64,000 nt of DNA from Salinimicrobium sediminilitoris (GTDB lineage Bacteria; Bacteroidota; Bacteroidia; Flavobacteriales; Flavobacteriaceae), in contig NZ_JAIVCC010000001.1 in NCBI RefSeq assembly GCF_020866905.1, positions 342,365 to 406,364 on the forward strand, given 5' to 3'. The stretch's first letter is position 1. Every line of letters begins with the position of its first letter. The position numbers and the translations under genes are program-made. This document shows, in pieces, positions 1 to 64,000 of this stretch. Below the pieces are notes generated by a model. The model worked only from the letters and a program-made list of their open reading frames with translations, searched no databases and was not told where the DNA came from.

Positions 1-41
1 TTCAGCGACTGAGAAATCTGCCTCTCGTAAAAAAGTATTAA

Positions 42-341
42 CTAAAATACATCCCAATTCAAAAATTGCCATTCAGGATTAAAGTTATTGATTAACTTCT
101 CTTTCTTTTCCCTTCGCCATTTTTTGATCTCTTTCTCTCTATTTATGGCTTGTGTAGGATTTTCAAAACCTTCATAATACACCAGATAGTAGCAACTGTA
201 TTTGCCTGCAAAAGATTTTCGGGAATGTTCACTGTCGAAATGATGCTGAGCAAGCCTTTTTTGAATGTTATTGGTAACACCGATATAAAGGGTTGTTTTA
301 TTCTTGTTGGTGACTATGTAAAGAAAATAATTGTGTAGCAT
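42..341 (-). CDS. GIY-YIG nuclease domain protein, copy 1
   Basis: A 99-residue single-domain protein of the YhbQ/UPF0213-like GIY-YIG group. The GIY strand is FLYI (residues 6-9), the YIG strand is LYIG (18-21), the expected catalytic Arg is R29 in QKRL, and the conserved Glu lies in INREKEIKKW (E69 or E71). No extra DNA-binding domain is present, so it is not a classical homing endonuclease. Substrate is unknown; proteins of this group are thought to nick or cut DNA. The gene sits inside the repeat array, its stop codon abutting a left half-repeat, and it is nearly identical to the copy at 897-1196 (Met-Leu-His versus Met-Leu-Tyr at the N terminus, one base difference seen). Start chosen is the only ATG giving the full GIY strand. 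Confidence 0.85.
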   Translation of the reverse strand: MLHNYFLYIVTNKNKTTLYIGVTNNIQKRLAQHHFDSEHSRKSFAGKYSCYYLVYYEGFENPTQAINREKEIKKWRREKKEKLINNFNPEWQFLNWDVF

Positions 342-896
342 AAATTAAATTTAGTCATTTCGAGGAAGCTTTTTCAGCGACTGAGAAATCTGCCTCTTGA
401 GAAGAGAAGATACTTTTTTTGAGAAGAAACATTTTATTTTTATTCATGAGATCTCTCGTCACTTCCTTCACTGCCGCTCAGGCTGCTCTGTCGAGATGAC
501 TACAATAGAGTCATTTCGAAGGAGCCTTTTTTTAGCGACTGAGAAATCTGCTTCTTGTGAATGAGGAAATATTGATTTATAAAGGAGCAAATTACTTCCA
601 TTCATTAGATCTCTCGTCGCTTCCTTCACTGCCGTTCAGGAAGCTCTGTCGAGATGACTAAAAATAGAGTCATTTCGAAGGAGCCTTTTTTAGCGACTGA
701 GAAATCTGCCTCCTGAGAACAGAAGATACTATTTTTTGGAAGAAACATTTTACTCTTATTCATGAGATCTCTCGTCACTCCCTTCACTGCGTTCAGGAAG
801 CTCTGTCGAGATGACTGCCGAAAATGTTCTTTTGTAGTCATTTCGATGGAGCTTTTTCAGCGACTGAGAAATCTGCCTCTCGTAAAAAAGTATTAA

Positions 897-1196
897 CTAA
901 AATACATCCCAATTCAAAAATTGCCATTCAGGATTAAAGTTATTGATTAACTTCTCTTTCTTTTCCCTTCGCCATTTTTTGATCTCTTTCTCTCTATTTA
1001 TGGCTTGTGTAGGATTTTCAAAACCTTCATAATACACCAGATAGTAGCAACTGTATTTGCCTGCAAAAGATTTTCGGGAATGTTCACTGTCGAAATGATG
1101 CTGAGCAAGCCTTTTTTGAATGTTATTGGTAACACCGATATAAAGGGTTGTTTTATTCTTGTTGGTGACTATGTAAAGAAAATAATTGTATAGCAT
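897..1196 (-). CDS. GIY-YIG nuclease domain protein, copy 2
   Basis: Second 99-residue GIY-YIG protein, 855 bp from the first copy and differing from it at one residue (Y3 instead of H3). All catalytic positions (FLYI, LYIG, R29, the Glu in INREKEIKKW) are intact in both. The flanking ~147-bp repeats of the two copies differ at roughly one base in ten, whereas the genes and the left half-repeat (856-1208 versus 1-353) differ at about one base in 350. That contrast suggests recent copying or gene conversion of the nuclease cassette rather than an old tandem duplication. Function inferred only from the fold. Confidence 0.85.
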   Translation of the reverse strand: MLYNYFLYIVTNKNKTTLYIGVTNNIQKRLAQHHFDSEHSRKSFAGKYSCYYLVYYEGFENPTQAINREKEIKKWRREKKEKLINNFNPEWQFLNWDVF

Positions 1197-1533
1197 AAAT
1201 TAAATTTAGTCATTTCGAAGGAGCCTTTTCGGCGATTGAGAAATCTGCCGCTTGAGAAGAGAAGATACCTTTTTTGGGAAGAAACATTTTACTCTTATTG
1301 ATGAGATCTCTCGTCGCTTCCTTCACTGCCGTTCAGGCAGCTCTGTCGAGATGACAATCAATAGGGTCATTTCGAAGGAGCCTTTTCGGCGACTGAGAAA
1401 TCTGCCTCTTGAGAAGGAGGAAATATTGTTTTATAAAGGAGCAAATTACTTTCATTCATGAGATCCCTCGTCGATTTCTTCCCTTCCGGTCAGAAACCTC
1501 TGTCGAGATGACGTTAATGATGAGGAGAAAGTC

Positions 1534-1550
1534 TTGGCTCTTGGCTCTTG
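1534..1550. repeat. Heptamer direct repeat TTGGCTC upstream of pssA
   Basis: TTGGCTC at 1534-1540 and 1541-1547 followed by TTG. It lies about 55 bp before the pssA ATG, where a promoter would be expected. One of many arrays in this window with a 7-bp period. Confidence 0.7.
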
Positions 1551-1604
1551 TTTCTTTGTAGCAAAGCATTCTTTTTTTCCTATTTTTACACAAAACCAAC
1601 CAAT

Positions 1605-2378
1605 ATGAGCCTAGCAAAACATGTCCCGAATGCCATTACTTTGATCAACCTGTTAAGTGGTAGCATAGGTGCCATATTTGCCGTGCAGGGTGATTTGGTC
1701 ATGGCTGCGATCTTCGTAGCACTGGGGATCTTTTTTGATTTTTTTGACGGACTCGCCGCAAGGGCGCTGAATGTCAAATCTGAACTCGGTCTTCAACTAG
1801 ATTCCCTCGCCGATATGGTCACCAGCGGACTCGTGCCGGGGATCGTTATGTACCAGCTCTTTAGACAGGCACTGCCGGGTTCAGCCGTTCAACCTAAAGA
1901 CTGGACCACGGGACAGGACGTACTGGAGTGGAACCTTCCTGTTCTTGCATTATTTGGATTGCTTGTTACTCTCGCCTCGGGCTATCGCCTGGCAAAATTC
2001 AACATTGATGAGCGCCAAACAGATTCTTTCATTGGTTTGCCAACGCCGGCGAATGCTTTGCTGATACTAAGTCTGCCGCTGATCCTTATTTTTCAGCCGC
2101 AGCCTATTCTTGTAGATATCATCCTTAATCCCTGGTTCCTTGCTGCCCTTACGGTTTTCAGTTGTTTTATGCTGAATGCAGAAATTCCTTTGTTCGCATT
2201 GAAATTCAGTAGCTGGGGTTTTTCAGAAAACAAGGTCCGTTACCTTTTCCTTATCTTCTGTGTTATTCTGCTCATCTTTCTTCAATTCGCTGCAATACCT
2301 TTGATCATCATTAGCTATGTGATTGTGTCTATGGTTACCAATAGAGGAGACGAAGAGGCGGTAGTCGAGAGCCGGTAG
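1605..2378 (+). CDS. pssA: CDP-diacylglycerol--serine O-phosphatidyltransferase
   Basis: Integral membrane enzyme that makes phosphatidylserine from CDP-diacylglycerol and L-serine, the first step to phosphatidylethanolamine. The CDP-alcohol phosphatidyltransferase signature is complete: D45-x2-D48-G-x2-A-R53-x8-G62-x3-D66-x3-D70. About seven hydrophobic segments fill the 257 residues. The reading frame is open upstream to a TTG at 1548, but the ATG at 1605 (MSLAKHVPN) matches the family start; the upstream extension (FFFSYFYTKP) is not expected. The gene stands alone: repeat array before it, convergent repeat-rich spacer and lptB after it. A TATTTTTA sequence at 1581-1588 could be the -7 element. 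Confidence 0.9.
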   Translation: MSLAKHVPNAITLINLLSGSIGAIFAVQGDLVMAAIFVALGIFFDFFDGLAARALNVKSELGLQLDSLADMVTSGLVPGIVMYQLFRQALPGSAVQPKDWTTGQDVLEWNLPVLALFGLLVTLASGYRLAKFNIDERQTDSFIGLPTPANALLILSLPLILIFQPQPILVDIILNPWFLAALTVFSCFMLNAEIPLFALKFSSWGFSENKVRYLFLIFCVILLIFLQFAAIPLIIISYVIVSMVTNRGDEEAVVESR

Positions 2379-2780
2379 GCTGAAAAAGTCTTCAAATCAT
2401 TCAGAGCGGAGCTTTTGTGAAGCCGCTTCTCGATACATTTTCTTATTCGCTCTCGCTCATAAGAAAACACTCGAAGTGACTGAAGGCGATATAGAAAGAT
2501 GAAATAAATATTAACGTGTTATTATAGTAAGCACAAATTAATTAGTAGAGTTCAATCGGCCTATCGAAAATTGATCGTAAAATTTGATGTGAGATGACGT
2601 TTAAATTTTCTGCTGTTTGAGCGACATTTTTTATTTTCGTTCCTCATATTTTTCCCGCGAGTTTAATAAACCCGACTCATTCAGACCAGCATTAGCGGAG
2701 CGAAGAAACACTCTCGCTTGCTAATATCTGAAATCTGTTATCTGTAATGTATTTGATGCTTTAAAAAGCTGCAGGAATCT
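2379..2780. other. Gene-free spacer with a hairpin repeat
   Basis: About 400 bp between convergent pssA and lptB with no supportable gene. It holds an inverted repeat at 2438-2467 (TTTTCTTAT and ATAAGAAAA separated by 12 bases) inside a sequence of the form CTTCTCGATACA...CACTCGAAGTGAC, which looks like another dispersed element, and a heptamer array at 2726-2746 (ATCTGAA, ATCTGTT, ATCTGTA). Confidence 0.6.
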
Positions 2781-3521
2781 TTATTGAAAAAGTTTCTTCT
2801 TTCTCAATTCAAAGTTCTGTCCCAGGTAGACTTTTCTTACCATTTCGTCTTCGGCAAGTTCCTCGGGGATCCCGGCTTTAAGGATACGCCCCTCAAACAT
2901 AAGATATGTGCGATCTGTAATAGCCAAAGTTTCCTGAACATTGTGATCGGTAATAAGGATCCCGATGTTCTTATTTTTCAGTTGGGCTACAATCCGCTGA
3001 ATATCTTCCACGGCCACGGGGTCAACTCCGGCAAAAGGTTCATCCAGAAGAATAAAATTTGGATCTGTAGCCAGGGCACGGGCTATTTCAGTACGTCGTC
3101 GTTCCCCTCCGCTCAAAAGATCCCCCCGGCTTTTTCGGATGTGTCCCAGGCCGAATTCTTCTATAAGAGATTCCATCTTCATCTTACGTTCCTTTTTGGA
3201 GAGCTTTGTGAGCTCCAGAACGCTCATAATATTGTCTTCTATACTAAGCTTTCTAAAAACCGAAGCTTCCTGGGCCAGATATCCAATCCCGTACTGCGCA
3301 CGTTTGTACATTGGGAATTTGGTAATGTTTTCCCTGTCAAGAAAGATCCTTCCGCCATTTGGTTTGATCAATCCTACGATCATATAGAAAGATGTGGTTT
3401 TTCCGGCTCCGTTGGGACCTAGCAGTCCTACAATCTCCCCCTGATTTACTTCCAGGGAAATGCCTTTTACAACTTCACGACCTTTATAGGATTTTACAAG
3501 ACTTTCGGCGTATAACTTCAT
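2781..3521 (-). CDS. lptB: LPS export ABC transporter ATP-binding protein LptB
   Basis: Cytoplasmic ATPase of the LptB2FG complex that extracts lipopolysaccharide from the inner membrane. Walker A is GPNGAGKTT (about residues 36-44), the ABC signature is [16 protein letters not shown], Walker B is [13 protein letters not shown], and the switch His lies in LITDHNV. Length (246 aa) is usual for LptB; the FAGVDP variant is typical of this subfamily. It ends a leftward set with kdsD, tatC and two small genes; the candidate permease gene (lptF/G) is far away at 53455. ATG start at 3521. Confidence 0.92.
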
Positions 3522-3538
3522 TTTTTAGATGTTAGTAG

Positions 3539-3559
3539 TGAGATATGAGTGCTGAGACT
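3539..3559. repeat. Heptamer repeat TGAGATA/TGAGTGC/TGAGACT
   Basis: Three consecutive degenerate 7-mers just upstream of lptB on its template side. A second degenerate array with GGTCGGT, GGTCAGA, GGACAGT units follows at about 3606-3633. Both fall between lptB and the four helix bundle gene. Confidence 0.6.
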
Positions 3560-3663
3560 TTCAAATACCGTGCAACAATTGATAAAGATAAAAAAAAGGA
3601 AAAGGTGGTCGGTGGTCAGAGGACAGTAGTCAATTAAATAGAACCAATATCTTCTAACCAAAC

Positions 3664-4035
3664 CTATTTCCCTTTTGACTTTAAATACTTTTGCAGGCTT
3701 TTTATCATTTTAAACATTTCTAAGAGTAAAAGCCGGGTCTTCTGATTTTCTTCAGAAGTAATATAATTTCTTCTAAAAGCAATAGTAGAGCAAGTGACGC
3801 ATTCTCTCAACGAATCATCTGCCACCTGAAGATACTTGTGAAATTGTGCGTCGGTATTTCCAGATCCTTCCGAAGTATTTAAAGCAATAGAAACTGCGGC
3901 ACGATTAAACTGAGAGGTGAGGCCATACAATTCACTCTGAGGAAACTTTGCTGTTAAAGAATAAGCATGATCTGTGAAATCCAATGCCTTTTGGTAAACT
4001 TTTAAATCTTCAAAATTAAAATGCACCTTCTCCAT
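3664..4035 (-). CDS. Four helix bundle protein (TIGR02436/S23-like)
   Basis: A 123-residue helical protein (from MEKVHFNFEDLKVYQKALDF) of the four helix bundle family also known from 23S rRNA intervening sequences and from Avd accessory proteins. Conserved features are FEDLKVYQKA near the N terminus and RAAVSIALNTSEGSG in the middle, typical of the family. Molecular role unknown; members are thought to bind nucleic acid. The frame is open further upstream to 4113 but that extension merely translates the heptamer array as Gln/Arg/Thr/Glu/Asp repeats, so the ATG at 4035 is preferred. The array sits immediately before this start. Confidence 0.8.
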   Translation of the reverse strand: MEKVHFNFEDLKVYQKALDFTDHAYSLTAKFPQSELYGLTSQFNRAAVSIALNTSEGSGNTDAQFHKYLQVADDSLRECVTCSTIAFRRNYITSEENQKTRLLLLEMFKMIKSLQKYLKSKGK

Positions 4036-4053
4036 AACTGTATTTTCAATTAG

Positions 4054-4111
4054 TCTCTGTCCTCTGTCCTCTGTCCTCTGTCCTCTATCCTCTGCCCTCT
4101 GTCCTCTGCCC
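4054..4111. repeat. Heptamer array of TCTGTCC type, about eight copies
   Basis: About eight consecutive copies of a 7-mer (TCCTCTG/CCTCTGT, with single-base variants ATC and GCC). It lies 19 bp from the start codon of the four helix bundle gene, in its 5' leader or promoter. Because the unit is 7 bp, slippage would change spacing and the frame of any upstream start. It is the longest heptamer array in the window. Confidence 0.9.
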
Positions 4112-4125
4112 ACTATAGCAGTTTC

Positions 4126-4485
4126 CTATTTCTCAATTGTAGCAGTATCCTCTAAAGCTTCCCAAAACTCATAAGCTCTTCTCAAATGTGGAATCACAAT
4201 AGTTCCTCCCACCAAAGTAGCTATACTCAGCGCTTCCATTACTTCTTCTTTTGAAAGTCCTTCTTTATAGCTGGTTTCAAGGTGATACTTAATGCAGTCA
4301 TCACAACGTAAAACGGCTGAGGCGACTAAACCAAGTAGCTCCTTAGTCTTCACATCCAACGCCCCTGCAGTGAATGCATTAGTGTCGAGGTTAAAAATAC
4401 GTTTTATGATCTTGTTGTTATCGCCAAGGATCTTATCATTCATCTTCTGGCGATATTCATTGAATTCTTCTACCTGGTTTTTCAT
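4126..4485 (-). CDS. Carboxymuconolactone decarboxylase/AhpD-like family protein
   Basis: A 119-residue all-helical protein of the carboxymuconolactone decarboxylase family. It carries the AhpD-type redox motif C61-D-D-C64 with H68 three residues on, in a context (LLGLVASAVLRCDDCIKYH) characteristic of the peroxidase-like branch rather than the decarboxylase branch. A thiol-disulfide or peroxide-defence role is therefore likely; the substrate is unknown. Its start overlaps the end of tatC by 4 bp, so the two are almost certainly co-translated. Confidence 0.85.
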   Translation of the reverse strand: MKNQVEEFNEYRQKMNDKILGDNNKIIKRIFNLDTNAFTAGALDVKTKELLGLVASAVLRCDDCIKYHLETSYKEGLSKEEVMEALSIATLVGGTIVIPHLRRAYEFWEALEDTATIEK

Positions 4486-5315
4486 TGCTTTTGTTTTCTT
4501 AATTTTCGATTTTCCTTCCTTATAACTATCCGCGAGATCACAATACTAACCTCATATAACACAAGCACCGGAATAGCTACAATGATCTGACTCAAAATAT
4601 CGGGCGGGGTAATAATAGCTGCAAGAATTAGTACGATCACCAAAGCGAACTTCCTGTACTTCCGAAGAAACTCAGGTGTTACCAATCCAATTTTAGTAAG
4701 GAAATATATAATTATTGGTAACTCGAATATGATTCCGCAGGCTATTACCGAGGAACGTACGAGGCTTATATAACTTCCGATGTCGAATTCGTTCAATACC
4801 AGTTCACTTACCTGGTATTTTCCGAGGAAATTAATAGAAAGTGGTGTCACCAGGTAATATCCGAAAAGTACTCCCAGGAAGAACAGGATTGAAGAAATGA
4901 AAATAAAGCCTCTCGATGTATTCCTTTCGTTGGCATACATAGCGGGAGAGATAAATTTCCAGAATTCATAGATGATATAAGGGAAAGCAATAATAAAACC
5001 TGCTGTAATGGAGGTCCATACGTGTGCAGAGAATTGCCCGCCCATGGTTCTTGACTGTATGGTGAAAGGCATATCATCAAAACAGAACCCGCCTTCCAGG
5101 CCTACAAAAGTTGAAAGGCGACAAAGAATGTCATAGGTGAAAAAGTCGGCCTTGGTGGGGCCGAATAATAAAGTGTCGAAAATGAAACCTTTAGCTAAAA
5201 AAGCTGCACTTCCTGCTACTACTACTGCCAGGGATGCCCTAATGAGGTGCCAGCGCAAATCCTCAAGGTGATCCAAAAATGACATTTCATCGGCAGATTT
5301 TTCTACTTTCGTCAT
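4482..5315 (-). CDS. tatC: Sec-independent protein translocase TatC
   Basis: Inner-membrane receptor of the twin-arginine translocation system. The N-terminal region has the family signature (SFLDHLEDLRWHLIRASLAVV), followed by six predicted membrane spans and a basic C terminus (RIVIRKENRKLRKQKQ). Length 277 aa is usual for Bacteroidetes, which have a longer first periplasmic loop. It overlaps kdsD by one base upstream (TAATG-type junction) and the AhpD-like gene by four bases downstream; tatA/B is not in this window. Confidence 0.92.
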   Translation of the reverse strand: MTKVEKSADEMSFLDHLEDLRWHLIRASLAVVVAGSAAFLAKGFIFDTLLFGPTKADFFTYDILCRLSTFVGLEGGFCFDDMPFTIQSRTMGGQFSAHVWTSITAGFIIAFPYIIYEFWKFISPAMYANERNTSRGFIFISSILFFLGVLFGYYLVTPLSINFLGKYQVSELVLNEFDIGSYISLVRSSVIACGIIFELPIIIYFLTKIGLVTPEFLRKYRKFALVIVLILAAIITPPDILSQIIVAIPVLVLYEVSIVISRIVIRKENRKLRKQKQ

Positions 5316-6280
5316 TAAATGATTCCTTCCCTTATTAGGTTGTGTAAGTGTACCACGCCGTAATATTTACCGTCTTTTACGGCCAGTAATTGTGAGATCT
5401 TATTTTCTTCCAGCATATCCATCACATCTACAGCCATTGCATCAAACTCAATGGTCTTAGGATTAGGACTAAGAATGTCCCTTGCCGTTAAACCTGAAAT
5501 GTCAATACTTTTTTGGAGCATACGGCGTATATCACCATCTGTCACAATGCCCAGAATTTTTCCATTGTCGAGTACAGCAGTTACTCCCAGCATTTTTTCG
5601 GAGATCTCAACGATCACCTGCGGAATGGGAGTATCTGGGGCTACCGATGGTTTCTGATTTTGATCGGCTATATCACTAACTCTTAGGTATAATTTTTTAC
5701 CCAATGCCCCTCCCGGGTGATATTTTGCAAAATCCTGACTTGAAAAGCCCCGCAGATCGAGCAGGCAAACAGCCAGGGCGTCCCCAATAACAAGTTGGGC
5801 AGTGGTACTGGTTGTAGGGGCGAGGTTATTTGGACAGGCTTCCTTTTCTACAAAGGAATTGAGAATATAGTCGGCCTGTTTTCCCAAAAAGGAATCTGTA
5901 CTTCCCGTGATGGCGATAAGAGTATTCCCGAAGTTCTTGATGAGAGGCACCAATACTTTAATTTCGGGGGTATTTCCGCTTTTGGAAATACAGATCACCA
6001 CATCGTCCTGTAAGATGGTACCCAGGTCCCCGTGAATAGCATCGGCCGCATGCATGAATACTGCGGGAGTACCGGTAGAATTAAGGGTGGCCACGATCTT
6101 AGTGGCGATCACAGCACTTTTGCCAATTCCGGTAATGATGACTCTACCCCTGGATTTATACACCGCCTGTACGGCTTCCGCAAAATTATGGTCTAATAAT
6201 TGCTCTAAATTCGCTATAGCTTTGGCTTCAGTTAAAATGGTTTCTCTGGCTACAGAGAGTATTTTTTCTTGAGGTGTCAA
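5315..6280 (-). CDS. kdsD: Arabinose-5-phosphate isomerase (KpsF/GutQ/KdsD family)
   Basis: Interconverts ribulose 5-phosphate and arabinose 5-phosphate, the first step of Kdo synthesis for lipopolysaccharide. An N-terminal SIS domain (about residues 35-170; GIGKSAVIATK, SKSGNTPEI) is followed by two CBS domains (about 205-320). Length 321 aa is standard. No ATG is available; the frame opens with TTG at 6280 (TTG ACA CCT CAA), and the residues after it match the family N terminus. First gene of the leftward set that ends in lptB, so LPS precursor supply and LPS transport genes lie together. Confidence 0.88.
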   Translation of the reverse strand: MTPQEKILSVARETILTEAKAIANLEQLLDHNFAEAVQAVYKSRGRVIITGIGKSAVIATKIVATLNSTGTPAVFMHAADAIHGDLGTILQDDVVICISKSGNTPEIKVLVPLIKNFGNTLIAITGSTDSFLGKQADYILNSFVEKEACPNNLAPTTSTTAQLVIGDALAVCLLDLRGFSSQDFAKYHPGGALGKKLYLRVSDIADQNQKPSVAPDTPIPQVIVEISEKMLGVTAVLDNGKILGIVTDGDIRRMLQKSIDISGLTARDILSPNPKTIEFDAMAVDVMDMLEENKISQLLAVKDGKYYGVVHLHNLIREGII

Positions 6281-6365
6281 ATTTGTAGAGTTAGAAGATT
6301 GTATGGAGTAAAGAAAAATGTATCTTTATTTTGTGCAAATGTATGTAAAATTGTAACACAATTGA

Positions 6366-8567
6366 ATGACTTCGCAGGAAATCGATTTACACGAACAGCT
6401 TAAGAAATACTTTGGTTTTAGCCAGTTTAAGGGCCTCCAGGAGGAGGTAATAAAGAGTATAGTTAATGATCATAACACCTTTGTGGTTATGCCCACAGGA
6501 GGTGGAAAATCTCTTTGTTATCAATTGCCGGCGCTTATAAAAGAAGGAACTGCAATTGTTGTCTCCCCCTTGATCGCTTTGATGAAGAACCAGGTGGATG
6601 CAATTCGCGGAATTTCTTCAGAACATGGTATTGCTCACGTGCTAAACTCCAGCTTGAATAAGACTGAAGTGAAGCAGGTGAAGGAAGATATCACCAATGG
6701 AATTACCAAGCTTCTTTATGTTGCCCCCGAATCTCTTACCAAAGAAGAGAATGTCGAGTTTTTACGCAGCGTAAAAATTTCTTTTATGGCCATAGATGAA
6801 GCTCACTGTATTAGTGAGTGGGGCCATGATTTTAGGCCGGAATACCGGAACCTGAGGCATATTGTAAAACGTATTGGAGATGATATTCCTATCATTGGCC
6901 TAACGGCAACAGCTACTCCCAAGGTGCAGGAAGATATCCTGAAAAACCTTGCTATTACAGATGCCCGTACTTTTAAGGCTTCCTTTAACCGCCCTAATTT
7001 ATATTACGAAATACGGCCTAAGACGAAAAATGTGGATGCCGATATCATAAGGTTTGTTAAGCAGAACCAGGGGAAATCGGGTATTATTTACTGTCTTAGC
7101 AGGAAACGGGTGGAGGAACTCGCTCAAACTTTGCAGGTAAACGGAATATCAGCTGTACCATATCATGCCGGTCTTGATGCCAAGACCCGTTCCCGTCATC
7201 AGGACATGTTCCTTATGGAGGAAGTAGATGTTGTAGTAGCGACCATCGCTTTTGGAATGGGAATTGACAAGCCCGATGTGCGGTTTGTGATCCATCACGA
7301 TATTCCAAAAAGTATAGAAAGTTATTATCAGGAAACAGGTCGTGCAGGAAGAGATGGAGGTGAAGGTCATTGTCTCGCCTTCTACGCCTATAAAGATATT
7401 GAGAAGCTGGAGAAATTCATGAGCGGTAAACCGGTCGCCGAGCAGGAGATTGGACAGGCCCTGCTGCAGGAAGTGGTTGCCTTTGCTGAAACTTCTGTTT
7501 CCAGGAGAAAATTTATCCTGCATTACTTTGGTGAGGACTTCGATGAAAAAACCGGCGAAGGAGCTGATATGGATGATAACGTAAGGAATCCCAAGAAGCA
7601 ACACGAGGCAAAAGACGAAGTAGAATTGTTGTTGCGAACTATTAAGGAAACCAAACAGTTATATAAGTCCAAGGATGTGGTGAATACCTTAGTAGGTAAA
7701 TCTAATGCCATGATCAAGTCGCATCGTACAGATGAGCATGAACTCTTCGGGAAAGGAGCCGACAAAGATTCCAAGTATTGGATGGCCCTTTTGCGACAGG
7801 TACTGGTTGGAGGATTTCTGCGGAAAGATATTGAAACCTACGGAGTCGTGAAGCTTACCGATAAAGGAGAGAAATTCCTGAAAAAGCCGGATTCTTTCAT
7901 GATGACCGAAGATCACATCTATGAAGTGGGCGGCAACGACGGAATAGTTACTGCAGCCAAATCTGGCGGGGGTACCGATGAAAATCTTCTAAAAATGCTG
8001 AAAGATCTGCGTAAACAAATCGCTAAAGATCTCGGCCTCGCTACCCATCTCATTTTCCAGGATCCTTCTCTGGAAGACATGGCCCTGAAGTATCCTGTTT
8101 CTCTTGAGGAACTTGGTAATATTCACGGAGTAGGGGAAGGAAAAAAATCCAAACCATACAGTAAGAAGTTTGTTGAACTCATCTCCAATTATGTTGAGGA
8201 AAATGATATTACCCGTCCCGATGATCTGGTAGTAAAAACTACCGGAGCCAACAGTGGCCTTAAGTTATATATCATTCAGAACGTAGACCGTAAACTGCCG
8301 CTTGACGATATTGCCTCAGCAAAAGGCATGGAAATGACCACTTTTATTAAAGAAATGGAAGCCATTGTTTACAGCGGTACCAAGCTGAACATCAATTATT
8401 GGATCGACGAGATCCTCGATGAAGATCAGCAGGAAGAGATACATGAATATTTTCTCGATGCCCAAACCGATAAGATCGAAGATGCCCTCGATGAATTTGA
8501 AGGCGATTACGATGAAGAAGAATTACGGTTATACAGGATCAAATTTATTAGTGAAGTAGCGAATTAA
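6366..8567 (+). CDS. recQ: RecQ-family ATP-dependent DNA helicase lacking the zinc cysteines
   Basis: 3'-5' DNA helicase for recombination repair. Order: helicase core with Walker A PTGGGKSLCYQLPA (about residue 42), DEAH box with the RecQ aromatic loop (AIDEAHCISEWGHDFRPEY), motif VI (QETGRAGRDG); then the position of the zinc-binding domain, an RQC winged helix, an HRDC domain (about 545-600) and a C-terminal extension to 733 aa with a further helix-turn-helix-like part. The four zinc ligands of E. coli RecQ (C380, C397, C400, C403) align with S379, A400, D403 and V406, although the surrounding RRKFILHYFGE and DDNVRNP blocks are conserved. So this is a Cys-less variant. ATG start at 6366; divergent from kdsD. 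Confidence 0.92.
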   Translation: MTSQEIDLHEQLKKYFGFSQFKGLQEEVIKSIVNDHNTFVVMPTGGGKSLCYQLPALIKEGTAIVVSPLIALMKNQVDAIRGISSEHGIAHVLNSSLNKTEVKQVKEDITNGITKLLYVAPESLTKEENVEFLRSVKISFMAIDEAHCISEWGHDFRPEYRNLRHIVKRIGDDIPIIGLTATATPKVQEDILKNLAITDARTFKASFNRPNLYYEIRPKTKNVDADIIRFVKQNQGKSGIIYCLSRKRVEELAQTLQVNGISAVPYHAGLDAKTRSRHQDMFLMEEVDVVVATIAFGMGIDKPDVRFVIHHDIPKSIESYYQETGRAGRDGGEGHCLAFYAYKDIEKLEKFMSGKPVAEQEIGQALLQEVVAFAETSVSRRKFILHYFGEDFDEKTGEGADMDDNVRNPKKQHEAKDEVELLLRTIKETKQLYKSKDVVNTLVGKSNAMIKSHRTDEHELFGKGADKDSKYWMALLRQVLVGGFLRKDIETYGVVKLTDKGEKFLKKPDSFMMTEDHIYEVGGNDGIVTAAKSGGGTDENLLKMLKDLRKQIAKDLGLATHLIFQDPSLEDMALKYPVSLEELGNIHGVGEGKKSKPYSKKFVELISNYVEENDITRPDDLVVKTTGANSGLKLYIIQNVDRKLPLDDIASAKGMEMTTFIKEMEAIVYSGTKLNINYWIDEILDEDQQEEIHEYFLDAQTDKIEDALDEFEGDYDEEELRLYRIKFISEVAN

Positions 8568-8593
8568 AGAAGAGCTCAATAATTTGAATTTAC

Positions 8594-8622
8594 AGCCGGA
8601 ACGAGAGTTTCGGCTTTTTTTT
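8594..8622 (+). terminator. Rho-independent terminator of recQ
   Basis: AGCCGGAAC (8594-8602) and GTTTCGGCT (8607-8615) form a 9-bp stem with a 4-base loop and one G-T pair, followed by a run of T. Confidence 0.85.
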
Positions 8623-8689
8623 GTTCATGGGGTTTTGCTTTTTGGCCACGAATACACGAATGTTTTCTAATAGCCGCGTAGGGGGGGCA

Positions 8690-9446
8690 GCCCGTTAGTA
8701 GATGCGAAAAACGGTAGGTCGCAGGAACAAAGTCCCATCGGGACGATAGTTCGGTAGAATAGTGACGACAATTCAGTTATGACGAGAGTTCAGTAGAAAA
8801 AGAAAAATTCAGGTACAAAATAACCCCGAAGTGATTTGAAGGAACAAAGTCCCGTAGTGACGATATAAAATCCGTCCCTATTCATTAAATTTCGAAATAA
8901 GAATTTTGACAATGGCCAACACATACACCCAGATTCACGTTCATTTTATATTTGCCGTTAAATTTAGGCAGGGCCTAATTCAAAAGGAATGGAAAGATAG
9001 GCTGTACCAGTACATCATTGCCATTGTGAAGAACAATGGCCACAAAATGTTGATCATAAATGGAATGCCAGATCATGTTCATTCGCTCATTGGGTTAAGG
9101 CCTGAACAATCAATTTCAGATCTTATGAAAGATGTAAAAAGCAATTCTTCGAAATGGATCAATGAACAGAATTTTATAAAAGGGAAATTCCCATGGCAAG
9201 AGGGCTACGGAGCTTTTACATACTCAAAATCTCAATTGCCCCGCCTGATTTCATATATTGAGAATCAAAAAGAATATCATACGAAAAAGACGTTTCAGGA
9301 GGAGTATTTGAAAATTCTTGAAGAACAGAAGGTGGAATATAACCCCCAGTATTTATTCAAAGATCCGGATTAAACCTGTCGCCCCTAAGGGGCTATAATT
9401 TTGCCGTTGATCATGATCTTACCAAACTATCGTCCCTGCCGGGACT
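8690..9446. mobile_element. Y1 (IS200/REP-associated type) transposase unit with flanking palindromes
   Basis: The transposase gene at 8912-9373 is bracketed by short palindromic sequences. On the left are AGTCCCATCGGGACGATAGTT (8731-8751 without its last base) and a degenerate copy at 8848-8865; on the right is AACTATCGTCCC at 9425-9436 followed by TGCCGGGACT, the inverse of the left motif, and a GCCCCTAAGGGGC palindrome at 9381-9393. Hairpin ends flanking a Y1 transposase are the usual architecture of single-strand transposons and of RAYT-REP units. Exact ends cannot be set from one copy. Confidence 0.7.
8912..9373 (+). CDS. Y1 transposase, IS200/REP-associated tyrosine transposase family
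   Basis: A 153-residue HUH-superfamily nuclease. The HUH motif is H55-V-H57 in MPDHVHSLIG and the likely nucleophile is Y115 in SYIENQKEYH; both are intact, so the protein may be active. It would cut and rejoin single-stranded DNA next to hairpins, such as the palindromes around the gene. The sequence belongs to the group common in Bacteroidetes. An upstream in-frame TTG at 8906 exists but the ATG at 8912 gives the usual MANTYTQIHVHFIFAVK start. No orfB/tnpB gene is beside it. Confidence 0.9.
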   Translation: MANTYTQIHVHFIFAVKFRQGLIQKEWKDRLYQYIIAIVKNNGHKMLIINGMPDHVHSLIGLRPEQSISDLMKDVKSNSSKWINEQNFIKGKFPWQEGYGAFTYSKSQLPRLISYIENQKEYHTKKTFQEEYLKILEEQKVEYNPQYLFKDPD

Positions 9447-9537
9447 ACTTCTATGCACAAAGTAAATTATTTCCTTAACATTCTCCTAATTCTTCCTCTT
9501 TCCGCAGACATTAATTAATAAACATTATTCATTTCTT

Positions 9538-9545
9538 TATCTTTG
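9538..9545 (+). promoter_or_regulatory. TAnnTTTG promoter element (TATCTTTG)
   Basis: A perfect match to the Bacteroidetes -7 consensus, 22 bp before the PPIase ATG. No clear -33 TTTG is visible. Confidence 0.5.
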
Positions 9546-9567
9546 CGTTTTAACTTAAAAAAACGAC

Positions 9568-10500
9568 ATGAACGACGGATTATACGCAAAACTCCACACT
9601 ACAAGAGGAGAGATAACAATAAAACTTGATCACGAAAAAACACCCGGAACCGTAGGGAATTTTGTAGGACTGGCAGAGGGAAACCTGGAAAATGAAGCTA
9701 AGCCACAGGGACAACCTTACTACGACGGACTTAAATTTCACCGTGTAATCCCGGACTTTATGGTTCAGGGAGGAGATCCTAAGGGAACCGGTGTAGGTGG
9801 ACCGGGATATCAATTTGAAGACGAGATTCACCCCGACCTTAAACACGATCGCCCCGGGATTTTATCTATGGCCAATGCCGGACCGGGAACTAATGGAAGC
9901 CAGTTCTTTATTACACATGTTGCCACTCCATGGCTCGATGGAAAGCACACTGTGTTTGGCCACGTAGTGGAAGGTCAGGATGTTGTTAACGCTATTAAAC
10001 AAGGAGACACCATAGACAAAGTCGAAATTATCCGCGAAGGGGAGTCGGCTAAAAACTACAATGCAGTAGAGTCTTTCCGCCAGTTCAATGGAGCAAAAGC
10101 CGAAAGAGAAGCGGCAGCCAAAAAGCAGCAGGAAGAAATGATGGGGGAACTTGCTCAGGGTTTTGAAAAAACTGACAGCGGATTGCGATATAAAATGATC
10201 GCTGAAGGAAATGGAAAAAAAGCTGAAAAGGGACAAACTGTTTCTGTTCACTACAAAGGAATGTTACCCGACGGTACGGTCTTCGATTCTTCTTATAAAA
10301 GAAAACAACCTATTGAATTTCCTTTAGGGAAAGGTCATGTGATAGAGGGTTGGGATGAAGGTATCCAGTTGCTCAAGGAAGGAGATAAGGCAAGATTTGT
10401 CATTCCATCCAATCTTGCATACGGTTCCCGTGGTGCCGGGGGAGTGATCCCTCCCGATGCTACTCTTGTATTTGATGTAGAGCTGGTAAAGGTGAAGTAA
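9568..10500 (+). CDS. Dual peptidylprolyl isomerase: cyclophilin-FKBP fusion
   Basis: Two prolyl isomerase folds in one 310-residue chain. Residues about 4-160 are a cyclophilin (active-site pieces [33 protein letters not shown]); residues about 195-310 are an FKBP ([41 protein letters not shown]). A charged helical linker (about 165-195) joins them. Key residues of both sites look intact. There is no signal peptide, so it acts in the cytoplasm on folding or assembling proteins. Such fusions have been reported in flavobacteria. Monocistronic: promoter element upstream, terminator downstream. Confidence 0.9.
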
Positions 10501-10524
10501 ATACTTCAAATCAATTGTAATAAG

Positions 10525-10559
10525 AAAACCTCAGTCTCCTAATGGAAACTGAGGTTTTT
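10525..10559 (+). terminator. Terminator of the dual PPIase gene
   Basis: AAAACCTCAGT (10525-10535) and ACTGAGGTTTT (10548-10558) form an 11-bp stem ending in T; it could also serve the convergent peroxiredoxin gene. Confidence 0.85.
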
Positions 10560-10574
10560 ATTTTAGCCATTGGT

Positions 10575-10595
10575 CCTTAAACCTTAAACCTTGTT
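10575..10595. repeat. Heptamer repeat CCTTAAA
   Basis: CCTTAAA, CCTTAAA, CCTTGTT in tandem, partly overlapping the 3' end of the peroxiredoxin gene. A related array (CCTTAGC, CCTTAAA, CCTTAGG) is at 11414-11434 beyond the other end of that gene. Confidence 0.65.
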
Positions 10596-11229
10596 AGTCC
10601 GGTTGAGGGGTCATTCTTAAATAAGGCTTCACTTCTTTATATCCCTTCGGAAATAGCTTATCTGCCTCCTCATTGCTTACAGATGGACTTATAACCACGT
10701 CCTCTCCCGACTTCCAGTTGGCGGGTGTTGCAACTTTCTTATAAGCGGTAAGCTGTAAAGAATCTATTACCCGTAACAGCTCCTCAAAATTTCTTCCGGT
10801 GCTTGCGGGATAGGTGATCATAAGTTTAATGGTTTTATCGGGTGCAATAACGTACACAGATCTAACAGTTAGAGTATCATCTGCATTAGGGTGGATCATA
10901 TCGTAAAGATCGGCTACCTTTCTGTCTTCATCGGCAATAATGGGGAAATTCACCGTAGTATGTTGGGTTTCATTGATATCCTTTATCCAGTCTTTATGTG
11001 ACTCCACGCCATCAACACTTAGCGCCATCACCTTCACATTCCGCTTTTCAAATTCATCCTTATATTTGGCTGCTGCGCCGAGTTCGGTGGTGCAAACCGG
11101 GGTATAATCTGCCGGATGGGAAAATAGTATTCCCCAGCTATCCCCCAGGAAATCATAAAAGTTGATTTTTCCCTGAGAAGTTTCGGTATCAAAGTTTGGG
11201 GCTTTGTCTCCAAGTCGTAATGTACTCAT
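10594..11229 (-). CDS. 1-Cys peroxiredoxin (Prx6 type)
   Basis: Cytoplasmic thiol peroxidase that reduces hydrogen peroxide and organic peroxides. The peroxidatic Cys is C46 in HPADYTPVCTTELG; no other cysteine occurs in the 211 residues, so resolution must come from an outside thiol. The long C-terminal domain (VISPSVSNEEADKLFPKGYKEVKPYLR) is the Prx6 dimer arm. Flanked by heptamer arrays; the neighbouring leftward gene (11437-12006) is a second thiol protein but 207 bp separate them. Confidence 0.9.
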   Translation of the reverse strand: MSTLRLGDKAPNFDTETSQGKINFYDFLGDSWGILFSHPADYTPVCTTELGAAAKYKDEFEKRNVKVMALSVDGVESHKDWIKDINETQHTTVNFPIIADEDRKVADLYDMIHPNADDTLTVRSVYVIAPDKTIKLMITYPASTGRNFEELLRVIDSLQLTAYKKVATPANWKSGEDVVISPSVSNEEADKLFPKGYKEVKPYLRMTPQPD

Positions 11230-11322
11230 GATTAAAGAATTTAAGAGTGAATAAACACTATAAATTTACTGAATATTAAATGCTTGGAAGCGACCCGCAG
11301 TTAAATCTGAGTTAATCTTTTT

Positions 11323-11350
11323 AGATCTGAGACTTTAGATCTGAGACTTG
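11323..11350. repeat. 14-bp direct repeat, two copies
   Basis: AGATCTGAGACTTT at 11323-11336 and AGATCTGAGACTTG at 11337-11350, i.e. twice the 7-bp period. Followed at 11414-11434 by CCTTAGC, CCTTAAA, CCTTAGG. Both lie in the 207-bp spacer between the two thiol-protein genes. Confidence 0.7.
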
Positions 11351-11436
11351 AGAAGTTATTGGTTATTAATTATTAAACAGCAATATTGAATATTAAATAT
11401 TGCCATCAATAATCCTTAGCCCTTAAACCTTAGGCA

Positions 11437-12006
11437 TTAATCTTTAGGGGTGTATTTCCATTTAATAGAACATCCCACACTGGGCTTTTGCGGACCCGGT
11501 ACAGGTCGGCTGCCAAGCAAAGCATCAAGAGCTTCCCGCAATTCCCTACCGTTTAGAGAATGTCCATTCCCCGGGCGGGAGCTGTCCAGCTGCCCGTGGT
11601 AGACCAGCTTTTGCTCCCCGTCAAAAAGGTAAAAATCGGGGGTGCATTCTGCTTTATAATTTCGGGCCACCTCCTGCGTGCGGTCATAGAGATAAGGGAA
11701 TGTGAAGTTGTGCTTGCGGGCAAATTTCCACATGAGATCGGGATGATCTTCAGGAACTTTTTCCACATCATTACTGCTTATGGCTACAAAACCGAAACCC
11801 AGCACCCGGTAATCATTGGCTACACGTACAATTTCATCTACCACATGTTTTACATACGGGCAATGGTTGCAAAGAAACATGATCACAGTTCCCCTTTCTC
11901 CTTCTACGTCAACCAGTGAATAAAGGTTTGCCGTGACAGCATCGGGTAATTCAAAATCTATTATTTCCGTTCCCAGCGGGAGCGTATTAGAAGCAGTTTC
12001 AGCCAT
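11437..12006 (-). CDS. Thioredoxin family protein (AhpC/TSA-Redoxin type)
   Basis: A 189-residue thioredoxin-fold protein. The redox motif is C46-N-H-C49-P in FLCNHCPYVKHVVDEI, the hallmark of a widespread family of uncharacterised AhpC/Redoxin-like proteins; further parts are FDGEQKLVYHGQLDSSRPG and the C-terminal GCSIKWK. No signal peptide is seen, so it is probably cytoplasmic. Partner and substrate are unknown. Confidence 0.85.
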   Translation of the reverse strand: MAETASNTLPLGTEIIDFELPDAVTANLYSLVDVEGERGTVIMFLCNHCPYVKHVVDEIVRVANDYRVLGFGFVAISSNDVEKVPEDHPDLMWKFARKHNFTFPYLYDRTQEVARNYKAECTPDFYLFDGEQKLVYHGQLDSSRPGNGHSLNGRELREALDALLGSRPVPGPQKPSVGCSIKWKYTPKD

Positions 12007-12094
12007 TTTTTTAATTCATTTCCGCCTTGAAAATACAAATTTCCTGCGGAATATTCTCAGAATTACTATCTTGGTTCAACCATAATAAAATTCT

Positions 12095-12553
12095 ATGCGC
12101 ACCTTAGATCAATGGTTCTCTGAATATGCCGTAAGCCACCAGAATAAGACGAATCAGCTGATACATTACATCTGTGTGCCGGCGATCTTCTTTTCTATAG
12201 TGGGTTTGTTAATGAGCATTCCGCCGGGGCCTCTAACAGAAATTTTTCCAATGTACATTCCGTTTTTAGAGAACTGGGCAGTGGTAGCTCTCATCCTTGT
12301 CCTGCTATTTTACATGAGGCTATCTGTTTCCATGGGAATTAAGATCCTCATTTTCGCCGGGATCTGCATCGCAGGAAATTATTTCATTTCCCAGGTCGCC
12401 ACCCTCTGGCTTGTTTCGCTGATCATTTTTGCAGTTGCATGGGCCGGGCAGTTCTATGGACATAAGGTGGAAGGCAAAAAGCCTTCATTTCTTAAGGATA
12501 TTCAATTCCTCCTCATCGGCCCCGCATGGGTGATCAAGAAGGTGTTCGGGTAG
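12095..12553 (+). CDS. Mpo1-like/DUF962 membrane protein
   Basis: A 152-residue membrane protein with about four spans of the DUF962 family, which includes yeast Mpo1 (a 2-hydroxy fatty acid dioxygenase). Family signatures are NKTNQLIHYICVPAIFFSIVGL near the N terminus and AWAGQFYGHKVEGKKPSF near the C terminus; the histidines in these stretches are the likely iron ligands. In bacteria the substrate is unknown. Oriented away from the thiol-protein gene at 11437 (88 bp between starts). Confidence 0.8.
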   Translation: MRTLDQWFSEYAVSHQNKTNQLIHYICVPAIFFSIVGLLMSIPPGPLTEIFPMYIPFLENWAVVALILVLLFYMRLSVSMGIKILIFAGICIAGNYFISQVATLWLVSLIIFAVAWAGQFYGHKVEGKKPSFLKDIQFLLIGPAWVIKKVFG

Positions 12554-12940
12554 TTAGTATTGAGAATTGAGTATTGAGTATTGAGAAGTGAGACTTAGGA
12601 GTACGAGTTTAAAAGTATCTCAAGGTTGCAGGTTTCAGGTTGCACGTTTTTTTCTAATCAATTAACGCTATTTTTTACCCTCTCTTTGGAAGTCTTTATG
12701 GGAAAGCTAATAGGGGTACACCTCTTTGTGCTATTTTTTCAAATTTTGTGTACTTAATGTGAACTTTTTCGGCTCCCTTTAGGGCAGGGGTAAAACGAAC
12801 AAGTTCTTTTCCTTTGCCGCGAAAGAGCTAGGGGATTGTTGCATAAAAAGATTTAATTCGTGAATTCGTGGCAAAAAAACCATTAAAACGCTTCTTAAAA
12901 ATACTATTTTAGGGAAGTAATATTCTAAAACAGATCAAAA
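12554..12940. other. Gene-free spacer with two heptamer arrays
   Basis: About 390 bp without a supportable gene. At 12558-12592 there are five units TATTGAG, AATTGAG, TATTGAG, TATTGAG, AAGTGAG; at 12624-12644 there are GGTTGCA, GGTTTCA, GGTTGCA. Near 12857 an ATTCGTG/AATTCGTGG doublet resembles one at about 62211. The rest shows nothing I recognise; no structured RNA was identified. Confidence 0.7.
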
Positions 12941-13282
12941 GTGAATAACCATATCACCTGGAAAGATTTTGAAAAAGTGGAAATGCGTGTGGGGACTATT
13001 CTAGAAGTTTCAGATTTTCCTGAAGCCCGCACTCCCGCTTATCAGCTAAAGATCGATTTTGGTCCTGAGATAGGGATCCTCAAATCTTCAGCGCAGATCA
13101 CAAAAAGATACTCGAAGGAAGACCTGGAGGGAAGACAGATCATTGCTGTGGTAAATTTTCCGAAAAAACAGATCGCCAATTTTATGAGCGAATGCCTGGT
13201 GCTGGGGTCTGTAGGTGATGAAAACGATATTGTGCTGCTCCAGCCGGGATCCAGAGTTGAAAACGGGTTGAGAGTAGGCTAG
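12941..13282 (+). CDS. tRNA-binding domain protein, CsaA-like
   Basis: A 113-residue OB-fold protein of the EMAP-II/Arc1p tRNA-binding family. It resembles CsaA: ITWKDFEKVEMRVGTILEV, ILKSSAQITKRY, GRQIIAVVNFPKKQIANFMSECLVLG. CsaA binds tRNA and has been described as a secretion-related chaperone; which applies here is unknown. The start is GTG at 12941, giving the family's usual first residues; no ATG is nearby. Twenty-eight bases separate it from the next gene. Confidence 0.85.
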   Translation: MNNHITWKDFEKVEMRVGTILEVSDFPEARTPAYQLKIDFGPEIGILKSSAQITKRYSKEDLEGRQIIAVVNFPKKQIANFMSECLVLGSVGDENDIVLLQPGSRVENGLRVG

Positions 13283-13298
13283 TTTCATTTCAGTTTTT

Positions 13299-13306
13299 TA
13301 ACTTTG
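13299..13306 (+). promoter_or_regulatory. TAnnTTTG element (TAACTTTG) before the DUF6660-like gene
   Basis: Perfect -7 consensus only 4 bp before the GTG start at 13311, so a transcript from it would be leaderless or nearly so. No clear -33 element. Confidence 0.35.
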
Positions 13307-13310
13307 CAGC

Positions 13311-13607
13311 GTGAAAATTTTAGCTGTATTTATTTCTCTCCTGGTGATCGTTTTGAACGGAATTCCGTGTTGTGCAGATGACTGCAGCGATGAAATTGTT
13401 TCTGAACAACAGGAATCCGAAACACACAGCAGTGAACTTTGTTCTCCATTTTTAAACTGCGGTACCTGTAATGCGGTCGTGCTTCAGGAAAAGCCCTCAG
13501 AAATGCCATTTTCAGAACCCGTGCTGGGCAGAGAATATATTGAGGCAGAGGAAGGATTGATTTCAGAATTTACTTTCCGCATCTGGCAGCCCCCAAAGAA
13601 CAGCTGA
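13311..13607 (+). CDS. Small Cys-rich exported protein, DUF6660-like
   Basis: A 98-residue protein with an N-terminal hydrophobic signal segment (MKILAVFISLLVIVLNGIPCC) and six cysteines at 20, 21, 25, 44, 50 and 53, plus histidine, in an acidic stretch. This pattern suits metal binding or disulfides in the periplasm. Start is GTG at 13311. I associate it with the DUF6660 family found in front of TonB receptors in Bacteroidetes, from memory. It is 55 bp upstream of the TonB receptor and probably shares its transcript. Function unproven. Confidence 0.7.
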   Translation: MKILAVFISLLVIVLNGIPCCADDCSDEIVSEQQESETHSSELCSPFLNCGTCNAVVLQEKPSEMPFSEPVLGREYIEAEEGLISEFTFRIWQPPKNS

Positions 13608-13662
13608 ACAACTTCGCACGGAATTCTTCCTAGAGCTATTTTTTCAAATCCAATTTAATATA

Positions 13663-15846
13663 ATGACACAAAAGATATTTTTGTTGCTGGCCCTTTGTTT
13701 TTTTGGCCTGGCAGCAAACGCACAGAACGTGCTTAAAATTAAAGTAATAGACGCCGAGACAGATCAACCTCTTTATGGCGCCAATGCTTCCATAGCAGGT
13801 ACTACTATTGGTGCTACTGCAAATGAAGAAGGGGTGATCACCCTTGAAAATATTCCCAATGGGATTCAAATAATCAGGATAAGTTATGTGGGCTTTGCCA
13901 CACAGGAACTCAGTATGGAATTTCCTCTTTCTGAAGAGAAATTTATCACAATAAAACTTGCTCCTGAAGGGGAACACATGGAAGAGGTGATCATCTCTGC
14001 CACCCGTTCCCGCCGCACCATTGCCGATCTGCCTACCCGTGTGGAGGTCATCTCGGGCGAGGAACTGGGCGAAAAAGGCAACATGAAACCGGGAGATATC
14101 CGAATGTTGCTGAATGAAACCACCGGGATCCAAACCCAACAGACTTCGGCGACATCTTATAACTCCAGTATCCGTATTCAGGGGCTGGATGGAAAATATA
14201 CCCAGCTGCTCAAGGATGGTTATCCTTTGTACTCTGGCTTTTCCGGAGGATTGAGTTTACTGCAAATTGTACCGCTTGACCTGCAACAGGTAGAAGTGGT
14301 GAAAGGTGCATCTTCAACACTTTATGGTGGGGGAGCGATCGCCGGACTCGTGAACCTGGTTTCCAAAACTCCGGGAGAGGAACGGGAGATCAATTTCCTG
14401 CTTAACGGAACTTCTGCTCTGGGCCTGGATGTTAGCGGATTTTATTCCGATACCTTCGGAAAGTTTGGTACTACTTTATTTGCTTCCTACAATTACAGTG
14501 ATCCTTATGATCCTGCCGATATTGGCCTTACTGCCATTCCTGAAGTAAATCGTGTGACCGTGAATCCGAAGCTGTTTTATTACCCTTCTGAAAATGCCAC
14601 TTTAGAGCTGGGAGTGAATACAGTCATTGAAGAAAGAACAGGCGGGAATATCGCCTTTTTGGAAGGTGAGGAAGTCGCAGATCCTTATTTTGAAAGGAAC
14701 AACACCGAAAGGATCACCACCCGTGCCGGCTATACCGAGCTTTATGAGAACGGAAGTTCATTGATGATAAAGAATAGCTTCAGTTTTTTCGAGCGGAAGA
14801 TCGAAATCCCCGACTTCACTTTTTCGGGAGATCAGCTTGCTTCTTTCAGTGAGATCGCCTACAACTTTGGGGATGTTGACCTGGAGTGGGTAGCAGGTTT
14901 AAATTTGGTATCCGATAAATTTCAGCAGGATCCTTTAGGAACTTCCGAAGTGGTAGATTATAACCACATTACTTATGGGGCTTTCCTTCAGAATAACTGG
15001 CGTATCTCAAATATGTTCAGCCTGGAAAGTGGATTGCGAACCGACTACCAGAACGAGTACGGCTGGTTTGTGTTGCCAAGACTTTCTGCTTTGATCGAAT
15101 TTTCTGATGCCTGGACCATGAGAGTCGGCGGCGGACTCGGTTATAAAACTCCGACCATCTTTACTGAAGATGCTGAAAGAATTCAGTTTCAAAACGTAAT
15201 GCCAATAGATGTTTCTGAAACTGAAGCCGAACGTTCCCTTGGAGCAAACTTTGATATTAACTACCGGACCGATCTTTTCGAGGTAATAGACTTTAGCGTT
15301 AACACACTATTTTTCTATACCAGAGTTAATGATCCTATTATGCTGACAACAGCATTTTCAAATGGATTTAATCCGCATTATGTTTATGACCAACCTGATG
15401 GTTATTTAGACACTCAGGGAGTGGAAGCGAATTTCCGGTTCAAGTATGGGAACTTTAAACTTTTCACAGGTTATACATTGGCCGATGTGAATCAACACTA
15501 TAATGGCGAAACCTATGAAGCTCCCCTGGTGGCGCAGCACCGCCTTAACAATGTGCTGGTTTATGAAATTCATGAAAAGCTGGTGATAGGACTGGAAGGT
15601 TATTATTTTGGAGAGCAAAAGCTTGAAGGAGGCATGACCGGACAGGATTACTGGATCTTTGGGTTGATGACCGAAAAAAAATGGGATAATTTCTCTTTAT
15701 TTCTAAACTTCGAGAACTTTACCGATACGCGTCAGACCAGATTTGATGATATCTATACCGGTTCAATTTCAGATCCTCAGTTCCGCGATATTTATGCACC
15801 CGTTGACGGGTTTGTAATTAATGGTGGGATTAAAATTAACCTTTAG
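13663..15846 (+). CDS. TonB-dependent receptor with carboxypeptidase-like domain
   Basis: Outer-membrane active transporter, 727 aa. A signal peptide ends at ANAQ (about residue 21); a carboxypeptidase-regulatory-like beta domain follows (about 24-105), then the plug (about 110-240, with EVIISATRSRRTIADLPTRVEVI and VEVVKGASSTLYGGGAIAGLVNLVSK), then the beta-barrel ending in KINL. Substrate is not evident from sequence. Position between a Cys-rich exported protein and a cation-transporter-like gene suggests a metal ion or metal complex such as copper or zinc; this is inference. Confidence 0.9.
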   Translation: MTQKIFLLLALCFFGLAANAQNVLKIKVIDAETDQPLYGANASIAGTTIGATANEEGVITLENIPNGIQIIRISYVGFATQELSMEFPLSEEKFITIKLAPEGEHMEEVIISATRSRRTIADLPTRVEVISGEELGEKGNMKPGDIRMLLNETTGIQTQQTSATSYNSSIRIQGLDGKYTQLLKDGYPLYSGFSGGLSLLQIVPLDLQQVEVVKGASSTLYGGGAIAGLVNLVSKTPGEEREINFLLNGTSALGLDVSGFYSDTFGKFGTTLFASYNYSDPYDPADIGLTAIPEVNRVTVNPKLFYYPSENATLELGVNTVIEERTGGNIAFLEGEEVADPYFERNNTERITTRAGYTELYENGSSLMIKNSFSFFERKIEIPDFTFSGDQLASFSEIAYNFGDVDLEWVAGLNLVSDKFQQDPLGTSEVVDYNHITYGAFLQNNWRISNMFSLESGLRTDYQNEYGWFVLPRLSALIEFSDAWTMRVGGGLGYKTPTIFTEDAERIQFQNVMPIDVSETEAERSLGANFDINYRTDLFEVIDFSVNTLFFYTRVNDPIMLTTAFSNGFNPHYVYDQPDGYLDTQGVEANFRFKYGNFKLFTGYTLADVNQHYNGETYEAPLVAQHRLNNVLVYEIHEKLVIGLEGYYFGEQKLEGGMTGQDYWIFGLMTEKKWDNFSLFLNFENFTDTRQTRFDDIYTGSISDPQFRDIYAPVDGFVINGGIKINL

Positions 15847-16143
15847 TAGTTACCAGTTGCGGGTTGCCGGTTTGAAACCGTTGAAAAAAGTGGACAAGAA
15901 TTACTGATTCTGCTAATTTATATTAGGACAGCAGGAAAGTTAGGCTGAAGTCATGAGAGCGGTACATTGGTAACCACTGACTGGAGCCGGTGGCTAGTCA
16001 ACAATGATTTATTTTGTGAGAACCTGAATTGCCTCCGGCTTTAGCCGGAGGATTTAGAATAGAATATTAGATCAGGGCTTTAGCCCAATGTATTTACATT
16101 CCAAAAAGTTCAATTCTAAAATCGTACTTCTAACTTTACAGAT
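15847..16143. other. Spacer with heptamers and palindromes upstream of the transporter gene
   Basis: Contains CAGTTGC, GGGTTGC, CGGTTTG in tandem (15854-15874), the palindrome CCTCCGGCTTTAGCCGGAGG (16032-16051) and GGGCTTTAGCCC (16075-16086). The first palindrome recurs exactly at 16925-16944 beyond the transporter gene. Confidence 0.75.
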
Positions 16144-16788
16144 ATGGAAAGCGAAAAATATAAAAAGAGACTGCATTACGCGCTCATCCTCAGTTTCATC
16201 ACTATTGGCTACAATTTGATTGAGGGAGTAGTTTCCACCTTTTTTGGAGCCAGTGATGATACGCTTGCACTTTTCGGATTTGGACTTGATAGTTTTGTGG
16301 AGGTGCTTTCGGGCGTAGGAATTGCACATATGATCTACAGGATGAAAAGAAGTCCTGTAAAGGAGAGGGACAGTTTTGAGGTCACCGCCCTAAAAATTAC
16401 CGGAACGACGCTTTATCTACTTACTGCAGGATTAGTGGTGGGAGCTGTGCTGGCTATTATCAACAAGTCGGAACCCGATACTACACTGGCGGGAATTATA
16501 ATCGCAGTGCTATCTATTCTCACCATGTACTTCCTGTACAGGGAAAAGATAAAGGTAGGAGAGAAGCTAGGCAGTCAGCCGATCATTTCGGATGCCAAAT
16601 GCACCAAAACCTGTTTTTACCTGTCCTTCATTTTACTTGCCTCCAGTCTGCTTTATGAGCTGTGGCAAATCCCCTATGTCGATGCCCTGGGAAGTTTGGG
16701 TATTGCATGGTATGCCTGGAAAGAAGGTAAAGAAGCTTTTGAAAATGCAAGATCTAAAAGCCTGAGTTGTAGTAGTCATTGTTGCTAA
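16144..16788 (+). CDS. Cation transporter-like membrane protein (CDF/TMEM163 type)
   Basis: A 214-residue protein with about six membrane spans, related to the cation diffusion facilitator transmembrane domain. Candidate metal-site pieces are GFGLDSFVEVLSGVGIAHM (in place of the CDF DSxxH) and ISDAKCTKTCFYLS in the fifth-span region, and the chain ends in a Cys/His tail (SCSSHCC). There is no C-terminal cytoplasmic metallochaperone-like domain of classical CDFs. Probably moves zinc or another divalent/soft metal. It is flanked by matching palindromes, so it may have arrived as a separate unit from the receptor gene. Confidence 0.75.
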   Translation: MESEKYKKRLHYALILSFITIGYNLIEGVVSTFFGASDDTLALFGFGLDSFVEVLSGVGIAHMIYRMKRSPVKERDSFEVTALKITGTTLYLLTAGLVVGAVLAIINKSEPDTTLAGIIIAVLSILTMYFLYREKIKVGEKLGSQPIISDAKCTKTCFYLSFILLASSLLYELWQIPYVDALGSLGIAWYAWKEGKEAFENARSKSLSCSSHCC

Positions 16789-17119
16789 TAGTATTGAGTA
16801 CAGAGAATTGAGCAGTTAGTCTCTGTTAATGTTGGGCTAAAGCCCTGACTCATGAGATTCTTAACCACTGCCTAAAGGCAGTGGCAATTCAAAATCTTGG
16901 ATTGCATAGTCTATCCATAAATTGCCTCCGGCTTTAGCCGGAGGTTAAAGGGGTAGTAAAGGCAGGGCTTTAGCCAAAAAAAATAAGAGGTTCCAAAATG
17001 GTCATTTTTGGAACCTCTTATTTTATAAAGTCTAGGATCTAGACTCTAGAAGGTTTGCGACAGCAAACCGATCTAACTTCTATTTCTCACTACTCAATAC
17101 TAACTTCTCAATACTAAAT
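16789..17119. other. Spacer with palindromic repeats
   Basis: Holds GGGCTAAAGCCC (16834-16845), CCACTGCCTAAAGGCAGTGG (16865-16884), CCTCCGGCTTTAGCCGGAGG (16925-16944) and GGGCTTTAGCC (16965-16975), then a strong bidirectional terminator (16981-17023) and a heptamer array from 17086 (CTCACTA, CTCAATA, CTAACTT, CTCAATA, CTAAATC) that runs into the stop codon of the peptidase gene. No gene. Confidence 0.8.
16981..17023. terminator. Long bidirectional terminator hairpin
   Basis: AAATAAGAGGTTCCAAAA (16981-16998) pairs with the segment 17005-17023. It lies between convergent genes and its centre (CAAAATG..CATTTTTG) resembles hairpins at 38361-38407 and 50072-50107. Confidence 0.8.
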
Positions 17120-19633
17120 CTACATTTCATCCCCAAAGAAAATAGCATTCATTAACAACTTGTTAGTTCCATACCAAAACGCCCGGAAGTTCGTGTTGTC
17201 TGTAAACAGGATTACATTACCTCTTCCCATTGAATTGTGCTTGAAAGGCACGGTGCCGGGTAACAGTGCCAGATTCTCTTCACTAATGTATCCGCTTAAC
17301 AAAGGTTCTTCGGTGTAACGGATTGGGTTCTTATAGGAAGTGGAGTCTGCTTCCACAAATAATGTAGTATCTCTAAAAAGGGCAATTTTATCATCTTTAT
17401 AACCAAAGTTGATAGGATGTGAACGATCCTGTTTGGCTTCAAAAATAGCTCCGCCAATTCCTTGCGCGCCTCTAAAATCCCTTCGCTGCTCAAAGGTGAT
17501 GTTTTTCGCCTGTATTTTATTATCTTTGAATTCCAGGTCAAGAAACTCATTTTTGTCCAGCCAGGTTGCAGCGTTTTTATAGCCGATCAAAGTTCCGCCA
17601 TTGCGGACCCATTCCTTTAGTTTTTCTGCATCTTCTTTTTCAAGAACACTGCCCCAGGAGTTGGAAAGAATAATGTCGGTATAGCGGCTGAGGTCTGTTC
17701 GGGAGAAATTGGAAAGATCGAGCTTGGTGATCTTCATATCATACCGCTGGTCAAAAAGGTGCCAGATCTCCCCTGCGTCATAAGGTGTAATTCCTTCCCC
17801 AACCAGTAAAGCAACTTTTTGAGGTTCCAGGGCGCGAAACTGGTTACTTCCCAGGTTAACGCCGCCTGTAAGACCGGTGTCGGCTGCAGAGATCTCCACC
17901 TGGGAATCTTTGGAAACTTCTCTTAAAAAGTCATAGATCTCTTCGGAATCCATTTTTTGATTCTGTGCCGGGATCAAGATGGTTCCGTAGTCGAATTTTT
18001 TGTTTCCGGTGTTGAAAGGCTGCATTGCCACTTTCGCCCGTAATCCTTTGTTCAGAATGCTGTTGAGCGCTTTGGGAGCTTCGTAGGGATGCCACTGCAT
18101 GAGGTATGCATATTCGCTCTTTTCTGGAAGATCAACTGCAGGTCTTGTAAGACTGTCGATCTTTTCTCCGGCAACATTCATTTTAGCTTCGTCTGTGAAA
18201 TCAAGATTAAACGACAATGGAAAGGACCACGCTGAAATATCATAGAAAAGACTGTCCTGGAACTCTGTTCTTCTTTCAAACATGGCTTCTACAAGCCGCT
18301 GATGTTTTTGCTTTTTGGGTACTACATAGCTGCTCCCGGGATTGAAGGTTTCCCCATTCTTGCTGAATTCCTCCTGCAGTTCGTGTATTTCAACTTTGTG
18401 ACGTTTTAGAATTTCGGCCAGGTGATATGCCGAAGAAGCATCTTTGCTGCTTCCAAAGACGTAGGCTCCTTTTTCGGCTTCCTTTCGGGCGTTCTGGTAA
18501 AAATTGCGCTGGTAATTCAGGATTTTCACCCGCATCTCTTTTGCAGCCTCAAGAGTAGAAAGCGCTGCAGTGAACTGGTTGCGGATGGTAAATGGAAAGG
18601 TGAGGATCCCATTATCAGTTTCCTGCGCATGTCCGCGGGAACTTCCCTGCTCAAAAAGGATCCCGATACTTCCCTGAATGTCGGGAAAAGTAGATCCTTT
18701 TCCGTAGTAAAAGTCGTCGTAATTCTCTTCAGAATAATAAAGCGAACCAATATCATCCAAAGCTGCAGCATGGTAGGTCCCGATCTCTTTAGTCAACTCC
18801 TGATTAAGATCTGGCGTTAAAGGATGCGTTCTCGAAGGAATTCCCGGCTGAAAGAAAAAGGAAGAATTTGATCCCATTTCATGATGATCTGTCAGGATGT
18901 TTGGATACCATTTGTGGAAAGTCTCTATTCTCGCACGACTTTCGGGCAATTGTACCGGCAGCCAGTCCCTGTTCATATCAAACCAGTAGTGGTTGGTTCT
19001 CCCTCCCGGCCACACTTCATCGTATTCGCGGTCCTGAGGATCGGGGTTGATATTTTCGCTTTTATTGGTGTTGGCCCAATATGCGAAACGCTGTAGACCA
19101 TCGGGATTGAAAACAGGATCAAAAAGGATGATGGTGTTATTCAAAAGTTCGTTTATTTCGGGACCTTCCGCAGCAGCAAGGTGATATGCCGCGAGAAGCG
19201 CAGCGTTTGCACCGCTGGCTTCATTACCATGAATGGAGAAGCCCTGATTTACAACCACGGGCATTTCAGAAGTATCCAGATCTTCGGAACCGGGTTCTGT
19301 CAAAGCCAAATGTTGACGACGTATCTCTTCCAGGTTTTGGTGATTATCTTCCGAAGTTATTGTGAGAAGAATAAGCGGCCTGCCCTCAAAGGTGCGTCCG
19401 CGATTCTCCAGGGTGATCCTTGGAGAAGCTTCGGCTAAAGCTCTCATGTAGTTAAGGATCTGGTCATGGCTGGCATGCCTTTCCCCGGGAATATAGCCCA
19501 GGATATCCTGCGGCTTAGGAATTTCGGGATTATAAGTTACGTCCTGGGGCAAATAATAGGAGAGGTCAAGGTCCTCCTGTGCAAATAAATTAAGATTAAA
19601 AAGAAGAAAAAGGGCAATAATAAAGGATCTCAT
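17120..19633 (-). CDS. Secreted M14 zinc carboxypeptidase family protein
   Basis: An 837-residue exported peptidase. Signal peptide MRSFIIALFLLFNLNLFAQ; M14 domain about residues 55-370. Zinc ligands are H and E of FSIHGNEASG and the His of TDHHEMG; the general-base Glu is in GILFEQGSSRG. The remaining ~450 residues include a glutamine-amidotransferase-like beta-alpha region (KVALLVGEGITPYDAGEIWHL) found in large Bacteroidetes M14 proteins. Probably degrades peptides in the periplasm or outside. ATG at 19633 chosen over a TTG three codons upstream because it begins the signal peptide. Convergent to the transporter gene; separate terminator upstream. Confidence 0.88.
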   Translation of the reverse strand: MRSFIIALFLLFNLNLFAQEDLDLSYYLPQDVTYNPEIPKPQDILGYIPGERHASHDQILNYMRALAEASPRITLENRGRTFEGRPLILLTITSEDNHQNLEEIRRQHLALTEPGSEDLDTSEMPVVVNQGFSIHGNEASGANAALLAAYHLAAAEGPEINELLNNTIILFDPVFNPDGLQRFAYWANTNKSENINPDPQDREYDEVWPGGRTNHYWFDMNRDWLPVQLPESRARIETFHKWYPNILTDHHEMGSNSSFFFQPGIPSRTHPLTPDLNQELTKEIGTYHAAALDDIGSLYYSEENYDDFYYGKGSTFPDIQGSIGILFEQGSSRGHAQETDNGILTFPFTIRNQFTAALSTLEAAKEMRVKILNYQRNFYQNARKEAEKGAYVFGSSKDASSAYHLAEILKRHKVEIHELQEEFSKNGETFNPGSSYVVPKKQKHQRLVEAMFERRTEFQDSLFYDISAWSFPLSFNLDFTDEAKMNVAGEKIDSLTRPAVDLPEKSEYAYLMQWHPYEAPKALNSILNKGLRAKVAMQPFNTGNKKFDYGTILIPAQNQKMDSEEIYDFLREVSKDSQVEISAADTGLTGGVNLGSNQFRALEPQKVALLVGEGITPYDAGEIWHLFDQRYDMKITKLDLSNFSRTDLSRYTDIILSNSWGSVLEKEDAEKLKEWVRNGGTLIGYKNAATWLDKNEFLDLEFKDNKIQAKNITFEQRRDFRGAQGIGGAIFEAKQDRSHPINFGYKDDKIALFRDTTLFVEADSTSYKNPIRYTEEPLLSGYISEENLALLPGTVPFKHNSMGRGNVILFTDNTNFRAFWYGTNKLLMNAIFFGDEM

Positions 19634-19660
19634 AAATACCATTTTTGGTACCCCAATATA

Positions 19661-19696
19661 AAAAAAACCGTCCCAATTGCCCGGGACGGTTTTTTT
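19661..19696 (-). terminator. Terminator of the DUF3276 gene
   Basis: A 14-bp stem from AAAAAAACCGTCCC (19661-19674) and GGGACGGTTTTTTT (19683-19696). Confidence 0.85.
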
Positions 19697-19714
19697 AGTT
19701 GAAGTATAATTATA

Positions 19715-20104
19715 TTATATGTCTTCGAAACTGATATCTGTAAAGGCAGCGGCAGATGGAGCAGCGGTCGCTTCTACCTTTCTTTCCTCTTCCTCTTCAT
19801 ACTCTTTTTTGAAGTTCTTTTGGTGGCGCTCGCTTATGACTTCTTCTCCTTTTTCATTAAGGATATAATCTGTCATCTCCTGGAGGATCTCGTTAAAACC
19901 GGCAAAATCCTCTTTGTAAAGATAGATCTTGTGCTTCTTGTAGTGGAAAGACCCGTCATCATTGGTGAATTTTTTACTCTCGGTAATCGTCAGGTAATAA
20001 TCGTTTGCCTTAGTTGCCCTAACATCAAAGAAATAGGTGCGTCTTCCGGCTCTTAAGACCTTGGAAAAAATCTCTTCTTTTTCAATCGTTCCATTGTCGC
20101 TCAT
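19715..20104 (-). CDS. DUF3276/PUR-alpha-like nucleic-acid-binding protein
   Basis: A 129-residue protein of the DUF3276 family, bacterial relatives of the PUR single-stranded nucleic acid-binding domain. The PUR repeat is visible as IFSKVLRAGRRTYFFDVRATKANDYYLTITESKK...KHKIYLYKEDFAGFNEILQEMTDYI; the tail is acidic and disordered. Very common in Bacteroidetes and usually highly expressed; role unknown but RNA or ssDNA binding is likely. ATG at 20104. Followed by its own terminator. Confidence 0.88.
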   Translation of the reverse strand: MSDNGTIEKEEIFSKVLRAGRRTYFFDVRATKANDYYLTITESKKFTNDDGSFHYKKHKIYLYKEDFAGFNEILQEMTDYILNEKGEEVISERHQKNFKKEYEEEEERKVEATAAPSAAAFTDISFEDI

Positions 20105-20179
20105 AATCAATTTATCTTTTACGGTTTGTAAATCATAGGTTCAAAAATCCAAAAAAAATTAACATTCTACAACAAATTT

Positions 20180-21937
20180 TTACATTTCTTTTTCACTGAG
20201 TTGTTTCAGGTATAATTCTTTATAATAACCTTCTGTTCCAAGGAGTTGCTGATGGGTGCCGCGCTGCACGATCCTGCCGTCCTCCAGGATGATGATCTTG
20301 TCGGCATTCTTTACTGAAGAGATTCTGTGGCTAACGATTATGGTGGTTTTGTCTTTACTGATCTTGAAGAGGTTGTTAAGGATTTCCTCCTCTGTCTCTG
20401 TATCTACTGCGGAAAGAGAATCGTCAAAAAGCAGGATTTTAGGATTGTGTACAATGGCCCGGGCAATAGACACCCGCTGTTTTTGTCCGCCAGAGAGGGT
20501 GATTCCCCTTTCTCCCAGGACGGTGTCGTATCCTTTGCTGAAGCCTATGATATTCTTGTGAACGGCAGCATTTTTGGCAGCCTCAATGATCTCCTCCTCA
20601 GTAGCATCGGCTTTTCCGAATTTAATATTGTTCCTGATGGAGTCGCTAAACAGGAATGCGTCCTGCGGCACGTAGCCTATGCTTTCTCTAAGCTCCTTAA
20701 GGTTCATATTTTGTACGTTCTCACCGTCAATGGTGATCTCTCCCTTTTCAACGTCATACAAACGGCCAATCAACTCCAGTATAGTAGATTTTCCCGAACC
20801 TGTTTTTCCAATGATCGCCAGGGTCTCTCCACTTTCCACTTCAAAAGTGACATTTTTGAGGGCTGTTATATTGGTATCCTCATAAGTGAAGGTTACATCC
20901 TTAAATGCTATTGAGCCCTGCACGTCTTCAGGTTTGTTGGAAGGATTCTGGATCTGTGGTTTTTCTTTAAGGAATTCGTTGATCCTTTTCTGTGAAGCTT
21001 CGGCCTGTTGCACAATAGAGGTGACCCATCCTACCGTAGCAACGGGCCAGGTGAGCATATTTACGTAAAGCAGAAATTCCACAATAACTCCAAGATTTTC
21101 AATTTCCCCGTTGATGAATTTCCTGCCCCCAATATAGATCACCAGTATGTTACTGGCTCCAATAAGCAGGATCATAAGCGGAAAAAAGAATGCCTGTACC
21201 TTGACCAGATCGATGTTCTTTTCTTTGTTCTCATTCGAAAGTGTGACGAAAGAAGCATTTGTTTGCGGTTCGATCCCGTAAGATTTTATTACTGAAATTC
21301 CGCTGAAGCTTTCCTGGGTAAAGGTGTTGAGCTTTGACAAATACTGCTGAACTATTGTACTCCGTTTATTGATGGCCACGCTCAGCTTATAAATGGCAAA
21401 GGAGAGGATGGGGAGGGGAGTGATCACGTAAAGTGTAAGTTCCGGCGCCTGCAGGAACATATAAGGGATCACCACGATGAACAGGATCCCGGTTTGAACA
21501 CTGTACATAAAAGCGGGCCCGGCATACATTCGTACTTTGGAAACATCTTCACTTATCCTGTTCATGAGATCTCCCGTTCGGTTCTTCTTGTAGAAATTCA
21601 GGGAAAGGTCCTGGTATTTTCGGTAAACTTCATTTTTAAGATCATACTCGATATGCCTTGAGACGACGATGATCGCCTGTCTCATTAAAAAAGTAAAAAG
21701 AGCAGCCATTAAGGTCGCGCCCAGGATAAGGAGAATGTTATTCATAAGCTCGTTGCGCAGGGCAGCTTCCGAAGTTATTTCGCCGTTCACATATTGTTCA
21801 ATGGCGGTAGTGGATTCTCCAATGAAACGGGGAGTAAGTATGGCAAAAATTCGCGCCAGGATTGTAATGAAAATACCACCAATAAGGTGCCATTTATATT
21901 TGTAGAAGTATTTGTTTAAATGCTTAAGTTCTTTCAT
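20180..21937 (-). CDS. ABC transporter, permease-ATPase fusion (MsbA/MDR type)
   Basis: A 585-residue exporter half-transporter: six-span ABC transmembrane domain (about 15-310) then nucleotide-binding domain (about 335-575) with Walker A GKTGSGKST, signature LSGGQKQRVSIARAI, Walker B ILLFDDSLSAVDTETE and switch His in VSHR. The Asp in place of the usual Walker B Glu (DDSLSAVD) is frequent in this branch. It would work as a homodimer; substrate could be lipid or drug and cannot be told. Divergent from the leucine dehydrogenase gene. Confidence 0.9.
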   Translation of the reverse strand: MKELKHLNKYFYKYKWHLIGGIFITILARIFAILTPRFIGESTTAIEQYVNGEITSEAALRNELMNNILLILGATLMAALFTFLMRQAIIVVSRHIEYDLKNEVYRKYQDLSLNFYKKNRTGDLMNRISEDVSKVRMYAGPAFMYSVQTGILFIVVIPYMFLQAPELTLYVITPLPILSFAIYKLSVAINKRSTIVQQYLSKLNTFTQESFSGISVIKSYGIEPQTNASFVTLSNENKEKNIDLVKVQAFFFPLMILLIGASNILVIYIGGRKFINGEIENLGVIVEFLLYVNMLTWPVATVGWVTSIVQQAEASQKRINEFLKEKPQIQNPSNKPEDVQGSIAFKDVTFTYEDTNITALKNVTFEVESGETLAIIGKTGSGKSTILELIGRLYDVEKGEITIDGENVQNMNLKELRESIGYVPQDAFLFSDSIRNNIKFGKADATEEEIIEAAKNAAVHKNIIGFSKGYDTVLGERGITLSGGQKQRVSIARAIVHNPKILLFDDSLSAVDTETEEEILNNLFKISKDKTTIIVSHRISSVKNADKIIILEDGRIVQRGTHQQLLGTEGYYKELYLKQLSEKEM

Positions 21938-22061
21938 AAGGTTGCACCGGCTGCATTTTCAATTTCACATTTTTGTTCAGGCAAATGGCATTAAATTGAA
22001 ATATTCATTATTTTCGCCTTGAAATATTTCGAATAACGAAATTAATTTAATTTTTAAACTA

Positions 22062-23159
22062 ATGACAGTGGATGTTATAAAGGCAAATGAACTTAAAAAA
22101 GCCGCTCCGGTCTTTGGGCAGCTTTCTTTTGATGACCATGAACAAGTGGTTTTTTGCAACGACAAAGATACAGGATTAAAGGCAATTATCGGAATTCACA
22201 ACACAGTTTTAGGTCCTGCCCTGGGAGGAACACGTATGTGGAACTACAGCAGTGAATGGGACGCCGTTAATGATGTTTTGCGACTTTCCCGCGGAATGAC
22301 TTTTAAAAGTGCTATTACAGGACTTAATCTTGGTGGCGGTAAAGCTGTGATCATTGGAGATGCCAAAACCCAGAAAACTCCCGAGCTTATGCGTAGGTTT
22401 GGAGAATTCGTTCATTCTTTAAGCGGAAAATATATCACTGCCGAAGATGTAGGGATGGAAACTGCCGATATGGATACTGTACGTGAGGTGACGCCATACG
22501 TTACAGGAATTTCTGAAGATAAAGGTGGCGCAGGAAACCCTTCACCTGTTACAGCCTATGGAGTTTACATGGGAATGAAAGCCGCAGCTAAATTCCGCTA
22601 CGGGACAGATGATCTGCAGGGAAGGTCCGTTCTTGTACAGGGAATTGGCCACGTTGGAGAATCTTTGGTAGATTATCTTGCAAAAGAAGGTGCAGATGTT
22701 ATCATAAGCGATATTAATCAGCAGAAATTAACTGAAGTCCGGGATCGCTATAACGCAACGATCTATGGTGGGGAAGATGTATATGGTGCAGATGTTGATA
22801 TCTACGCCCCATGTGCTCTTGGGGCGACAATAAACGACCAGACCATTGACAGGTTCAAGGCTTCCATTATTGCAGGAGCTGCGAATAACCAGTTGGCCGA
22901 TGATACAAAGCATGGAATCATTCTTAGAGAAAAAGGAATTATTTACGCTCCCGACTTTCTAATCAACGCCGGTGGTATCATCAATGTATATGCTGAACTG
23001 GAAGGCTATGGAAGAAAAGAGATCATGGAGAAAACCCAGAATATCTATAATACAACTCTTGAAATCCTTACTGCTGCCGAGGATAACGACATTTCAACTC
23101 ATGAAGCTGCGCTTAAAGTAGCAAAGCAGCGAATTGCCGATAGAAAAAATAGCAAATAA
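22062..23159 (+). CDS. Leucine/branched-chain amino acid dehydrogenase (Glu/Leu/Phe/Val family)
   Basis: NAD-dependent oxidative deamination of leucine and related amino acids. The catalytic Gly-rich region is GLNLGGGKAVI with the substrate-binding Lys, and the Rossmann motif is GIGHVGESLVDYLAKEGADVIISD. Length 365 aa is that of leucine dehydrogenase. Probably feeds branched-chain 2-oxo acids into catabolism or iso-fatty acid synthesis; an HMG-CoA-lyase-like gene at 29432 would fit leucine breakdown but is not linked. Terminator directly downstream. Confidence 0.88.
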   Translation: MTVDVIKANELKKAAPVFGQLSFDDHEQVVFCNDKDTGLKAIIGIHNTVLGPALGGTRMWNYSSEWDAVNDVLRLSRGMTFKSAITGLNLGGGKAVIIGDAKTQKTPELMRRFGEFVHSLSGKYITAEDVGMETADMDTVREVTPYVTGISEDKGGAGNPSPVTAYGVYMGMKAAAKFRYGTDDLQGRSVLVQGIGHVGESLVDYLAKEGADVIISDINQQKLTEVRDRYNATIYGGEDVYGADVDIYAPCALGATINDQTIDRFKASIIAGAANNQLADDTKHGIILREKGIIYAPDFLINAGGIINVYAELEGYGRKEIMEKTQNIYNTTLEILTAAEDNDISTHEAALKVAKQRIADRKNSK

Positions 23160-23194
23160 CCCCAGCGGTTTTTTAATTAAATAGTATTTTTGCC

Positions 23195-23229
23195 GGGCGA
23201 AAGGGAAAAACCTTTCGCCCTAATTTTTT
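23195..23229 (+). terminator. Terminator of the leucine dehydrogenase gene
   Basis: GGGCGAAAGG (23195-23204) and CCTTTCGCCC (23211-23220), 10-bp perfect stem, then TAATTTTTT. Confidence 0.85.
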
Positions 23230-23246
23230 AAAGTTCTTTTACAGCT

Positions 23247-24185
23247 ATGTTGACCAGAAGACATATCAGGGTTAAAGTAATGCAGTCACTGTACGCCTAT
23301 TCCCAAAGCGAAAATGACAATTTAAAAGCAGAGGAGAAATTCCTGCTTAAAAGCATGGACGAGATGTATGACCTGTATCTTATAATGCTGGATCTCTTTG
23401 TTGAGATCAAGGATTATGCAGAGAATTACATGGAGAAATCCCAGCAAAAGCATCTGCCTTCTGTAGAAGATGTAGACCCCAACCGCAAGTTTGTTGATAA
23501 CGAGTTGATCTCACAGATAGGCAAGAACAGATCTCTTGACCTGGCGCTGGAAACCCGTAAGCTCAATAATTGGAAGAATGATGATGAGTATGTGGAGATC
23601 CTTTGGTCTGAGATCAAAAAGAGCGAACTCTACGAAAATTATATGGCTACCCGTACTTCCAGTTTTAAGGAAGATAAAGAATTCGTCATAGCCATCTTTA
23701 GAGAAATAATTGCTCCAAACGAAAAACTTTACGATTACCTAGAAGATAAGAAGATCACCTGGATAGATGACCTTCCGCTTGTGAACACAGCAATAGTAAA
23801 GATGTTGCAAAAATCATCTGCAGGTAAAGAGCAGGCGCTTACTCAGCTTTTCAAAAGTTCAGATGACAAAGAGTATGCGGTAGAGTTATTCAGGAAGACT
23901 TTGCTTAACGATGAAAGCCTTGCTAATGAAATGGTAGGGAAGACACCAAACTGGGATAAGGAAAGAATTGCCGATCTCGATACCATTTTAATTAAAATGG
24001 CTATTTGCGAGTTCCTTAAATTTCCATCTATTCCCGTTAAGGTAACTATTAACGAATATTTAGAAATTGCCAAAGAATATAGTACTCCTAAAAGTAGTAT
24101 TTTTATTAATGGGATCCTTGATAAGCTTTCAAAAGAGTACAGGGAAAACGGCAAACTGAATAAAATAGGCAGGGGTCTTATGTAG
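23247..24185 (+). CDS. nusB: Transcription antitermination protein NusB, long form
   Basis: NusB joins the rRNA antitermination complex with NusE. The N terminus is typical (MLTRRHIRVKVMQSLYAYSQSE), but the protein is 312 aa, about twice E. coli NusB. The conserved C-terminal half (ERIADLDTILIKMAICEFLKFPSIPVKVTINEYLEIAKEYSTPKSSIFINGILDKL) ends normally; the extra ~170 residues are a charged helical insert after the first helix. This long form is usual in Bacteroidetes. It starts a rightward set with the DUF1573 lipoprotein and yajC. Confidence 0.9.
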   Translation: MLTRRHIRVKVMQSLYAYSQSENDNLKAEEKFLLKSMDEMYDLYLIMLDLFVEIKDYAENYMEKSQQKHLPSVEDVDPNRKFVDNELISQIGKNRSLDLALETRKLNNWKNDDEYVEILWSEIKKSELYENYMATRTSSFKEDKEFVIAIFREIIAPNEKLYDYLEDKKITWIDDLPLVNTAIVKMLQKSSAGKEQALTQLFKSSDDKEYAVELFRKTLLNDESLANEMVGKTPNWDKERIADLDTILIKMAICEFLKFPSIPVKVTINEYLEIAKEYSTPKSSIFINGILDKLSKEYRENGKLNKIGRGLM

Positions 24186-24234
24186 TCCTGCAAATTTTCT
24201 TAATTTTATCCACTTTAACTTTAAATTGTAAATC

Positions 24235-24687
24235 ATGAAAAAAGGAATTTTATTACTGGCATTAATTGCTGCCTTCAATTTTACTTCCTGCAAGGAGAAT
24301 GCAGCCGAAAAAGTACAGGCAGAAAACGTAGAAGAAGCTGCACTACGTGATTCACAGGATGTTGTATATCCTAAATTAACCTTTGAAAATACAGAGCACG
24401 ACTTTGGAACTATTGATCAGGGTACTAACGTAGAGCACACCTTTACCTTTACCAATACAGGGAAAGCACCTCTTGTTATTACAAATGCTTCCAGCTCATG
24501 TGGATGTACAGTTCCAACATGGACAAAAGAGCCTATTGCTCCGGGAGAAACAGGTGAAATGCTTGTGAAGTTCAACGGTAGTGGTCAAAACCAGGTTACC
24601 AAAACAGTAAATATAACTGCTAATACCGAAGCCGGGAAAGAGCAAATCAAAATTAAAGCTTTTGTAGAGCCCAAGGCACAGTCTTAA
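24235..24687 (+). CDS. DUF1573 lipoprotein
   Basis: A 150-residue lipoprotein: signal peptide with lipobox FTSC (Cys about residue 20), an acidic linker, then one DUF1573 immunoglobulin-like domain (LTFENTEHDFGTIDQGTNVEHTF, SSSCGCTVPTW, APGETGEM). Such proteins are abundant in Bacteroidetes; exact role unknown, probably envelope-associated. Located 49 bp after nusB and 28 bp before yajC, a conserved order in the phylum. Confidence 0.88.
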   Translation: MKKGILLLALIAAFNFTSCKENAAEKVQAENVEEAALRDSQDVVYPKLTFENTEHDFGTIDQGTNVEHTFTFTNTGKAPLVITNASSSCGCTVPTWTKEPIAPGETGEMLVKFNGSGQNQVTKTVNITANTEAGKEQIKIKAFVEPKAQS

Positions 24688-24715
24688 GCCTAAGCAAAAA
24701 GCAACGGAAATATCT

Positions 24716-25012
24716 ATGGATCAATTAACCCAGTTTGCCCCAATTATTTTAATGTTCATTGTGGTGTATTTTTTTATGATACGCCCACAAATGAATCGTG
24801 CCAAGAAAGAAAAACAGTTCTCGTCTGAACTTAAAAGAGGAGACAGAGTTGTTACCAAAAGCGGAATGCACGGAAAAATAGTTGATTTCAGTGATAAACA
24901 AAACGCAGTAATTATTGAAACCGGTGCCGGAAAGATCACTTTTGACAGGTCTTCCATATCAATGGAGATGAGCCGAAAGTTAAATGAACCGGCAGTAAAG
25001 GAAACCAAATAG
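24716..25012 (+). CDS. yajC: Preprotein translocase subunit YajC
   Basis: A 98-residue single-span inner-membrane protein of the SecDF-YajC complex. N-terminal membrane span (about 8-22) with the family motif YFFMIRPQMNRAKKEKQF, then a small beta domain (ELKRGDRVVTKSGMHGKIVDF). secD/F is not in the window. Followed by a strong terminator. Confidence 0.92.
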   Translation: MDQLTQFAPIILMFIVVYFFMIRPQMNRAKKEKQFSSELKRGDRVVTKSGMHGKIVDFSDKQNAVIIETGAGKITFDRSSISMEMSRKLNEPAVKETK

Positions 25013-25033
25013 GTCCTAATTCCTGGATCAAAT

Positions 25034-25067
25034 AAAAAAGCTCCCGTCATTTGGCGGGAGCTTTTTT
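25034..25067 (+). terminator. Terminator of yajC
   Basis: AAAAAAGCTCCCG (25034-25046) and CGGGAGCTTTTTT (25055-25067), 13-bp perfect stem. Confidence 0.9.
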
Positions 25068-25076
25068 ATTGACCAA

Positions 25077-25105
25077 ACCTAACAGGTTTTCAAAACCTGT
25101 CAGGT
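25077..25105. repeat. Palindrome of the ACCTGTCAGGT type
   Basis: ACCTAACAGGTTTT and AAAACCTGTCAGGT around one central base, 14-bp arms with one mismatch. A related palindrome (AACCCTGTCAG / CTGACAGGGTT) lies at 25809-25842, so the two bracket the YdeI-like gene. A further hairpin ATGCTGAA..TTCAGCAT is at 25133-25153. Confidence 0.7.
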
Positions 25106-25178
25106 TTTTTTATTCTGATACATAACCAAAAGATGCTGAAACAAGTTCAGCATGACGTGACTATCCTGTTTCTCTACT

Positions 25179-25769
25179 TCAACAATTCTTGTATTTATCA
25201 TGCAGTCCCTGTCCGGCCTTGATCATTGGTGTGATCTTCTTTAATCGGTTTTGCCTGGTGGCTTCCCTTTTGGCTTCAGCTATATATTCACAATACTCCC
25301 TTTGCCGGCCAGGGGTAAGGTTCTTAAAAGCCATTTCCAAAGCTGGATCTTCGGCAAAAGCAATATTAAGTTCCGCAGGAATAACTGTTATCTTAGGTTT
25401 ATCAGGTTTAATTTCCTTTCCTTCCTTTTGATTCCGGATTGCTTCCAAGATATAAGGCCGGAGTTGCTGAACAGGGATCTTTTCACCCTTTTCAAATCTG
25501 ATCTGTCTTAACCCTTTTGTTTTTTCCTGTGCATTCTCTAGAAGCGCAGTATTTTCCAATAATAATGCACCATTATAGAACCAAATTGCGCAGTGATTTT
25601 TAAATGCGGCAATGGAGACTACGTTTTTGCCATTGACTGTAAAAACCGGCGCACCCCATTTAATGGTTTCTTCCACATCTGTAGTCAGGATCATTTCCCG
25701 TAGCTCCCTTAGCTCCTTTTCCCAGGAAGGATGAGCTGCAAAGTACTCTTCTGCCGATTGTACTGCCAT
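25179..25769 (-). CDS. YdeI/OmpD-associated family protein (DUF1801 fold)
   Basis: A 196-residue protein: DUF1801-type domain at residues about 5-110 (SWEKELRELREMILTTDVEETIKWGAPVFTVNGKNVVSIAAFKNHCAIWF) and the YdeI-type C-terminal helical part (LEMAFKNLTPGRQREYCEYIAEAKREATRQNRLKKI). Relatives are annotated as bacteriocin-protection or OmpD-associated proteins, but the biochemical role is unknown. The gene is alone, with palindromic repeats on both sides and a heptamer array at its start. Confidence 0.8.
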   Translation of the reverse strand: MAVQSAEEYFAAHPSWEKELRELREMILTTDVEETIKWGAPVFTVNGKNVVSIAAFKNHCAIWFYNGALLLENTALLENAQEKTKGLRQIRFEKGEKIPVQQLRPYILEAIRNQKEGKEIKPDKPKITVIPAELNIAFAEDPALEMAFKNLTPGRQREYCEYIAEAKREATRQNRLKKITPMIKAGQGLHDKYKNC

Positions 25770-25772
25770 TGG

Positions 25773-25793
25773 TTAGTGATTAGTGATTGGTGA
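25773..25793. repeat. Heptamer array TTAGTGA/TTAGTGA/TTGGTGA
   Basis: Three units directly upstream of the YdeI-like gene's start at 25769. A second array, AACCCGG, AACTCGC, AGCTCGT, AACCTGA, is at 25855-25882. Confidence 0.75.
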
Positions 25794-25808
25794 ATAGTTA
25801 ATTGGGCT

Positions 25809-25842
25809 AACCCTGTCAGCGGTTTTAAACCCTGACAGGGTT
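25809..25842. repeat. Palindrome AACCCTGTCAG / CTGACAGGGTT
   Basis: Perfect 11-bp arms separated by 12 bases, between the YdeI-like gene and pepT; partner of the palindrome at 25077-25105. Confidence 0.8.
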
Positions 25843-25901
25843 TGACAGATCTGCAACCCGGAACTCGCAGCTCGTAACCTGAAGATCCGGAAATCTTGAA
25901 T

Positions 25902-27149
25902 TTATAATTTTGAATTCTTCTCCGCTGTCAGTTCGGCAATCTTCACGATCACTTCCACAGCTTTCTGCATGCTTTCTACCGGTACATATTCATACTTGCC
26001 GTGGAAATTATGGCCGCCGGCAAAGATGTTAGGGCAGGGAAGTCCTTTGAAGCTCAATTGTGCTCCATCGGTTCCACCCCGAATTGGCTTAATAAGCGGG
26101 GTTACATCCACCTGTTTCATAGCCTCTTCGGCAATGTCCACGATGTGCATCACCGGCTCTACCTTTTCGCGCATATTGAAATATTGATCCTTGATCTCCA
26201 CTTTCACGCAATCCCGATCCTGCTGACTGCAAATTTCCTTTGCCAGGTCTTTCATCATAAGCTTCCTTGCCTCAAAATGCTCCCTGTCATGATCCCGAAT
26301 GATATAATGTAAAGTAGTTTCCTCTACATCGCCCTCCATGCCGTTTAGGTGGAAAAATCCCTGTCGATCTTCAGTATGTTCCGGTGTTTCCAGGCGTGGC
26401 AGCGAATTGATGAAATCCATTGCGATATACATGCTGTTGATCATCTTGTCTTTCGCATATCCCGGATGTACACTTTTCCCGCTGATTTTCACTTCTGCGC
26501 CTGCGGCATTGAAATTTTCGAATTCGAGTTCGCCAATCTGGCTGCCGTCCATAGTGTAAGCCCACTCTGCACCAAATTTCTCAACATCAAATTTATGTGC
26601 CCCCCGTCCAATTTCTTCGTCGGGTGTGAAGCAAATTCTAATTTTACCATGTTTGATCTGGGGATTTTCCAGGAGGTATTTCATGGCCTCCATGATTTCG
26701 GTGATCCCGGCTTTGTCATCGGCACCGAGTAAAGTGGTTCCGTCGGTAGTTATTAAGGTTTGTCCTTCATACTGCAGGAGATCACCAAAATATTCCGGTG
26801 ACAGGATAATATTCTTTTCCTTATTTAAAACGATGTCCTTTCCGTCATAATTTTCAATGATCTGTGGATTCACATTTGTTCCTGAAAAGTCCGGAGTGGT
26901 ATCGAAGTGGGAAACAAAACCAATGACCGGCACATTATGATCTACATTTGAAGGAAGGCTAGCCATGACGTAAGCATTTTCATCTATGCTTACTTCCTGC
27001 ATGCCCATTGCCTGCAATTCATCCTTAAGTTTGTTTGCTAAATCCCACTGTTTCTCTGTACTGGGAGTGGATTCGCTGGTTTCATCACTTTGAGTATCTA
27101 TCTTTACGTAGCTTAAAAAGCGGTCAATAATATCCTGCTTATTCGTCAT
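25902..27149 (-). CDS. pepT: Peptidase T (tripeptide aminopeptidase, M20B)
   Basis: Cytoplasmic dizinc aminopeptidase releasing the N-terminal residue of tripeptides. Metal-site motifs are [11 protein letters not shown] (His, Asp), [10 protein letters not shown] (bridging Asp) and [11 protein letters not shown] (catalytic Glu pair); a dimerisation domain lies in the middle and the last ligand is in [13 protein letters not shown]. Length 415 aa is standard. Own transcription unit, divergent from pyrD. Confidence 0.93.
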
Positions 27150-27259
27150 TTTTGCTGAAGTTTTCTCAAAAATAGCGATATAAAAAGTAGGTTCAAAACC
27201 TTTTCTCTTTTCCTCTTATTTTATTCAGCTTTGTGTTAATTTTGTTTAAAATATCCTTC

Positions 27260-28282
27260 ATGTATCAAAAGATCATCCGTCCACTCCTATTTAATATTGA
27301 TCCTGAAAAAGTCCATTACTTCACCTTTTCCCTCCTTCGGAAATTGTTTTTGCTTCCGTGGAGCCAAAAACTGGTAAGAGAAAAGTTTGTTGTTCAAGAT
27401 AAACGGCTGGAAAGGGAAGTCTTCGGAATAAAATTTCCCAATCCTGTAGGATTGGCTGCAGGTTTCGATAAGGATGCAAAACTATATAAGGAGCTGTCGA
27501 ATTTTGGTTTTGGATTTATTGAAATAGGTACGCTTACTCCTAAGCCTCAACCGGGCAATGAGAAGAAAAGACTTTTCAGGCTAAAGGAGGATAAGGCGAT
27601 CATTAACAGGATGGGTTTCAATAACGGCGGGGTGGCCGAAGCTGTTGAAAGACTGAAAAAGAACGACGGAGTTCTAATTGGGGGAAATATTGGAAAAAAT
27701 AAGATCACCACGAATGAAAATGCAGTAGATGATTATTTGATCTGCTTTAATGCCCTTTTTGAGCATGTAGATTATTTTGTGGTCAACGTGAGTTCTCCAA
27801 ATACGCCGAATCTTCGGGAGCTTCAGGATAAGGAGCCACTCACGAAACTATTAAACACCTTACAACAGGAAAACCTGAAGCGTCCAGGTCACAAACCAAT
27901 CCTGCTTAAAATAGCTCCAGATCTTACCGACTCTCAACTGCTCGACATTATTGACATTATCAAAGAAACCGGTATTGCAGGTGTCATAGCCACCAATACT
28001 ACAATATCCAGAGAAGGCTTAACATCAAAAGATAAAGAAGAGTCAGGTGGCTTAAGCGGAAAACCTCTCACTAAACGTGCTACAGAGGTGATTCGATTTT
28101 TGTCTGAAAAGAGTAACAAAGCTTTCCCCATCATTGGAGTGGGCGGGATCATGACCCCCGAAGATGCCATTGAAAAACTGGAAGCAGGGGCCAGCCTTGT
28201 GCAGCTATATACAGGGTTTATATATGAAGGACCGCAATTGGTGAAAAATATCAACCTGGAAATCCTAAATCGGTCTAAGTGA
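27260..28282 (+). CDS. pyrD: Dihydroorotate dehydrogenase (quinone)
   Basis: Class 2, membrane-associated FMN enzyme oxidising dihydroorotate to orotate in pyrimidine synthesis. The N-terminal helix ([29 protein letters not shown]) marks the quinone-linked class; FMN/substrate motifs are [36 protein letters not shown] (catalytic Ser) and [14 protein letters not shown] at 27260 chosen; the nine codons before it are not family-like. It overlaps the following lysE gene by 4 bp (GTGA). Confidence 0.93.
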
Positions 28283-28896
28283 TCTCAGAAATAATTCCAT
28301 TTCTCACCGCCTCGATCCTGCTGACGCTTTCTCCCGGCCCGGATATTATTTATGTGCTGGTGCAGGGGATGACAAATGGGAAGAAATATGGAATTGTCAC
28401 TGCTTTAGGATTAATTTCGGGAATTATAATTCACACCAGCCTGGTAGCTTTTGGGATCTCGGCTGTAATTAAACAATCTGAAACTTTATTTCTCCTAATA
28501 AAAGCTTTTGGAGCAGCTTATTTGTTTTACCTCGCGTGGCAGGTCTACAGGAGTAAACCTGCAATCAATGTTGATACAGATATTAGCAACAATAGGAAGG
28601 AGCTAACATCCCTCTATAAAAAGGGATTTTTGATGAATGTTTTAAATCCTAAGGTCGCTATCTTCTTCCTTGCCTTTTTTCCCGGATTTCTGTGGGAGCC
28701 CAATGGTAATACTGTAATGCAGTTCTATATTTTGGGATTCCTGTTTATGTTGCAGGCTTTCCTCATCTTTTCGGCCGTGGCAATTCTGGCAGGAAAGATC
28801 TCTCTCTACCTTCAGAAACATCCAAATTCCGGAAAGGTCTTCAAGTGGCTGCAGGTGGTGGTGTTTGTGGGGATCGGGATATTTATATTAGTATAG
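28279..28896 (+). CDS. LysE family amino acid exporter
   Basis: A 205-residue inner-membrane protein with about six spans. The LysE/RhtB signature is at the N terminus ([32 protein letters not shown]) and [21 protein letters not shown] follows mid-chain. Exports amino acids or similar small molecules; substrate not predictable. Starts with GTG overlapping the pyrD stop. The last ~13 codons ([12 protein letters not shown]) recur twice just downstream in non-coding sequence. Confidence 0.88.
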
Positions 28897-29275
28897 AGTA
28901 GTTAGTATTGAGTATTGAGTATTGAGAAAATCCTTTTGGCTTCTAACTGTTGACTTTTGACTTTTTTCGAATAAGCGCTGGCGCGGATTTGCAATCCGTG
29001 CCGGGTTACTAGGTGGTGTTTGTAGGGATCGGAATGTTTATTTTAGTATAGAGTAGTTAGTATAGAGTAGTGGGTACTGCGATGAAGCCGATGGCGCGGA
29101 TCTATAATCCGTGCCGGGATACTAGGTGGTGTTTGTAGGGATCGGTATATTTATTTTAGTATAGAGTAGTTAGTATTGAGTATTGAGAAAAAGCTTTTGG
29201 CTTTTAGCTGTTGTCTTTTGACTTCTTTTGAATGAGCGATGGCGCGGATTTGCAATCCGTGCCGGGTTATCAAAT
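28857..29275 (+). repeat. Three tandem copies of the lysE 3' end plus a palindromic element
   Basis: Units begin at 28857 (inside lysE), 29012 and 29125. Each has the last 13 codons of lysE with the stop, TATAGAGTAGTTAG, variable heptamer-rich DNA, and GGCGCGGAT...ATCCGTGCC (a palindrome, e.g. GGCGCGGATTTGCAATCCGTGCC-type at about 28979-29001, 29092-29113 and 29240-29262) then CGGGtTA. Differences between the three coding tails are almost all at third positions. Confidence 0.85.
28906..28926. repeat. Heptamer array TATTGAG x3
   Basis: Three perfect copies directly after the lysE stop; two more copies at 29174-29187 in the third tail unit. Confidence 0.85.
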
Positions 29276-29431
29276 TATTTCCCGCTGATCCCGCAGATCT
29301 ACGCAGAACAATTTTTAAATTTTAAATTTTGACTCTTAAATCCCATCCGCTGGCGCAGATTTCTAATCGGTGTCGATGTTCAAAACATATCTCAATTCTC
29401 ATATCTCAAATCTAAATTCTATATTTGGCCT
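29276..29431. other. Spacer and promoter region of the HMG-CoA-lyase-like gene
   Basis: A degenerate palindromic remnant (CTGGCGCAGATTTCTAATCGGTGTCG, 29350-29375) is followed by a heptamer array at 29389-29423 (ATCTCAA, TTCTCAT, ATCTCAA, ATCTAAA, TTCTATA) and TATATTTG at 29420-29427, a perfect TAnnTTTG element only 4 bp before the ATG. Confidence 0.6.
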
Positions 29432-30295
29432 ATGGCGCAAATCAAGATTATTGAATGTCCGCGGGACGCGATGCAGGGAATAAAAGAATTTATTCCTACA
29501 GAAAAAAAAGTTCAGTACATACAATCCCTCTTGCGTTGCGGATTCGACACTATCGACTTCGGAAGTTTCGTTTCGCCTAAGGCCATTCCGCAGATGGCAG
29601 ACACAGCTGAAGTTCTTTCAAGGCTTGACCTTTCCCGTACCCAAAGCAAGCTGCTTGCTATAGTTGCCAATACGAGGGGTGCCGAAAATGCCTCCCAACA
29701 TCCCGAGATACAGTACCTGGGTTATCCCTTTTCTATTTCAGAAAATTTCCAGATGCGTAATACTCATAAAACCATAGCCGAATCTGTGGAAACGCTTCAG
29801 GAAATTCTCAATATTGCAGATGCTTCAGGAAAAGAGGTGGTTGCCTATCTTTCCATGGGCTTTGGTAATCCTTATGGAGATCCATGGAATGTGGAGATCG
29901 TAGGGGAGTGGACCGAGAAGCTTTCAGGAATGGGGGTTAAGATCCTTTCCCTGTCTGATACTATTGGGAGTTCCACTCCCGAAGTTATTGAATATCTTTT
30001 TTCCAACCTTATCCCGAAGTATCCGAAAATTGAATTTGGGGCACATCTTCATACTACTCCCACTAAATGGTTCGAAAAGGTCGACGCGGCTGCGCGTTCT
30101 GGCTGCACAAGGTTTGACGGTGCCATCCAGGGCTTTGGGGGTTGCCCTATGGCAAAAGACGAATTAACCGGTAATATGCCCACAGAAAAATTACTTTCCT
30201 ATTTCACTTCGAAGAAAATGGACACGAATGTAAAAATGATGAGCTTTGAAGCGTCTCACAATGAGGCGACAAAGATTTTTTCAGTTTATCATTAA
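29432..30295 (+). CDS. Hydroxymethylglutaryl-CoA lyase family protein
   Basis: A 287-residue TIM-barrel of the HMGL-like family. Catalytic Arg-Asp is in ECPRDAMQG, metal-binding His pair in FGAHLHTTP, Asp in LSDTIGSSTP, and the catalytic Cys in QGFGGCPMAKDELTGN. These match HMG-CoA lyase (cleaves HMG-CoA to acetoacetate and acetyl-CoA, last step of leucine breakdown) although DELTGN replaces the more usual PGASGN, so a related lyase is possible. Monocistronic by layout. Confidence 0.85.
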   Translation: MAQIKIIECPRDAMQGIKEFIPTEKKVQYIQSLLRCGFDTIDFGSFVSPKAIPQMADTAEVLSRLDLSRTQSKLLAIVANTRGAENASQHPEIQYLGYPFSISENFQMRNTHKTIAESVETLQEILNIADASGKEVVAYLSMGFGNPYGDPWNVEIVGEWTEKLSGMGVKILSLSDTIGSSTPEVIEYLFSNLIPKYPKIEFGAHLHTTPTKWFEKVDAAARSGCTRFDGAIQGFGGCPMAKDELTGNMPTEKLLSYFTSKKMDTNVKMMSFEASHNEATKIFSVYH

Positions 30296-30333
30296 GTTTC
30301 TCAATAACTTTTAATAATTCTATAATTATTTAT

Positions 30334-30354
30334 TATTTAAAATAATTCCAAATA
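30334..30354. promoter_or_regulatory. Fur-like palindrome upstream of the iron operon promoter
   Basis: A 21-bp A/T-rich inverted repeat (left arm TATTTAAAAT, right arm ATTCCAAATA) just before the -33 element. By eye it matches 18 of 21 positions of a TATTTAGAAT-n-ATTCTAAATA pattern I associate with Fur in Bacteroidetes. Confidence 0.5.
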
Positions 30355-30357
30355 AGG

Positions 30358-30388
30358 TTTGGTGGCTGAAGCCCGTCCTTTATATTTG
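30358..30388 (+). promoter_or_regulatory. Bacteroidetes promoter TTTG-N19-TAnnTTTG
   Basis: TTTG at 30358-30361 and TATATTTG at 30381-30388 with a 19-bp spacer, an ideal match to the -33/-7 consensus. Drives the DUF4856-imelysin-HTTM-receptor set; leader about 30 nt. Confidence 0.75.
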
Positions 30389-30394
30389 CGGTGT

Positions 30395-30415
30395 TATTTT
30401 AAATAAGTCTAAATA
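30395..30415. promoter_or_regulatory. Second Fur-like palindrome, in the 5' leader
   Basis: Left arm TATTTTAAAT, right arm AGTCTAAATA; about 17 of 21 matches to the same pattern as 30334-30354. It covers the probable transcription start and lies 8 bp before the ATG. Confidence 0.45.
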
Positions 30416-30423
30416 AAATAGAA

Positions 30424-31635
30424 ATGAAAAAATCTTTATTCGCAGCCTTGTTAGGAGGTTTGGCGCTTTCATCTTGTTCCTCAGATGATGATATCACAGT
30501 TGTTGAGCCTACTGTTGAAATTCCAACCAGTTATTCCTTTTCCAGGGAAGGGAGCACATCAGTAAGTTATAGCGGCCAGACAACCAGGCTGGAAATGTCA
30601 AAAGAGTTGTTTACTGCATTTAATGATTTTGACAACGCTACAGAAGAAAGCCTCTCCAATATGTTTGCGAATGAGAATAATCCTTTTTCTTCCGACGATT
30701 TAAATTCAAGTTCAAAAAGCGTAAAAAGCAAAGTGGCAGCTTCACAGGCCTACTTTTCTGGTAACTCTGTGGAGAGCAATGATATCAAAAATGAATTTGA
30801 AGGCTGGATTAGTCAGCAGGTAAATGAGGTTTTTCCAAATAAAGACCAGGTTGCTGCTGCGGGAGTGGCAGGACAAATTGCCGATGGTTCCAATGTGCGT
30901 TACGTAAATGCTCAGGGACTTGAGTTAAATCAGGTTTTTGCCAAAAGCCTTATTGGCGGATTGGTCGCAGATCAAATGCTTAATAATTATCTTTCAACAG
31001 CAGTGCTTGATGAGGGAGATAATATAGCAAACAACGATGCGAAAGTTCTGGAAGATGGAAAGAACTACACAACCATGGAGCACAAGTGGGATGAGGCATA
31101 TGGATATCTTTATGGAGATCCTTCTATCCCTACAGATAATCCTAACAATGCTTTGGGTGAAAGTAATGACAAGCTTCTATTCAACTATTTGGGTAGAGTT
31201 GATGCTGATGATGATTTTGCCGGAATTGCTGAAGATGTTTTTGAAGCTTTTAAAACAGGACGTGCTGCCATTGTCGCAGGAGACTATGAACTTCGTGACG
31301 AGCAAACAGCCATCATCCAGAAGAATATTTCAAAAGTAATCGCGGTGCGTGCAGTATATTACCTGCAGGGTGGAAAAGAAGCTATCGCCAATGGAGAGAT
31401 GGGTTCTGCCTTTCACGACCTGTCTGAAGGATTCGGTTTCCTTTATAGCTTGAGATTTACTCATGATCCTGTTACGAATGCACCTTACCTTAGCAAATCT
31501 GAACTGGATACTTTTAAGGAGCAACTTTTAGCAGGAGAGAATGGTCTTTGGGATGTAGAGCCTGCAACTCTTGACGCCATTTCTGAAAGTATTGCAGAAG
31601 CTTTTGACTTTACTGTTGCCGAGGCGGCAGAGTAA
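30424..31635 (+). CDS. DUF4856 lipoprotein
   Basis: A 403-residue lipoprotein: lipobox ALSSC with Cys18, acidic linker, then a mainly helical domain. The stretch AAGVAGQIADGSNVRYVNAQGLELNQVFAKSLIGGLVADQMLNNYLS is the recognisable DUF4856 core. No catalytic motif is evident. In flavobacteria this family is found with imelysin-like proteins, as here, suggesting surface or periplasmic iron handling. First gene behind a Fur-like regulatory region; 115 bp with a long hairpin separate it from the imelysin gene. Confidence 0.82.
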   Translation: MKKSLFAALLGGLALSSCSSDDDITVVEPTVEIPTSYSFSREGSTSVSYSGQTTRLEMSKELFTAFNDFDNATEESLSNMFANENNPFSSDDLNSSSKSVKSKVAASQAYFSGNSVESNDIKNEFEGWISQQVNEVFPNKDQVAAAGVAGQIADGSNVRYVNAQGLELNQVFAKSLIGGLVADQMLNNYLSTAVLDEGDNIANNDAKVLEDGKNYTTMEHKWDEAYGYLYGDPSIPTDNPNNALGESNDKLLFNYLGRVDADDDFAGIAEDVFEAFKTGRAAIVAGDYELRDEQTAIIQKNISKVIAVRAVYYLQGGKEAIANGEMGSAFHDLSEGFGFLYSLRFTHDPVTNAPYLSKSELDTFKEQLLAGENGLWDVEPATLDAISESIAEAFDFTVAEAAE

Positions 31636-31659
31636 ACAGAGAATTAAAATTAACAGAGG

Positions 31660-31732
31660 CTGTCCAAAAAGTAACTAAATCGTCATTCTGAATTTATTTC
31701 AGGATCTTTTTAAAATTAAACTTTTTGGACAG
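31660..31732. repeat. Long hairpin element between DUF4856 and imelysin genes
   Basis: CTGTCCAAAAAGT (31660-31672) and ACTTTTTGGACAG (31720-31732) form perfect 13-bp arms, with an inner TTCTGAA...TTCAGGA inverted pair. It looks like a dispersed palindromic element; inside the operon it could attenuate transcription or protect the mRNA end. Confidence 0.75.
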
Positions 31733-31750
31733 TATTTTCAACCTTATTAT

Positions 31751-32866
31751 ATGTTCAAGAAATTAGGTTTTATTTTTTTCGTAGTAGTGGGAGTAATGTC
31801 CTGTAATTCTGATGACGGAGGGAAAGAGAGTCCGGAAGGTTCTTTTGATCGCGGAGCGATGTTAGTTAACTGGGCAGATAATATTATTATACCTTCATAT
31901 GAAGCCTTTGCCGAAACTACAGAGGATTTAAAAGGCTCTGTTGCTGTTTTTAATGAGGATCCTTCCGCAGAAAACCTGGAGAGTTTAAGAGCTGCTTATG
32001 AAGAAGCCTATCTGGCTTATCAAACTGTTGCACCATTCCGCATAGGAAAAGCAGAATCCACAAATTATCACCGTTTTCTCAATATTTATCCTGCCAGTGC
32101 AGCAACGATCCAGAATAATATTGAAAGTAACAGCTACAATCTGGAACTGCCGAGCTCTGTAGATGAGCAGGGTTTTCCTGCTGTTGATTTTCTTATTAAT
32201 GGTCTGGGAGCTACAGATGCCGCTACCGTAGAATTTTACACCTCGAATGGGAATGCCGCAGTTTACCAACAATATCTTCTTGATGTGGCGACCAGGATTG
32301 ATGCTCTTACAGATGTGGTTCTGAATGACTGGAAGACCTCCTATAGAGACGTCTTTGTGAATAATACCAGTTCCTCCAGTACTGGGGCTGTAGATATATT
32401 TACAAATGACTATATCATGTACTATGAAATGCTGCTAAGGTCAGGTAAAATTGGGATTCCCGCCGGTGCATTTACCGGAAACCCTGCACCTGAAACTGCC
32501 GAAGCGTACTACTCTGATGGTCTTTCCAAAGAATTATATTTAAAAGCCCTAACTACGGTACAGGACTTTTTCAACGGAAAGCATTTTAACGGCAGTGGAT
32601 CTGGCCCCAGCTACAAGCAGTACCTGGATTACCTGAACACGGTTAAAGGTGGAGCCGACCTTAGTATCCTTATCAATGAGCAGTTTGAAAACATCAGGGA
32701 ATTATCTTCAGGTCTGGATCCTGATCTTGCTGAGCAGGTGAGAACAAACAACACGCTCATGCTGCAGGTTTTTGATGCACTTCAAAAGAATGTGATTCTG
32801 CTAAAGATCGACATGCTGCAAGCCCTGGATATAAGTATTGATTACGTAGATTCCGACGGTGATTAG
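31751..32866 (+). CDS. Imelysin-like lipoprotein lacking the GxHxxE motif
   Basis: A 371-residue lipoprotein (lipobox GVMSC, Cys18) of the imelysin/IrpA family, a helical fold with two bundles linked to iron uptake. The family motif GxHxxE is replaced by G141-F-P-A-V-D146, so the His and Glu thought to bind metal in the peptidase-like members are absent and proteolysis is unlikely. The C-terminal bundle (KQYLDYLNTVKGGADLSILINEQFENIRELSSGL) is normal. Four bases separate it from the HTTM gene. Binding of iron or an iron carrier is inferred from family and neighbours. Confidence 0.85.
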   Translation: MFKKLGFIFFVVVGVMSCNSDDGGKESPEGSFDRGAMLVNWADNIIIPSYEAFAETTEDLKGSVAVFNEDPSAENLESLRAAYEEAYLAYQTVAPFRIGKAESTNYHRFLNIYPASAATIQNNIESNSYNLELPSSVDEQGFPAVDFLINGLGATDAATVEFYTSNGNAAVYQQYLLDVATRIDALTDVVLNDWKTSYRDVFVNNTSSSSTGAVDIFTNDYIMYYEMLLRSGKIGIPAGAFTGNPAPETAEAYYSDGLSKELYLKALTTVQDFFNGKHFNGSGSGPSYKQYLDYLNTVKGGADLSILINEQFENIRELSSGLDPDLAEQVRTNNTLMLQVFDALQKNVILLKIDMLQALDISIDYVDSDGD

Positions 32867-32869
32867 GTA

Positions 32870-34234
32870 ATGAACAATTTGATCTCAAATTATTTAAGAA
32901 AAGATTCGGAAGCCGCTCCTTTAGCGGTTTTCCGAATTTTTTTTGGGATCATGATGTTTGGCAGTATCCTACGGTTCTGGCTTAACGGGTGGATCGAAAA
33001 ACTTTATATCGCTCCCGATTTTTTCTTTTCTTACTACGGCTTTGAATGGGTTAAGCCGCTGGGGTATTTCACCTATCTTCTCTTCCTCCTTTGTGCGATC
33101 TCTGCCTTGATGATCGCTTTCGGCTATAAATACAGATTAGCCGCAATTACTTTTTTCCTGAGCTTCACCTATATCGAGCTCATGGATAAGACCACTTACC
33201 TCAATCATTACTATTTTATAAGTATCCTTGGATTTCTTCTGATATTCTTACCTGCAGCTTCATATTTTTCAGTAGACGCTTATAGAGATCCAAAAAAGGC
33301 ATTTCAGAGGGTGCCTTCCTGGTGCATCGACAGCATCAAATTACTATTAGCCATGGTGTACTTTTATGCCGGGCTGGCGAAAATAAATTCAGATTGGCTT
33401 TTTAGGGCTATGCCTTTAAAGATCTGGCTTCCGTCAAATTACGACCTTCCTCTCCTGGGTGATCTTTTGCAGCAGGAATGGGTTCATTATTTTTTTAGCT
33501 GGACAGGGATGATCTACGACCTGGCCATTCCTTTTCTCTTATTTTTTAGGAAGACACGGCGTCTTGCATTTGTGCTGGTCGTTATTTTCCATGTATTAAC
33601 AAGGATCCTTTTTCCAATTGGTATGTTTCCGTATATCATGATCGTGAGTGCCCTTATCTTCTTTGATGCCGGTTTACACCATAAGATCCTTCAAAAAATT
33701 TCTGGCTTGATCAAAATTTCTAAAGCTCGTTTTGACAATGCCAAAAGCCTCCAATACCTTCCAAAAAAGCGAAAAATTTTGCTTTCTTTTCTCAGCCTGT
33801 TCTTTTTGATCCAGTTCCTTTTCCCGTGGCGTTACCTGTTATATCCGGGAGAGCTGTTCTGGACAGAAGAAGGCTTCAGGTTTTCCTGGAGAGTGATGTT
33901 GATGGAAAAAGCCGGTTATGCTCAGTTTAGGATCATCGACAGGGAGAATGGAAAAAGCTTCTATGTCAATAATGGCAATTTTCTAACTCCTTTCCAGGAA
34001 AAACAAATGTCTTTTCAGCCCGATTTTATTCTTCAGTACGCTCATTTTCTTGGCGATCATTATAGAAAAAAAGGAATTGAGCAGGTTGAGGTTTATGTGG
34101 ATAGCCACGTCGCCCTCAATGGAAGAAAAAGTACCCCCTTTATAAACCCCCGGGTCAATTTGCTTGAACATCAGGACACGTTCAGGCAAAAGACCTTTAT
34201 TTTACCATTTAATGATACCATCAAAGGTCTTTAG
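32870..34234 (+). CDS. HTTM domain membrane protein (gamma-carboxylase-like)
   Basis: A 454-residue protein with several membrane spans of the HTTM family (horizontally transferred transmembrane domain, related to vitamin K-dependent gamma-glutamyl carboxylase). Typical pieces: SEAAPLAVFRIFFGIMMFGSILRFWLNGWI, DKTTYLNHYYFISILGFLLIFLPA, AMVYFYAGLAKINSDWLFRAMPLKIW, then a C-terminal periplasmic domain. Whether it carboxylates anything is unknown; the neighbouring lipoproteins or receptor are candidate targets. Start ATG 3 bp after the imelysin stop; its 3' end overlaps the receptor gene by 23 bp. Confidence 0.85.
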   Translation: MNNLISNYLRKDSEAAPLAVFRIFFGIMMFGSILRFWLNGWIEKLYIAPDFFFSYYGFEWVKPLGYFTYLLFLLCAISALMIAFGYKYRLAAITFFLSFTYIELMDKTTYLNHYYFISILGFLLIFLPAASYFSVDAYRDPKKAFQRVPSWCIDSIKLLLAMVYFYAGLAKINSDWLFRAMPLKIWLPSNYDLPLLGDLLQQEWVHYFFSWTGMIYDLAIPFLLFFRKTRRLAFVLVVIFHVLTRILFPIGMFPYIMIVSALIFFDAGLHHKILQKISGLIKISKARFDNAKSLQYLPKKRKILLSFLSLFFLIQFLFPWRYLLYPGELFWTEEGFRFSWRVMLMEKAGYAQFRIIDRENGKSFYVNNGNFLTPFQEKQMSFQPDFILQYAHFLGDHYRKKGIEQVEVYVDSHVALNGRKSTPFINPRVNLLEHQDTFRQKTFILPFNDTIKGL

Positions 34235-36644
34235 TTTTTTACTTTGTTCACTATTTTCCCTTAGTGCTGTGGCGCAGTTTTCTTTAAGCGGAAAAATTAT
34301 CTCTTCAGAAACCCAGGCTCCTGTGCCCGATGCAGAGATCTATAACCGAACTACAGGAAATCTTATTTCTACCGATGAAAACGGAAGGTTTGTTATTGAA
34401 GATCTACCCGCCGGGAATTATGATCTGGCCATCTTTAGTTATCAATTTCAAGTACTGGAGAGAAAAATTGAACTTTCAGAAGACAGGGAGATTGTTTTCG
34501 AACTTGCTCCCCTGGCAGAAACTCTTTCTGAAGTAGTCCTCATAGAAAGGCGAAAGGAGATTTTTGCGCTTCGTAATCTTAAAAAGGTTGAAGGTACAGC
34601 CATTTATGCAGGGAAGAAATCTGAAGTTGTCCTTATGGAAGAGATCACCGGAAATCTTGCTGCCAACAACTCCCGGCAGATCTACAATCAGGTGGTGGGA
34701 CTTAATATTTATGACAATGGAGACGCCGGTTTACAGCTGAATATTGGAGGGCGGGGATTGGATCCCAATCGAACCCAGAACTTCAATACCCGGCAAAATG
34801 GCTATGATATTTCTGCAGATGTTTTGGGTTACCCCGAAAGTTATTACACTCCTCCCGCAGAAGCCCTCAGTGAAATCCAGGTGATTCGTGGCGCCGCTTC
34901 CCTGCAGTATGGAACGCAGTTCGGCGGACTTATAAATTTCAAATTCAGGAAGCCCAACCCTTATAAAAAGATCGAGCTGGTGACGCGGCAATCTGTCGGC
35001 TCCTATGACCTCTTCACCAGCTTTAATAGCCTTAGCGGGACTGTTGGGAAATTCAGTTACTATACTTATTACAACTACAAGTCCGGGAATGGCTTTAGAG
35101 AGAATTCAGGTTATGAATCCCACAACGCATTTGCCCATCTGGGATGGGAATTCAGCAAGAATACAAAAGTTTCTTTTGAGTACACTTTTCTCGATTATCT
35201 CGCGCAACAACCAGGAGGTTTGACCGATTTTCAATTTTATAAAGATCCCGATTTCAGTAACAGGGAGAGAAACTGGTTTGATGTTAACTGGAACCTCTGG
35301 GCTCTTAAATTTGAACATAAATTCTCCCAAAAAACCGATTTCACACTGAATTTTTTCGGATTGGATGCTTCGAGAATGGCTCTTGGTTTTCGCCAAAACA
35401 GGGTTTCCCAGGCAGATGATCCGGTGGAGCCAAGAGAGCTGTTGACAGACAATTTCAACAATTGGGGGGCAGAAGCAAGAATTCTCACGAGATATGACTT
35501 TTTTGATGAGGAGTCGGTTCTGCTTTTAGGAAGTAAATACTACACTGCCGAAAATGAGCAGCGGCAAGGCCCGGGAACTGCAGCTTCAGGTCCGGATTTT
35601 ACCTTCGCAGCAGAAGAATTTCCTAATTACACACGACAATCCGAATTTGTTTTCCCAAACAGGAACATTGCGTTTTTTGGAGAGAACATCTTCAACTTAA
35701 CCGGAAAATTCTCTGTAACTCCTGGATTTAGGTTTGAGTATATAAACACTCAAAGCGAAGGAAGCTACAAAGATATTCAGCTGGACCTTGCCGGGAATAT
35801 TTTAAAGAATGAAACGCTGCAGGACAACAGACAGTTTGAACGGAGTTTTGTTTTGCTGGGACTTGGAGCCAGTTATGAATTGGAGGGAGCAGAGATCTAC
35901 GGGAATATTTCTCAAAATTATCGATCTGTGACTTTTAATGATATCCGGGTGGTAAATCCGGTTTTTAAACTGGATCCGGATATTAGTGATGAAGAAGGCT
36001 TTACGGCCGATATTGGGGTGCGGGGGAGATTGAAAGAATATCTTTCCTATGATCTTAGTGTCTTTGCCCTTCAATACAACGAAAGGATAGGCGAAGATTT
36101 TGTGCCTGCAACAGCGGTACGTTTCCGCGGAAATATTGGAGATGCCTTTATTTACGGGCTTGAAACTTTTGCAGACTGGAACATCAAAAACACCTTTTTT
36201 AAGGGGGCAGATGATTATATAGCCGGAGCATTTTTGAATGCGGCTTTTACCGAATCTGAATATACAAGTTCAGAAAGGAACAATGTGGAAGGAAAACAGG
36301 TAGAATTTATACCTGCCGTAAACCTTAAAACAGGAGTGGATTTTGGGTTTAGGAATTTTCTGGGAAGCCTTCAGTATACCTATTTGTCGAAACAATTTAC
36401 AGACGCTACCAATGCGCCCCAGGTAAAGAGTGACTCCCAGAGAGGGATCGAAGGAGCTATTCCTGCTTATGGTATTTTGGATTTATCGCTATCTTATAAG
36501 TATAAGATCTTCAGGTTGGAAACAGGAATTAACAACCTGCTCGATAATTCCTATTTTACAAACAGGGCGACAGGATACCCGGGCCCGGGAATTATTCCGG
36601 CGCAACCCTTGACCTGGTACACTTCTCTGCAGATGAAGTTGTAG
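34212..36644 (+). CDS. TonB-dependent receptor, FecA-like
   Basis: An 810-residue outer-membrane receptor. Signal peptide MIPSKVFSFLLCSLFSLSAVAQ, carboxypeptidase-like domain (FSLSGKIISSETQAPVPDAEI), plug with NIGGRGLDPNRTQNFNTRQN, NGYDISADVLGYPESYYTPP and VIRGAASLQYGTQFGGLINF, then barrel ending in SLQMKL. The plug resembles the ferric-citrate-type (FecA) group, supporting an iron complex as substrate. ATG at 34212 chosen because it begins the signal peptide; it lies within the end of the HTTM gene, implying translational coupling. Last gene of the probable iron operon. Confidence 0.88.
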   Translation: MIPSKVFSFLLCSLFSLSAVAQFSLSGKIISSETQAPVPDAEIYNRTTGNLISTDENGRFVIEDLPAGNYDLAIFSYQFQVLERKIELSEDREIVFELAPLAETLSEVVLIERRKEIFALRNLKKVEGTAIYAGKKSEVVLMEEITGNLAANNSRQIYNQVVGLNIYDNGDAGLQLNIGGRGLDPNRTQNFNTRQNGYDISADVLGYPESYYTPPAEALSEIQVIRGAASLQYGTQFGGLINFKFRKPNPYKKIELVTRQSVGSYDLFTSFNSLSGTVGKFSYYTYYNYKSGNGFRENSGYESHNAFAHLGWEFSKNTKVSFEYTFLDYLAQQPGGLTDFQFYKDPDFSNRERNWFDVNWNLWALKFEHKFSQKTDFTLNFFGLDASRMALGFRQNRVSQADDPVEPRELLTDNFNNWGAEARILTRYDFFDEESVLLLGSKYYTAENEQRQGPGTAASGPDFTFAAEEFPNYTRQSEFVFPNRNIAFFGENIFNLTGKFSVTPGFRFEYINTQSEGSYKDIQLDLAGNILKNETLQDNRQFERSFVLLGLGASYELEGAEIYGNISQNYRSVTFNDIRVVNPVFKLDPDISDEEGFTADIGVRGRLKEYLSYDLSVFALQYNERIGEDFVPATAVRFRGNIGDAFIYGLETFADWNIKNTFFKGADDYIAGAFLNAAFTESEYTSSERNNVEGKQVEFIPAVNLKTGVDFGFRNFLGSLQYTYLSKQFTDATNAPQVKSDSQRGIEGAIPAYGILDLSLSYKYKIFRLETGINNLLDNSYFTNRATGYPGPGIIPAQPLTWYTSLQMKL

Positions 36645-36714
36645 TGACTTCTGTTTCCGGTTGAATAAAAGCAAATTAAAATTAGATTACTTCTACTTTG
36701 TGCCGGAAAGGGTG

Positions 36715-38218
<1,504 letters not shown>

Positions 38219-38233
38219 TTTAAGAATAAAGAA

Positions 38234-38254
38234 CCAAGAGCCAAGAGCCAAGAA
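38234..38254. repeat. Heptamer array CCAAGAG
   Basis: CCAAGAG, CCAAGAG, CCAAGAA just after guaB. It is the complement-like sister of the TTGGCTC array near pssA (AGCCAAG). Confidence 0.75.
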
Positions 38255-38360
38255 TCAGGACTTAAATATTTGAAGTTTGTTTTGGGTTTTTTGATACGGT
38301 AGTAGTGATAAATCTCCTCTATCGAAGTTGATCTGACCAGGAGCGAATTTTAAGAAAATA

Positions 38361-38407
38361 AAAAAGGAGGGTCTCAAAAATGCCATTTTTGAGACCCTCC
38401 TTTTTTT
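38361..38407. terminator. Bidirectional terminator between guaB and ompH
   Basis: Poly-A, GGAGGGTCTCAAAAATG, one to two bases, CATTTTTGAGACCCTCC, poly-T: 17-bp perfect arms. Its core resembles the hairpins at 16981-17023 and 50072-50107. Confidence 0.9.
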
Positions 38408-38467
38408 AGCAATGTCACTGATTGCAATAGTTTACTTTCAGTTATTGGCCTGCACATCATTCACTTC

Positions 38468-38488
38468 TGACCACTGACCACTGACTAC
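38468..38488. repeat. Heptamer array TGACCAC
   Basis: TGACCAC, TGACCAC, TGACTAC, ending 6 bp before the stop codon of the OmpH gene on the other strand. Confidence 0.75.
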
Positions 38489-38493
38489 TAAAT

Positions 38494-39003
38494 TTATTCC
38501 GTTTCTTCAATTCCTAAAATATTCAGGACCTTAAGGGTGATATCAGAATCCTGAGAAGAATAAGCCAGGTCATTTCCGCCGGCATGGAAGATCTGCGTAT
38601 AGTTTTCTTCCTGGATCACCTTCATCATGGCTTCATTGATCTTCTCGTAAAGAGGCTGGGTAAGTTCATTTCTCTTCATTTGGATCATTACAGTGGCTTT
38701 TTGCCGAAAATTCTTAATATCATTTTCAAGATTAATGATCTCAGATTCTTTGGCTGTTCGATCTTCTTCAGAAAGGGTGGTGCTGTTCGCCTGATAATCC
38801 GTCACCAGGGTTTCATATGTTGCAACGTTCGATTCCAGCTCTTTTTGAAGGTCGGTATTATAGGTCTTTAGGCCTTCATTAACCTGGGCCATCTCGGGCA
38901 TTTGGTTAAGGATGTACTCGGCATCTATGGTTCCGATCTTTGACTGGGCAAAAGCTGAAATACTTAAAAAGGCAAAACTTAAAACTAAAAGATATTTTTT
39001 CAT
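38494..39003 (-). CDS. OmpH/Skp family periplasmic chaperone
   Basis: A 169-residue exported protein: signal peptide MKKYLLVLSFAFLSISAFAQ, then SKIGTIDAEYILNQMPEM and a long coiled-coil (LKTYNTDLQKELESNVATYETLVTDYQ...ENDIKNFRQKATVMIQMKRNEL), the tentacle region of Skp-like trimers that hold unfolded outer-membrane proteins. ATG at 39003 chosen because it begins the signal peptide. A TATATTTG element (minus strand, 39030-39023) is 20 bp upstream. It is separate from bamA, which is not in the window. Confidence 0.88.
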   Translation of the reverse strand: MKKYLLVLSFAFLSISAFAQSKIGTIDAEYILNQMPEMAQVNEGLKTYNTDLQKELESNVATYETLVTDYQANSTTLSEEDRTAKESEIINLENDIKNFRQKATVMIQMKRNELTQPLYEKINEAMMKVIQEENYTQIFHAGGNDLAYSSQDSDITLKVLNILGIEETE

Positions 39004-39022
39004 GGTTTGATTTTGATTTTCG

Positions 39023-39030
39023 CAAATATA
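39023..39030 (-). promoter_or_regulatory. TAnnTTTG element of the ompH gene
   Basis: TATATTTG on the minus strand, 20 bp before the ATG; no -33 match seen. Confidence 0.45.
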
Positions 39031-39075
39031 AAGGAGCAGAGGCATTTATGAAGATTTTAAGAAATTATTTTTTTT

Positions 39076-39321
39076 CTATTCTTCATATAGCTGTCCGCGA
39101 TGGGGTTTTAAAGCATCCCGTACAGGAGGCATTTCACTATCGGTAACTACAAGAAAAGCAATGACATGAGCTTCAGAGATCTTTTCTGAACCAACAACAT
39201 TCATTGTTAATTGAGAGGTATTTACAAATTCCTGCAGGTGAATGGCGTGATGGGCGGCAGTCGATTCGGCATCGGGTCCGCGAAAATCCCAGATGAGTTT
39301 TAATTTTCTTTCTTCGGGCAT
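39076..39321 (-). CDS. Conserved small protein, unknown function
   Basis: An 81-residue soluble protein (MPEERKLKLIWDFRGPDAESTAAHHAIHLQ...SEMPPVRDALKPHRGQLYEE). I recognise the pattern LIWDFRGPDA..TA.HH..HL and the ending VRDALKPHRG as conserved in flavobacteria, but know no function. The two histidines (HH) and a third nearby could bind metal. It lies 72 bp upstream of the ompH gene on the same strand and may be expressed with it. Confidence 0.7.
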   Translation of the reverse strand: MPEERKLKLIWDFRGPDAESTAAHHAIHLQEFVNTSQLTMNVVGSEKISEAHVIAFLVVTDSEMPPVRDALKPHRGQLYEE

Positions 39322-39458
39322 TGCTGTTGTTTTAGGTTTGCTTCTCTACCAAAGCCGGGCCAAAAATATACTTTTTCTAATTTTCTTTCGTTTGACGTGC
39401 AGGTTGGTATACTCTTTGGAATTTGTATTTTTGGCAATTCACAATATTTCTAAATACT

Positions 39459-40319
39459 TTGTTAATAAAAAAAGGAATTTTCTCACTTGTTTTTTTGGGC
39501 TTTTTGACCGGAAGCTGCAATTTCCTGAATGAACCCGAGGAAAAGGAAGTGATCGCTCGCGTGAATGATGCCTATCTTTACAGGGATGATGTTGCCCCCC
39601 TGGTTTCCGAAAATACTTCACCCGAAGACAGCACCTTACTTATAAATAATTTTATTACCCGTTGGGCCACTCAGAAGCTACTTCTTGACAGGGCCAGGGT
39701 AAACCTTAGCGGAGAACAGCAGGCCGAATTTGATCGCCTGGTGCAGAACTATAAGAATGAACTATATGCAAAGGCTTATACAGATGCGATTGTGGGACGC
39801 GAACTGGATACCAATATAACCCGTGCCGCAGCCGAAGCATACTACGAGGAGAATGGGGAGAATTTTATTCTCAATGAGAACCTTGTAAAAGTGAGATATA
39901 TCAATATTACCAAGAATAACAGTGATTTTGAAACCATTAAAACCCGCTTCCGCAGGTTTGATGAGGAGGATAAAAGAGCCCTTCTCGAAATGGCCATCCA
40001 GTTTAATTCCTATTCATTGAATGATTCGGTTTGGGTGAAGACAAAACAGGTTTACGATAAAATACGACCTTTGACCCCTCAGGACGATCCCGAATTCTTA
40101 AAAAATAAGAATTTTATGCAGCTTGAAGACTCATTAGGAGTATATTTGATCTCTGTTGAGGATGTTAGACTGCGCAATGAACAGGCGCCGATAGAATATT
40201 CTTTGCCGGGTATAAAACAGATACTGCTTAATAAAAGAAAGCTGGATCTTATTAAGAAATTAGAAAAAGACATTACACAAGATGCTATTAAAAATGACGA
40301 ATTTGAAATCTATAATTAA
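39459..40319 (+). CDS. Envelope lipoprotein with PPIC/SurA-like N-terminal region
   Basis: A ~286-residue lipoprotein (lipobox LTGSC) whose chain resembles the helical chaperone part of parvulin-type isomerases (VIARVNDAYLYRDDVAPLV...; KLLLDRARVNLSGEQQAEFDRLVQNYKNELY) but without a clear parvulin catalytic core. Probably assists outer-membrane protein folding with the SurA-like gene next to it. No ATG precedes the signal; TTG at 39459 (TTG TTA ATA AAA AAA) gives a good signal peptide, preferred over a TTG 12 codons upstream. It overlaps the next gene's start by 26-38 bp. TATTTTTG at 39426-39433 is a candidate -7 element. Confidence 0.78.
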   Translation: MLIKKGIFSLVFLGFLTGSCNFLNEPEEKEVIARVNDAYLYRDDVAPLVSENTSPEDSTLLINNFITRWATQKLLLDRARVNLSGEQQAEFDRLVQNYKNELYAKAYTDAIVGRELDTNITRAAAEAYYEENGENFILNENLVKVRYINITKNNSDFETIKTRFRRFDEEDKRALLEMAIQFNSYSLNDSVWVKTKQVYDKIRPLTPQDDPEFLKNKNFMQLEDSLGVYLISVEDVRLRNEQAPIEYSLPGIKQILLNKRKLDLIKKLEKDITQDAIKNDEFEIYN

Positions 40320-41730
40320 ATCATTAGGACTGTTGCTGCTTATTATTAGCGGGGGCAACATACAGGCGCAGGAAGTGATAGTTACCGATAGTACTTCTAT
40401 TGGGATCGAAGCTGAGATCCAGGAAAAAATAAATGACAGGAGCGGTCGCTTTAAAGTAGATGGCGTGGCAGCGGTGATAGGAGATTTTGTGGTTCTTGAA
40501 AGCGATATAGACAAGATGTACCTTGAACTTCAAAGCCAGGGTGTTTCCACCGAAGATGTTACTAACTGTAATCTTGCGGGACGTTTAATGGAGAACAAGC
40601 TGTATGCACATCATGCAATACAGGACAGTATCCTGGTTTCTGATGCCGAGATCAATGCCAATATAGATCAACAGCTGGCTTACATGACCCAGCAGGTAGG
40701 TTCTCTTGAAAAAGTTCTTGAATTCTATAAGAAGGATAGTGAAGCTGAATTTAGAGCCGAACTATTTGAGATCAATAAGCAAAACAGACTTGCCTCAGAA
40801 ATGCAACGCAAAATTGTTGATGCAGTGGAAATAACTCCTGAAGAAGTGAGAGCCTTTTTTACCGATATACCTGAAGATGAACTTCCGGTGTTTGGAGATG
40901 AGGTTGAGATCTCTCAAATTGTGGTAGAGCCTGAAATTCCGCAGGAAGAAATTACGGAGATTCTAAACCGCCTCAATAAAATGAGGGCAGATGTTGTTGA
41001 GAATGGAGCCAGTTTTGCTACTAAGGCTGTGTTATATTCTCAGGATCCCGGTTCAAGATCTTCCGGAGGAAAAATTTCTTTAACCCGTAAGGATCCTTTT
41101 GTAAAGGAATTTAAAGATGCTGCTTTTTCAATGCAGGAAGGAGAGGTAAGTAAACCTTTCCAAACAGAATTTGGTTATCATATTTTAACCGTAGATAAGA
41201 TTCGTGGACAGCAGGTAGATGTACGTCACATCCTTTTAATTCCCGATGTTACCGAAGAAACAAAACAAGAGGCTTTTGACAAGATCGATAATGTTAGAGA
41301 ACGTATCATTAATGATGAGATCTCTTTCGCCGATGCAGCAAAAGAAGTTTCCGATGAAAAGGAAACCCGTGAGAGTGGCGGAAAATTAGTAAATCCTACC
41401 ACCGGAGATACGCGATTTGAACTTACTAAAATTGATCCTTTGCTTTATGAGAAGGTCGTTAACCTAAAAGAAGGAGAGGTTTCAACCATTCTGACAGATC
41501 AAGATAATACCGGTCGCCCTTTTTACAAGATCATCACCGTGACCAACAGGTATTCTGAACATAAGGCTAATTATGCACAGGATTACAACAAGATCAAGGA
41601 ACTTGCCTTAAGGGACAAGCAATTGGAAGCTATTGAAAAATGGCAAAAGGAGAAGATTGAAGAAACTTATGTGAAGGTGAACGGGGAATACAGGAATTGC
41701 GAATTCTCCAGCAACTGGCTAAAGAACTAA
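40282..41730 (+). CDS. surA: Peptidylprolyl isomerase, SurA-like
   Basis: Periplasmic chaperone-isomerase for outer-membrane proteins, 482 aa (478 if the ATG at 40294 is used). Signal peptide ends around NIQAQ; SurA N-terminal helical domain (about 50-170); two parvulin domains (about 185-285 with SRSSGGKISLTRKDPFVKEF and FGYHILTV; about 290-395 with VRHILLIPDV and RESGGKLVNPTTGDTRF). The second gene of a presumed unit lipoprotein-surA-moxR. Confidence 0.88.
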   Translation: MLLKMTNLKSIIKSLGLLLLIISGGNIQAQEVIVTDSTSIGIEAEIQEKINDRSGRFKVDGVAAVIGDFVVLESDIDKMYLELQSQGVSTEDVTNCNLAGRLMENKLYAHHAIQDSILVSDAEINANIDQQLAYMTQQVGSLEKVLEFYKKDSEAEFRAELFEINKQNRLASEMQRKIVDAVEITPEEVRAFFTDIPEDELPVFGDEVEISQIVVEPEIPQEEITEILNRLNKMRADVVENGASFATKAVLYSQDPGSRSSGGKISLTRKDPFVKEFKDAAFSMQEGEVSKPFQTEFGYHILTVDKIRGQQVDVRHILLIPDVTEETKQEAFDKIDNVRERIINDEISFADAAKEVSDEKETRESGGKLVNPTTGDTRFELTKIDPLLYEKVVNLKEGEVSTILTDQDNTGRPFYKIITVTNRYSEHKANYAQDYNKIKELALRDKQLEAIEKWQKEKIEETYVKVNGEYRNCEFSSNWLKN

Positions 41731-41746
41731 ACTACTATTGGCAATT

Positions 41747-42700
41747 ATGACAGATGTAGAGGCAGTAAAGAATCTGGTCAACAGGCACCAACAATTAAGG
41801 CAGGAAATTGCCAAAAGGATTGTGGGTCAGCAGGAGGTGGTAGATCAGATCCTTTTATCTGTTTTTTCAGGTGGTCATTCGTTGCTTATTGGAGTACCCG
41901 GGCTTGCAAAAACCCTTATGGTCAATACCATTGCACAGGCATTGGGACTTGACTTTAAAAGAATTCAATTCACACCAGATTTAATGCCGAGCGACATCCT
42001 TGGATCTGAGATCCTGGATGAAAACCGGCATTTTAAATTTATAAAAGGTCCTGTCTTTGGTAATATTATCCTTGCCGATGAGATCAACAGGACTCCTCCC
42101 AAGACACAGGCGGCATTATTGGAAGCCATGCAGGAACGGGCAGTGACGGTAGCGGGACAACATTATAAGCTGGATCTTCCTTACTTCGTATTGGCTACCC
42201 AAAACCCTATTGAGCAGGAAGGGACTTATCCATTACCCGAGGCTCAACTCGATAGATTTATGTTCGCGATCAAGCTTGAATATCCCTCTTTTGAAGAGGA
42301 GATAGAGGTAGTGAAAAGTACTACCGGTGATGAGGTGACAGAGATCAACTCCCTCTTTACCGCTCAGGAAATCGTGGATTTTCAGCATTTGATTAGAAGA
42401 ATTCCCGTAGCCGACAATGTGGTGGAGTATGCGGTTAACCTTGTTGGGAAAACGCGTCCTGCAGGAGAAAGAGCAACGGCGCTTGTAAAAGAGTATGTGG
42501 ATTGGGGTGCGGGGCCAAGAGCTTCTCAAAACCTCATTTTAGGAGCCAAAGCAAATGCAGCGGTTCATGGTAAATTTTCTCCCGATATTGAAGATGTACA
42601 GGCAGTGGCTTACGGAATACTAAGGCATCGGGTGATCAAGAATTACAAGGCCGAAGCAGAAGGAATTTCTGAAGAAGAGATCATAAAGAGCTTATTTTAA
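41747..42700 (+). CDS. MoxR family AAA+ ATPase
   Basis: A 317-residue MoxR-type ATPase, probably a chaperone that inserts cofactors or remodels VWA-domain partner proteins. Walker A-like GVPGLAKT, Walker B ILADEINRTPPKTQAALLEAMQE and sensor 1 ATQNPIEQEGTYPLPEAQLDRF are intact. ATG at 41747 preferred over TTG at 41738. The usual partners (DUF58 and VWA proteins) are not next to it; a small membrane protein follows instead. Confidence 0.9.
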   Translation: MTDVEAVKNLVNRHQQLRQEIAKRIVGQQEVVDQILLSVFSGGHSLLIGVPGLAKTLMVNTIAQALGLDFKRIQFTPDLMPSDILGSEILDENRHFKFIKGPVFGNIILADEINRTPPKTQAALLEAMQERAVTVAGQHYKLDLPYFVLATQNPIEQEGTYPLPEAQLDRFMFAIKLEYPSFEEEIEVVKSTTGDEVTEINSLFTAQEIVDFQHLIRRIPVADNVVEYAVNLVGKTRPAGERATALVKEYVDWGAGPRASQNLILGAKANAAVHGKFSPDIEDVQAVAYGILRHRVIKNYKAEAEGISEEEIIKSLF

Positions 42701-42722
42701 GATCTTTTATTATATTTATTCC

Positions 42723-43031
42723 ATGATAAATTTTCTGGCGAAGTTTAAAATACCTGTGATCGTAGTTTTCTTTGCCTGCCAGTTCTTGTGGTATAGATCT
42801 GGCGCCAATTTTCTTGATTGGCAAAGTTTCACCTTCCTATCCTCAATGAGCTTTATTTTTCTCACCGGGTTTTGGCTTTTTCTATTGTTCGACATGATCA
42901 ATACTAAAATCTTCAACAAAACCTTTTGGCTGATCTCTATGCTTATCATGCCATGGATTGCGCCTGCTGTATATCTCTTTCAACGGAAAAAGCTGCAGCA
43001 TATTAGAACTTCGATCTTTAGAAAAGATTAA
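42723..43031 (+). CDS. Small membrane protein, unknown
   Basis: A 102-residue protein with three predicted membrane spans (about 10-25, 33-55, 65-85) and a basic C terminus. The third span with WIAPAVYLFQRKKL recalls the short PLDc_N-type membrane domain. No known function. It is 22 bp after the moxR gene and is probably its last operon member. Confidence 0.6.
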   Translation: MINFLAKFKIPVIVVFFACQFLWYRSGANFLDWQSFTFLSSMSFIFLTGFWLFLLFDMINTKIFNKTFWLISMLIMPWIAPAVYLFQRKKLQHIRTSIFRKD

Positions 43032-43179
43032 ATAATTCTTCATTTTTATCATTTTCTTATTTTAATGCTAATTTTGTGTCATTAGCTTATTTTTCTGCAT
43101 CCTATTTTCAGGAATCATTAAATTATCTTTAGGTAATTTTCATGTTTTGTAATGATTTTTTAATTCGGGCGGGAATTTG

Positions 43180-43187
43180 TAATTTTG
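43180..43187 (+). promoter_or_regulatory. TAnnTTTG element of the aconitase gene
   Basis: TAATTTTG, 31 bp before the ATG; no -33 TTTG at the usual distance. Confidence 0.4.
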
Positions 43188-43218
43188 CAACACTTCAGAA
43201 TAAAAAATTAAACAAGAT

Positions 43219-45486
43219 ATGGCTTACGATATTGATATGATCAAGAAGGTTTACAGCCAGATGAGCGAGCGGGTGAACACTGCACGTGAGATCGTTGGAA
43301 AACCTTTGACTCTTTCAGAAAAGATCCTTTATTCCCATCTTTGGGATGGAAAACCTTCTCAGAAATTTACCAGGGGTAAAGATTATGTAGAATTTGCACC
43401 AGACAGGATTGCCTGCCAGGATGCTACCGCACAAATGGCTTTACTGCAGTTTATGCAGGCAGGAAAGAAGAATGTTGCAGTTCCTACCACCGTTCATTGT
43501 GATCACCTTATCCAGGCAAAACTTGGAGCTCAATTTGACTTGCCAAGTGCAAAAAAATCCAGTGATGAAGTTTTTGACTTCCTTGAGTCTGTTTCAAATA
43601 AGTACGGAATTGGTTTCTGGAAGCCGGGAGCTGGAATCATTCACCAGGTAGTATTGGAAAACTATGCTTTTCCGGGAGGAATGATGATTGGTACAGATTC
43701 GCATACAGTTAACGCCGGAGGACTTGGAATGGTCGCTATTGGTGTTGGTGGTGCAGATGCTGTTGACGTGATGGCAGGAATGCCATGGGAACTTAAATTT
43801 CCAAAATTAATAGGGGTGAAGCTTACCGGAAAACTTTCTGGTTGGACTGCTCCAAAAGATGTTATTTTAAAAGTTGCGGGTATCCTTACCGTTAAAGGAG
43901 GAACCGGTGCAATTATAGAATATTTCGGGGAAGGCGCACAATCAATGTCGGCCACAGGAAAAGGTACTATTTGTAACATGGGGGCAGAAGTTGGGGCAAC
44001 CACTTCTACTTTTGGTTACGATGAGTCAATGGCGAGATATCTGCGAGCGACCAATCGTGCAGATGTTGCAGATGCTGCCAACGAAGTAAAGGAACACCTT
44101 ACGGGAGATGATGAGGTTTATGCAAACCCTGAGCAGTATTTTGATGAGGTGATCGAGATCAATCTTTCAGAATTGAAACCGCACCTTAATGGACCTTTCA
44201 CTCCAGATCTTGCTACTCCAATTTCAGAAATGGGAGAGAAAGCTAAAAAGAATGACTGGCCTATCAATGTAGACTGGGGACTAATTGGTTCCTGTACCAA
44301 CTCCTCTTACGAAGATCTTACCCGTGCCGCTTCTATTGCCAAACAGGCAGTAGATAAGAAAGTAAAAGCAAAGTCTGATTTTGGGATCAATCCCGGATCT
44401 GAAACAATTCGTTTTACTGCGGAAAGAGATGGTCTTTTGAAAATTTTCGAAGATCTTGATGCTACTATTTTCACAAATGCTTGCGGACCTTGTATTGGAC
44501 AGTGGGATCGAAGCGACCGTAAGGGAGAGGAAAAGAACACTATTGTGCATTCCTTTAACCGAAACTTCTCAAAAAGAGCAGATGGAAACCCCAATACTCA
44601 CGCTTTCGTTGGCTCCCCTGAGCTGGTGGCGGCAATTGCAATTTCGGGTAGACTGGACTTTGATCCAACTACAGATACTTTACTTAATGAAGATGGGGAA
44701 CATGTCAAGCTTGATGAGCCGACAGGATTAGAATTGCCACCAAAAGGATTTGATGTTGAAGATCCCGGCTATCTTGCCCCAACGGCAGATGGTGCGAGTG
44801 TTGAGGTGAAAGTTAGTCCAACTTCTGAAAGGTTACAGTTGCTCGAGCCATTTGAGCCGTGGGACGGTAAAAACCTGATGGGGGCTAAACTCCTTATCAA
44901 AGCCTTTGGAAAATGTACGACAGACCATATTTCTATGGCCGGACCATGGTTACGCTTTAGAGGACATCTGGATAACATTTCAAATAATTGTTTGATTGGA
45001 GCTGTAAATGCTTTTAACAAGAAAACAAATTTCGTAAAGAGCCAGATCACCGGCGAGTTTGATGGAGTGCCAAACACTCAGCGTAAATATAAAGCAGCAG
45101 GAATTCCGACTGTAGTAGTTGGAGATCACAACTATGGAGAGGGATCTTCCAGAGAGCACGCCGCGATGGAGCCAAGGCACCTGGGAGTAAAAGTAGTGCT
45201 GGTGAAATCTTTTGCCAGGATACATGAGACCAACCTTAAAAAGCAAGGTATGCTCGGGATAACTTTTGCCAATGAAAGTGATTACGACCTTATCCAGGAG
45301 GATGATACCTTCAACTTCATAGATCTTGAAGATTTTGCGCCAGATAAGCAACTAACGATTGAGATCGTTCATGCCGATGGCTCAAAGGATACTATAAAGG
45401 CGAATCATACCTACAACCTGCCTCAAATCGAGTGGTACAAGGAAGGATCTGCCCTTAACCTTATTAAAAAGCAGAATGCTGCTTAA
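43219..45486 (+). CDS. Aconitate hydratase
   Basis: TCA-cycle enzyme converting citrate to isocitrate. At 755 aa it is the mitochondrial type. Fe-S cluster cysteines are seen in [14 protein letters not shown] and [10 protein letters not shown]; active-site parts include [22 protein letters not shown] and [17 protein letters not shown]. Monocistronic, ending in a good terminator. Confidence 0.95.
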
Positions 45487-45509
45487 GAAGATGATTTAAG
45501 GATATAAAC

Positions 45510-45537
45510 AAAACTCCCGTCACCGCGGGAGTTTTTC
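45510..45537 (+). terminator. Terminator of the aconitase gene
   Basis: AAACTCCCG (45511-45519) and CGGGAGTTT (45526-45534), then TTTCTTTTT. Confidence 0.85.
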
Positions 45538-45684
45538 TTTTTAAAAAGTATATAAAAGAAAAAAGCAACTCCGAAGAATTGCTTTTAAAAAGTAGATGAG
45601 AACTCCGGAGGTTTAATTCCGGAGGATTCATCAAGTAATTTTTGCCCCCCAGTAAAAATTACTATTTGTTCTCATCTATTTAAT

Positions 45685-46107
45685 TTATGGTAAGGATTCC
45701 AGCTTATTCTTGTGTTTAAAAAGAACATCAAGAGTTGAGGATGGAATATCCTGATTATAAAGTGTTTCGTAGTACAATTTAATATTTTTTTTCTCTTTTT
45801 CATAACATGCCTTCAAATTTAAATTATTGAAGGTGTTGCGGGCCAGGTAATCCAGCTTAAGAAAGACAGGTAAAAAATTTAATACTGCAGTTCCAACAGT
45901 GGATGTCTGGATTGAATTTTTAATATTAAAAAGAAGCTTTCTTAACTCCAGTTTGGCTTTTTCTCTAATCTCTATCAATTTCGCAATATTCTCGGCCATG
46001 TCTTTATCTTCCTGCTTCAGGTCGTAATAAAGAACATAATACATTTGAAGTAGATCATCATTTGACAGATCTAATTTTAATAGCTGAGAGTATAATTGAA
46101 ATTGCAT
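45685..46107 (-). CDS. Hypothetical protein, unknown
   Basis: A 140-residue mostly helical, Lys/Leu/Asn-rich protein without signal peptide or clear membrane span. I recognise no family. Its codon use is more A/T-rich than the neighbouring genes, and it sits alone between the aconitase terminator and a tRNA cluster, a setting typical of acquired or fast-evolving genes. A real gene is likely from length and start, but support is limited to the open frame. Confidence 0.5.
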   Translation of the reverse strand: MQFQLYSQLLKLDLSNDDLLQMYYVLYYDLKQEDKDMAENIAKLIEIREKAKLELRKLLFNIKNSIQTSTVGTAVLNFLPVFLKLDYLARNTFNNLNLKACYEKEKKNIKLYYETLYNQDIPSSTLDVLFKHKNKLESLP

Positions 46108-46296
46108 CTTCCTTTACTTAAAAGAGTAAATTATCTATGATAAATGTAATCTTTATTTCTTCTCTTGAAGATGCTAATAATGTGATTAACAGAATTTTAT
46201 GCTTTGTGTGAGAAGTTGAGTAAGAAACGTGAAAATCTTAACGAATTGAAGAAAATCCATTAAGAAAAGGGGGGAGTATTTTTAATCTGTAGAAAG

Positions 46297-46380
46297 TGCC
46301 CAGAGCGGGACTCGAACCCGCACGCTCTAATGAACACATGGCCCTCAACCATGCCTGTCTACCAGTTCCAGCACCTGGGC
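46297..46380 (-). tRNA. tRNA-Leu (GAG)
   Basis: 84 nt. On the minus strand the acceptor GCCCAGG pairs with TCTGGGC plus A73; anticodon loop TTGAGGG between CATGG and CCATG gives anticodon GAG; class II variable arm; T arm GCGGGTTCGAGTCCCGC. CCA is not encoded. Confidence 0.95.
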
Positions 46381-46632
46381 ATTCTTTAAGATTTCATTAA
46401 CAAACCCGTAGGGGTATTTTTAAGAAATCAAATAATAAATAAAGTGACCTTGAACTTTTTTAGTTGAAAAACAAAGGAGATTTGTAAAACAACTAGAGTA
46501 AATTGATTCATAAAAGATCATTTCGTTTCACCTAAAGATCTGGAGGTTTACCTTCCAGAAGATCTTCTATAACTAAAAGCGTGCTCGAATAGTGAGTCGT
46601 GAAATATCTTACAGAATCTTGTGTTAAATAAG

Positions 46633-46705
46633 TGACCTGGCTGGGACTCGAACCCAGGACCCTCTCCTTAAAAGGGAGATGCTCTACCAACTGAGCTACC
46701 AGGTC
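46633..46705 (-). tRNA. tRNA-Lys (TTT), copy 1
   Basis: 73 nt. Acceptor GACCTGG/CCAGGTC, anticodon loop CTTTTAA giving TTT, T arm CTGGGTTCGAGTCCCAG. CCA is not encoded. Confidence 0.95.
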
Positions 46706-46725
46706 AATATGTAAAGAACTTGTTG

Positions 46726-46798
46726 TGATCTGGCTGGGGCTCGAACCCAGGACCCTCTCCTTAAAAGGGAGATGCTCTACCAACTGAGCTACCAGATC
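46726..46798 (-). tRNA. tRNA-Lys (TTT), copy 2
   Basis: 73 nt, 20 bp from copy 1. It differs in a compensated acceptor pair (GATCTGG/CCAGATC instead of GACCTGG/CCAGGTC) and one T-loop base, so both copies should fold. Probably transcribed first, upstream of copy 1 and tRNA-Leu. Confidence 0.95.
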
Positions 46799-46930
46799 TT
46801 CTTTGTTGCATTTTTGCTAATGCGGGTGCAAATATACCCACATTTATTTATTTTTCAAGAACAAATTGACATAAATTTGACCATCAATTTAAACTTGAGA
46901 TTAAACTCCTTATAAATCATATATTTAAGT

Positions 46931-47452
46931 ATGAAATTAATTCTTGCAGGTTATATGGGATCCGGTAAAACAGCGGTTGGAAAGGCTCTTTCCGCTCATT
47001 TGTCGATGGATTTTATTGATCTGGATAATGAAATAAGTGTAGAAGAAAATAAAACAATTCCCGAAATTTTTTCGGCATCGGGTGAAATTTACTTCAGAAG
47101 AAGGGAAGCAGAAGTGCTAAAAAAACTGCTGGAGCAGGAAAGAAGTTTCATTCTTGCCCTGGGAGGCGGAACCCCGTGTTATGGAAAGAATCTTCAGCTT
47201 ATTAAAGATGCATCCGAAACTACTTTAATATATCTTAAAACAGGCTTGCTACAGCTAAAGGCAAGATTAACTGAAGAAAAGGATAGCAGACCATTAATAA
47301 AGGATCTTAAGACTCCCGAGGTCCTGGAAGATTTTATCAGGAAACATTTATTTGAGCGCACCTTCTATTATAACCAAAATGATCTTACGGTTTCCACCGA
47401 TGATAAATCTATAGAACAGGTAGTGCAGGAAATAAGCGAAAAGCTAAATTAG
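46931..47452 (+). CDS. aroK: Shikimate kinase
   Basis: Phosphorylates shikimate in the aromatic amino acid pathway. Walker A is GYMGSGKTAVGKAL; shikimate-binding parts are FIDLDNEI, YFRRREAEVL (Arg) and ALGGGTP; lid Arg in DSRPLI. 173 aa is usual. Its last 9 bp overlap the convergent PRTase gene. Confidence 0.93.
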   Translation: MKLILAGYMGSGKTAVGKALSAHLSMDFIDLDNEISVEENKTIPEIFSASGEIYFRRREAEVLKKLLEQERSFILALGGGTPCYGKNLQLIKDASETTLIYLKTGLLQLKARLTEEKDSRPLIKDLKTPEVLEDFIRKHLFERTFYYNQNDLTVSTDDKSIEQVVQEISEKLN

Positions 47453-47947
47453 TTCCACTCTGGCGGCATCTTTATTGAAATGCACCTTAACCGTCTCGTG
47501 AATAGATGTGGAGAGAGAGATACCTTTAAAGTCGGCTTTTACGGGATAATTTTTATGACTCCGGTCCACGAGAACTGCAGTCTTGAATTTTTTAAGGGGA
47601 ACATCCAAAAAGTGTCTTACTCCATAGATCAAAGTTGTACCCGAGTTGAGTACATCATCAATTAATACAAGAGCCTTGTCACGGTAATCCTCTGGCGGCA
47701 GGCTGGTGGTAATGGGATCTAACGGCTTCTTCTTGTTTATTTTAACCTCGCAAAGCAAAACTTCAAGGTCTGAGATCTTCTCAAGTTCTGCCTGTAGTTT
47801 TTGTGCAAGCTCAAAACCACTTTTAGCGATCCCAGCTAAGATAATCTGTTCTTCGTCTACATTGCTTTCGTAGATCTGGTAAGCGATCCTCTTGATTTTA
47901 TGGTTGATCTGCTCATTGTTCAGGATTAAAACAGAATTATTCTCCAT
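47444..47947 (-). CDS. Phosphoribosyltransferase family protein (PyrR-like)
   Basis: A 167-residue type I PRTase; the PRPP loop is ALVLIDDVLNSGTTLIYG. The remainder (GIAKSGFELAQKLQAEL; PVKADFKGISLSTSIHETVKV) is like PyrR/uracil-PRTase-type proteins. Could salvage a base or act as regulator; not resolvable. Tail-to-tail overlap with aroK; hslR-like gene lies 42 bp upstream on the same strand. Confidence 0.85.
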   Translation of the reverse strand: MENNSVLILNNEQINHKIKRIAYQIYESNVDEEQIILAGIAKSGFELAQKLQAELEKISDLEVLLCEVKINKKKPLDPITTSLPPEDYRDKALVLIDDVLNSGTTLIYGVRHFLDVPLKKFKTAVLVDRSHKNYPVKADFKGISLSTSIHETVKVHFNKDAARVELI

Positions 47948-47989
47948 GGGGTGTTTTTTTCAAAGATAGTAATTGGACATGAAATTTTA

Positions 47990-48370
47990 TCAATCCTCAT
48001 CAGCTTCGGGATCGAACCAGTCATCCAATTCCCTGCGGTCTTTTTTGGTTGGTCTTCCCGTTCCCTTTTTCCGGTAATAATCCTGTGAATATTTAAGGAG
48101 CTCTCTTTTCTCAAGTTCTTCCTTGGGAGTAATATCGTTGATATATAGATTCACCAGTTTTGCTCCCACCCGGCTCTTTGGAAGATCCAGTACATCTATC
48201 TGGTAGTTGATCTGATTTTTCCTTACCTGTATCTTATCTGCAGGATAAACTTCCCTGGATGGCTTAACTATGGCGTCATTCATTCTTACTTTACCCTGTT
48301 TGCATGCCTCTGTGGCAACACTTCGGGTTTTAAAATATCTCACACACCATAAAAATTTATCTACTCTCAT
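47990..48370 (-). CDS. hslR: S4-domain RNA-binding heat shock protein Hsp15
   Basis: A 126-residue S4 RNA-binding protein (MRVDKFLWCVRYFKTRSVATEACKQGKVRMNDAIVKPSREV) with a basic/acidic tail (GTGRPTKKDRRELDDWF) typical of Hsp15, which rescues stalled 50S subunits carrying peptidyl-tRNA. Divergent from the FKBP lipoprotein gene with 77 bp between starts. Confidence 0.88.
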   Translation of the reverse strand: MRVDKFLWCVRYFKTRSVATEACKQGKVRMNDAIVKPSREVYPADKIQVRKNQINYQIDVLDLPKSRVGAKLVNLYINDITPKEELEKRELLKYSQDYYRKKGTGRPTKKDRRELDDWFDPEADED

Positions 48371-48447
48371 ATTTGTACAGTAAAAATCGGTCTATCTTCA
48401 GCAAAAATACAAGAATATTGTATCTTGCGGCCCTAAATTACCTATTG

Positions 48448-49353
48448 ATGAAACTGAATAAATTTTTGTTTTTATATCTTTTTGCAGCTGTGTTTATGCT
48501 TTCATGTGATAAGGATGATGATGGTCCCGAAGTTGTTCCTCCAAGAGACAGGGGAGAACAGGAGTTGACAGATCAGGCCGCATTGGATGAATATCTTGAT
48601 ACGCATTTTTATAATTACGAGGAGTTTGAGAACGCCCCCGAAGGTTTCGACTACAGGATAGAAATTGATACCATAAATGCCGATAATGCCGGTAAAACTC
48701 CTTTAAGCGAGTCACCGCTGCTGGAGACAAAGAAGTTTAATTATGAAGGAGTAGAGTATACTTACTATGTTCTAAAGGTACGTGAAGGTGCAAGTGAGCA
48801 GCCGCAACCAAAATTCAGTGATTCAACTTATGTTTCCTATGAAGGGTCTTTACTTAACAGGGAGACTTTCGATTCTTCTCAAAGTCCTGTTTGGTTCGAT
48901 CTCACCCAGACAATTCCCGGTTTTGGACAGGCCATGACCGAATTTCGTGGCGCCTCAAGTTTTGAGGTATTGCCGGATAATAGCGTGGAATGGAGCAATG
49001 ATTACGGTATTGGTGCAATGTTCCTTCCATCGGGTCTTGGTTACTTTAGTTCTTTTGAAGGCAATATTCCTTCCTATAGTCCTTTGGTTTTTACTTTTAA
49101 TCTCTACAGGGTTAATGAGGCCGACCATGACCGGGATGGAATTCCTTCATGGATGGAAGATCTTGATGAAAATAAAAGACTGACAAATGATGATACAGAT
49201 GGGGATAACGCGCCAAATTACCTGGATAGGGATGATGATGGGGACTTTATTCCCACCCTTGAAGAAATATCTGATGAAGAAGGAAATATTATTTTTCCCT
49301 ATCCCGATGTAGATGGGGATGGAACACCAGATTATCTGGATCCTAACAATTAA
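48448..49353 (+). CDS. FKBP-type peptidylprolyl isomerase lipoprotein with Ca-binding-like tail
   Basis: A 301-residue lipoprotein: lipobox FMLSC (Cys20), linker, FKBP domain (about residues 90-225; FSDSTYVSYEGSLLNRETFDSS, TIPGFGQAMTEF, IPSYSPLVFTFNLYRV). The FKBP core is divergent, so isomerase activity is uncertain. The last ~75 residues are Asp-rich repeats (DHDRDGIPSWMEDLDENKRLT, DTDGDNAPNYLDRDDDGD, DVDGDGTPDYLDPNN) like thrombospondin type 3 calcium motifs, an unusual addition to an FKBP. ATG at 48448 starts the signal peptide. Gliding-machinery-associated FKBPs (GldI-like) are distant relatives. Confidence 0.82.
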   Translation: MKLNKFLFLYLFAAVFMLSCDKDDDGPEVVPPRDRGEQELTDQAALDEYLDTHFYNYEEFENAPEGFDYRIEIDTINADNAGKTPLSESPLLETKKFNYEGVEYTYYVLKVREGASEQPQPKFSDSTYVSYEGSLLNRETFDSSQSPVWFDLTQTIPGFGQAMTEFRGASSFEVLPDNSVEWSNDYGIGAMFLPSGLGYFSSFEGNIPSYSPLVFTFNLYRVNEADHDRDGIPSWMEDLDENKRLTNDDTDGDNAPNYLDRDDDGDFIPTLEEISDEEGNIIFPYPDVDGDGTPDYLDPNN

Positions 49354-49355
49354 TT

Positions 49356-49381
49356 AAAAAAGCCCCGAAAGGGGCTTTTTT
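49356..49381 (+). terminator. Terminator of the FKBP lipoprotein gene
   Basis: AAAAAAGCCCC and GGGGCTTTTTT with a GAAA loop. Confidence 0.9.
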
Positions 49382-49399
49382 GATATTCTAATTTGTATT

Positions 49400-50008
49400 C
49401 TATAAACTAAGTGAGAGACCAAAAATTATTTGGCTTGGACGGGTATCAACCCTTTTTAATCCTACGTCACCACCATCACGAATCATGAATTCTGCTTCAT
49501 TTTCTTTGAGCGCTCTTTCATATCTTACATCAAGGCCTAATTTACCAAGCTGGATCCCTGCACCTAACTGTGCGCCAATAGTAAATTCGTCTTTTACGTC
49601 TGCCAGTTCAAAACCTTCAAAATCATTGTCAACAATGTATTGTAAACTTGGTCCTGCAAATATCCTTACCGGGCCAAAAATTTTTGTACCCACTAAAATT
49701 GGTAGATCAATTTTGGATACACTATAATCTGCTTCCTGCTGGTTGAATTGGTAGGAGCTTTTGGTAGTGGTGTACACCAGCTCGGGCCTTAAAAAGAAAC
49801 CAAGGATATTTGCCTCATAGTAGACGCCTAAATGATATCCCATTTTGCTTTCTCCACCCTCCAGGATATCTTCACCGGCATTGGTAACATCGTTGTAAGT
49901 GATCTCCCCATTATCGGCATAATTGAGGCCACCTTTAACTCCGAATCCACTTTGGGCCATTGCTGCGGAAGTTGTTGCAAACATTAAAATTATCAGGTAC
50001 TTTTTCAT
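49400..50008 (-). CDS. Outer-membrane beta-barrel protein (PorT/OMP_b-brl_2 type)
   Basis: A 202-residue exported protein: signal peptide MKKYLIILMFATTSAAMAQ, then eight or so amphipathic strands beginning SGFGVKGGLNYADNG and ending PSQIIFGLSLSL, the pattern of small PorT-like barrels. Function unknown. Separate from the transketolase genes by a terminator. Confidence 0.82.
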   Translation of the reverse strand: MKKYLIILMFATTSAAMAQSGFGVKGGLNYADNGEITYNDVTNAGEDILEGGESKMGYHLGVYYEANILGFFLRPELVYTTTKSSYQFNQQEADYSVSKIDLPILVGTKIFGPVRIFAGPSLQYIVDNDFEGFELADVKDEFTIGAQLGAGIQLGKLGLDVRYERALKENEAEFMIRDGGDVGLKRVDTRPSQIIFGLSLSL

Positions 50009-50071
50009 AAAAGGTTTGTTTAGGTTATAGCTTTAAAACGGTTGTAGGATTATTTTATTTGCTCAAAAGAT

Positions 50072-50107
50072 AAAGCCTCCCAAAAATGACATTTTTGAGA
50101 GGCTTTA
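50072..50107 (-). terminator. Terminator after the transketolase genes
   Basis: AAAGCCTC and GAGGCTTT around CAAAAATG/CATTTTTG with one mismatch; core shared with the hairpins at 16981 and 38361. Confidence 0.8.
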
Positions 50108-50128
50108 AAATTAAGAGTTTTTGGAAAC

Positions 50129-51082
50129 TTATTTTCTCTTGATCACTTTTTCTGAAGCTTTTACAATAGCAGCAGCATTCAATCCGTATTTTTCCATAAG
50201 CTGCTCGGGGGTTCCACTTTCACCAAAAGTGTCCATAGTAGCAACAAATTCCTGCGGAGCAGGATGATTTTGAACTAAAGTTCGGGCTACGCTTTCTCCC
50301 AGTCCGCCAAGGAAGTTGTGTTCTTCGGCAGTCACAACGCATCCGGTTTTTCCTACTGAAGCCAGGATTGCTGCTTCATCAAGAGGTTTTATGGTGTGGA
50401 TGTTGATCACTTCAGCCGAGATTCCTTTTCTTTCAAGTTCTTCGGCAGCTTGTAGCGCTTCCCAAACCAAATGACCTGTGGCAATGATTGTCACATCTTT
50501 ACCTTCATTCAGCAAAACTGCTTTCCCTACTTCAAATTTTTGATCTTCAGGAGTGAAATTGGCAACTTTTGGTCTTCCGAAGCGAAGATATACTGGGCCG
50601 TGATGTTCGGCAATTGCAATGGTAGCAGCTTTCGTTTGATTGTAATCACAGGTGTTGATCACAGTCATTCCCGGCAACATTTTCATAAGACCGATGTCTT
50701 CAAGGATCTGGTGCGTTGCACCATCTTCTCCAAGGGTAAGTCCCGCGTGAGAAGCACAGATCTTTACGTTCTTGTCTGAATAAGCTATAGACTGCCTAAT
50801 TTGGTCATAGACCCTTCCGGTTGAAAAGTTGGCAAAAGTTCCCGTGAAAGGAATTTTTCCACCAATGGTCATCCCGGCGGCGATTCCCATCATGTTAGCT
50901 TCAGCAATTCCTACCTGGAAAAAACGCTCTGGATGATTCTTTTCGAAATCTCCCATTTTTAAAGATCCGGTAAGATCGGCACAAAGCGCAACCACGTTAG
51001 GATTCGATTTTCCCAATTCTGTCAAACCATCACCAAAACCTGAACGGGTATCTTTACTTCCTGTATTTGTATATTTTTTCAT
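50129..51082 (-). CDS. Transketolase, C-terminal half subunit
   Basis: 317 residues carrying the pyrimidine-binding domain (TRSGFGDGLTELGKSNPNVVALCADL, GIAEANMMGIAAGM with the catalytic Glu, HAGLTLGEDGATHQ) and the C-terminal transketolase domain (VVTAEEHNFLGGLGESVARTL). It needs the N-terminal half at 51210-52055 to form a full thiamine-diphosphate enzyme of the pentose phosphate pathway. Split transketolases are normal in Bacteroidetes and archaea, so this is not a broken gene. Confidence 0.9.
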   Translation of the reverse strand: MKKYTNTGSKDTRSGFGDGLTELGKSNPNVVALCADLTGSLKMGDFEKNHPERFFQVGIAEANMMGIAAGMTIGGKIPFTGTFANFSTGRVYDQIRQSIAYSDKNVKICASHAGLTLGEDGATHQILEDIGLMKMLPGMTVINTCDYNQTKAATIAIAEHHGPVYLRFGRPKVANFTPEDQKFEVGKAVLLNEGKDVTIIATGHLVWEALQAAEELERKGISAEVINIHTIKPLDEAAILASVGKTGCVVTAEEHNFLGGLGESVARTLVQNHPAPQEFVATMDTFGESGTPEQLMEKYGLNAAAIVKASEKVIKRK

Positions 51083-51173
51083 GTTTTTTAAACTTTTCTT
51101 TCCGTAGCCTGCTTATAGACAGCAGGGGGAACATATTAAAAGTAGTTTTTTAAAGGAGCTCGAAAATAGACTG

Positions 51174-51208
51174 TTTCTCAAATCTAAGATCTCATATCTC
51201 ACATCTAT
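51174..51208. repeat. Heptamer array TTTCTCA/AATCTAA/GATCTCA/TATCTCA/CATCTAT
   Basis: Five degenerate 7-mers filling the spacer directly before the stop of the transketolase N-terminal half. Same sequence type as the array at 29389-29423. Confidence 0.7.
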
Positions 51209-51209
51209 T

Positions 51210-52055
51210 TTAGTAGTCTCCTAAAGTTTCTGGGTTTTGAACCAAAGCTTTTTCCAGCTGCTCATCATTTGGAGCAACACCGTGCCACTTGTGAGTGTGC
51301 ATCATGAAATCTACTCCATGTCCCATAACGGTAGTCATAATAACTGCTACCGGTTTACCTTTGCCGGTGCGGCTTTTAGCTTCCTGTAATCCTTTAATAA
51401 CTTCAGAAATGTTGTTCCCGTCTTTGATTTCAAGAACATCCCAGCCAAAGGCTTCAAATTTTGCTGTAATGTCTCCCATAGGTAAAACATCATCTGTACA
51501 GCCGTCAATTTGCTGATGATTTCGATCTACAGTGGCAATAAGGTTGTCAACTTTTTTGGCAGCTGCATACATGATGGCTTCCCAATTTTGACCTTCCTGA
51601 AGTTCCCCGTCACCGTGAAGTGAGTAAACAAGGTGCTTATCTCCATTCAGCTTTTTTGTGTTTGCAGCACCAATGGCCACAGATAGTCCCTGGCCTAAAG
51701 ATCCCGATGCAATTCTTACTCCCGGCAGTCCTTCGTGTGTTGTAGGGTGGCCCTGTAATCTTGAATTAATAAGTCTGAAAGTGTTGAGTTCCTCTATCGG
51801 AAAATATCCGCTTCGGGCAAGAACGCTGTAAAATACCGGGGAAATATGACCATTGGAAAGGAAGAACAAATCTTCTCCATTCCCATTCATGTCAAATCCT
51901 TCTTTGCGATCCATCATCTCCTGATAGAGTACGCTGATAAATTCGGCACAGCCCAAAGATCCTCCCGGGTGTCCGGAATTTACTTTGTGGACCTGCCTTA
52001 CAATATCCCTTCTTACCTGGGAGACAAAATCTTCTAGTTGTTGTGTGTTTGGCAT
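51210..52055 (-). CDS. Transketolase, N-terminal half subunit
   Basis: 281 residues with the thiamine-diphosphate domain: VNSGHPGGSLGCAEF, FFLSNGHISPVFYSVL, SGSLGQGLSVAIGAA and the diphosphate/metal motif GDGELQEGQNWEAIMYAA. First of the two subunit genes, 127 bp upstream of the C-terminal half; the gap holds no gene. Confidence 0.9.
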   Translation of the reverse strand: MPNTQQLEDFVSQVRRDIVRQVHKVNSGHPGGSLGCAEFISVLYQEMMDRKEGFDMNGNGEDLFFLSNGHISPVFYSVLARSGYFPIEELNTFRLINSRLQGHPTTHEGLPGVRIASGSLGQGLSVAIGAANTKKLNGDKHLVYSLHGDGELQEGQNWEAIMYAAAKKVDNLIATVDRNHQQIDGCTDDVLPMGDITAKFEAFGWDVLEIKDGNNISEVIKGLQEAKSRTGKGKPVAVIMTTVMGHGVDFMMHTHKWHGVAPNDEQLEKALVQNPETLGDY

Positions 52056-52258
52056 CTGGATTTAATTAAATGTGCTGCAAAAATACTATTTTATCAACGC
52101 TTTGGAAATCAACTCATGCCTATTCTTTTCAAAAGTTGTGAAGAATTAATGGTTGAAAGTTAAAGTAGATAAATGAAAAATGGAAAACTACACAAAAAAG
52201 TCACAAATGTCCTTGTGAAAAATTGGTCTTCCAGGTGGTAATTAATCCTGCTGCTGAC

Positions 52259-52304
52259 TTCGTACTTCTAAGTTCTAAGTTCGTACTTAAATTGGTTATC
52301 TTTG
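52259..52304 (+). promoter_or_regulatory. Heptamer array and promoter element before tgt
   Basis: Four 7-mers TTCGTAC, TTCTAAG, TTCTAAG, TTCGTAC (52259-52286) lie 10 bp upstream of TATCTTTG (52297-52304), a perfect TAnnTTTG element, 18 bp before the tgt ATG. The array occupies the place of the -33 region. Confidence 0.65.
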
Positions 52305-52322
52305 CGCCCATTAAAATCTTCT

Positions 52323-53453
52323 ATGAAATTTGAATTAGCAGTGACAGATCCCGGCAGCAGTGCACGTGCCGGAGTTATAACTACAGATCACGGAACCATC
52401 GAAACTCCCATCTTTATGCCGGTGGGAACCATAGCTACCGTAAAAGGAATTAGTCAAAAAGATCTCAAGGAACAGGTAAATCCCGATATTATTTTAGGAA
52501 ATACATATCACCTTTATCTGCGGCCTCAAACCGAGATCCTGAAAAAGGCCGGCGGACTCCATAAATTTATGAACTGGGACCGCAATATTCTTACCGATAG
52601 TGGCGGATACCAGGTTTATTCTCTTTCTGAAAGACGTAAGATCAAAGAAGAAGGCGTGAGATTTAAATCGCATATCGATGGATCCTACCATAATTTCACC
52701 CCCGAAAATGTTATGGAGATCCAGCGACAGATTGGTGCAGATATTATCATGGCTTTTGACGAATGCACGCCATATCCCTGCGATTACAAATACGCAAAGA
52801 ACTCCATGCATCGTACGCATCGCTGGTTGGATCGTTGTATAACCCATTTTGAGAAGACGCCGCCACTTTACGGCTATTCACAGTCTCTTTTCCCTATTGT
52901 ACAGGGGAGTACTTATAAAGACCTAAGAGAACAATCGGCTGAATATATAGCTGCAGCAGGGGCAGAGGGCAATGCCATTGGCGGACTTTCAGTAGGGGAA
53001 CCGGCAGAAGAAATGTACGCCATGACCGAGATCGTGACGAATATCCTTCCGAAGGAAAAGCCGCGTTATCTAATGGGAGTTGGAACACCAATTAATATTC
53101 TGGAAAATATTGCTCTGGGAGTAGATATGTTTGATTGTGTGATGCCAACCAGGAATGCCAGAAATGGAATGCTCTTTACTGCTCATGGCACCATTAATAT
53201 CAAGAATAAGAAGTGGGAAGATGACTTTTCTCCTATTGATGACAGCGGTATGACTTATGTTGATACTTACTACACCAAAGCATACTTAAAACATTTGTTT
53301 TCGGTCAATGAATTGCTTGGCAAGCAAATTGCTACCATGCATAACCTCGGCTTCTACCTTTGGTTGGTTCGTGAAGCCAGAAAACATATCTTAGCCGGGG
53401 ATTTTGCCTCCTGGAAAAATAAGATGGTACAGCAAATGAACAAACGTCTCTAA
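52323..53453 (+). CDS. tgt: Queuine tRNA-ribosyltransferase, apparent zinc-less variant
   Basis: Exchanges guanine 34 for preQ1 in tRNAs with GUN anticodons. The catalytic Asp motif DSGGYQVYSL and the nucleophile motif FDCVMPTRNARNG are intact, as is GGLSVGEPAEEM. Aligned on the conserved (S/T)-(R/K)-AYL-HL block, the E. coli zinc ligands C302, C304 and C307 correspond to G309, T311 and D314; only the His (H340, in ATMHNL) remains. 376 aa. ATG at 52323. Followed after 1 bp by the lptF/G gene. Confidence 0.92.
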   Translation: MKFELAVTDPGSSARAGVITTDHGTIETPIFMPVGTIATVKGISQKDLKEQVNPDIILGNTYHLYLRPQTEILKKAGGLHKFMNWDRNILTDSGGYQVYSLSERRKIKEEGVRFKSHIDGSYHNFTPENVMEIQRQIGADIIMAFDECTPYPCDYKYAKNSMHRTHRWLDRCITHFEKTPPLYGYSQSLFPIVQGSTYKDLREQSAEYIAAAGAEGNAIGGLSVGEPAEEMYAMTEIVTNILPKEKPRYLMGVGTPINILENIALGVDMFDCVMPTRNARNGMLFTAHGTINIKNKKWEDDFSPIDDSGMTYVDTYYTKAYLKHLFSVNELLGKQIATMHNLGFYLWLVREARKHILAGDFASWKNKMVQQMNKRL

Positions 53454-53454
53454 A

Positions 53455-54531
53455 TTGAAGATTCTTGACTGGTACATACTAAAGCGATACCTGGGAACAT
53501 TTATATTAATGTTGCTCCTCTTTATCCCTATTGGTATAACGGTGAACCTGGCCGAGAAGATCGACAAGATCCTGCAGAATGAAGTGCCTTTCTTGGAGGT
53601 GGTAAATTATTATATCGACTTTACGATCTATTTTGCCAACCTGCTTTTTCCTTTATTCCTGTTTCTTTCGGTTATTTGGTTCACCTCTAAACTTGCTCAG
53701 AATACGGAAATTATTGCCTTCTTAAGTAGTGGTGTTTCCTTCTGGCGGTTTCTTCGTCCTTATTTGATAGGGTCCACAATTGTGTGTGCAGCTGCTCTTG
53801 TCATGGGGATGTACCTTGCTCCAAGTGCCAGTAAGGGTTTTAATGAATTTAAATACACTTATTTAAAAAAGGGTAGTGAAGTACAGGAGACCAGTGACGT
53901 CTACAGGCAGATCAACGATAATGAATTTATTTACGCCTCCCATTTTCAGCCTCGAATTAATTCAGCTCAAAACTTCACCTTAGAACACTTTGAGGGGAAT
54001 AAGATGCTCTTTAAGATTAGCGCATCCAGGTTAAAATTGAATGAAGAAGATTCAACTTATACTTTGACCAACTATAATAAGAGAATAATAGGGGAGGAAG
54101 AAGATGAATTGATCTTCGAAATAAGTAAAGACACCATTCTTCCTTTTGATTTTGAGGAACTCACGCCGGTATCTTATATGGCCGAAACTCTTAATTACAA
54201 TGAACTCGAAGCCTTTATCGAGCAGGAAAAAGGTCGTGGTTCGGGGAATATAAACCGCTATAAGGTGGTGGCCTATAAGCGATGGAGTCTTCCGGTTTCT
54301 GCCTACATACTTACCGTAATTGCAGTTGCCGTTTCTTCGATGAAGCGCCGTGGGGGAATGGGAGTGAACCTGGCACTGGGAATAACCCTTGCCTTTGTCT
54401 TTATCTTTATGGATAAGGTTTTTGGAACCATTGCCGAGCAGAGTACTTTCTCTCCCCTTCTGGCTGTATGGTTTCCCAATATTTTCTTCGGAATTTTAGC
54501 TGTTTACCTGCTCTGGAATGCTAAGCGATAA
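53455..54531 (+). CDS. LptF/LptG family LPS export permease
   Basis: A 358-residue permease: three N-terminal spans, a periplasmic beta-jellyroll domain (about 125-260) and three C-terminal spans. N terminus KILDWYILKRYLGTFILMLLLF is characteristic. Works with LptB (2781-3521) to lift lipopolysaccharide. Start is TTG at 53455, one base after the tgt stop; no ATG option. The tgt-lptF/G pairing is common in Bacteroidetes. Confidence 0.88.
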   Translation: MKILDWYILKRYLGTFILMLLLFIPIGITVNLAEKIDKILQNEVPFLEVVNYYIDFTIYFANLLFPLFLFLSVIWFTSKLAQNTEIIAFLSSGVSFWRFLRPYLIGSTIVCAAALVMGMYLAPSASKGFNEFKYTYLKKGSEVQETSDVYRQINDNEFIYASHFQPRINSAQNFTLEHFEGNKMLFKISASRLKLNEEDSTYTLTNYNKRIIGEEEDELIFEISKDTILPFDFEELTPVSYMAETLNYNELEAFIEQEKGRGSGNINRYKVVAYKRWSLPVSAYILTVIAVAVSSMKRRGGMGVNLALGITLAFVFIFMDKVFGTIAEQSTFSPLLAVWFPNIFFGILAVYLLWNAKR

Positions 54532-55441
54532 AGCTAAAGCTTACCTGCATTTTCACTTAATTGTGTTCATCTGGGGATTCACCGCTGTTTTGGGAGCATT
54601 GATAACTCTATATGCCGTGCCGCTGGTATGGTACAGGATGTTAATGGCGAGTGGTTTTATTTTTCTCTGGATCAAATGGAAGAAGAAGAAATTACGTCTT
54701 GCACCAAAGCGGGTCCTTGTGATGTTGATTGCCGGGGTGATAATCGCTCTTCACTGGCTTACCTTTTTTGGTGCTATTAAAGTGTCCAATGTTTCTATTA
54801 CGCTAGCCTTGCTTTCTACAGGAGCTTTTTTCACCTCTTTTCTGGAACCTTTATTTTATAAGCGGAAGGTAATATGGTATGAGATCCTTTTTGGAGTCAT
54901 TGTAATTTGCGGTCTCTACATTATATTTAAGGTTGAGACAGAATATGTCCTGGGAATACTTCTTGCTTTGATTTCTGCATTTCTTTCGGCAGTTTTCTCC
55001 CTCATCAATGGAAAACTGGCTCAAAAGGAAGATGCTTCAGTCATCTCTTTTTACGAACTTCTCACTGGTACAGGAGCCATAACTATATATCTGCTTGTAA
55101 TGTCATTTTTCGAAAACAGTACGGCAGGTTTCAGCAGTGAGTTTTTTAGTGTTTCGGCTATGGACTGGACCTACCTTATTATCTTGGCTTCGGTATGTAC
55201 TGCCTATGCTTTCATAGCTTCTGTAGCTGTTATGCGATATTTGAGTCCATATACAATAATGCTGACGATCAACCTGGAGCCGGTTTATGGAATTCTACTT
55301 GCCTTTTGGATCTTTGGGAGCGATGAAGCAATGGATCCGGGGTTCTATTACGGGGCTGTAATTATTTTAACCACAGTGATTATGAACGGCATTTTAAAGA
55401 CGAGGAGAAAATTCAAAAAACAGCCAAAACCTACCTCTTAA
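54518..55441 (+). CDS. EamA/DMT family transporter
   Basis: A 307-residue protein with ten predicted spans and two EamA repeats (HFHLIVFIWGFTAVLGALI...; LALISAFLSAVFSLINGKLAQ...). Likely a metabolite exporter; substrate unknown. Overlaps the lptF/G gene by 14 bp, so translationally coupled. Confidence 0.88.
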   Translation: MLSDKAKAYLHFHLIVFIWGFTAVLGALITLYAVPLVWYRMLMASGFIFLWIKWKKKKLRLAPKRVLVMLIAGVIIALHWLTFFGAIKVSNVSITLALLSTGAFFTSFLEPLFYKRKVIWYEILFGVIVICGLYIIFKVETEYVLGILLALISAFLSAVFSLINGKLAQKEDASVISFYELLTGTGAITIYLLVMSFFENSTAGFSSEFFSVSAMDWTYLIILASVCTAYAFIASVAVMRYLSPYTIMLTINLEPVYGILLAFWIFGSDEAMDPGFYYGAVIILTTVIMNGILKTRRKFKKQPKPTS

Positions 55442-55447
55442 GTTTCT

Positions 55448-55455
55448 TATATTTG
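55448..55455 (+). promoter_or_regulatory. TAnnTTTG element before accA
   Basis: TATATTTG 31 bp before the accA ATG; no -33 match seen. Confidence 0.45.
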
Positions 55456-55486
55456 TAAGCTAATTAAAAACAACCCATAACTCATT

Positions 55487-56440
55487 ATGGAATATTTAGA
55501 CTTTGAATTACCTATAAAGGAGTTGGAAGAACAATACCAAAAGGCTTGTGCCATTGGTCAGGAAAGTGATGTCGATGTTACTGCCACTTGCCGTCAAATT
55601 GAAAAAAGACTAAACGAAACTAAAAAGGAAATATATAAGAATCTTACTGCCTGGCAGAGGGTTCAGCTTTCCAGGCATCCAAACCGTCCATATACTCTTG
55701 ATTATATCAATGCTATTTGTGGTGATACTTTTCTTGAACTTCATGGAGACAGAAATGTGAAAGATGACAAAGCCATGATTGGAGGTCTTGGAAAAATTGG
55801 GGATCAAAGTTACATGTTCGTTGGTCAACAAAAAGGTTATAATACCAAGACTCGCCAGTATCGTAATTTCGGAATGGCAAACCCCGAAGGATATCGCAAG
55901 GCGCTGCGCCTTATGAAATCTGCTGAGAAATTTGGTATTCCTGTAGTGACTTTCGTAGATACCCCGGGCGCTTATCCAGGCCTTGAAGCCGAAGAGCGTG
56001 GACAGGGAGAGGCTATTGCCCGAAATATTCTTGAAATGACCCGCTTAAAAGTGCCAATTATCGTTGTGATCATTGGAGAAGGAGCAAGTGGGGGAGCCCT
56101 TGGAATTGGAGTGGGAGATAAGGTACTCATGCTTGAAAATACATGGTACTCTGTAATTTCGCCCGAATCCTGTTCTTCAATTTTATGGAGAAGCTGGGAG
56201 TTTAAAGAAAAAGCAGCCGATGCTTTAAAACTTACCGCCAAGGATATGAAAAAGCAAAAGCTTATTGATGAGATCGTCAAAGAACCGGTTGGAGGCGCCC
56301 ACAGCAACAGGGAAATGACTTTTGAAATTGTTAAGAATGCCATTTCTGAAGCTTATGGTGAGTTTAAAAACTTATCACCAGAAGAACTGACTAAAAAACG
56401 AATGAATAAGTATTCCCAAATGGGAGTCTTTAAAGGTTAA
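55487..56440 (+). CDS. accA: Acetyl-CoA carboxylase carboxyltransferase subunit alpha
   Basis: Transfers the carboxyl group from biotin to acetyl-CoA with AccD, first step of fatty acid synthesis. Typical features: [12 protein letters not shown] start, [52 protein letters not shown] and [12 protein letters not shown]. 317 aa is standard. Own terminator. Confidence 0.95.
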
Positions 56441-56460
56441 ATCCTTACTACATAAGAAAG

Positions 56461-56495
56461 AAAAAAATCCGAAGGGTTACTCTTCGGATTTTTTT
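56461..56495 (+). terminator. Terminator of accA
   Basis: AAAAAAATCCGAAG and CTTCGGATTTTTTT, 14-bp stem. Confidence 0.9.
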
Positions 56496-56607
56496 GGCCT
56501 TATCAACAACTAATTAAAGTTGTCAACAGTTAAAATGTTCATAAACTGTGAACTAAGTAAAGCTGTCTTCAACGAAGTTCTAAACTCTATTTTTCTACTT
56601 TCGTAAT

Positions 56608-58161
56608 ATGGAAAAAGTCAAAGCCCCACAAAATATCAATTACAGTCCCGGGAATGTCATAAATCTCGAGAAAGGTAAAATTCCGCCACAAGCGGTTGAT
56701 TTAGAAGAAGTTGTGCTTGGCGCGATGATGATCGATAAAAGAGGGGTTGACGAGATCATCGATATTTTACATCCCGACGTTTTCTATAAAAGTGCTCACC
56801 AGCATATTTTTGAAGCTATATTTAAGCTTTTTGAAAACTCAGAACCGGTCGACTTATTAACGGTTTCCAATCAATTAAGGAAAGATCAAAAACTCGAGCA
56901 GGTGGGAGGGGATTTTTACCTGGTACAGCTCACCCAAAAAGTATCTTCTTCTGCCCATATTGAATTTCATGCGAGGATCATTCTTCAAAAATATATTCAG
57001 CGTAGTTTGATCAAGATCTCTAACGAGATCATCGAAGAGTCGTATGATGAAACCACAGATGTATTTGACCTTTTAGACACTGCAGAATCCAAACTTTATG
57101 AAGTAACCCAGGGGAACATTAAAAGATCTTCAGAGACTGCCCAGGATCTTGTAATGCAGGCTAAGAAAAAGATTCAGGAAATTTCCAATAAATCGGGACT
57201 TTCGGGAATTCCTTCAGGATTTGAGAGGCTGGATAAGCTAACTTCCGGTTGGCAGCCCAGTGACCTTATTATTGTTGCTGCGCGTCCAGGTATGGGTAAA
57301 ACGGCCCTTACTTTGTCTATGGCCCGTAATATTTCCGTAGGACAGAATATTCCTGTGGCTTTCTTTTCCCTGGAGATGTCCTCGGTACAGTTGATCACTC
57401 GTTTGATATCTTCAGAAACCGGACTGTCTTCTGAAAAACTTCGTACAGGAAACCTGGAAAAACACGAGTGGGAACAGCTTAACGTAAAAGTAAAAGGCCT
57501 TGAAAAAGCGCCTCTTTTTATAGATGATACTCCTTCCCTTTCAATTTTTGATTTAAGGGCGAAAGCAAGAAGACTGGCTTCACAACATGGAATTAGATTG
57601 ATCGTGATTGATTACCTGCAGTTGATGACGGCCGGTGGTAGTCAAAAAGGTGGAAACAGGGAACAGGAAATTTCAACCATTTCCCGAAACTTAAAAGCCC
57701 TGGCAAAGGAACTCAATGTACCGGTGATCGCGCTCTCCCAGCTCTCCCGTGCCGTGGAAACCAGGGGAGGTTCAAAAAGGCCACTTTTGAGTGACCTTCG
57801 GGAATCTGGAGCTATCGAGCAGGATGCCGATATTGTTTCCTTCATTTATCGTCCCGAATATTATAAAATTGAGGAGTGGGATGATGAAGAGCGTTCTCCT
57901 ACAGACGGACAGGCAGAATTCATTGTGGCAAAACACAGGAATGGTGGCCTTGAGAATATTAGGTTGAAATTCGTTGGTCATTTAGGTAAATTCGATAACT
58001 TAGATGACTTTGATTCCCCGTCTGAGTTTCATTCGAAAATGAATGACAATGACTCAGGAGATATGAGCTTTACTACCGGGCATTTTCCCAGTGCCGATGA
58101 AGCTTTTGGAAGCTCAATGAATGATGATCTAAATGATGACGACAGCGACGTACCTTTTTAA
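56608..58161 (+). CDS. dnaB: Replicative DNA helicase DnaB
   Basis: Hexameric fork helicase, 517 aa. N-terminal DnaB domain (PPQAVDLEEVVLGAMMID), linker, then RecA-like motor with Walker A AARPGMGKTALTL (about residue 230), LIVIDYLQLM, and RGGSKRPLLSDLRESGAIEQDADIV. An acidic C-terminal tail ends DDDSDVPF. TACTTTCG shortly before the ATG is a poor -7 match. No intein. Confidence 0.95.
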   Translation: MEKVKAPQNINYSPGNVINLEKGKIPPQAVDLEEVVLGAMMIDKRGVDEIIDILHPDVFYKSAHQHIFEAIFKLFENSEPVDLLTVSNQLRKDQKLEQVGGDFYLVQLTQKVSSSAHIEFHARIILQKYIQRSLIKISNEIIEESYDETTDVFDLLDTAESKLYEVTQGNIKRSSETAQDLVMQAKKKIQEISNKSGLSGIPSGFERLDKLTSGWQPSDLIIVAARPGMGKTALTLSMARNISVGQNIPVAFFSLEMSSVQLITRLISSETGLSSEKLRTGNLEKHEWEQLNVKVKGLEKAPLFIDDTPSLSIFDLRAKARRLASQHGIRLIVIDYLQLMTAGGSQKGGNREQEISTISRNLKALAKELNVPVIALSQLSRAVETRGGSKRPLLSDLRESGAIEQDADIVSFIYRPEYYKIEEWDDEERSPTDGQAEFIVAKHRNGGLENIRLKFVGHLGKFDNLDDFDSPSEFHSKMNDNDSGDMSFTTGHFPSADEAFGSSMNDDLNDDDSDVPF

Positions 58162-58178
58162 AAATGTGATTTTGTTCC

Positions 58179-58257
58179 TTCCGAATATCTTCGGAAGATC
58201 TCTTACTGATAATACACATCCTAAAGCCGGAAAGAATTTTCTCTTTTCCGGCTTTTT
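58179..58257 (+). terminator. Two hairpins after dnaB
   Basis: CTTCCGAA/TTCGGAAG (58179-58198) and a stronger AAAGCCGGAAA/TTTCCGGCTTT (58223-58255) followed by TT. The second looks like a terminator yet ends 2 bp before the likely start of the next gene. Confidence 0.7.
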
Positions 58258-58258
58258 C

Positions 58259-59500
58259 ATGCTCCTGTTTTTCCTAATGTCTTTTCCGGCTTTTGCTTCT
58301 CAAATCCTTATTCCTATGGATGCTGAAGGCCAACGAAACCATTTGAAGGCTTATGGCATTACCTACTGGATGCTCGAAAAAGACGCAAAAGTGCAGTGGC
58401 TGCTCAATTACCGGGGCGGATCCTTTCTTTTACCAGATTCTGAAGAACTGCGCAGGGAGTGTAAGATTCGTGGGGTCTCCTATGAGGTAATTAGTGATCA
58501 AAAAACCGAAACTATTCTGGAGGAAATTGCGAGCCCCTCCAGAAATATGGAGGCTGTTCTTCTGGAAAAAGCTCCTAAAATTGCAGTTTATTCCCCCGAA
58601 GGTAACCGGCCCTGGGACGATGCGGTAACTATGGTGCTTACCTATGCCGAGATTCCATATGAAACAATTTATGATAAGGAAGTCCTTAGTGACGCCCTTT
58701 TGTTGTTCGACTGGTTGCACCTGCATCATGAAGATTTTACGGGACAGTATGGTAAATTCTACCGCAGCTATCGCACCGCTCCCTGGTATATTGAAGATAA
58801 GAAACGGGCCGAAGCCCTTGCTTCAGAACTTGGTTATGATAAGGTTTCTGAAGAAAAACTGGCAGTTGCACTTAAAATTAGAGATTACGTTGTTGGAGGG
58901 GGATTCATGTTTGCGATGTGTAGTGCGACAGATAGTTTCGACATTGCCCTTTCTGCCGAAGGCGTTGACATTGCCGAACCCATGTTTGACGGGGATCCCA
59001 GTGATGCCGACTATCAGAAAAAACTGCACTTTGAAAAGAGCTTTGCCTTTGAAAACTTCATCCTGGAAAGAAATCCAATGGTTTACGAATTCTCGTCGAT
59101 TGATATGACCAATAAGCGGCAGGTGCCTATGGACGTTGATTATTTTACGCTCATGGAATACTCCGCAAAATGGGATCCTGTACCAACCATGCTTACCCAA
59201 AATCATACTAGGCTGGTAAAAGGTTTTATGGGACAAACTACCTCTTACGATCCTGCAACCATTAAACCTACGGTACTGGTAATGGGGCAAAGCAAGATCA
59301 ATGGCGAAGCAAAATACATCCACGGAATTAAAGGCAATGGTTTTTTTACATTTTACGGAGGCCATGACCCCGAAGATTATCAACATATGGTAGGTGATCC
59401 AAAGACAGAATTAGAACTTCATCCCACCTCTCCCGGCTACCGTCTTATCCTTAATAATGTTCTTTTCCCTGCAGCCAAGAAACAAAAGCAGAAGACTTAG
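58259..59500 (+). CDS. Exported conserved protein, usually labelled asparagine synthetase B
   Basis: About 413 residues. A hydrophobic N terminus (MLLFFLMSFPAFAS) looks like a signal peptide lacking basic residues; conserved blocks follow (SQILIPMDAEGQRNHLKAYGITYWMLE, LNYRGGSFLLPD, DWLHLHHEDFTGQYGKF, VGGGFMFAMCSATDSFDIAL, FYGGHDPEDYQH). I recall this Bacteroidetes family carrying the name asparagine synthetase B, but neither the N-terminal Cys amidotransferase nor the ATP-pyrophosphatase SGGLDS motif is present, so that function is not supported; the FYGGHDPED and GGFMFAMCSATDSFD segments recall glutamine-amidotransferase-like folds. The frame is open back to 58133 inside dnaB; GTG at 58166 is an alternative start. 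Confidence 0.75.
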   Translation: MLLFFLMSFPAFASQILIPMDAEGQRNHLKAYGITYWMLEKDAKVQWLLNYRGGSFLLPDSEELRRECKIRGVSYEVISDQKTETILEEIASPSRNMEAVLLEKAPKIAVYSPEGNRPWDDAVTMVLTYAEIPYETIYDKEVLSDALLLFDWLHLHHEDFTGQYGKFYRSYRTAPWYIEDKKRAEALASELGYDKVSEEKLAVALKIRDYVVGGGFMFAMCSATDSFDIALSAEGVDIAEPMFDGDPSDADYQKKLHFEKSFAFENFILERNPMVYEFSSIDMTNKRQVPMDVDYFTLMEYSAKWDPVPTMLTQNHTRLVKGFMGQTTSYDPATIKPTVLVMGQSKINGEAKYIHGIKGNGFFTFYGGHDPEDYQHMVGDPKTELELHPTSPGYRLILNNVLFPAAKKQKQKT

Positions 59501-59527
59501 GAGAGGAATTCCTATTTTTACTCCCCT

Positions 59528-60634
59528 ATGGAAAAATCAGAAAATTTCAACAGGAAGGTTACCAGAACAATATTCATTGCATTGCTGATGCTTTCAGCTT
59601 TTGCCTTGCTTATTTTTCATGCCAACTTTTTCCTTTTAGTCTTTGCAGGTATCTTTTTTTCGGTGCTGTTAAACTTTGCTTCGAACTGGATAGTGAGTAA
59701 AACGCCACTTAAATATGGTTTGGCTTTATTTCTTATCCTGCTTTTAATATCGGGAATTTTGTACTTGATTATTCTTTTAGTCGGTCCTTCTATGGTGGAG
59801 CAGGTGCAGGATATGATTGAAACTTTGCCCCGATCACTGCAGAACCTTAGAGAGAAAATTAAACAAACCGCTATTGGTAGAAGTTTGTTTGAAGAACTTC
59901 CAAGTGATCTGGGTTCTTTATTAGAAGAAAGGGGGGAGGTAATGTCCCGAATCGTCGGCTCGTTCTCAACTACAATAGGTGCAATAGCAAATTTCTTTAT
60001 CATCATTGTTACGGGAATATTTTTGGCTTCAAGTCCAGGTATTTATACAAAAGGTTTTACTAAATTATTTCCTGTGAATTTTCGTCCCCGTTTAAGGGAA
60101 GTAATGGATAAGACACAGTATTCCCTTAGCCTTTGGATGATGGCCAAATTGCTTTCCATGTTGGTAGTGGGAATTTTTACTGCCATTGGTTTACAATTTC
60201 TGGGAATGCCTATGCCCTATGCCCTGGCTTTAATAGCCGCTTTATTTTCATTTATTCCCAATATTGGACCGTATCTTGCTTTGGCCCCCGCAGTACTCAT
60301 TGCGCTAATGCAGGGAGGTAATATGTACATTTATGTTCTAATACTTTATTTTAGTATACAGATTGTGGAGAGTTATTTAATTACTCCTATGATCGAAAAG
60401 AAAATGGTACATCTCCCGCCTGCCCTTACGCTTTTTTGGATGGTGTTATTAGGAGTGCTTACAGGAATTCTTGGACTAATTATGGCCACCCCGATTCTTG
60501 CAGCACTTATTGTAATTATTCAGGAGTTATATGTGAAAGATTATTTGGAGGCGCAAAATGAGAAAGCAAGTGAAACAAATCCAGAAGTATTGATTGAAGA
60601 AGTAGATCAGGAAAACCCGAAATTAAAATCCTGA
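59528..60634 (+). CDS. AI-2E family transporter
   Basis: A 368-residue membrane protein with about eight spans and a helical extracytoplasmic segment (MVEQVQDMIETLPRSLQNLREKIKQ), ending with the family region GPYLALAPAVLIALMQGG and PALTLFWMVLLGVLTGILGLIMATPI. Members export autoinducer-2 or act as sodium/proton antiporters; which is open. Followed 48 bp on by the amidohydrolase. Confidence 0.87.
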   Translation: MEKSENFNRKVTRTIFIALLMLSAFALLIFHANFFLLVFAGIFFSVLLNFASNWIVSKTPLKYGLALFLILLLISGILYLIILLVGPSMVEQVQDMIETLPRSLQNLREKIKQTAIGRSLFEELPSDLGSLLEERGEVMSRIVGSFSTTIGAIANFFIIIVTGIFLASSPGIYTKGFTKLFPVNFRPRLREVMDKTQYSLSLWMMAKLLSMLVVGIFTAIGLQFLGMPMPYALALIAALFSFIPNIGPYLALAPAVLIALMQGGNMYIYVLILYFSIQIVESYLITPMIEKKMVHLPPALTLFWMVLLGVLTGILGLIMATPILAALIVIIQELYVKDYLEAQNEKASETNPEVLIEEVDQENPKLKS

Positions 60635-60682
60635 AAAACCTTTTTGTCAGAGAGGCTTTCAAATTCAGAAAAGATCTTAATC

Positions 60683-61513
60683 ATGCAAAAAATCGACTCC
60701 CATCAACATTTCTGGAAATATGATCCACAAACCTACTCATGGATTCCCGATGAAATGTCGGTCATTAGAAAAGACTTCACTCCAAAAGATTTTAAGCTAT
60801 TACTTTCTCAAAATGGAATTTCAGGTTGTATTGCAGTGCAGGCAGATCAATCTGAAGCTGAAACAGAAAAGCTGCTGAAAATAGCAGAACAGCATGATTT
60901 TGTCAAAGGAGTAGTGGGTTGGATAGATCTTAATTCTCCAGATGTAGAGGAGCGCCTGAAACACTATTCGAAAAATTCATTTTTAAAAGGTATACGTCAT
61001 ACTGTATGGGATGAAAATGGGGAATTTATGATTGCTCCCGAATTTCAGCGAGGTTTGTCACTTCTGGCCGGTAAAGGCCTCACTTATGATATTTTGGCTT
61101 TTGATTATCAATTGGGGTCTGCAGTTGAAATGGTACAGGCATTCCCGAGGCAGAAATTTGTCCTGGATCACATGGGAAAGCCTCAAATTTCAGGAAAACC
61201 GGATAAGCGGTGGACCAGGCATATTGAACAACTGGCAGAGTCGCCGAATGTTTGGTGCAAAATATCGGGATTAGTGACTGAAACTCCTGACTCCAGGTGG
61301 AAAAGCATCGATTTTTCTCCTTTTTTGGAGGTCGTAACTGAGGCATTTGGTGTAGATAGACTCATGTTTGGGTCCGATTGGCCGGTGTGCCTTTCCGCAG
61401 CAAATTATAACGAGGTGGTTGAAGTAGTGGAGAAGTTCTTCAGCGGGTATACAAAAGAAGATAGGGAGAGGATCTTTGGGAAAAATGCTTCGGAATTTTA
61501 TAACTTGAAGTAA
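60683..61513 (+). CDS. Amidohydrolase-2 family lactonase-like protein
   Basis: A 276-residue TIM-barrel of the amidohydrolase-related family. N-terminal metal motif IDSHQHFWKYDPQTYSW and C-terminal LMFGSDWPVCLSAANY are those of L-fuconolactonase-like enzymes; FVLDHMGKPQIS is also typical. Probably hydrolyses a sugar lactone; no sugar-degradation genes are adjacent. ATG at 60683 preferred over TTG at 60644 because the HxH motif comes at the usual distance. Confidence 0.83.
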   Translation: MQKIDSHQHFWKYDPQTYSWIPDEMSVIRKDFTPKDFKLLLSQNGISGCIAVQADQSEAETEKLLKIAEQHDFVKGVVGWIDLNSPDVEERLKHYSKNSFLKGIRHTVWDENGEFMIAPEFQRGLSLLAGKGLTYDILAFDYQLGSAVEMVQAFPRQKFVLDHMGKPQISGKPDKRWTRHIEQLAESPNVWCKISGLVTETPDSRWKSIDFSPFLEVVTEAFGVDRLMFGSDWPVCLSAANYNEVVEVVEKFFSGYTKEDRERIFGKNASEFYNLK

Positions 61514-61534
61514 AACAAAACTGAAGTGTCAAAA

Positions 61535-61975
61535 ATGGCAAAACTGGATTACATTTTTCAGAAGGAAATAAAGCTTTCAGCAAAAACCAGGGGTTTTCAT
61601 TTGGTAACAGAGGAGGTGACCCAACAAATTCCGGAGATAAAAGAAGTCTCTATGGGTTTCCTGCAGATCTTCATCAAGCATACTTCCGCAGGCCTCAGCA
61701 TTAATGAAAATGCCGATCCTACAGTGAGAGAGGATCTTGAAAGTCATTTTAATGAAATGGTTCCCGAGGATCAGCCATACTATAAACACACTTTTGAAGG
61801 GAGCGATGATATGCCTGCACATATTAAAGCTGCTCTTTTGGGTTCTTCTCTTCAAATTCCAGTCACTAACGGTCAACTTAATCTTGGTACCTGGCAGGGA
61901 ATCTATCTTTGCGAACACCGTGATCATGGCGGCAGCAGGAAATTGGTTTTAACGGTCTATGGGGAGAAGAAGTGA
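61535..61975 (+). CDS. yjbQ: YjbQ family protein (UPF0047)
   Basis: A 146-residue protein of the UPF0047 family with the signature HTSAGLSINENADPTVREDLESHF and QGIYLCEHRDHGGSRKL. E. coli YjbQ has weak thiamine-phosphate synthase activity; the true role is unclear. ATG at 61535 chosen; a GTG three codons earlier is possible. 21 bp after the amidohydrolase gene, probably co-transcribed. Confidence 0.88.
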   Translation: MAKLDYIFQKEIKLSAKTRGFHLVTEEVTQQIPEIKEVSMGFLQIFIKHTSAGLSINENADPTVREDLESHFNEMVPEDQPYYKHTFEGSDDMPAHIKAALLGSSLQIPVTNGQLNLGTWQGIYLCEHRDHGGSRKLVLTVYGEKK

Positions 61976-61983
61976 AGTTTTTT

Positions 61984-62195
61984 GTCATTCCGCCGAAGGA
62001 GGAATCTCATTATAATGGAAAAATAAAAGATTCATCACTCCGCTATCGTTTTGTATTGAATGACAGACAACCGTTTGTCATTCCGACGAAGGAGGATCTC
62101 TCGGGAAGCAATATTTCAGGAATTAAGAGATTCATTACTGCGCTATCAGAAAACCGTTTGTCATTCCGCCGAAGGAGGAATCTCATCATAATGGC
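61984..62195. repeat. Second palindromic repeat family, three units
   Basis: Units start at 61984, 62077 and 62160 with GTCATTCCGCCGAAGGAGGA or a one-base variant, continue with AGATTCATyACTsCGCTATC and the first ends TTGAATGAC (62064). The architecture (GTCATT...AATGAC around an AATCTC/GAGATT pair) parallels the 147-bp array at the left end, but the consensus differs. Confidence 0.75.
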
Positions 62196-62250
62196 AGTAA
62201 AAAAATATTTCGTGAATTCGTGACCAAAAGGCGTAGATCCTTTTTAAACA

Positions 62251-62280
62251 AAAGATCCCGCTCTTTCGAACGGGATCTTT
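62251..62280. terminator. Terminator of rplT (and bidirectional)
   Basis: AAAGATCCCG and CGGGATCTTT with a 10-base loop, T-flanked on both strands. Confidence 0.8.
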
Positions 62281-62302
62281 CTAAGTGAGATAACAGTTTA
62301 AT

Positions 62303-62647
62303 TTATTTTACTTTTTTGACGATAGCTTCAAACGCATCGGGATGGTTCATTGCAAGATCGGCTAAAACCTTACGGTTAAGTTCGATTCCTGCGGCTTTCA
62401 CTTTCCCCATGAATTGTGAATAAGACATTCCGTGCATACGGGCTCCTGCGTTGATACGCATGATCCAAAGTGAACGGAAGTTTCTCTTCTTGGTTTTACG
62501 GTCTCTGTAAGCATATAACATTGCTTTGTCAACCGCGTTTTTCGCTACTGTCCAAACGTTCTTACGACGTCCAAAGTAACCTTTTGCTTGCTTAAGAACC
62601 TTTTTTCTTCTGGCTCTCTTAGCAACTGAATTTACTGATCTTGGCAT
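62303..62647 (-). CDS. rplT: 50S ribosomal protein L20
   Basis: 114 aa, basic, needed for early 50S assembly. Family sequence [61 protein letters not shown]. Last gene of thrS-infC-rpmI-rplT. Confidence 0.97.
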
Positions 62648-62713
62648 ATTTTAAAAATTTTTTTGTAGCAGGCGGTCGTTCTTGACACTTTCAACTTTCA
62701 GTTCTAAATTCTA

Positions 62714-62731
62714 TCCCGATAGCTATCGGGA
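62714..62731. repeat. Perfect 18-bp palindrome TCCCGATAGCTATCGGGA
   Basis: Lies between rpmI and rplT with heptamer-like DNA on both sides (TTTCAAC, TTTCAGT, TCTAAAT, TCTATCC before it). I recall this palindrome as dispersed in flavobacterial genomes. It could affect rplT expression inside the operon. Confidence 0.75.
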
Positions 62732-62797
62732 CTAAATTCTCACTTCCGGTTGCCTGACTCCAGGGTTATTAAATTTGGTAAACCATCAAAGGTTCAA

Positions 62798-62995
62798 CTA
62801 CAACAAACGTAATTGAAGTTTGATATTTTTTTCGTCTGCTTCATGTACTAAAGTACTATGAGTCAGAGCCAGCTTTTGTTTTTTAGTCTTCTTTGTTAAG
62901 ATGTGACTTTTAAACGCATGCTTTCTTTTGATCTTTCCTGTACCGGTAAGCTTGAAACGCTTCTTGGCACTGGATTTCGTTTTCATCTTAGGCAT
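62798..62995 (-). CDS. rpmI: 50S ribosomal protein L35
   Basis: 65 aa, basic: [36 protein letters not shown]. Zinc-free L35. Between infC and rplT as in most bacteria. Confidence 0.97.
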
Positions 62996-63063
62996 TCTGT
63001 CCTTCTTTTAAATTATCTCACTTATTATTGTAAATCATCCGGCTATGAAAAGCTACAGGACTA

Positions 63064-63624
63064 TTAATTCTTTGTCTTTTTTGGAGACAGGAACATGGTC
63101 ATACGTTTCCCTTCCAATTTTGGCATTTGTTCAACTTTTCCAAGTTCTTCAAGGTCTGTAGCTAAACGAAGCAAAAGGATCTCTCCCTGTTCCTTAAATA
63201 CAATAGACCGACCTTTAAAAAATACAAAAGCTTTTAACTTGGCGCCGTCTTTAAGAAATTTTTCTGCGTTCCTCTTCTTGAACTCGTAGTCGTGATCGTC
63301 TGTATTAGGACCAAAACGTATCTCTTTTACAACCACCTGGGTGGCTTTGGCCTTTAAGGCCTTGTCACGTTTTTTCTGTTCGTAGAGAAACTTTTTATAG
63401 TCCATTACTTTGGCAACGGGAGGATTGGCATTTGGAGAGATCTCCACAAGGTCCAGCTCCTGCTCTTCGGCAATGGCTAATGCTTTACGGGTTGGGTACA
63501 CACCCATTTCCACGTTGTCGCCAACAAGGCGAACTTCTTCCGCACGAATCTTTCCGTTAATTCGATGCGGATCTTCTTTGATTTCTCTTAGAGGTCGTTT
63601 GGTTCTTTTTCTACGTATTGCTAT
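63064..63624 (-). CDS. infC: Translation initiation factor IF-3, apparent ATA start
   Basis: Discriminates start codons and keeps ribosomal subunits apart. Full-length IF-3 of 186 aa: [76 protein letters not shown], linker, [28 protein letters not shown]. Conserved IF-3 sequence continues upstream of the first GTG (63513) to a TGA at 63628-63630; that stretch holds no ATG, GTG or TTG. The best start is ATA at 63624-63622 (then GCA ATA CGT AGA), matching the usual M-A-I-R-R. A rare start suits IF-3 autoregulation, known for the ATT start in E. coli. Confidence 0.9.
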
Positions 63625-63640
63625 GGCTCAAAAATTTTGG

Positions 63641-64000
63641 TTAAACTTCAAATGTTTTTAAAGTACTATTTACTTCTTTATTCACTAATTCGGCAAAGTC
63701 TTCAATTGACATAGTGCCAAGATCGCCTTCCCCATGTCTTCGTACAGAAACCGTTCCATTCTCGGCTTCCTGTTCTCCAACGATCAACATATAAGGAACT
63801 TTGCTAACTTCTGCATCCCTTATCTTCTTCCCAATAGTCTCGTTCCTATGGTCTACAAGGGCGCGAATTTCGTGATTTTCCAGCAAAGTTAAAACTTTTT
63901 GGCTGTATTTTTCATATTTCTCACTGAGGGAGAGAATAATAGCCTGTTCGGGCATTAGCCATAGTGGGAAATTTCCACCTGTATTTTCCAGCAGGACAGC
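63641..64000 (-). CDS. thrS: Threonine--tRNA ligase, C-terminal part (cut by window edge)
   Basis: The last ~119 residues are visible: [36 protein letters not shown] is the start of the anticodon-binding domain, followed by [47 protein letters not shown]. The gene continues beyond 64000. 16 bp separate its stop from the infC start, so the four genes form the classical operon. Confidence 0.93.

Follow-up and report, generated by a model that had tools for sequence, protein, structure and literature searches.

Small GIY-YIG nuclease genes accompany GTC-tagged REP hairpins across bacterial phyla and are candidates for a REP-dedicated enzyme

Introduction

Two small GIY-YIG nuclease genes of Salinimicrobium sediminilitoris lie among imperfect palindromes at the start of the 64,000-nucleotide stretch of DNA that was analysed here (the window). 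Are genes and palindromes merely neighbors, or do they form a partnership like that of RAYT and REP? The preliminary description, made from sequence alone, proposed that a single-domain GIY-YIG enzyme is partnered with dispersed palindromes. That proposal is supported well beyond the window locus, with cutting or maintenance of the repeats by the protein still inferred. No dedicated transposase has been found for CGTC-tagged REPs, which include dRS3 of Neisseria and RPE-4 and RPE-6 of Rickettsia (Di Nocera 2013, PMC3733652). In Bacteroidetes, RAYT genes of subclass 2.6 have atypical structures on their flanks (PMC6006769). Searches of the open-access literature, which excluded subscription journals and preprints, gave no relevant paper pairing GIY-YIG with REPs.

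Results

Two nuclease genes in an array of palindromic units

The features of the locus are listed in Table 1. The five full units are 147-149 bp long, and each has two arms that start with GTCAT on opposite strands. The arms are GTCATTTC..GAAATC and GTCATCTC..GAGATC; their outer stem is 5 bp, the inner part is long and the tail is CTG, and the tag of these units is AGTC or GGTC. In gene orientation both genes follow a complete unit and are followed by one arm of another unit. The preliminary description had counted five full and two half units around two GIY-YIG genes, with about one difference in 350 between the gene cassettes and 14 in 147 between units. The unit count held. So did the divergence figures on recount, as the cassettes at 1-347 and 856-1202 have 1 difference in 347 and the units at 354-500 and 1209-1355 have 14 in 147. 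Its claim that the gene is joined to a half repeat holds in the window; the junction is not constant elsewhere, where the gene, unlike those of the window, often sits between two inverted arms.

Table 1. Palindromic units and nuclease genes at the window locus
Feature	Position	Strand	Remarks
Remainder of half unit (one REP arm)	1..27	+	Cut by window edge; tag at C13:342346
GIY-YIG gene copy 1, 99 aa	42..341	-	Pfam PF01541
Full palindromic unit	354..500		Two GTC-tagged inverted arms around spacer
Full palindromic unit	510..658		
Full palindromic unit	669..815		
Half unit (one REP arm)	837..about 882	+	Adjoins stop codon of copy 2
GIY-YIG gene copy 2, 99 aa	897..1196	-	One residue unlike copy 1; Pfam
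Full palindromic unit	1209..1355		Upstream of copy 2 in gene orientation
Full palindromic unit	1366..1512		Final array unit before pssA

The window starts inside a larger array, of which positions 1-1512 are the end. A second cluster of nine unit starts, two of them partial, lies beyond the lnt gene in the same genome. Tandem duplication accounts for much of the copy number within the window array. The units are also dispersed: the window unit has 29 blast matches in its own genome, and the arm motif GTCATTTCGANNGAGC, allowing at most one mismatch, occurs at 58 sites genome-wide versus 0 for the backward control. The genome contains 12 GIY-YIG matches, and tagged hairpins accompany only the two window genes, with six within 300 bp of each and none at the 10 other matches.

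Five pieces of the window (arms and unit) were folded as single-stranded DNA, giving z scores of -0.88, 0.41, 0.74, -2.36 and 0.44. Only 1/5 folds better than its shuffles. Because the arms fold weakly as single-stranded DNA, the window units may have decayed, or they may be recognized as duplex. A known RNA family was rejected, the only matches being two sub-threshold ones to snoRNAs.

A conserved single-domain nuclease

The two window proteins differ by one residue and match the Pfam GIY-YIG family (PF01541) with E = 1.8e-16, above the family cut-off. Homologues occur in 133/199 family genomes. The closest named genome is that of Salinimicrobium sp. TH3, with a protein of 99% identity. Purifying selection acts on the gene, and the window genes differ from that of TH3 by 10 synonymous and 0-1 non-synonymous changes. 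Y8, Y19, G21, R29 and N88 are invariant in both homologue alignments; E69 is invariant in alignment A1 and at least 90% conserved in alignment A3. We take these six to be the counterparts of the catalytic residues in I-TevI and UvrC. The AlphaFold2 model of the window nuclease has a pLDDT of 94. By sequence and by fold, the best PDB matches are UPF0213 proteins (1zg2, 1ywl), followed in the fold search by Slx1, UvrC and I-TevI, none of them below E 0.001. A defence system was considered and set aside, the matches being weak and partial.

Inverted REP hairpins flank the gene in Bacteroidota

The best 80 of 573 matches were used as named Bacteroidota loci, and hairpins were sought within 250 bp. 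A tagged hairpin was found upstream in 57/80, downstream in the opposite orientation in 55/80, and on both sides as an inverted pair in 38/80; 77/80 have a GTC-tagged REP hairpin somewhere in this range. Control ORFs from the same loci (n = 177) gave 14 upstream, 21 downstream, 2 on both sides and 53 in any position. Since 53/177 control ORFs also have a hairpin, REPs are common near these genes generally, and it is the paired arrangement that stands out. Shuffled flanks gave means of 0.81 upstream, 0.79 downstream and 0 on both sides per 80 loci, and reversed flanks gave 1, 0 and 0. Under a stricter control using ORFs at least 500 bp away, hairpins on both sides within 200 bp were found at 0/130 ORFs versus 33/80 genes. 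Chance and base composition are rejected by the shuffled, reversed and neighboring-ORF controls. Mere terminators are likewise rejected, as the inverted arms lie on both sides and match dispersed copies.

The flanks of 29 family homologues were then read. They contain inverted arms of varying sequence, among them the pairs GTCATTTCGA..GAGAAATC, GTCATTCTGA..GAAGAATC, GTCATTCCGA..GAGGAATC and GTCATTGCGA..GAAGCAATC. Within 300 bp a tagged hairpin accompanies all of these 29 closest family loci and 50/80 of the next, more distant ones. No tagged hairpin was found within 300 bp of the other 30/80, many of which show untagged hairpins. Both family sets are the best-scoring listed homologue matches; 30 were fetched automatically, and the more distant 80 were hand-chosen from further matches in list order, some being skipped. 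The scan of Bacteroidota and family loci itself required AT at the stem start. Nuclease genes usually found without the repeats would have refuted the preliminary description. This is not so in the named loci (77/80 with a hairpin), nor in the more distant set (50/80).

Neither a tagged nor an untagged hairpin is present at 16/189 loci in all, and untagged hairpins alone occur near 14/130 control ORFs on each side. The untagged copies possibly act as terminators. Distant homologues with untagged hairpins (L204, L223, L235; L220, L226, L227, L246, L254) have downstream sequence that, by reading, is alike across genera, as if the gene were fixed at a conserved place.

A left arm and an inverted right arm lie within 300 bp of the gene at 102/205 loci, and in several the arms are identical. 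The shortest REP-gene-REP unit is 347 bp and the median is 506 bp. Over all arms the base preceding GTC is T in 235, C in 71, A in 47 and G in 15.

The proteobacterial and cyanobacterial hairpins are CGTC-tagged REPs

Seventeen loci from the plasmid collection, chosen to sample organisms from 19 and 45 records, span alpha-, beta- and gammaproteobacteria, cyanobacteria and Bacteroidota. Some of these records are chromosomes by size. The loci used include, for example, 1/7 Sphingobium and 0/9 of the listed Sinorhizobium medicae records with partial matches. The original hairpin pattern was found within 300 bp at 12/17 loci. A widened pattern, defined only after these sequences had been read, was found at 16/17, where shuffles would give 1.3, and at 9/17 it lies on both sides of the gene as an inverted pair. 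The sole exception of the 17 is the Salinivibrio locus, which has no REP within 300 bp and whose protein is distant and UPF0213-like. Arms of the type CGTCATCCTCGGGCTTGACCCGAGGATCC occur in Sinorhizobium, Neorhizobium and Shinella. Neisseria and Aeromonas have CGTCATTCCCGCG..CGGGAATC arms, and those of Sinorhizobium K101 and Rhizobium tumorigenes are CCTC-tagged. REPs are also present on many plasmid records without the gene. In nine S. medicae plasmid records (H53-H61) the match to the S. meliloti protein stops after the first 30-31 residues, and these are likely to be decayed copies.

Azospirillum lipoferum, Sinorhizobium meliloti and Neisseria, all named as hosts of CGTC-tagged REPs (PMC3733652), carry the GIY-YIG gene. 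The REPs beside the proteobacterial and cyanobacterial homologues are the CGTC REPs of that study, in whose text GIY-YIG has 0 occurrences. The CGTC/TGTC/CCTC tag is shared by the proteobacterial and cyanobacterial loci and by most arms, the window units having A or G in first place. AT at the stem start and end is present in the window arms, while two plasmid-collection loci use AC or GC. A stem of 8-9 bp, a loop of 4-5 and the tail CCA are present in the proteobacterial loci and absent from the window arms. Dispersal as inverted pairs is seen in the 58 sites of the Salinimicrobium genome and the five inverted pairs of the window.

REP number in genomes with and without the gene

If repeats were equally abundant without the gene, the partnership proposed in the preliminary description would be refuted. 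With one general REP pattern this refutation fails for close homologues: genomes with one (E<1e-24) have a median of 19 matches and at least five in 25/29, against a median of 1 and at least five in 6/66 where there is no homologue. The link is not absolute. Genomes with weaker homologues barely do better, with medians of 2 and 1 and at least five matches in 12/54 and 10/50. These counts may oppose a simple gene-REP rule, or the general pattern may miss other REP types. Four of the 66 homologue-free genomes carry 17-122 matches. A profile search of six REP-bearing homologue-free genomes found weak matches in two and none in four, so REPs can abound (up to 122 matches) without the gene. The genomes with 17-122 matches and a weak or absent homologue are G094, G036, G186 and G164.

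Nuclease lineage predicts REP type

Because the general pattern showed a clear excess only with close homologues, four type-specific patterns were counted instead. REP type was defined as the four bases after GTCAT in the nearest arm. The 205 loci gave 168 type labels, of which 148 were used (types seen at least three times). In 89/148 cases the closest protein relative from another genome shares the stem type, compared with 14.8 on average and a maximum of 27 in 500 permutations. To take out the effect of the host, shuffling of types was confined to paralogues of the same genome; 25/38 match versus 8.6 +- 2.9, and 0/2000 shuffles reached this value. Relatedness of the nucleases predicts the stem type of the REP, and does so even between paralogues in a single genome. 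A quick tree gave 54 label changes; this count has no null to compare with and is left out of the evidence.

Since genes and arms are linked, the type match in cis by itself shows only inheritance as a cassette. Dispersed REPs were therefore counted in 199 genomes with the four type-specific patterns. Those of the matching type have medians of 13.5, 3, 7 and 5 per genome, and genomes with genes of other types have a median of 0 for each (p 4e-5 to 7e-4). The combined score is 77.7, versus 42.4 +- 5.7 and a maximum of 60.9 in 2000 within-genome permutations. Cis copies were subtracted only inside the fetched loci, and array copies beyond the 0.5-1.5 kb fetched are treated as dispersed. For the window's genome a cis count of 14 was entered manually. 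Homologues that were not fetched occur in some of the 148 genomes classed as "without labelled gene".

REP-gene-REP units at sites empty in relatives

In the genus Salinimicrobium pssA was found in 11/12 genomes, and the GIY-YIG gene occupies the lnt-pssA place in 2/11. Tagged hairpins lie at this place in four genomes (10, 11, 4 and 1); none was found in the stretch examined in the other seven. Salinimicrobium sp. TH3 has one gene here; on the far side of lnt, reading shows about one unit, versus nine in the window's genome.

In Azospirillum lipoferum the gene and REPs fill a 617-bp gap from sufB to sufC. The same gap is 55-129 bp in four annotated relatives and contains no gene; a fifth, unannotated relative is also without the gene there. 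The sufB-sufC gap of Shinella sp. PSBB067 holds a 425-bp REP-gene-REP unit whose REP differs from that of A. lipoferum, versus a gap of 77 bp in Sinorhizobium meliloti. REP-gene-REP units occur at sites that are empty in relatives. At the Azospirillum and Shinella suf sites no target-site duplication was recognized, and the gaps could not be aligned base by base. The near-identical flanks of the Rhizobium CIAT894 and Novosphingobium loci yielded no clean empty site. Two alphaproteobacterial genera occupy the sufB-sufC gap with different REP sequences (L163, L179), and the gap may be a favored site.

A sister group at tRNA genes

Small GIY-YIG genes of a sister group, often in tandem arrays, adjoin tRNA genes (Phe, Asn, Met, Arg, Val, His, Ser, Pro). 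Such loci in the Salinimicrobium genome are G000:C16:250699-251882, C10:421741 and C10:262758 (L013, L014, L016, L018, L019). ARAGORN found a tRNA in 27/29 loci of relatives (L281-L309), always on the strand of the gene. A further full or partial copy of the adjoining tRNA is present in 22/29, typically a 3' or 5' piece across the gene. In the truncated tRNA copies of the Salinimicrobium genome (L014, L016, L018), short palindromes such as CCCCGATAGCTATCGGGG replace part of the T arm. The group looks like an element by which a tRNA gene is split and restored.

Discussion

The association of the gene with REPs is shown across phyla, as is the match between nuclease lineage and REP type, both in cis and with dispersed REPs. 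On balance we favor the view that the window genes encode a dedicated nuclease of a REP family, the GIY-YIG counterpart of the RAYT/REP system, with the caveat that RAYT presence in these genomes was not assessed. With similar, moderate confidence we regard the GIY-YIG nuclease as a strong candidate for the missing enzyme of CGTC-type REPs, its cleavage activity and mobility being inferred.

The favored model is as follows. A single-domain GIY-YIG enzyme of about 95-100 residues is carried between or beside GTC-tagged REP hairpins. The REP-gene-REP unit would be the autonomous form, and gene-free REP pairs such as the 147-bp units of the window would be non-autonomous copies. The nuclease is predicted to recognize the REP hairpin of its own type when single-stranded or extruded, and to nick or cut at the REP. 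Host repair or replication would then copy the REP, or the REP and gene, elsewhere, and arrays would expand. The idea that the enzyme acts on its own REP is drawn by analogy from RAYT and REP. Purifying selection, intact conserved GIY-YIG residues and the presence or absence of units at orthologous sites are shown; hairpin recognition, the place of cutting and the route of copying are all inferred, and neither cutting nor movement has been observed. Evidence that counts against the model comes from the genomes and plasmid records that carry REPs but not the gene, from the more distant homologues, which had little REP excess under one pattern and often no tagged hairpin nearby, from the weak folding of the window arms, and from the lack of a recognized target duplication at the suf sites.

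Three other explanations were weighed. The nuclease could be a homing-type passenger, which cuts REPs to copy its own gene while another enzyme, e.g. RAYT, spreads the REPs. This remains possible. The half units beside the genes, and the near-identity of the genes among diverged units, resemble conversion into an existing array. The tRNA-linked sister group is similar, its genes having a complete tRNA to one side and a fragment of it to the other, and REP-rich genomes without the gene exist. Against this explanation, sufB-sufC holds REP-gene-REP where relatives have a short REP-free gap, so a prior REP target seems unnecessary, although a two-step history is possible. The enrichment of dispersed REPs of the matching type also speaks against it.

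It is unlikely that the protein is a host hairpin-processing or repair enzyme that limits REP damage, the adjoining REPs being regulatory targets or ordinary terminators. In its favor are the strong purifying selection, the copies at seemingly conserved places with untagged hairpins, and a weak fold similarity to Slx1, ranking after UPF0213. Caulobacter, moreover, has three COG2827 genes, one of them with an SOS box, for which a repair role has been guessed (PMC1839093). However, the gene is at the window locus in only 2/11 of the genus and elsewhere at unrelated places, the inverted arms lie on both sides rather than only downstream, and lineage and REP type covary. The last possibility, that there is no functional link and that local tandem duplication coincides with chance hairpins by small AT-rich genes, draws support from the role of tandem duplication in the window array. 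It is contradicted by the shuffled, reversed and neighboring-ORF controls and by the cross-phylum loci, and is virtually eliminated.

If the favored reading, a REP-dedicated nuclease, is true, REPs have acquired nuclease partners on two or more occasions, the enzymes being unrelated, and a large set of genes annotated only as "GIY-YIG nuclease family protein" or "excinuclease ABC subunit C" would be mobile-element genes. A named candidate makes the question of the CGTC-REP enzyme testable with a small protein, a hairpin, and matched versus mismatched types, and the candidate occurs in cultivable laboratory species. A bolder reading, toward which we are slightly more skeptical than inclined, is that REP - GIY-YIG gene - inverted REP is a new class of mobile element whose sole protein is the nuclease of ~95-100 residues. 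Gene-free pairs would be its non-autonomous copies, including those of alpha- and other proteobacteria, cyanobacteria and Bacteroidota. Were this so, such units, at about 350-430 bp, would rank with the smallest autonomous DNA elements and would move without transposase chemistry, and the tRNA-gene sister group would be a second branch with the tRNA fold as target.

Among known proteins, the UPF0213/YhbQ-like single-domain GIY-YIG proteins are the nearest in sequence and fold (UPF0213 and YhbQ belong together). Unlike the REP-linked genes, the single such locus examined, that of Salinivibrio, has no REP within 300 bp. Slx1 and the UvrC N-terminal domain, next in the fold search, are structure-dependent GIY-YIG nucleases; unlike the window protein they are parts of larger proteins or complexes, and their Foldseek matches are at E 0.05 or weaker. 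The homing endonucleases of the I-TevI type share the GIY-YIG catalytic domain and a gene that seemingly spreads with its site. The window nuclease, in contrast, has no separate DNA-binding domain in its 99 residues and no intron or intein, its presumed target is a dispersed hairpin repeat, and the I-TevI fold match is weak.

Among repeats and elements, insertion sequences and MITEs are alike in having terminal inverted repeats, given the 102/205 loci with both arms. The CGTC-tagged REPs (PMC3733652) share the CGTC/TGTC/CCTC tag, the AT-starting stem and the inverted pairs, whereas the window units have an AGTC/GGTC tag, a shorter outer stem and the tail CTG. A parallel in organization is RAYT/TnpA-REP with its GTAG-tagged REPs, REPINs and REPtrons. 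In both systems a small nuclease gene lies beside inverted tagged REP hairpins, gene-free REP pairs are dispersed, and enzyme lineage follows REP type. The tag here is instead GTC preceded by C, T, A or G. By Pfam the enzyme is a GIY-YIG nuclease rather than an HUH tyrosine transposase, so a covalent protein-DNA step is not expected. One criterion of a REPtron, a gene flanked by genome-dispersed REPs, is fulfilled by the GIY-YIG loci.
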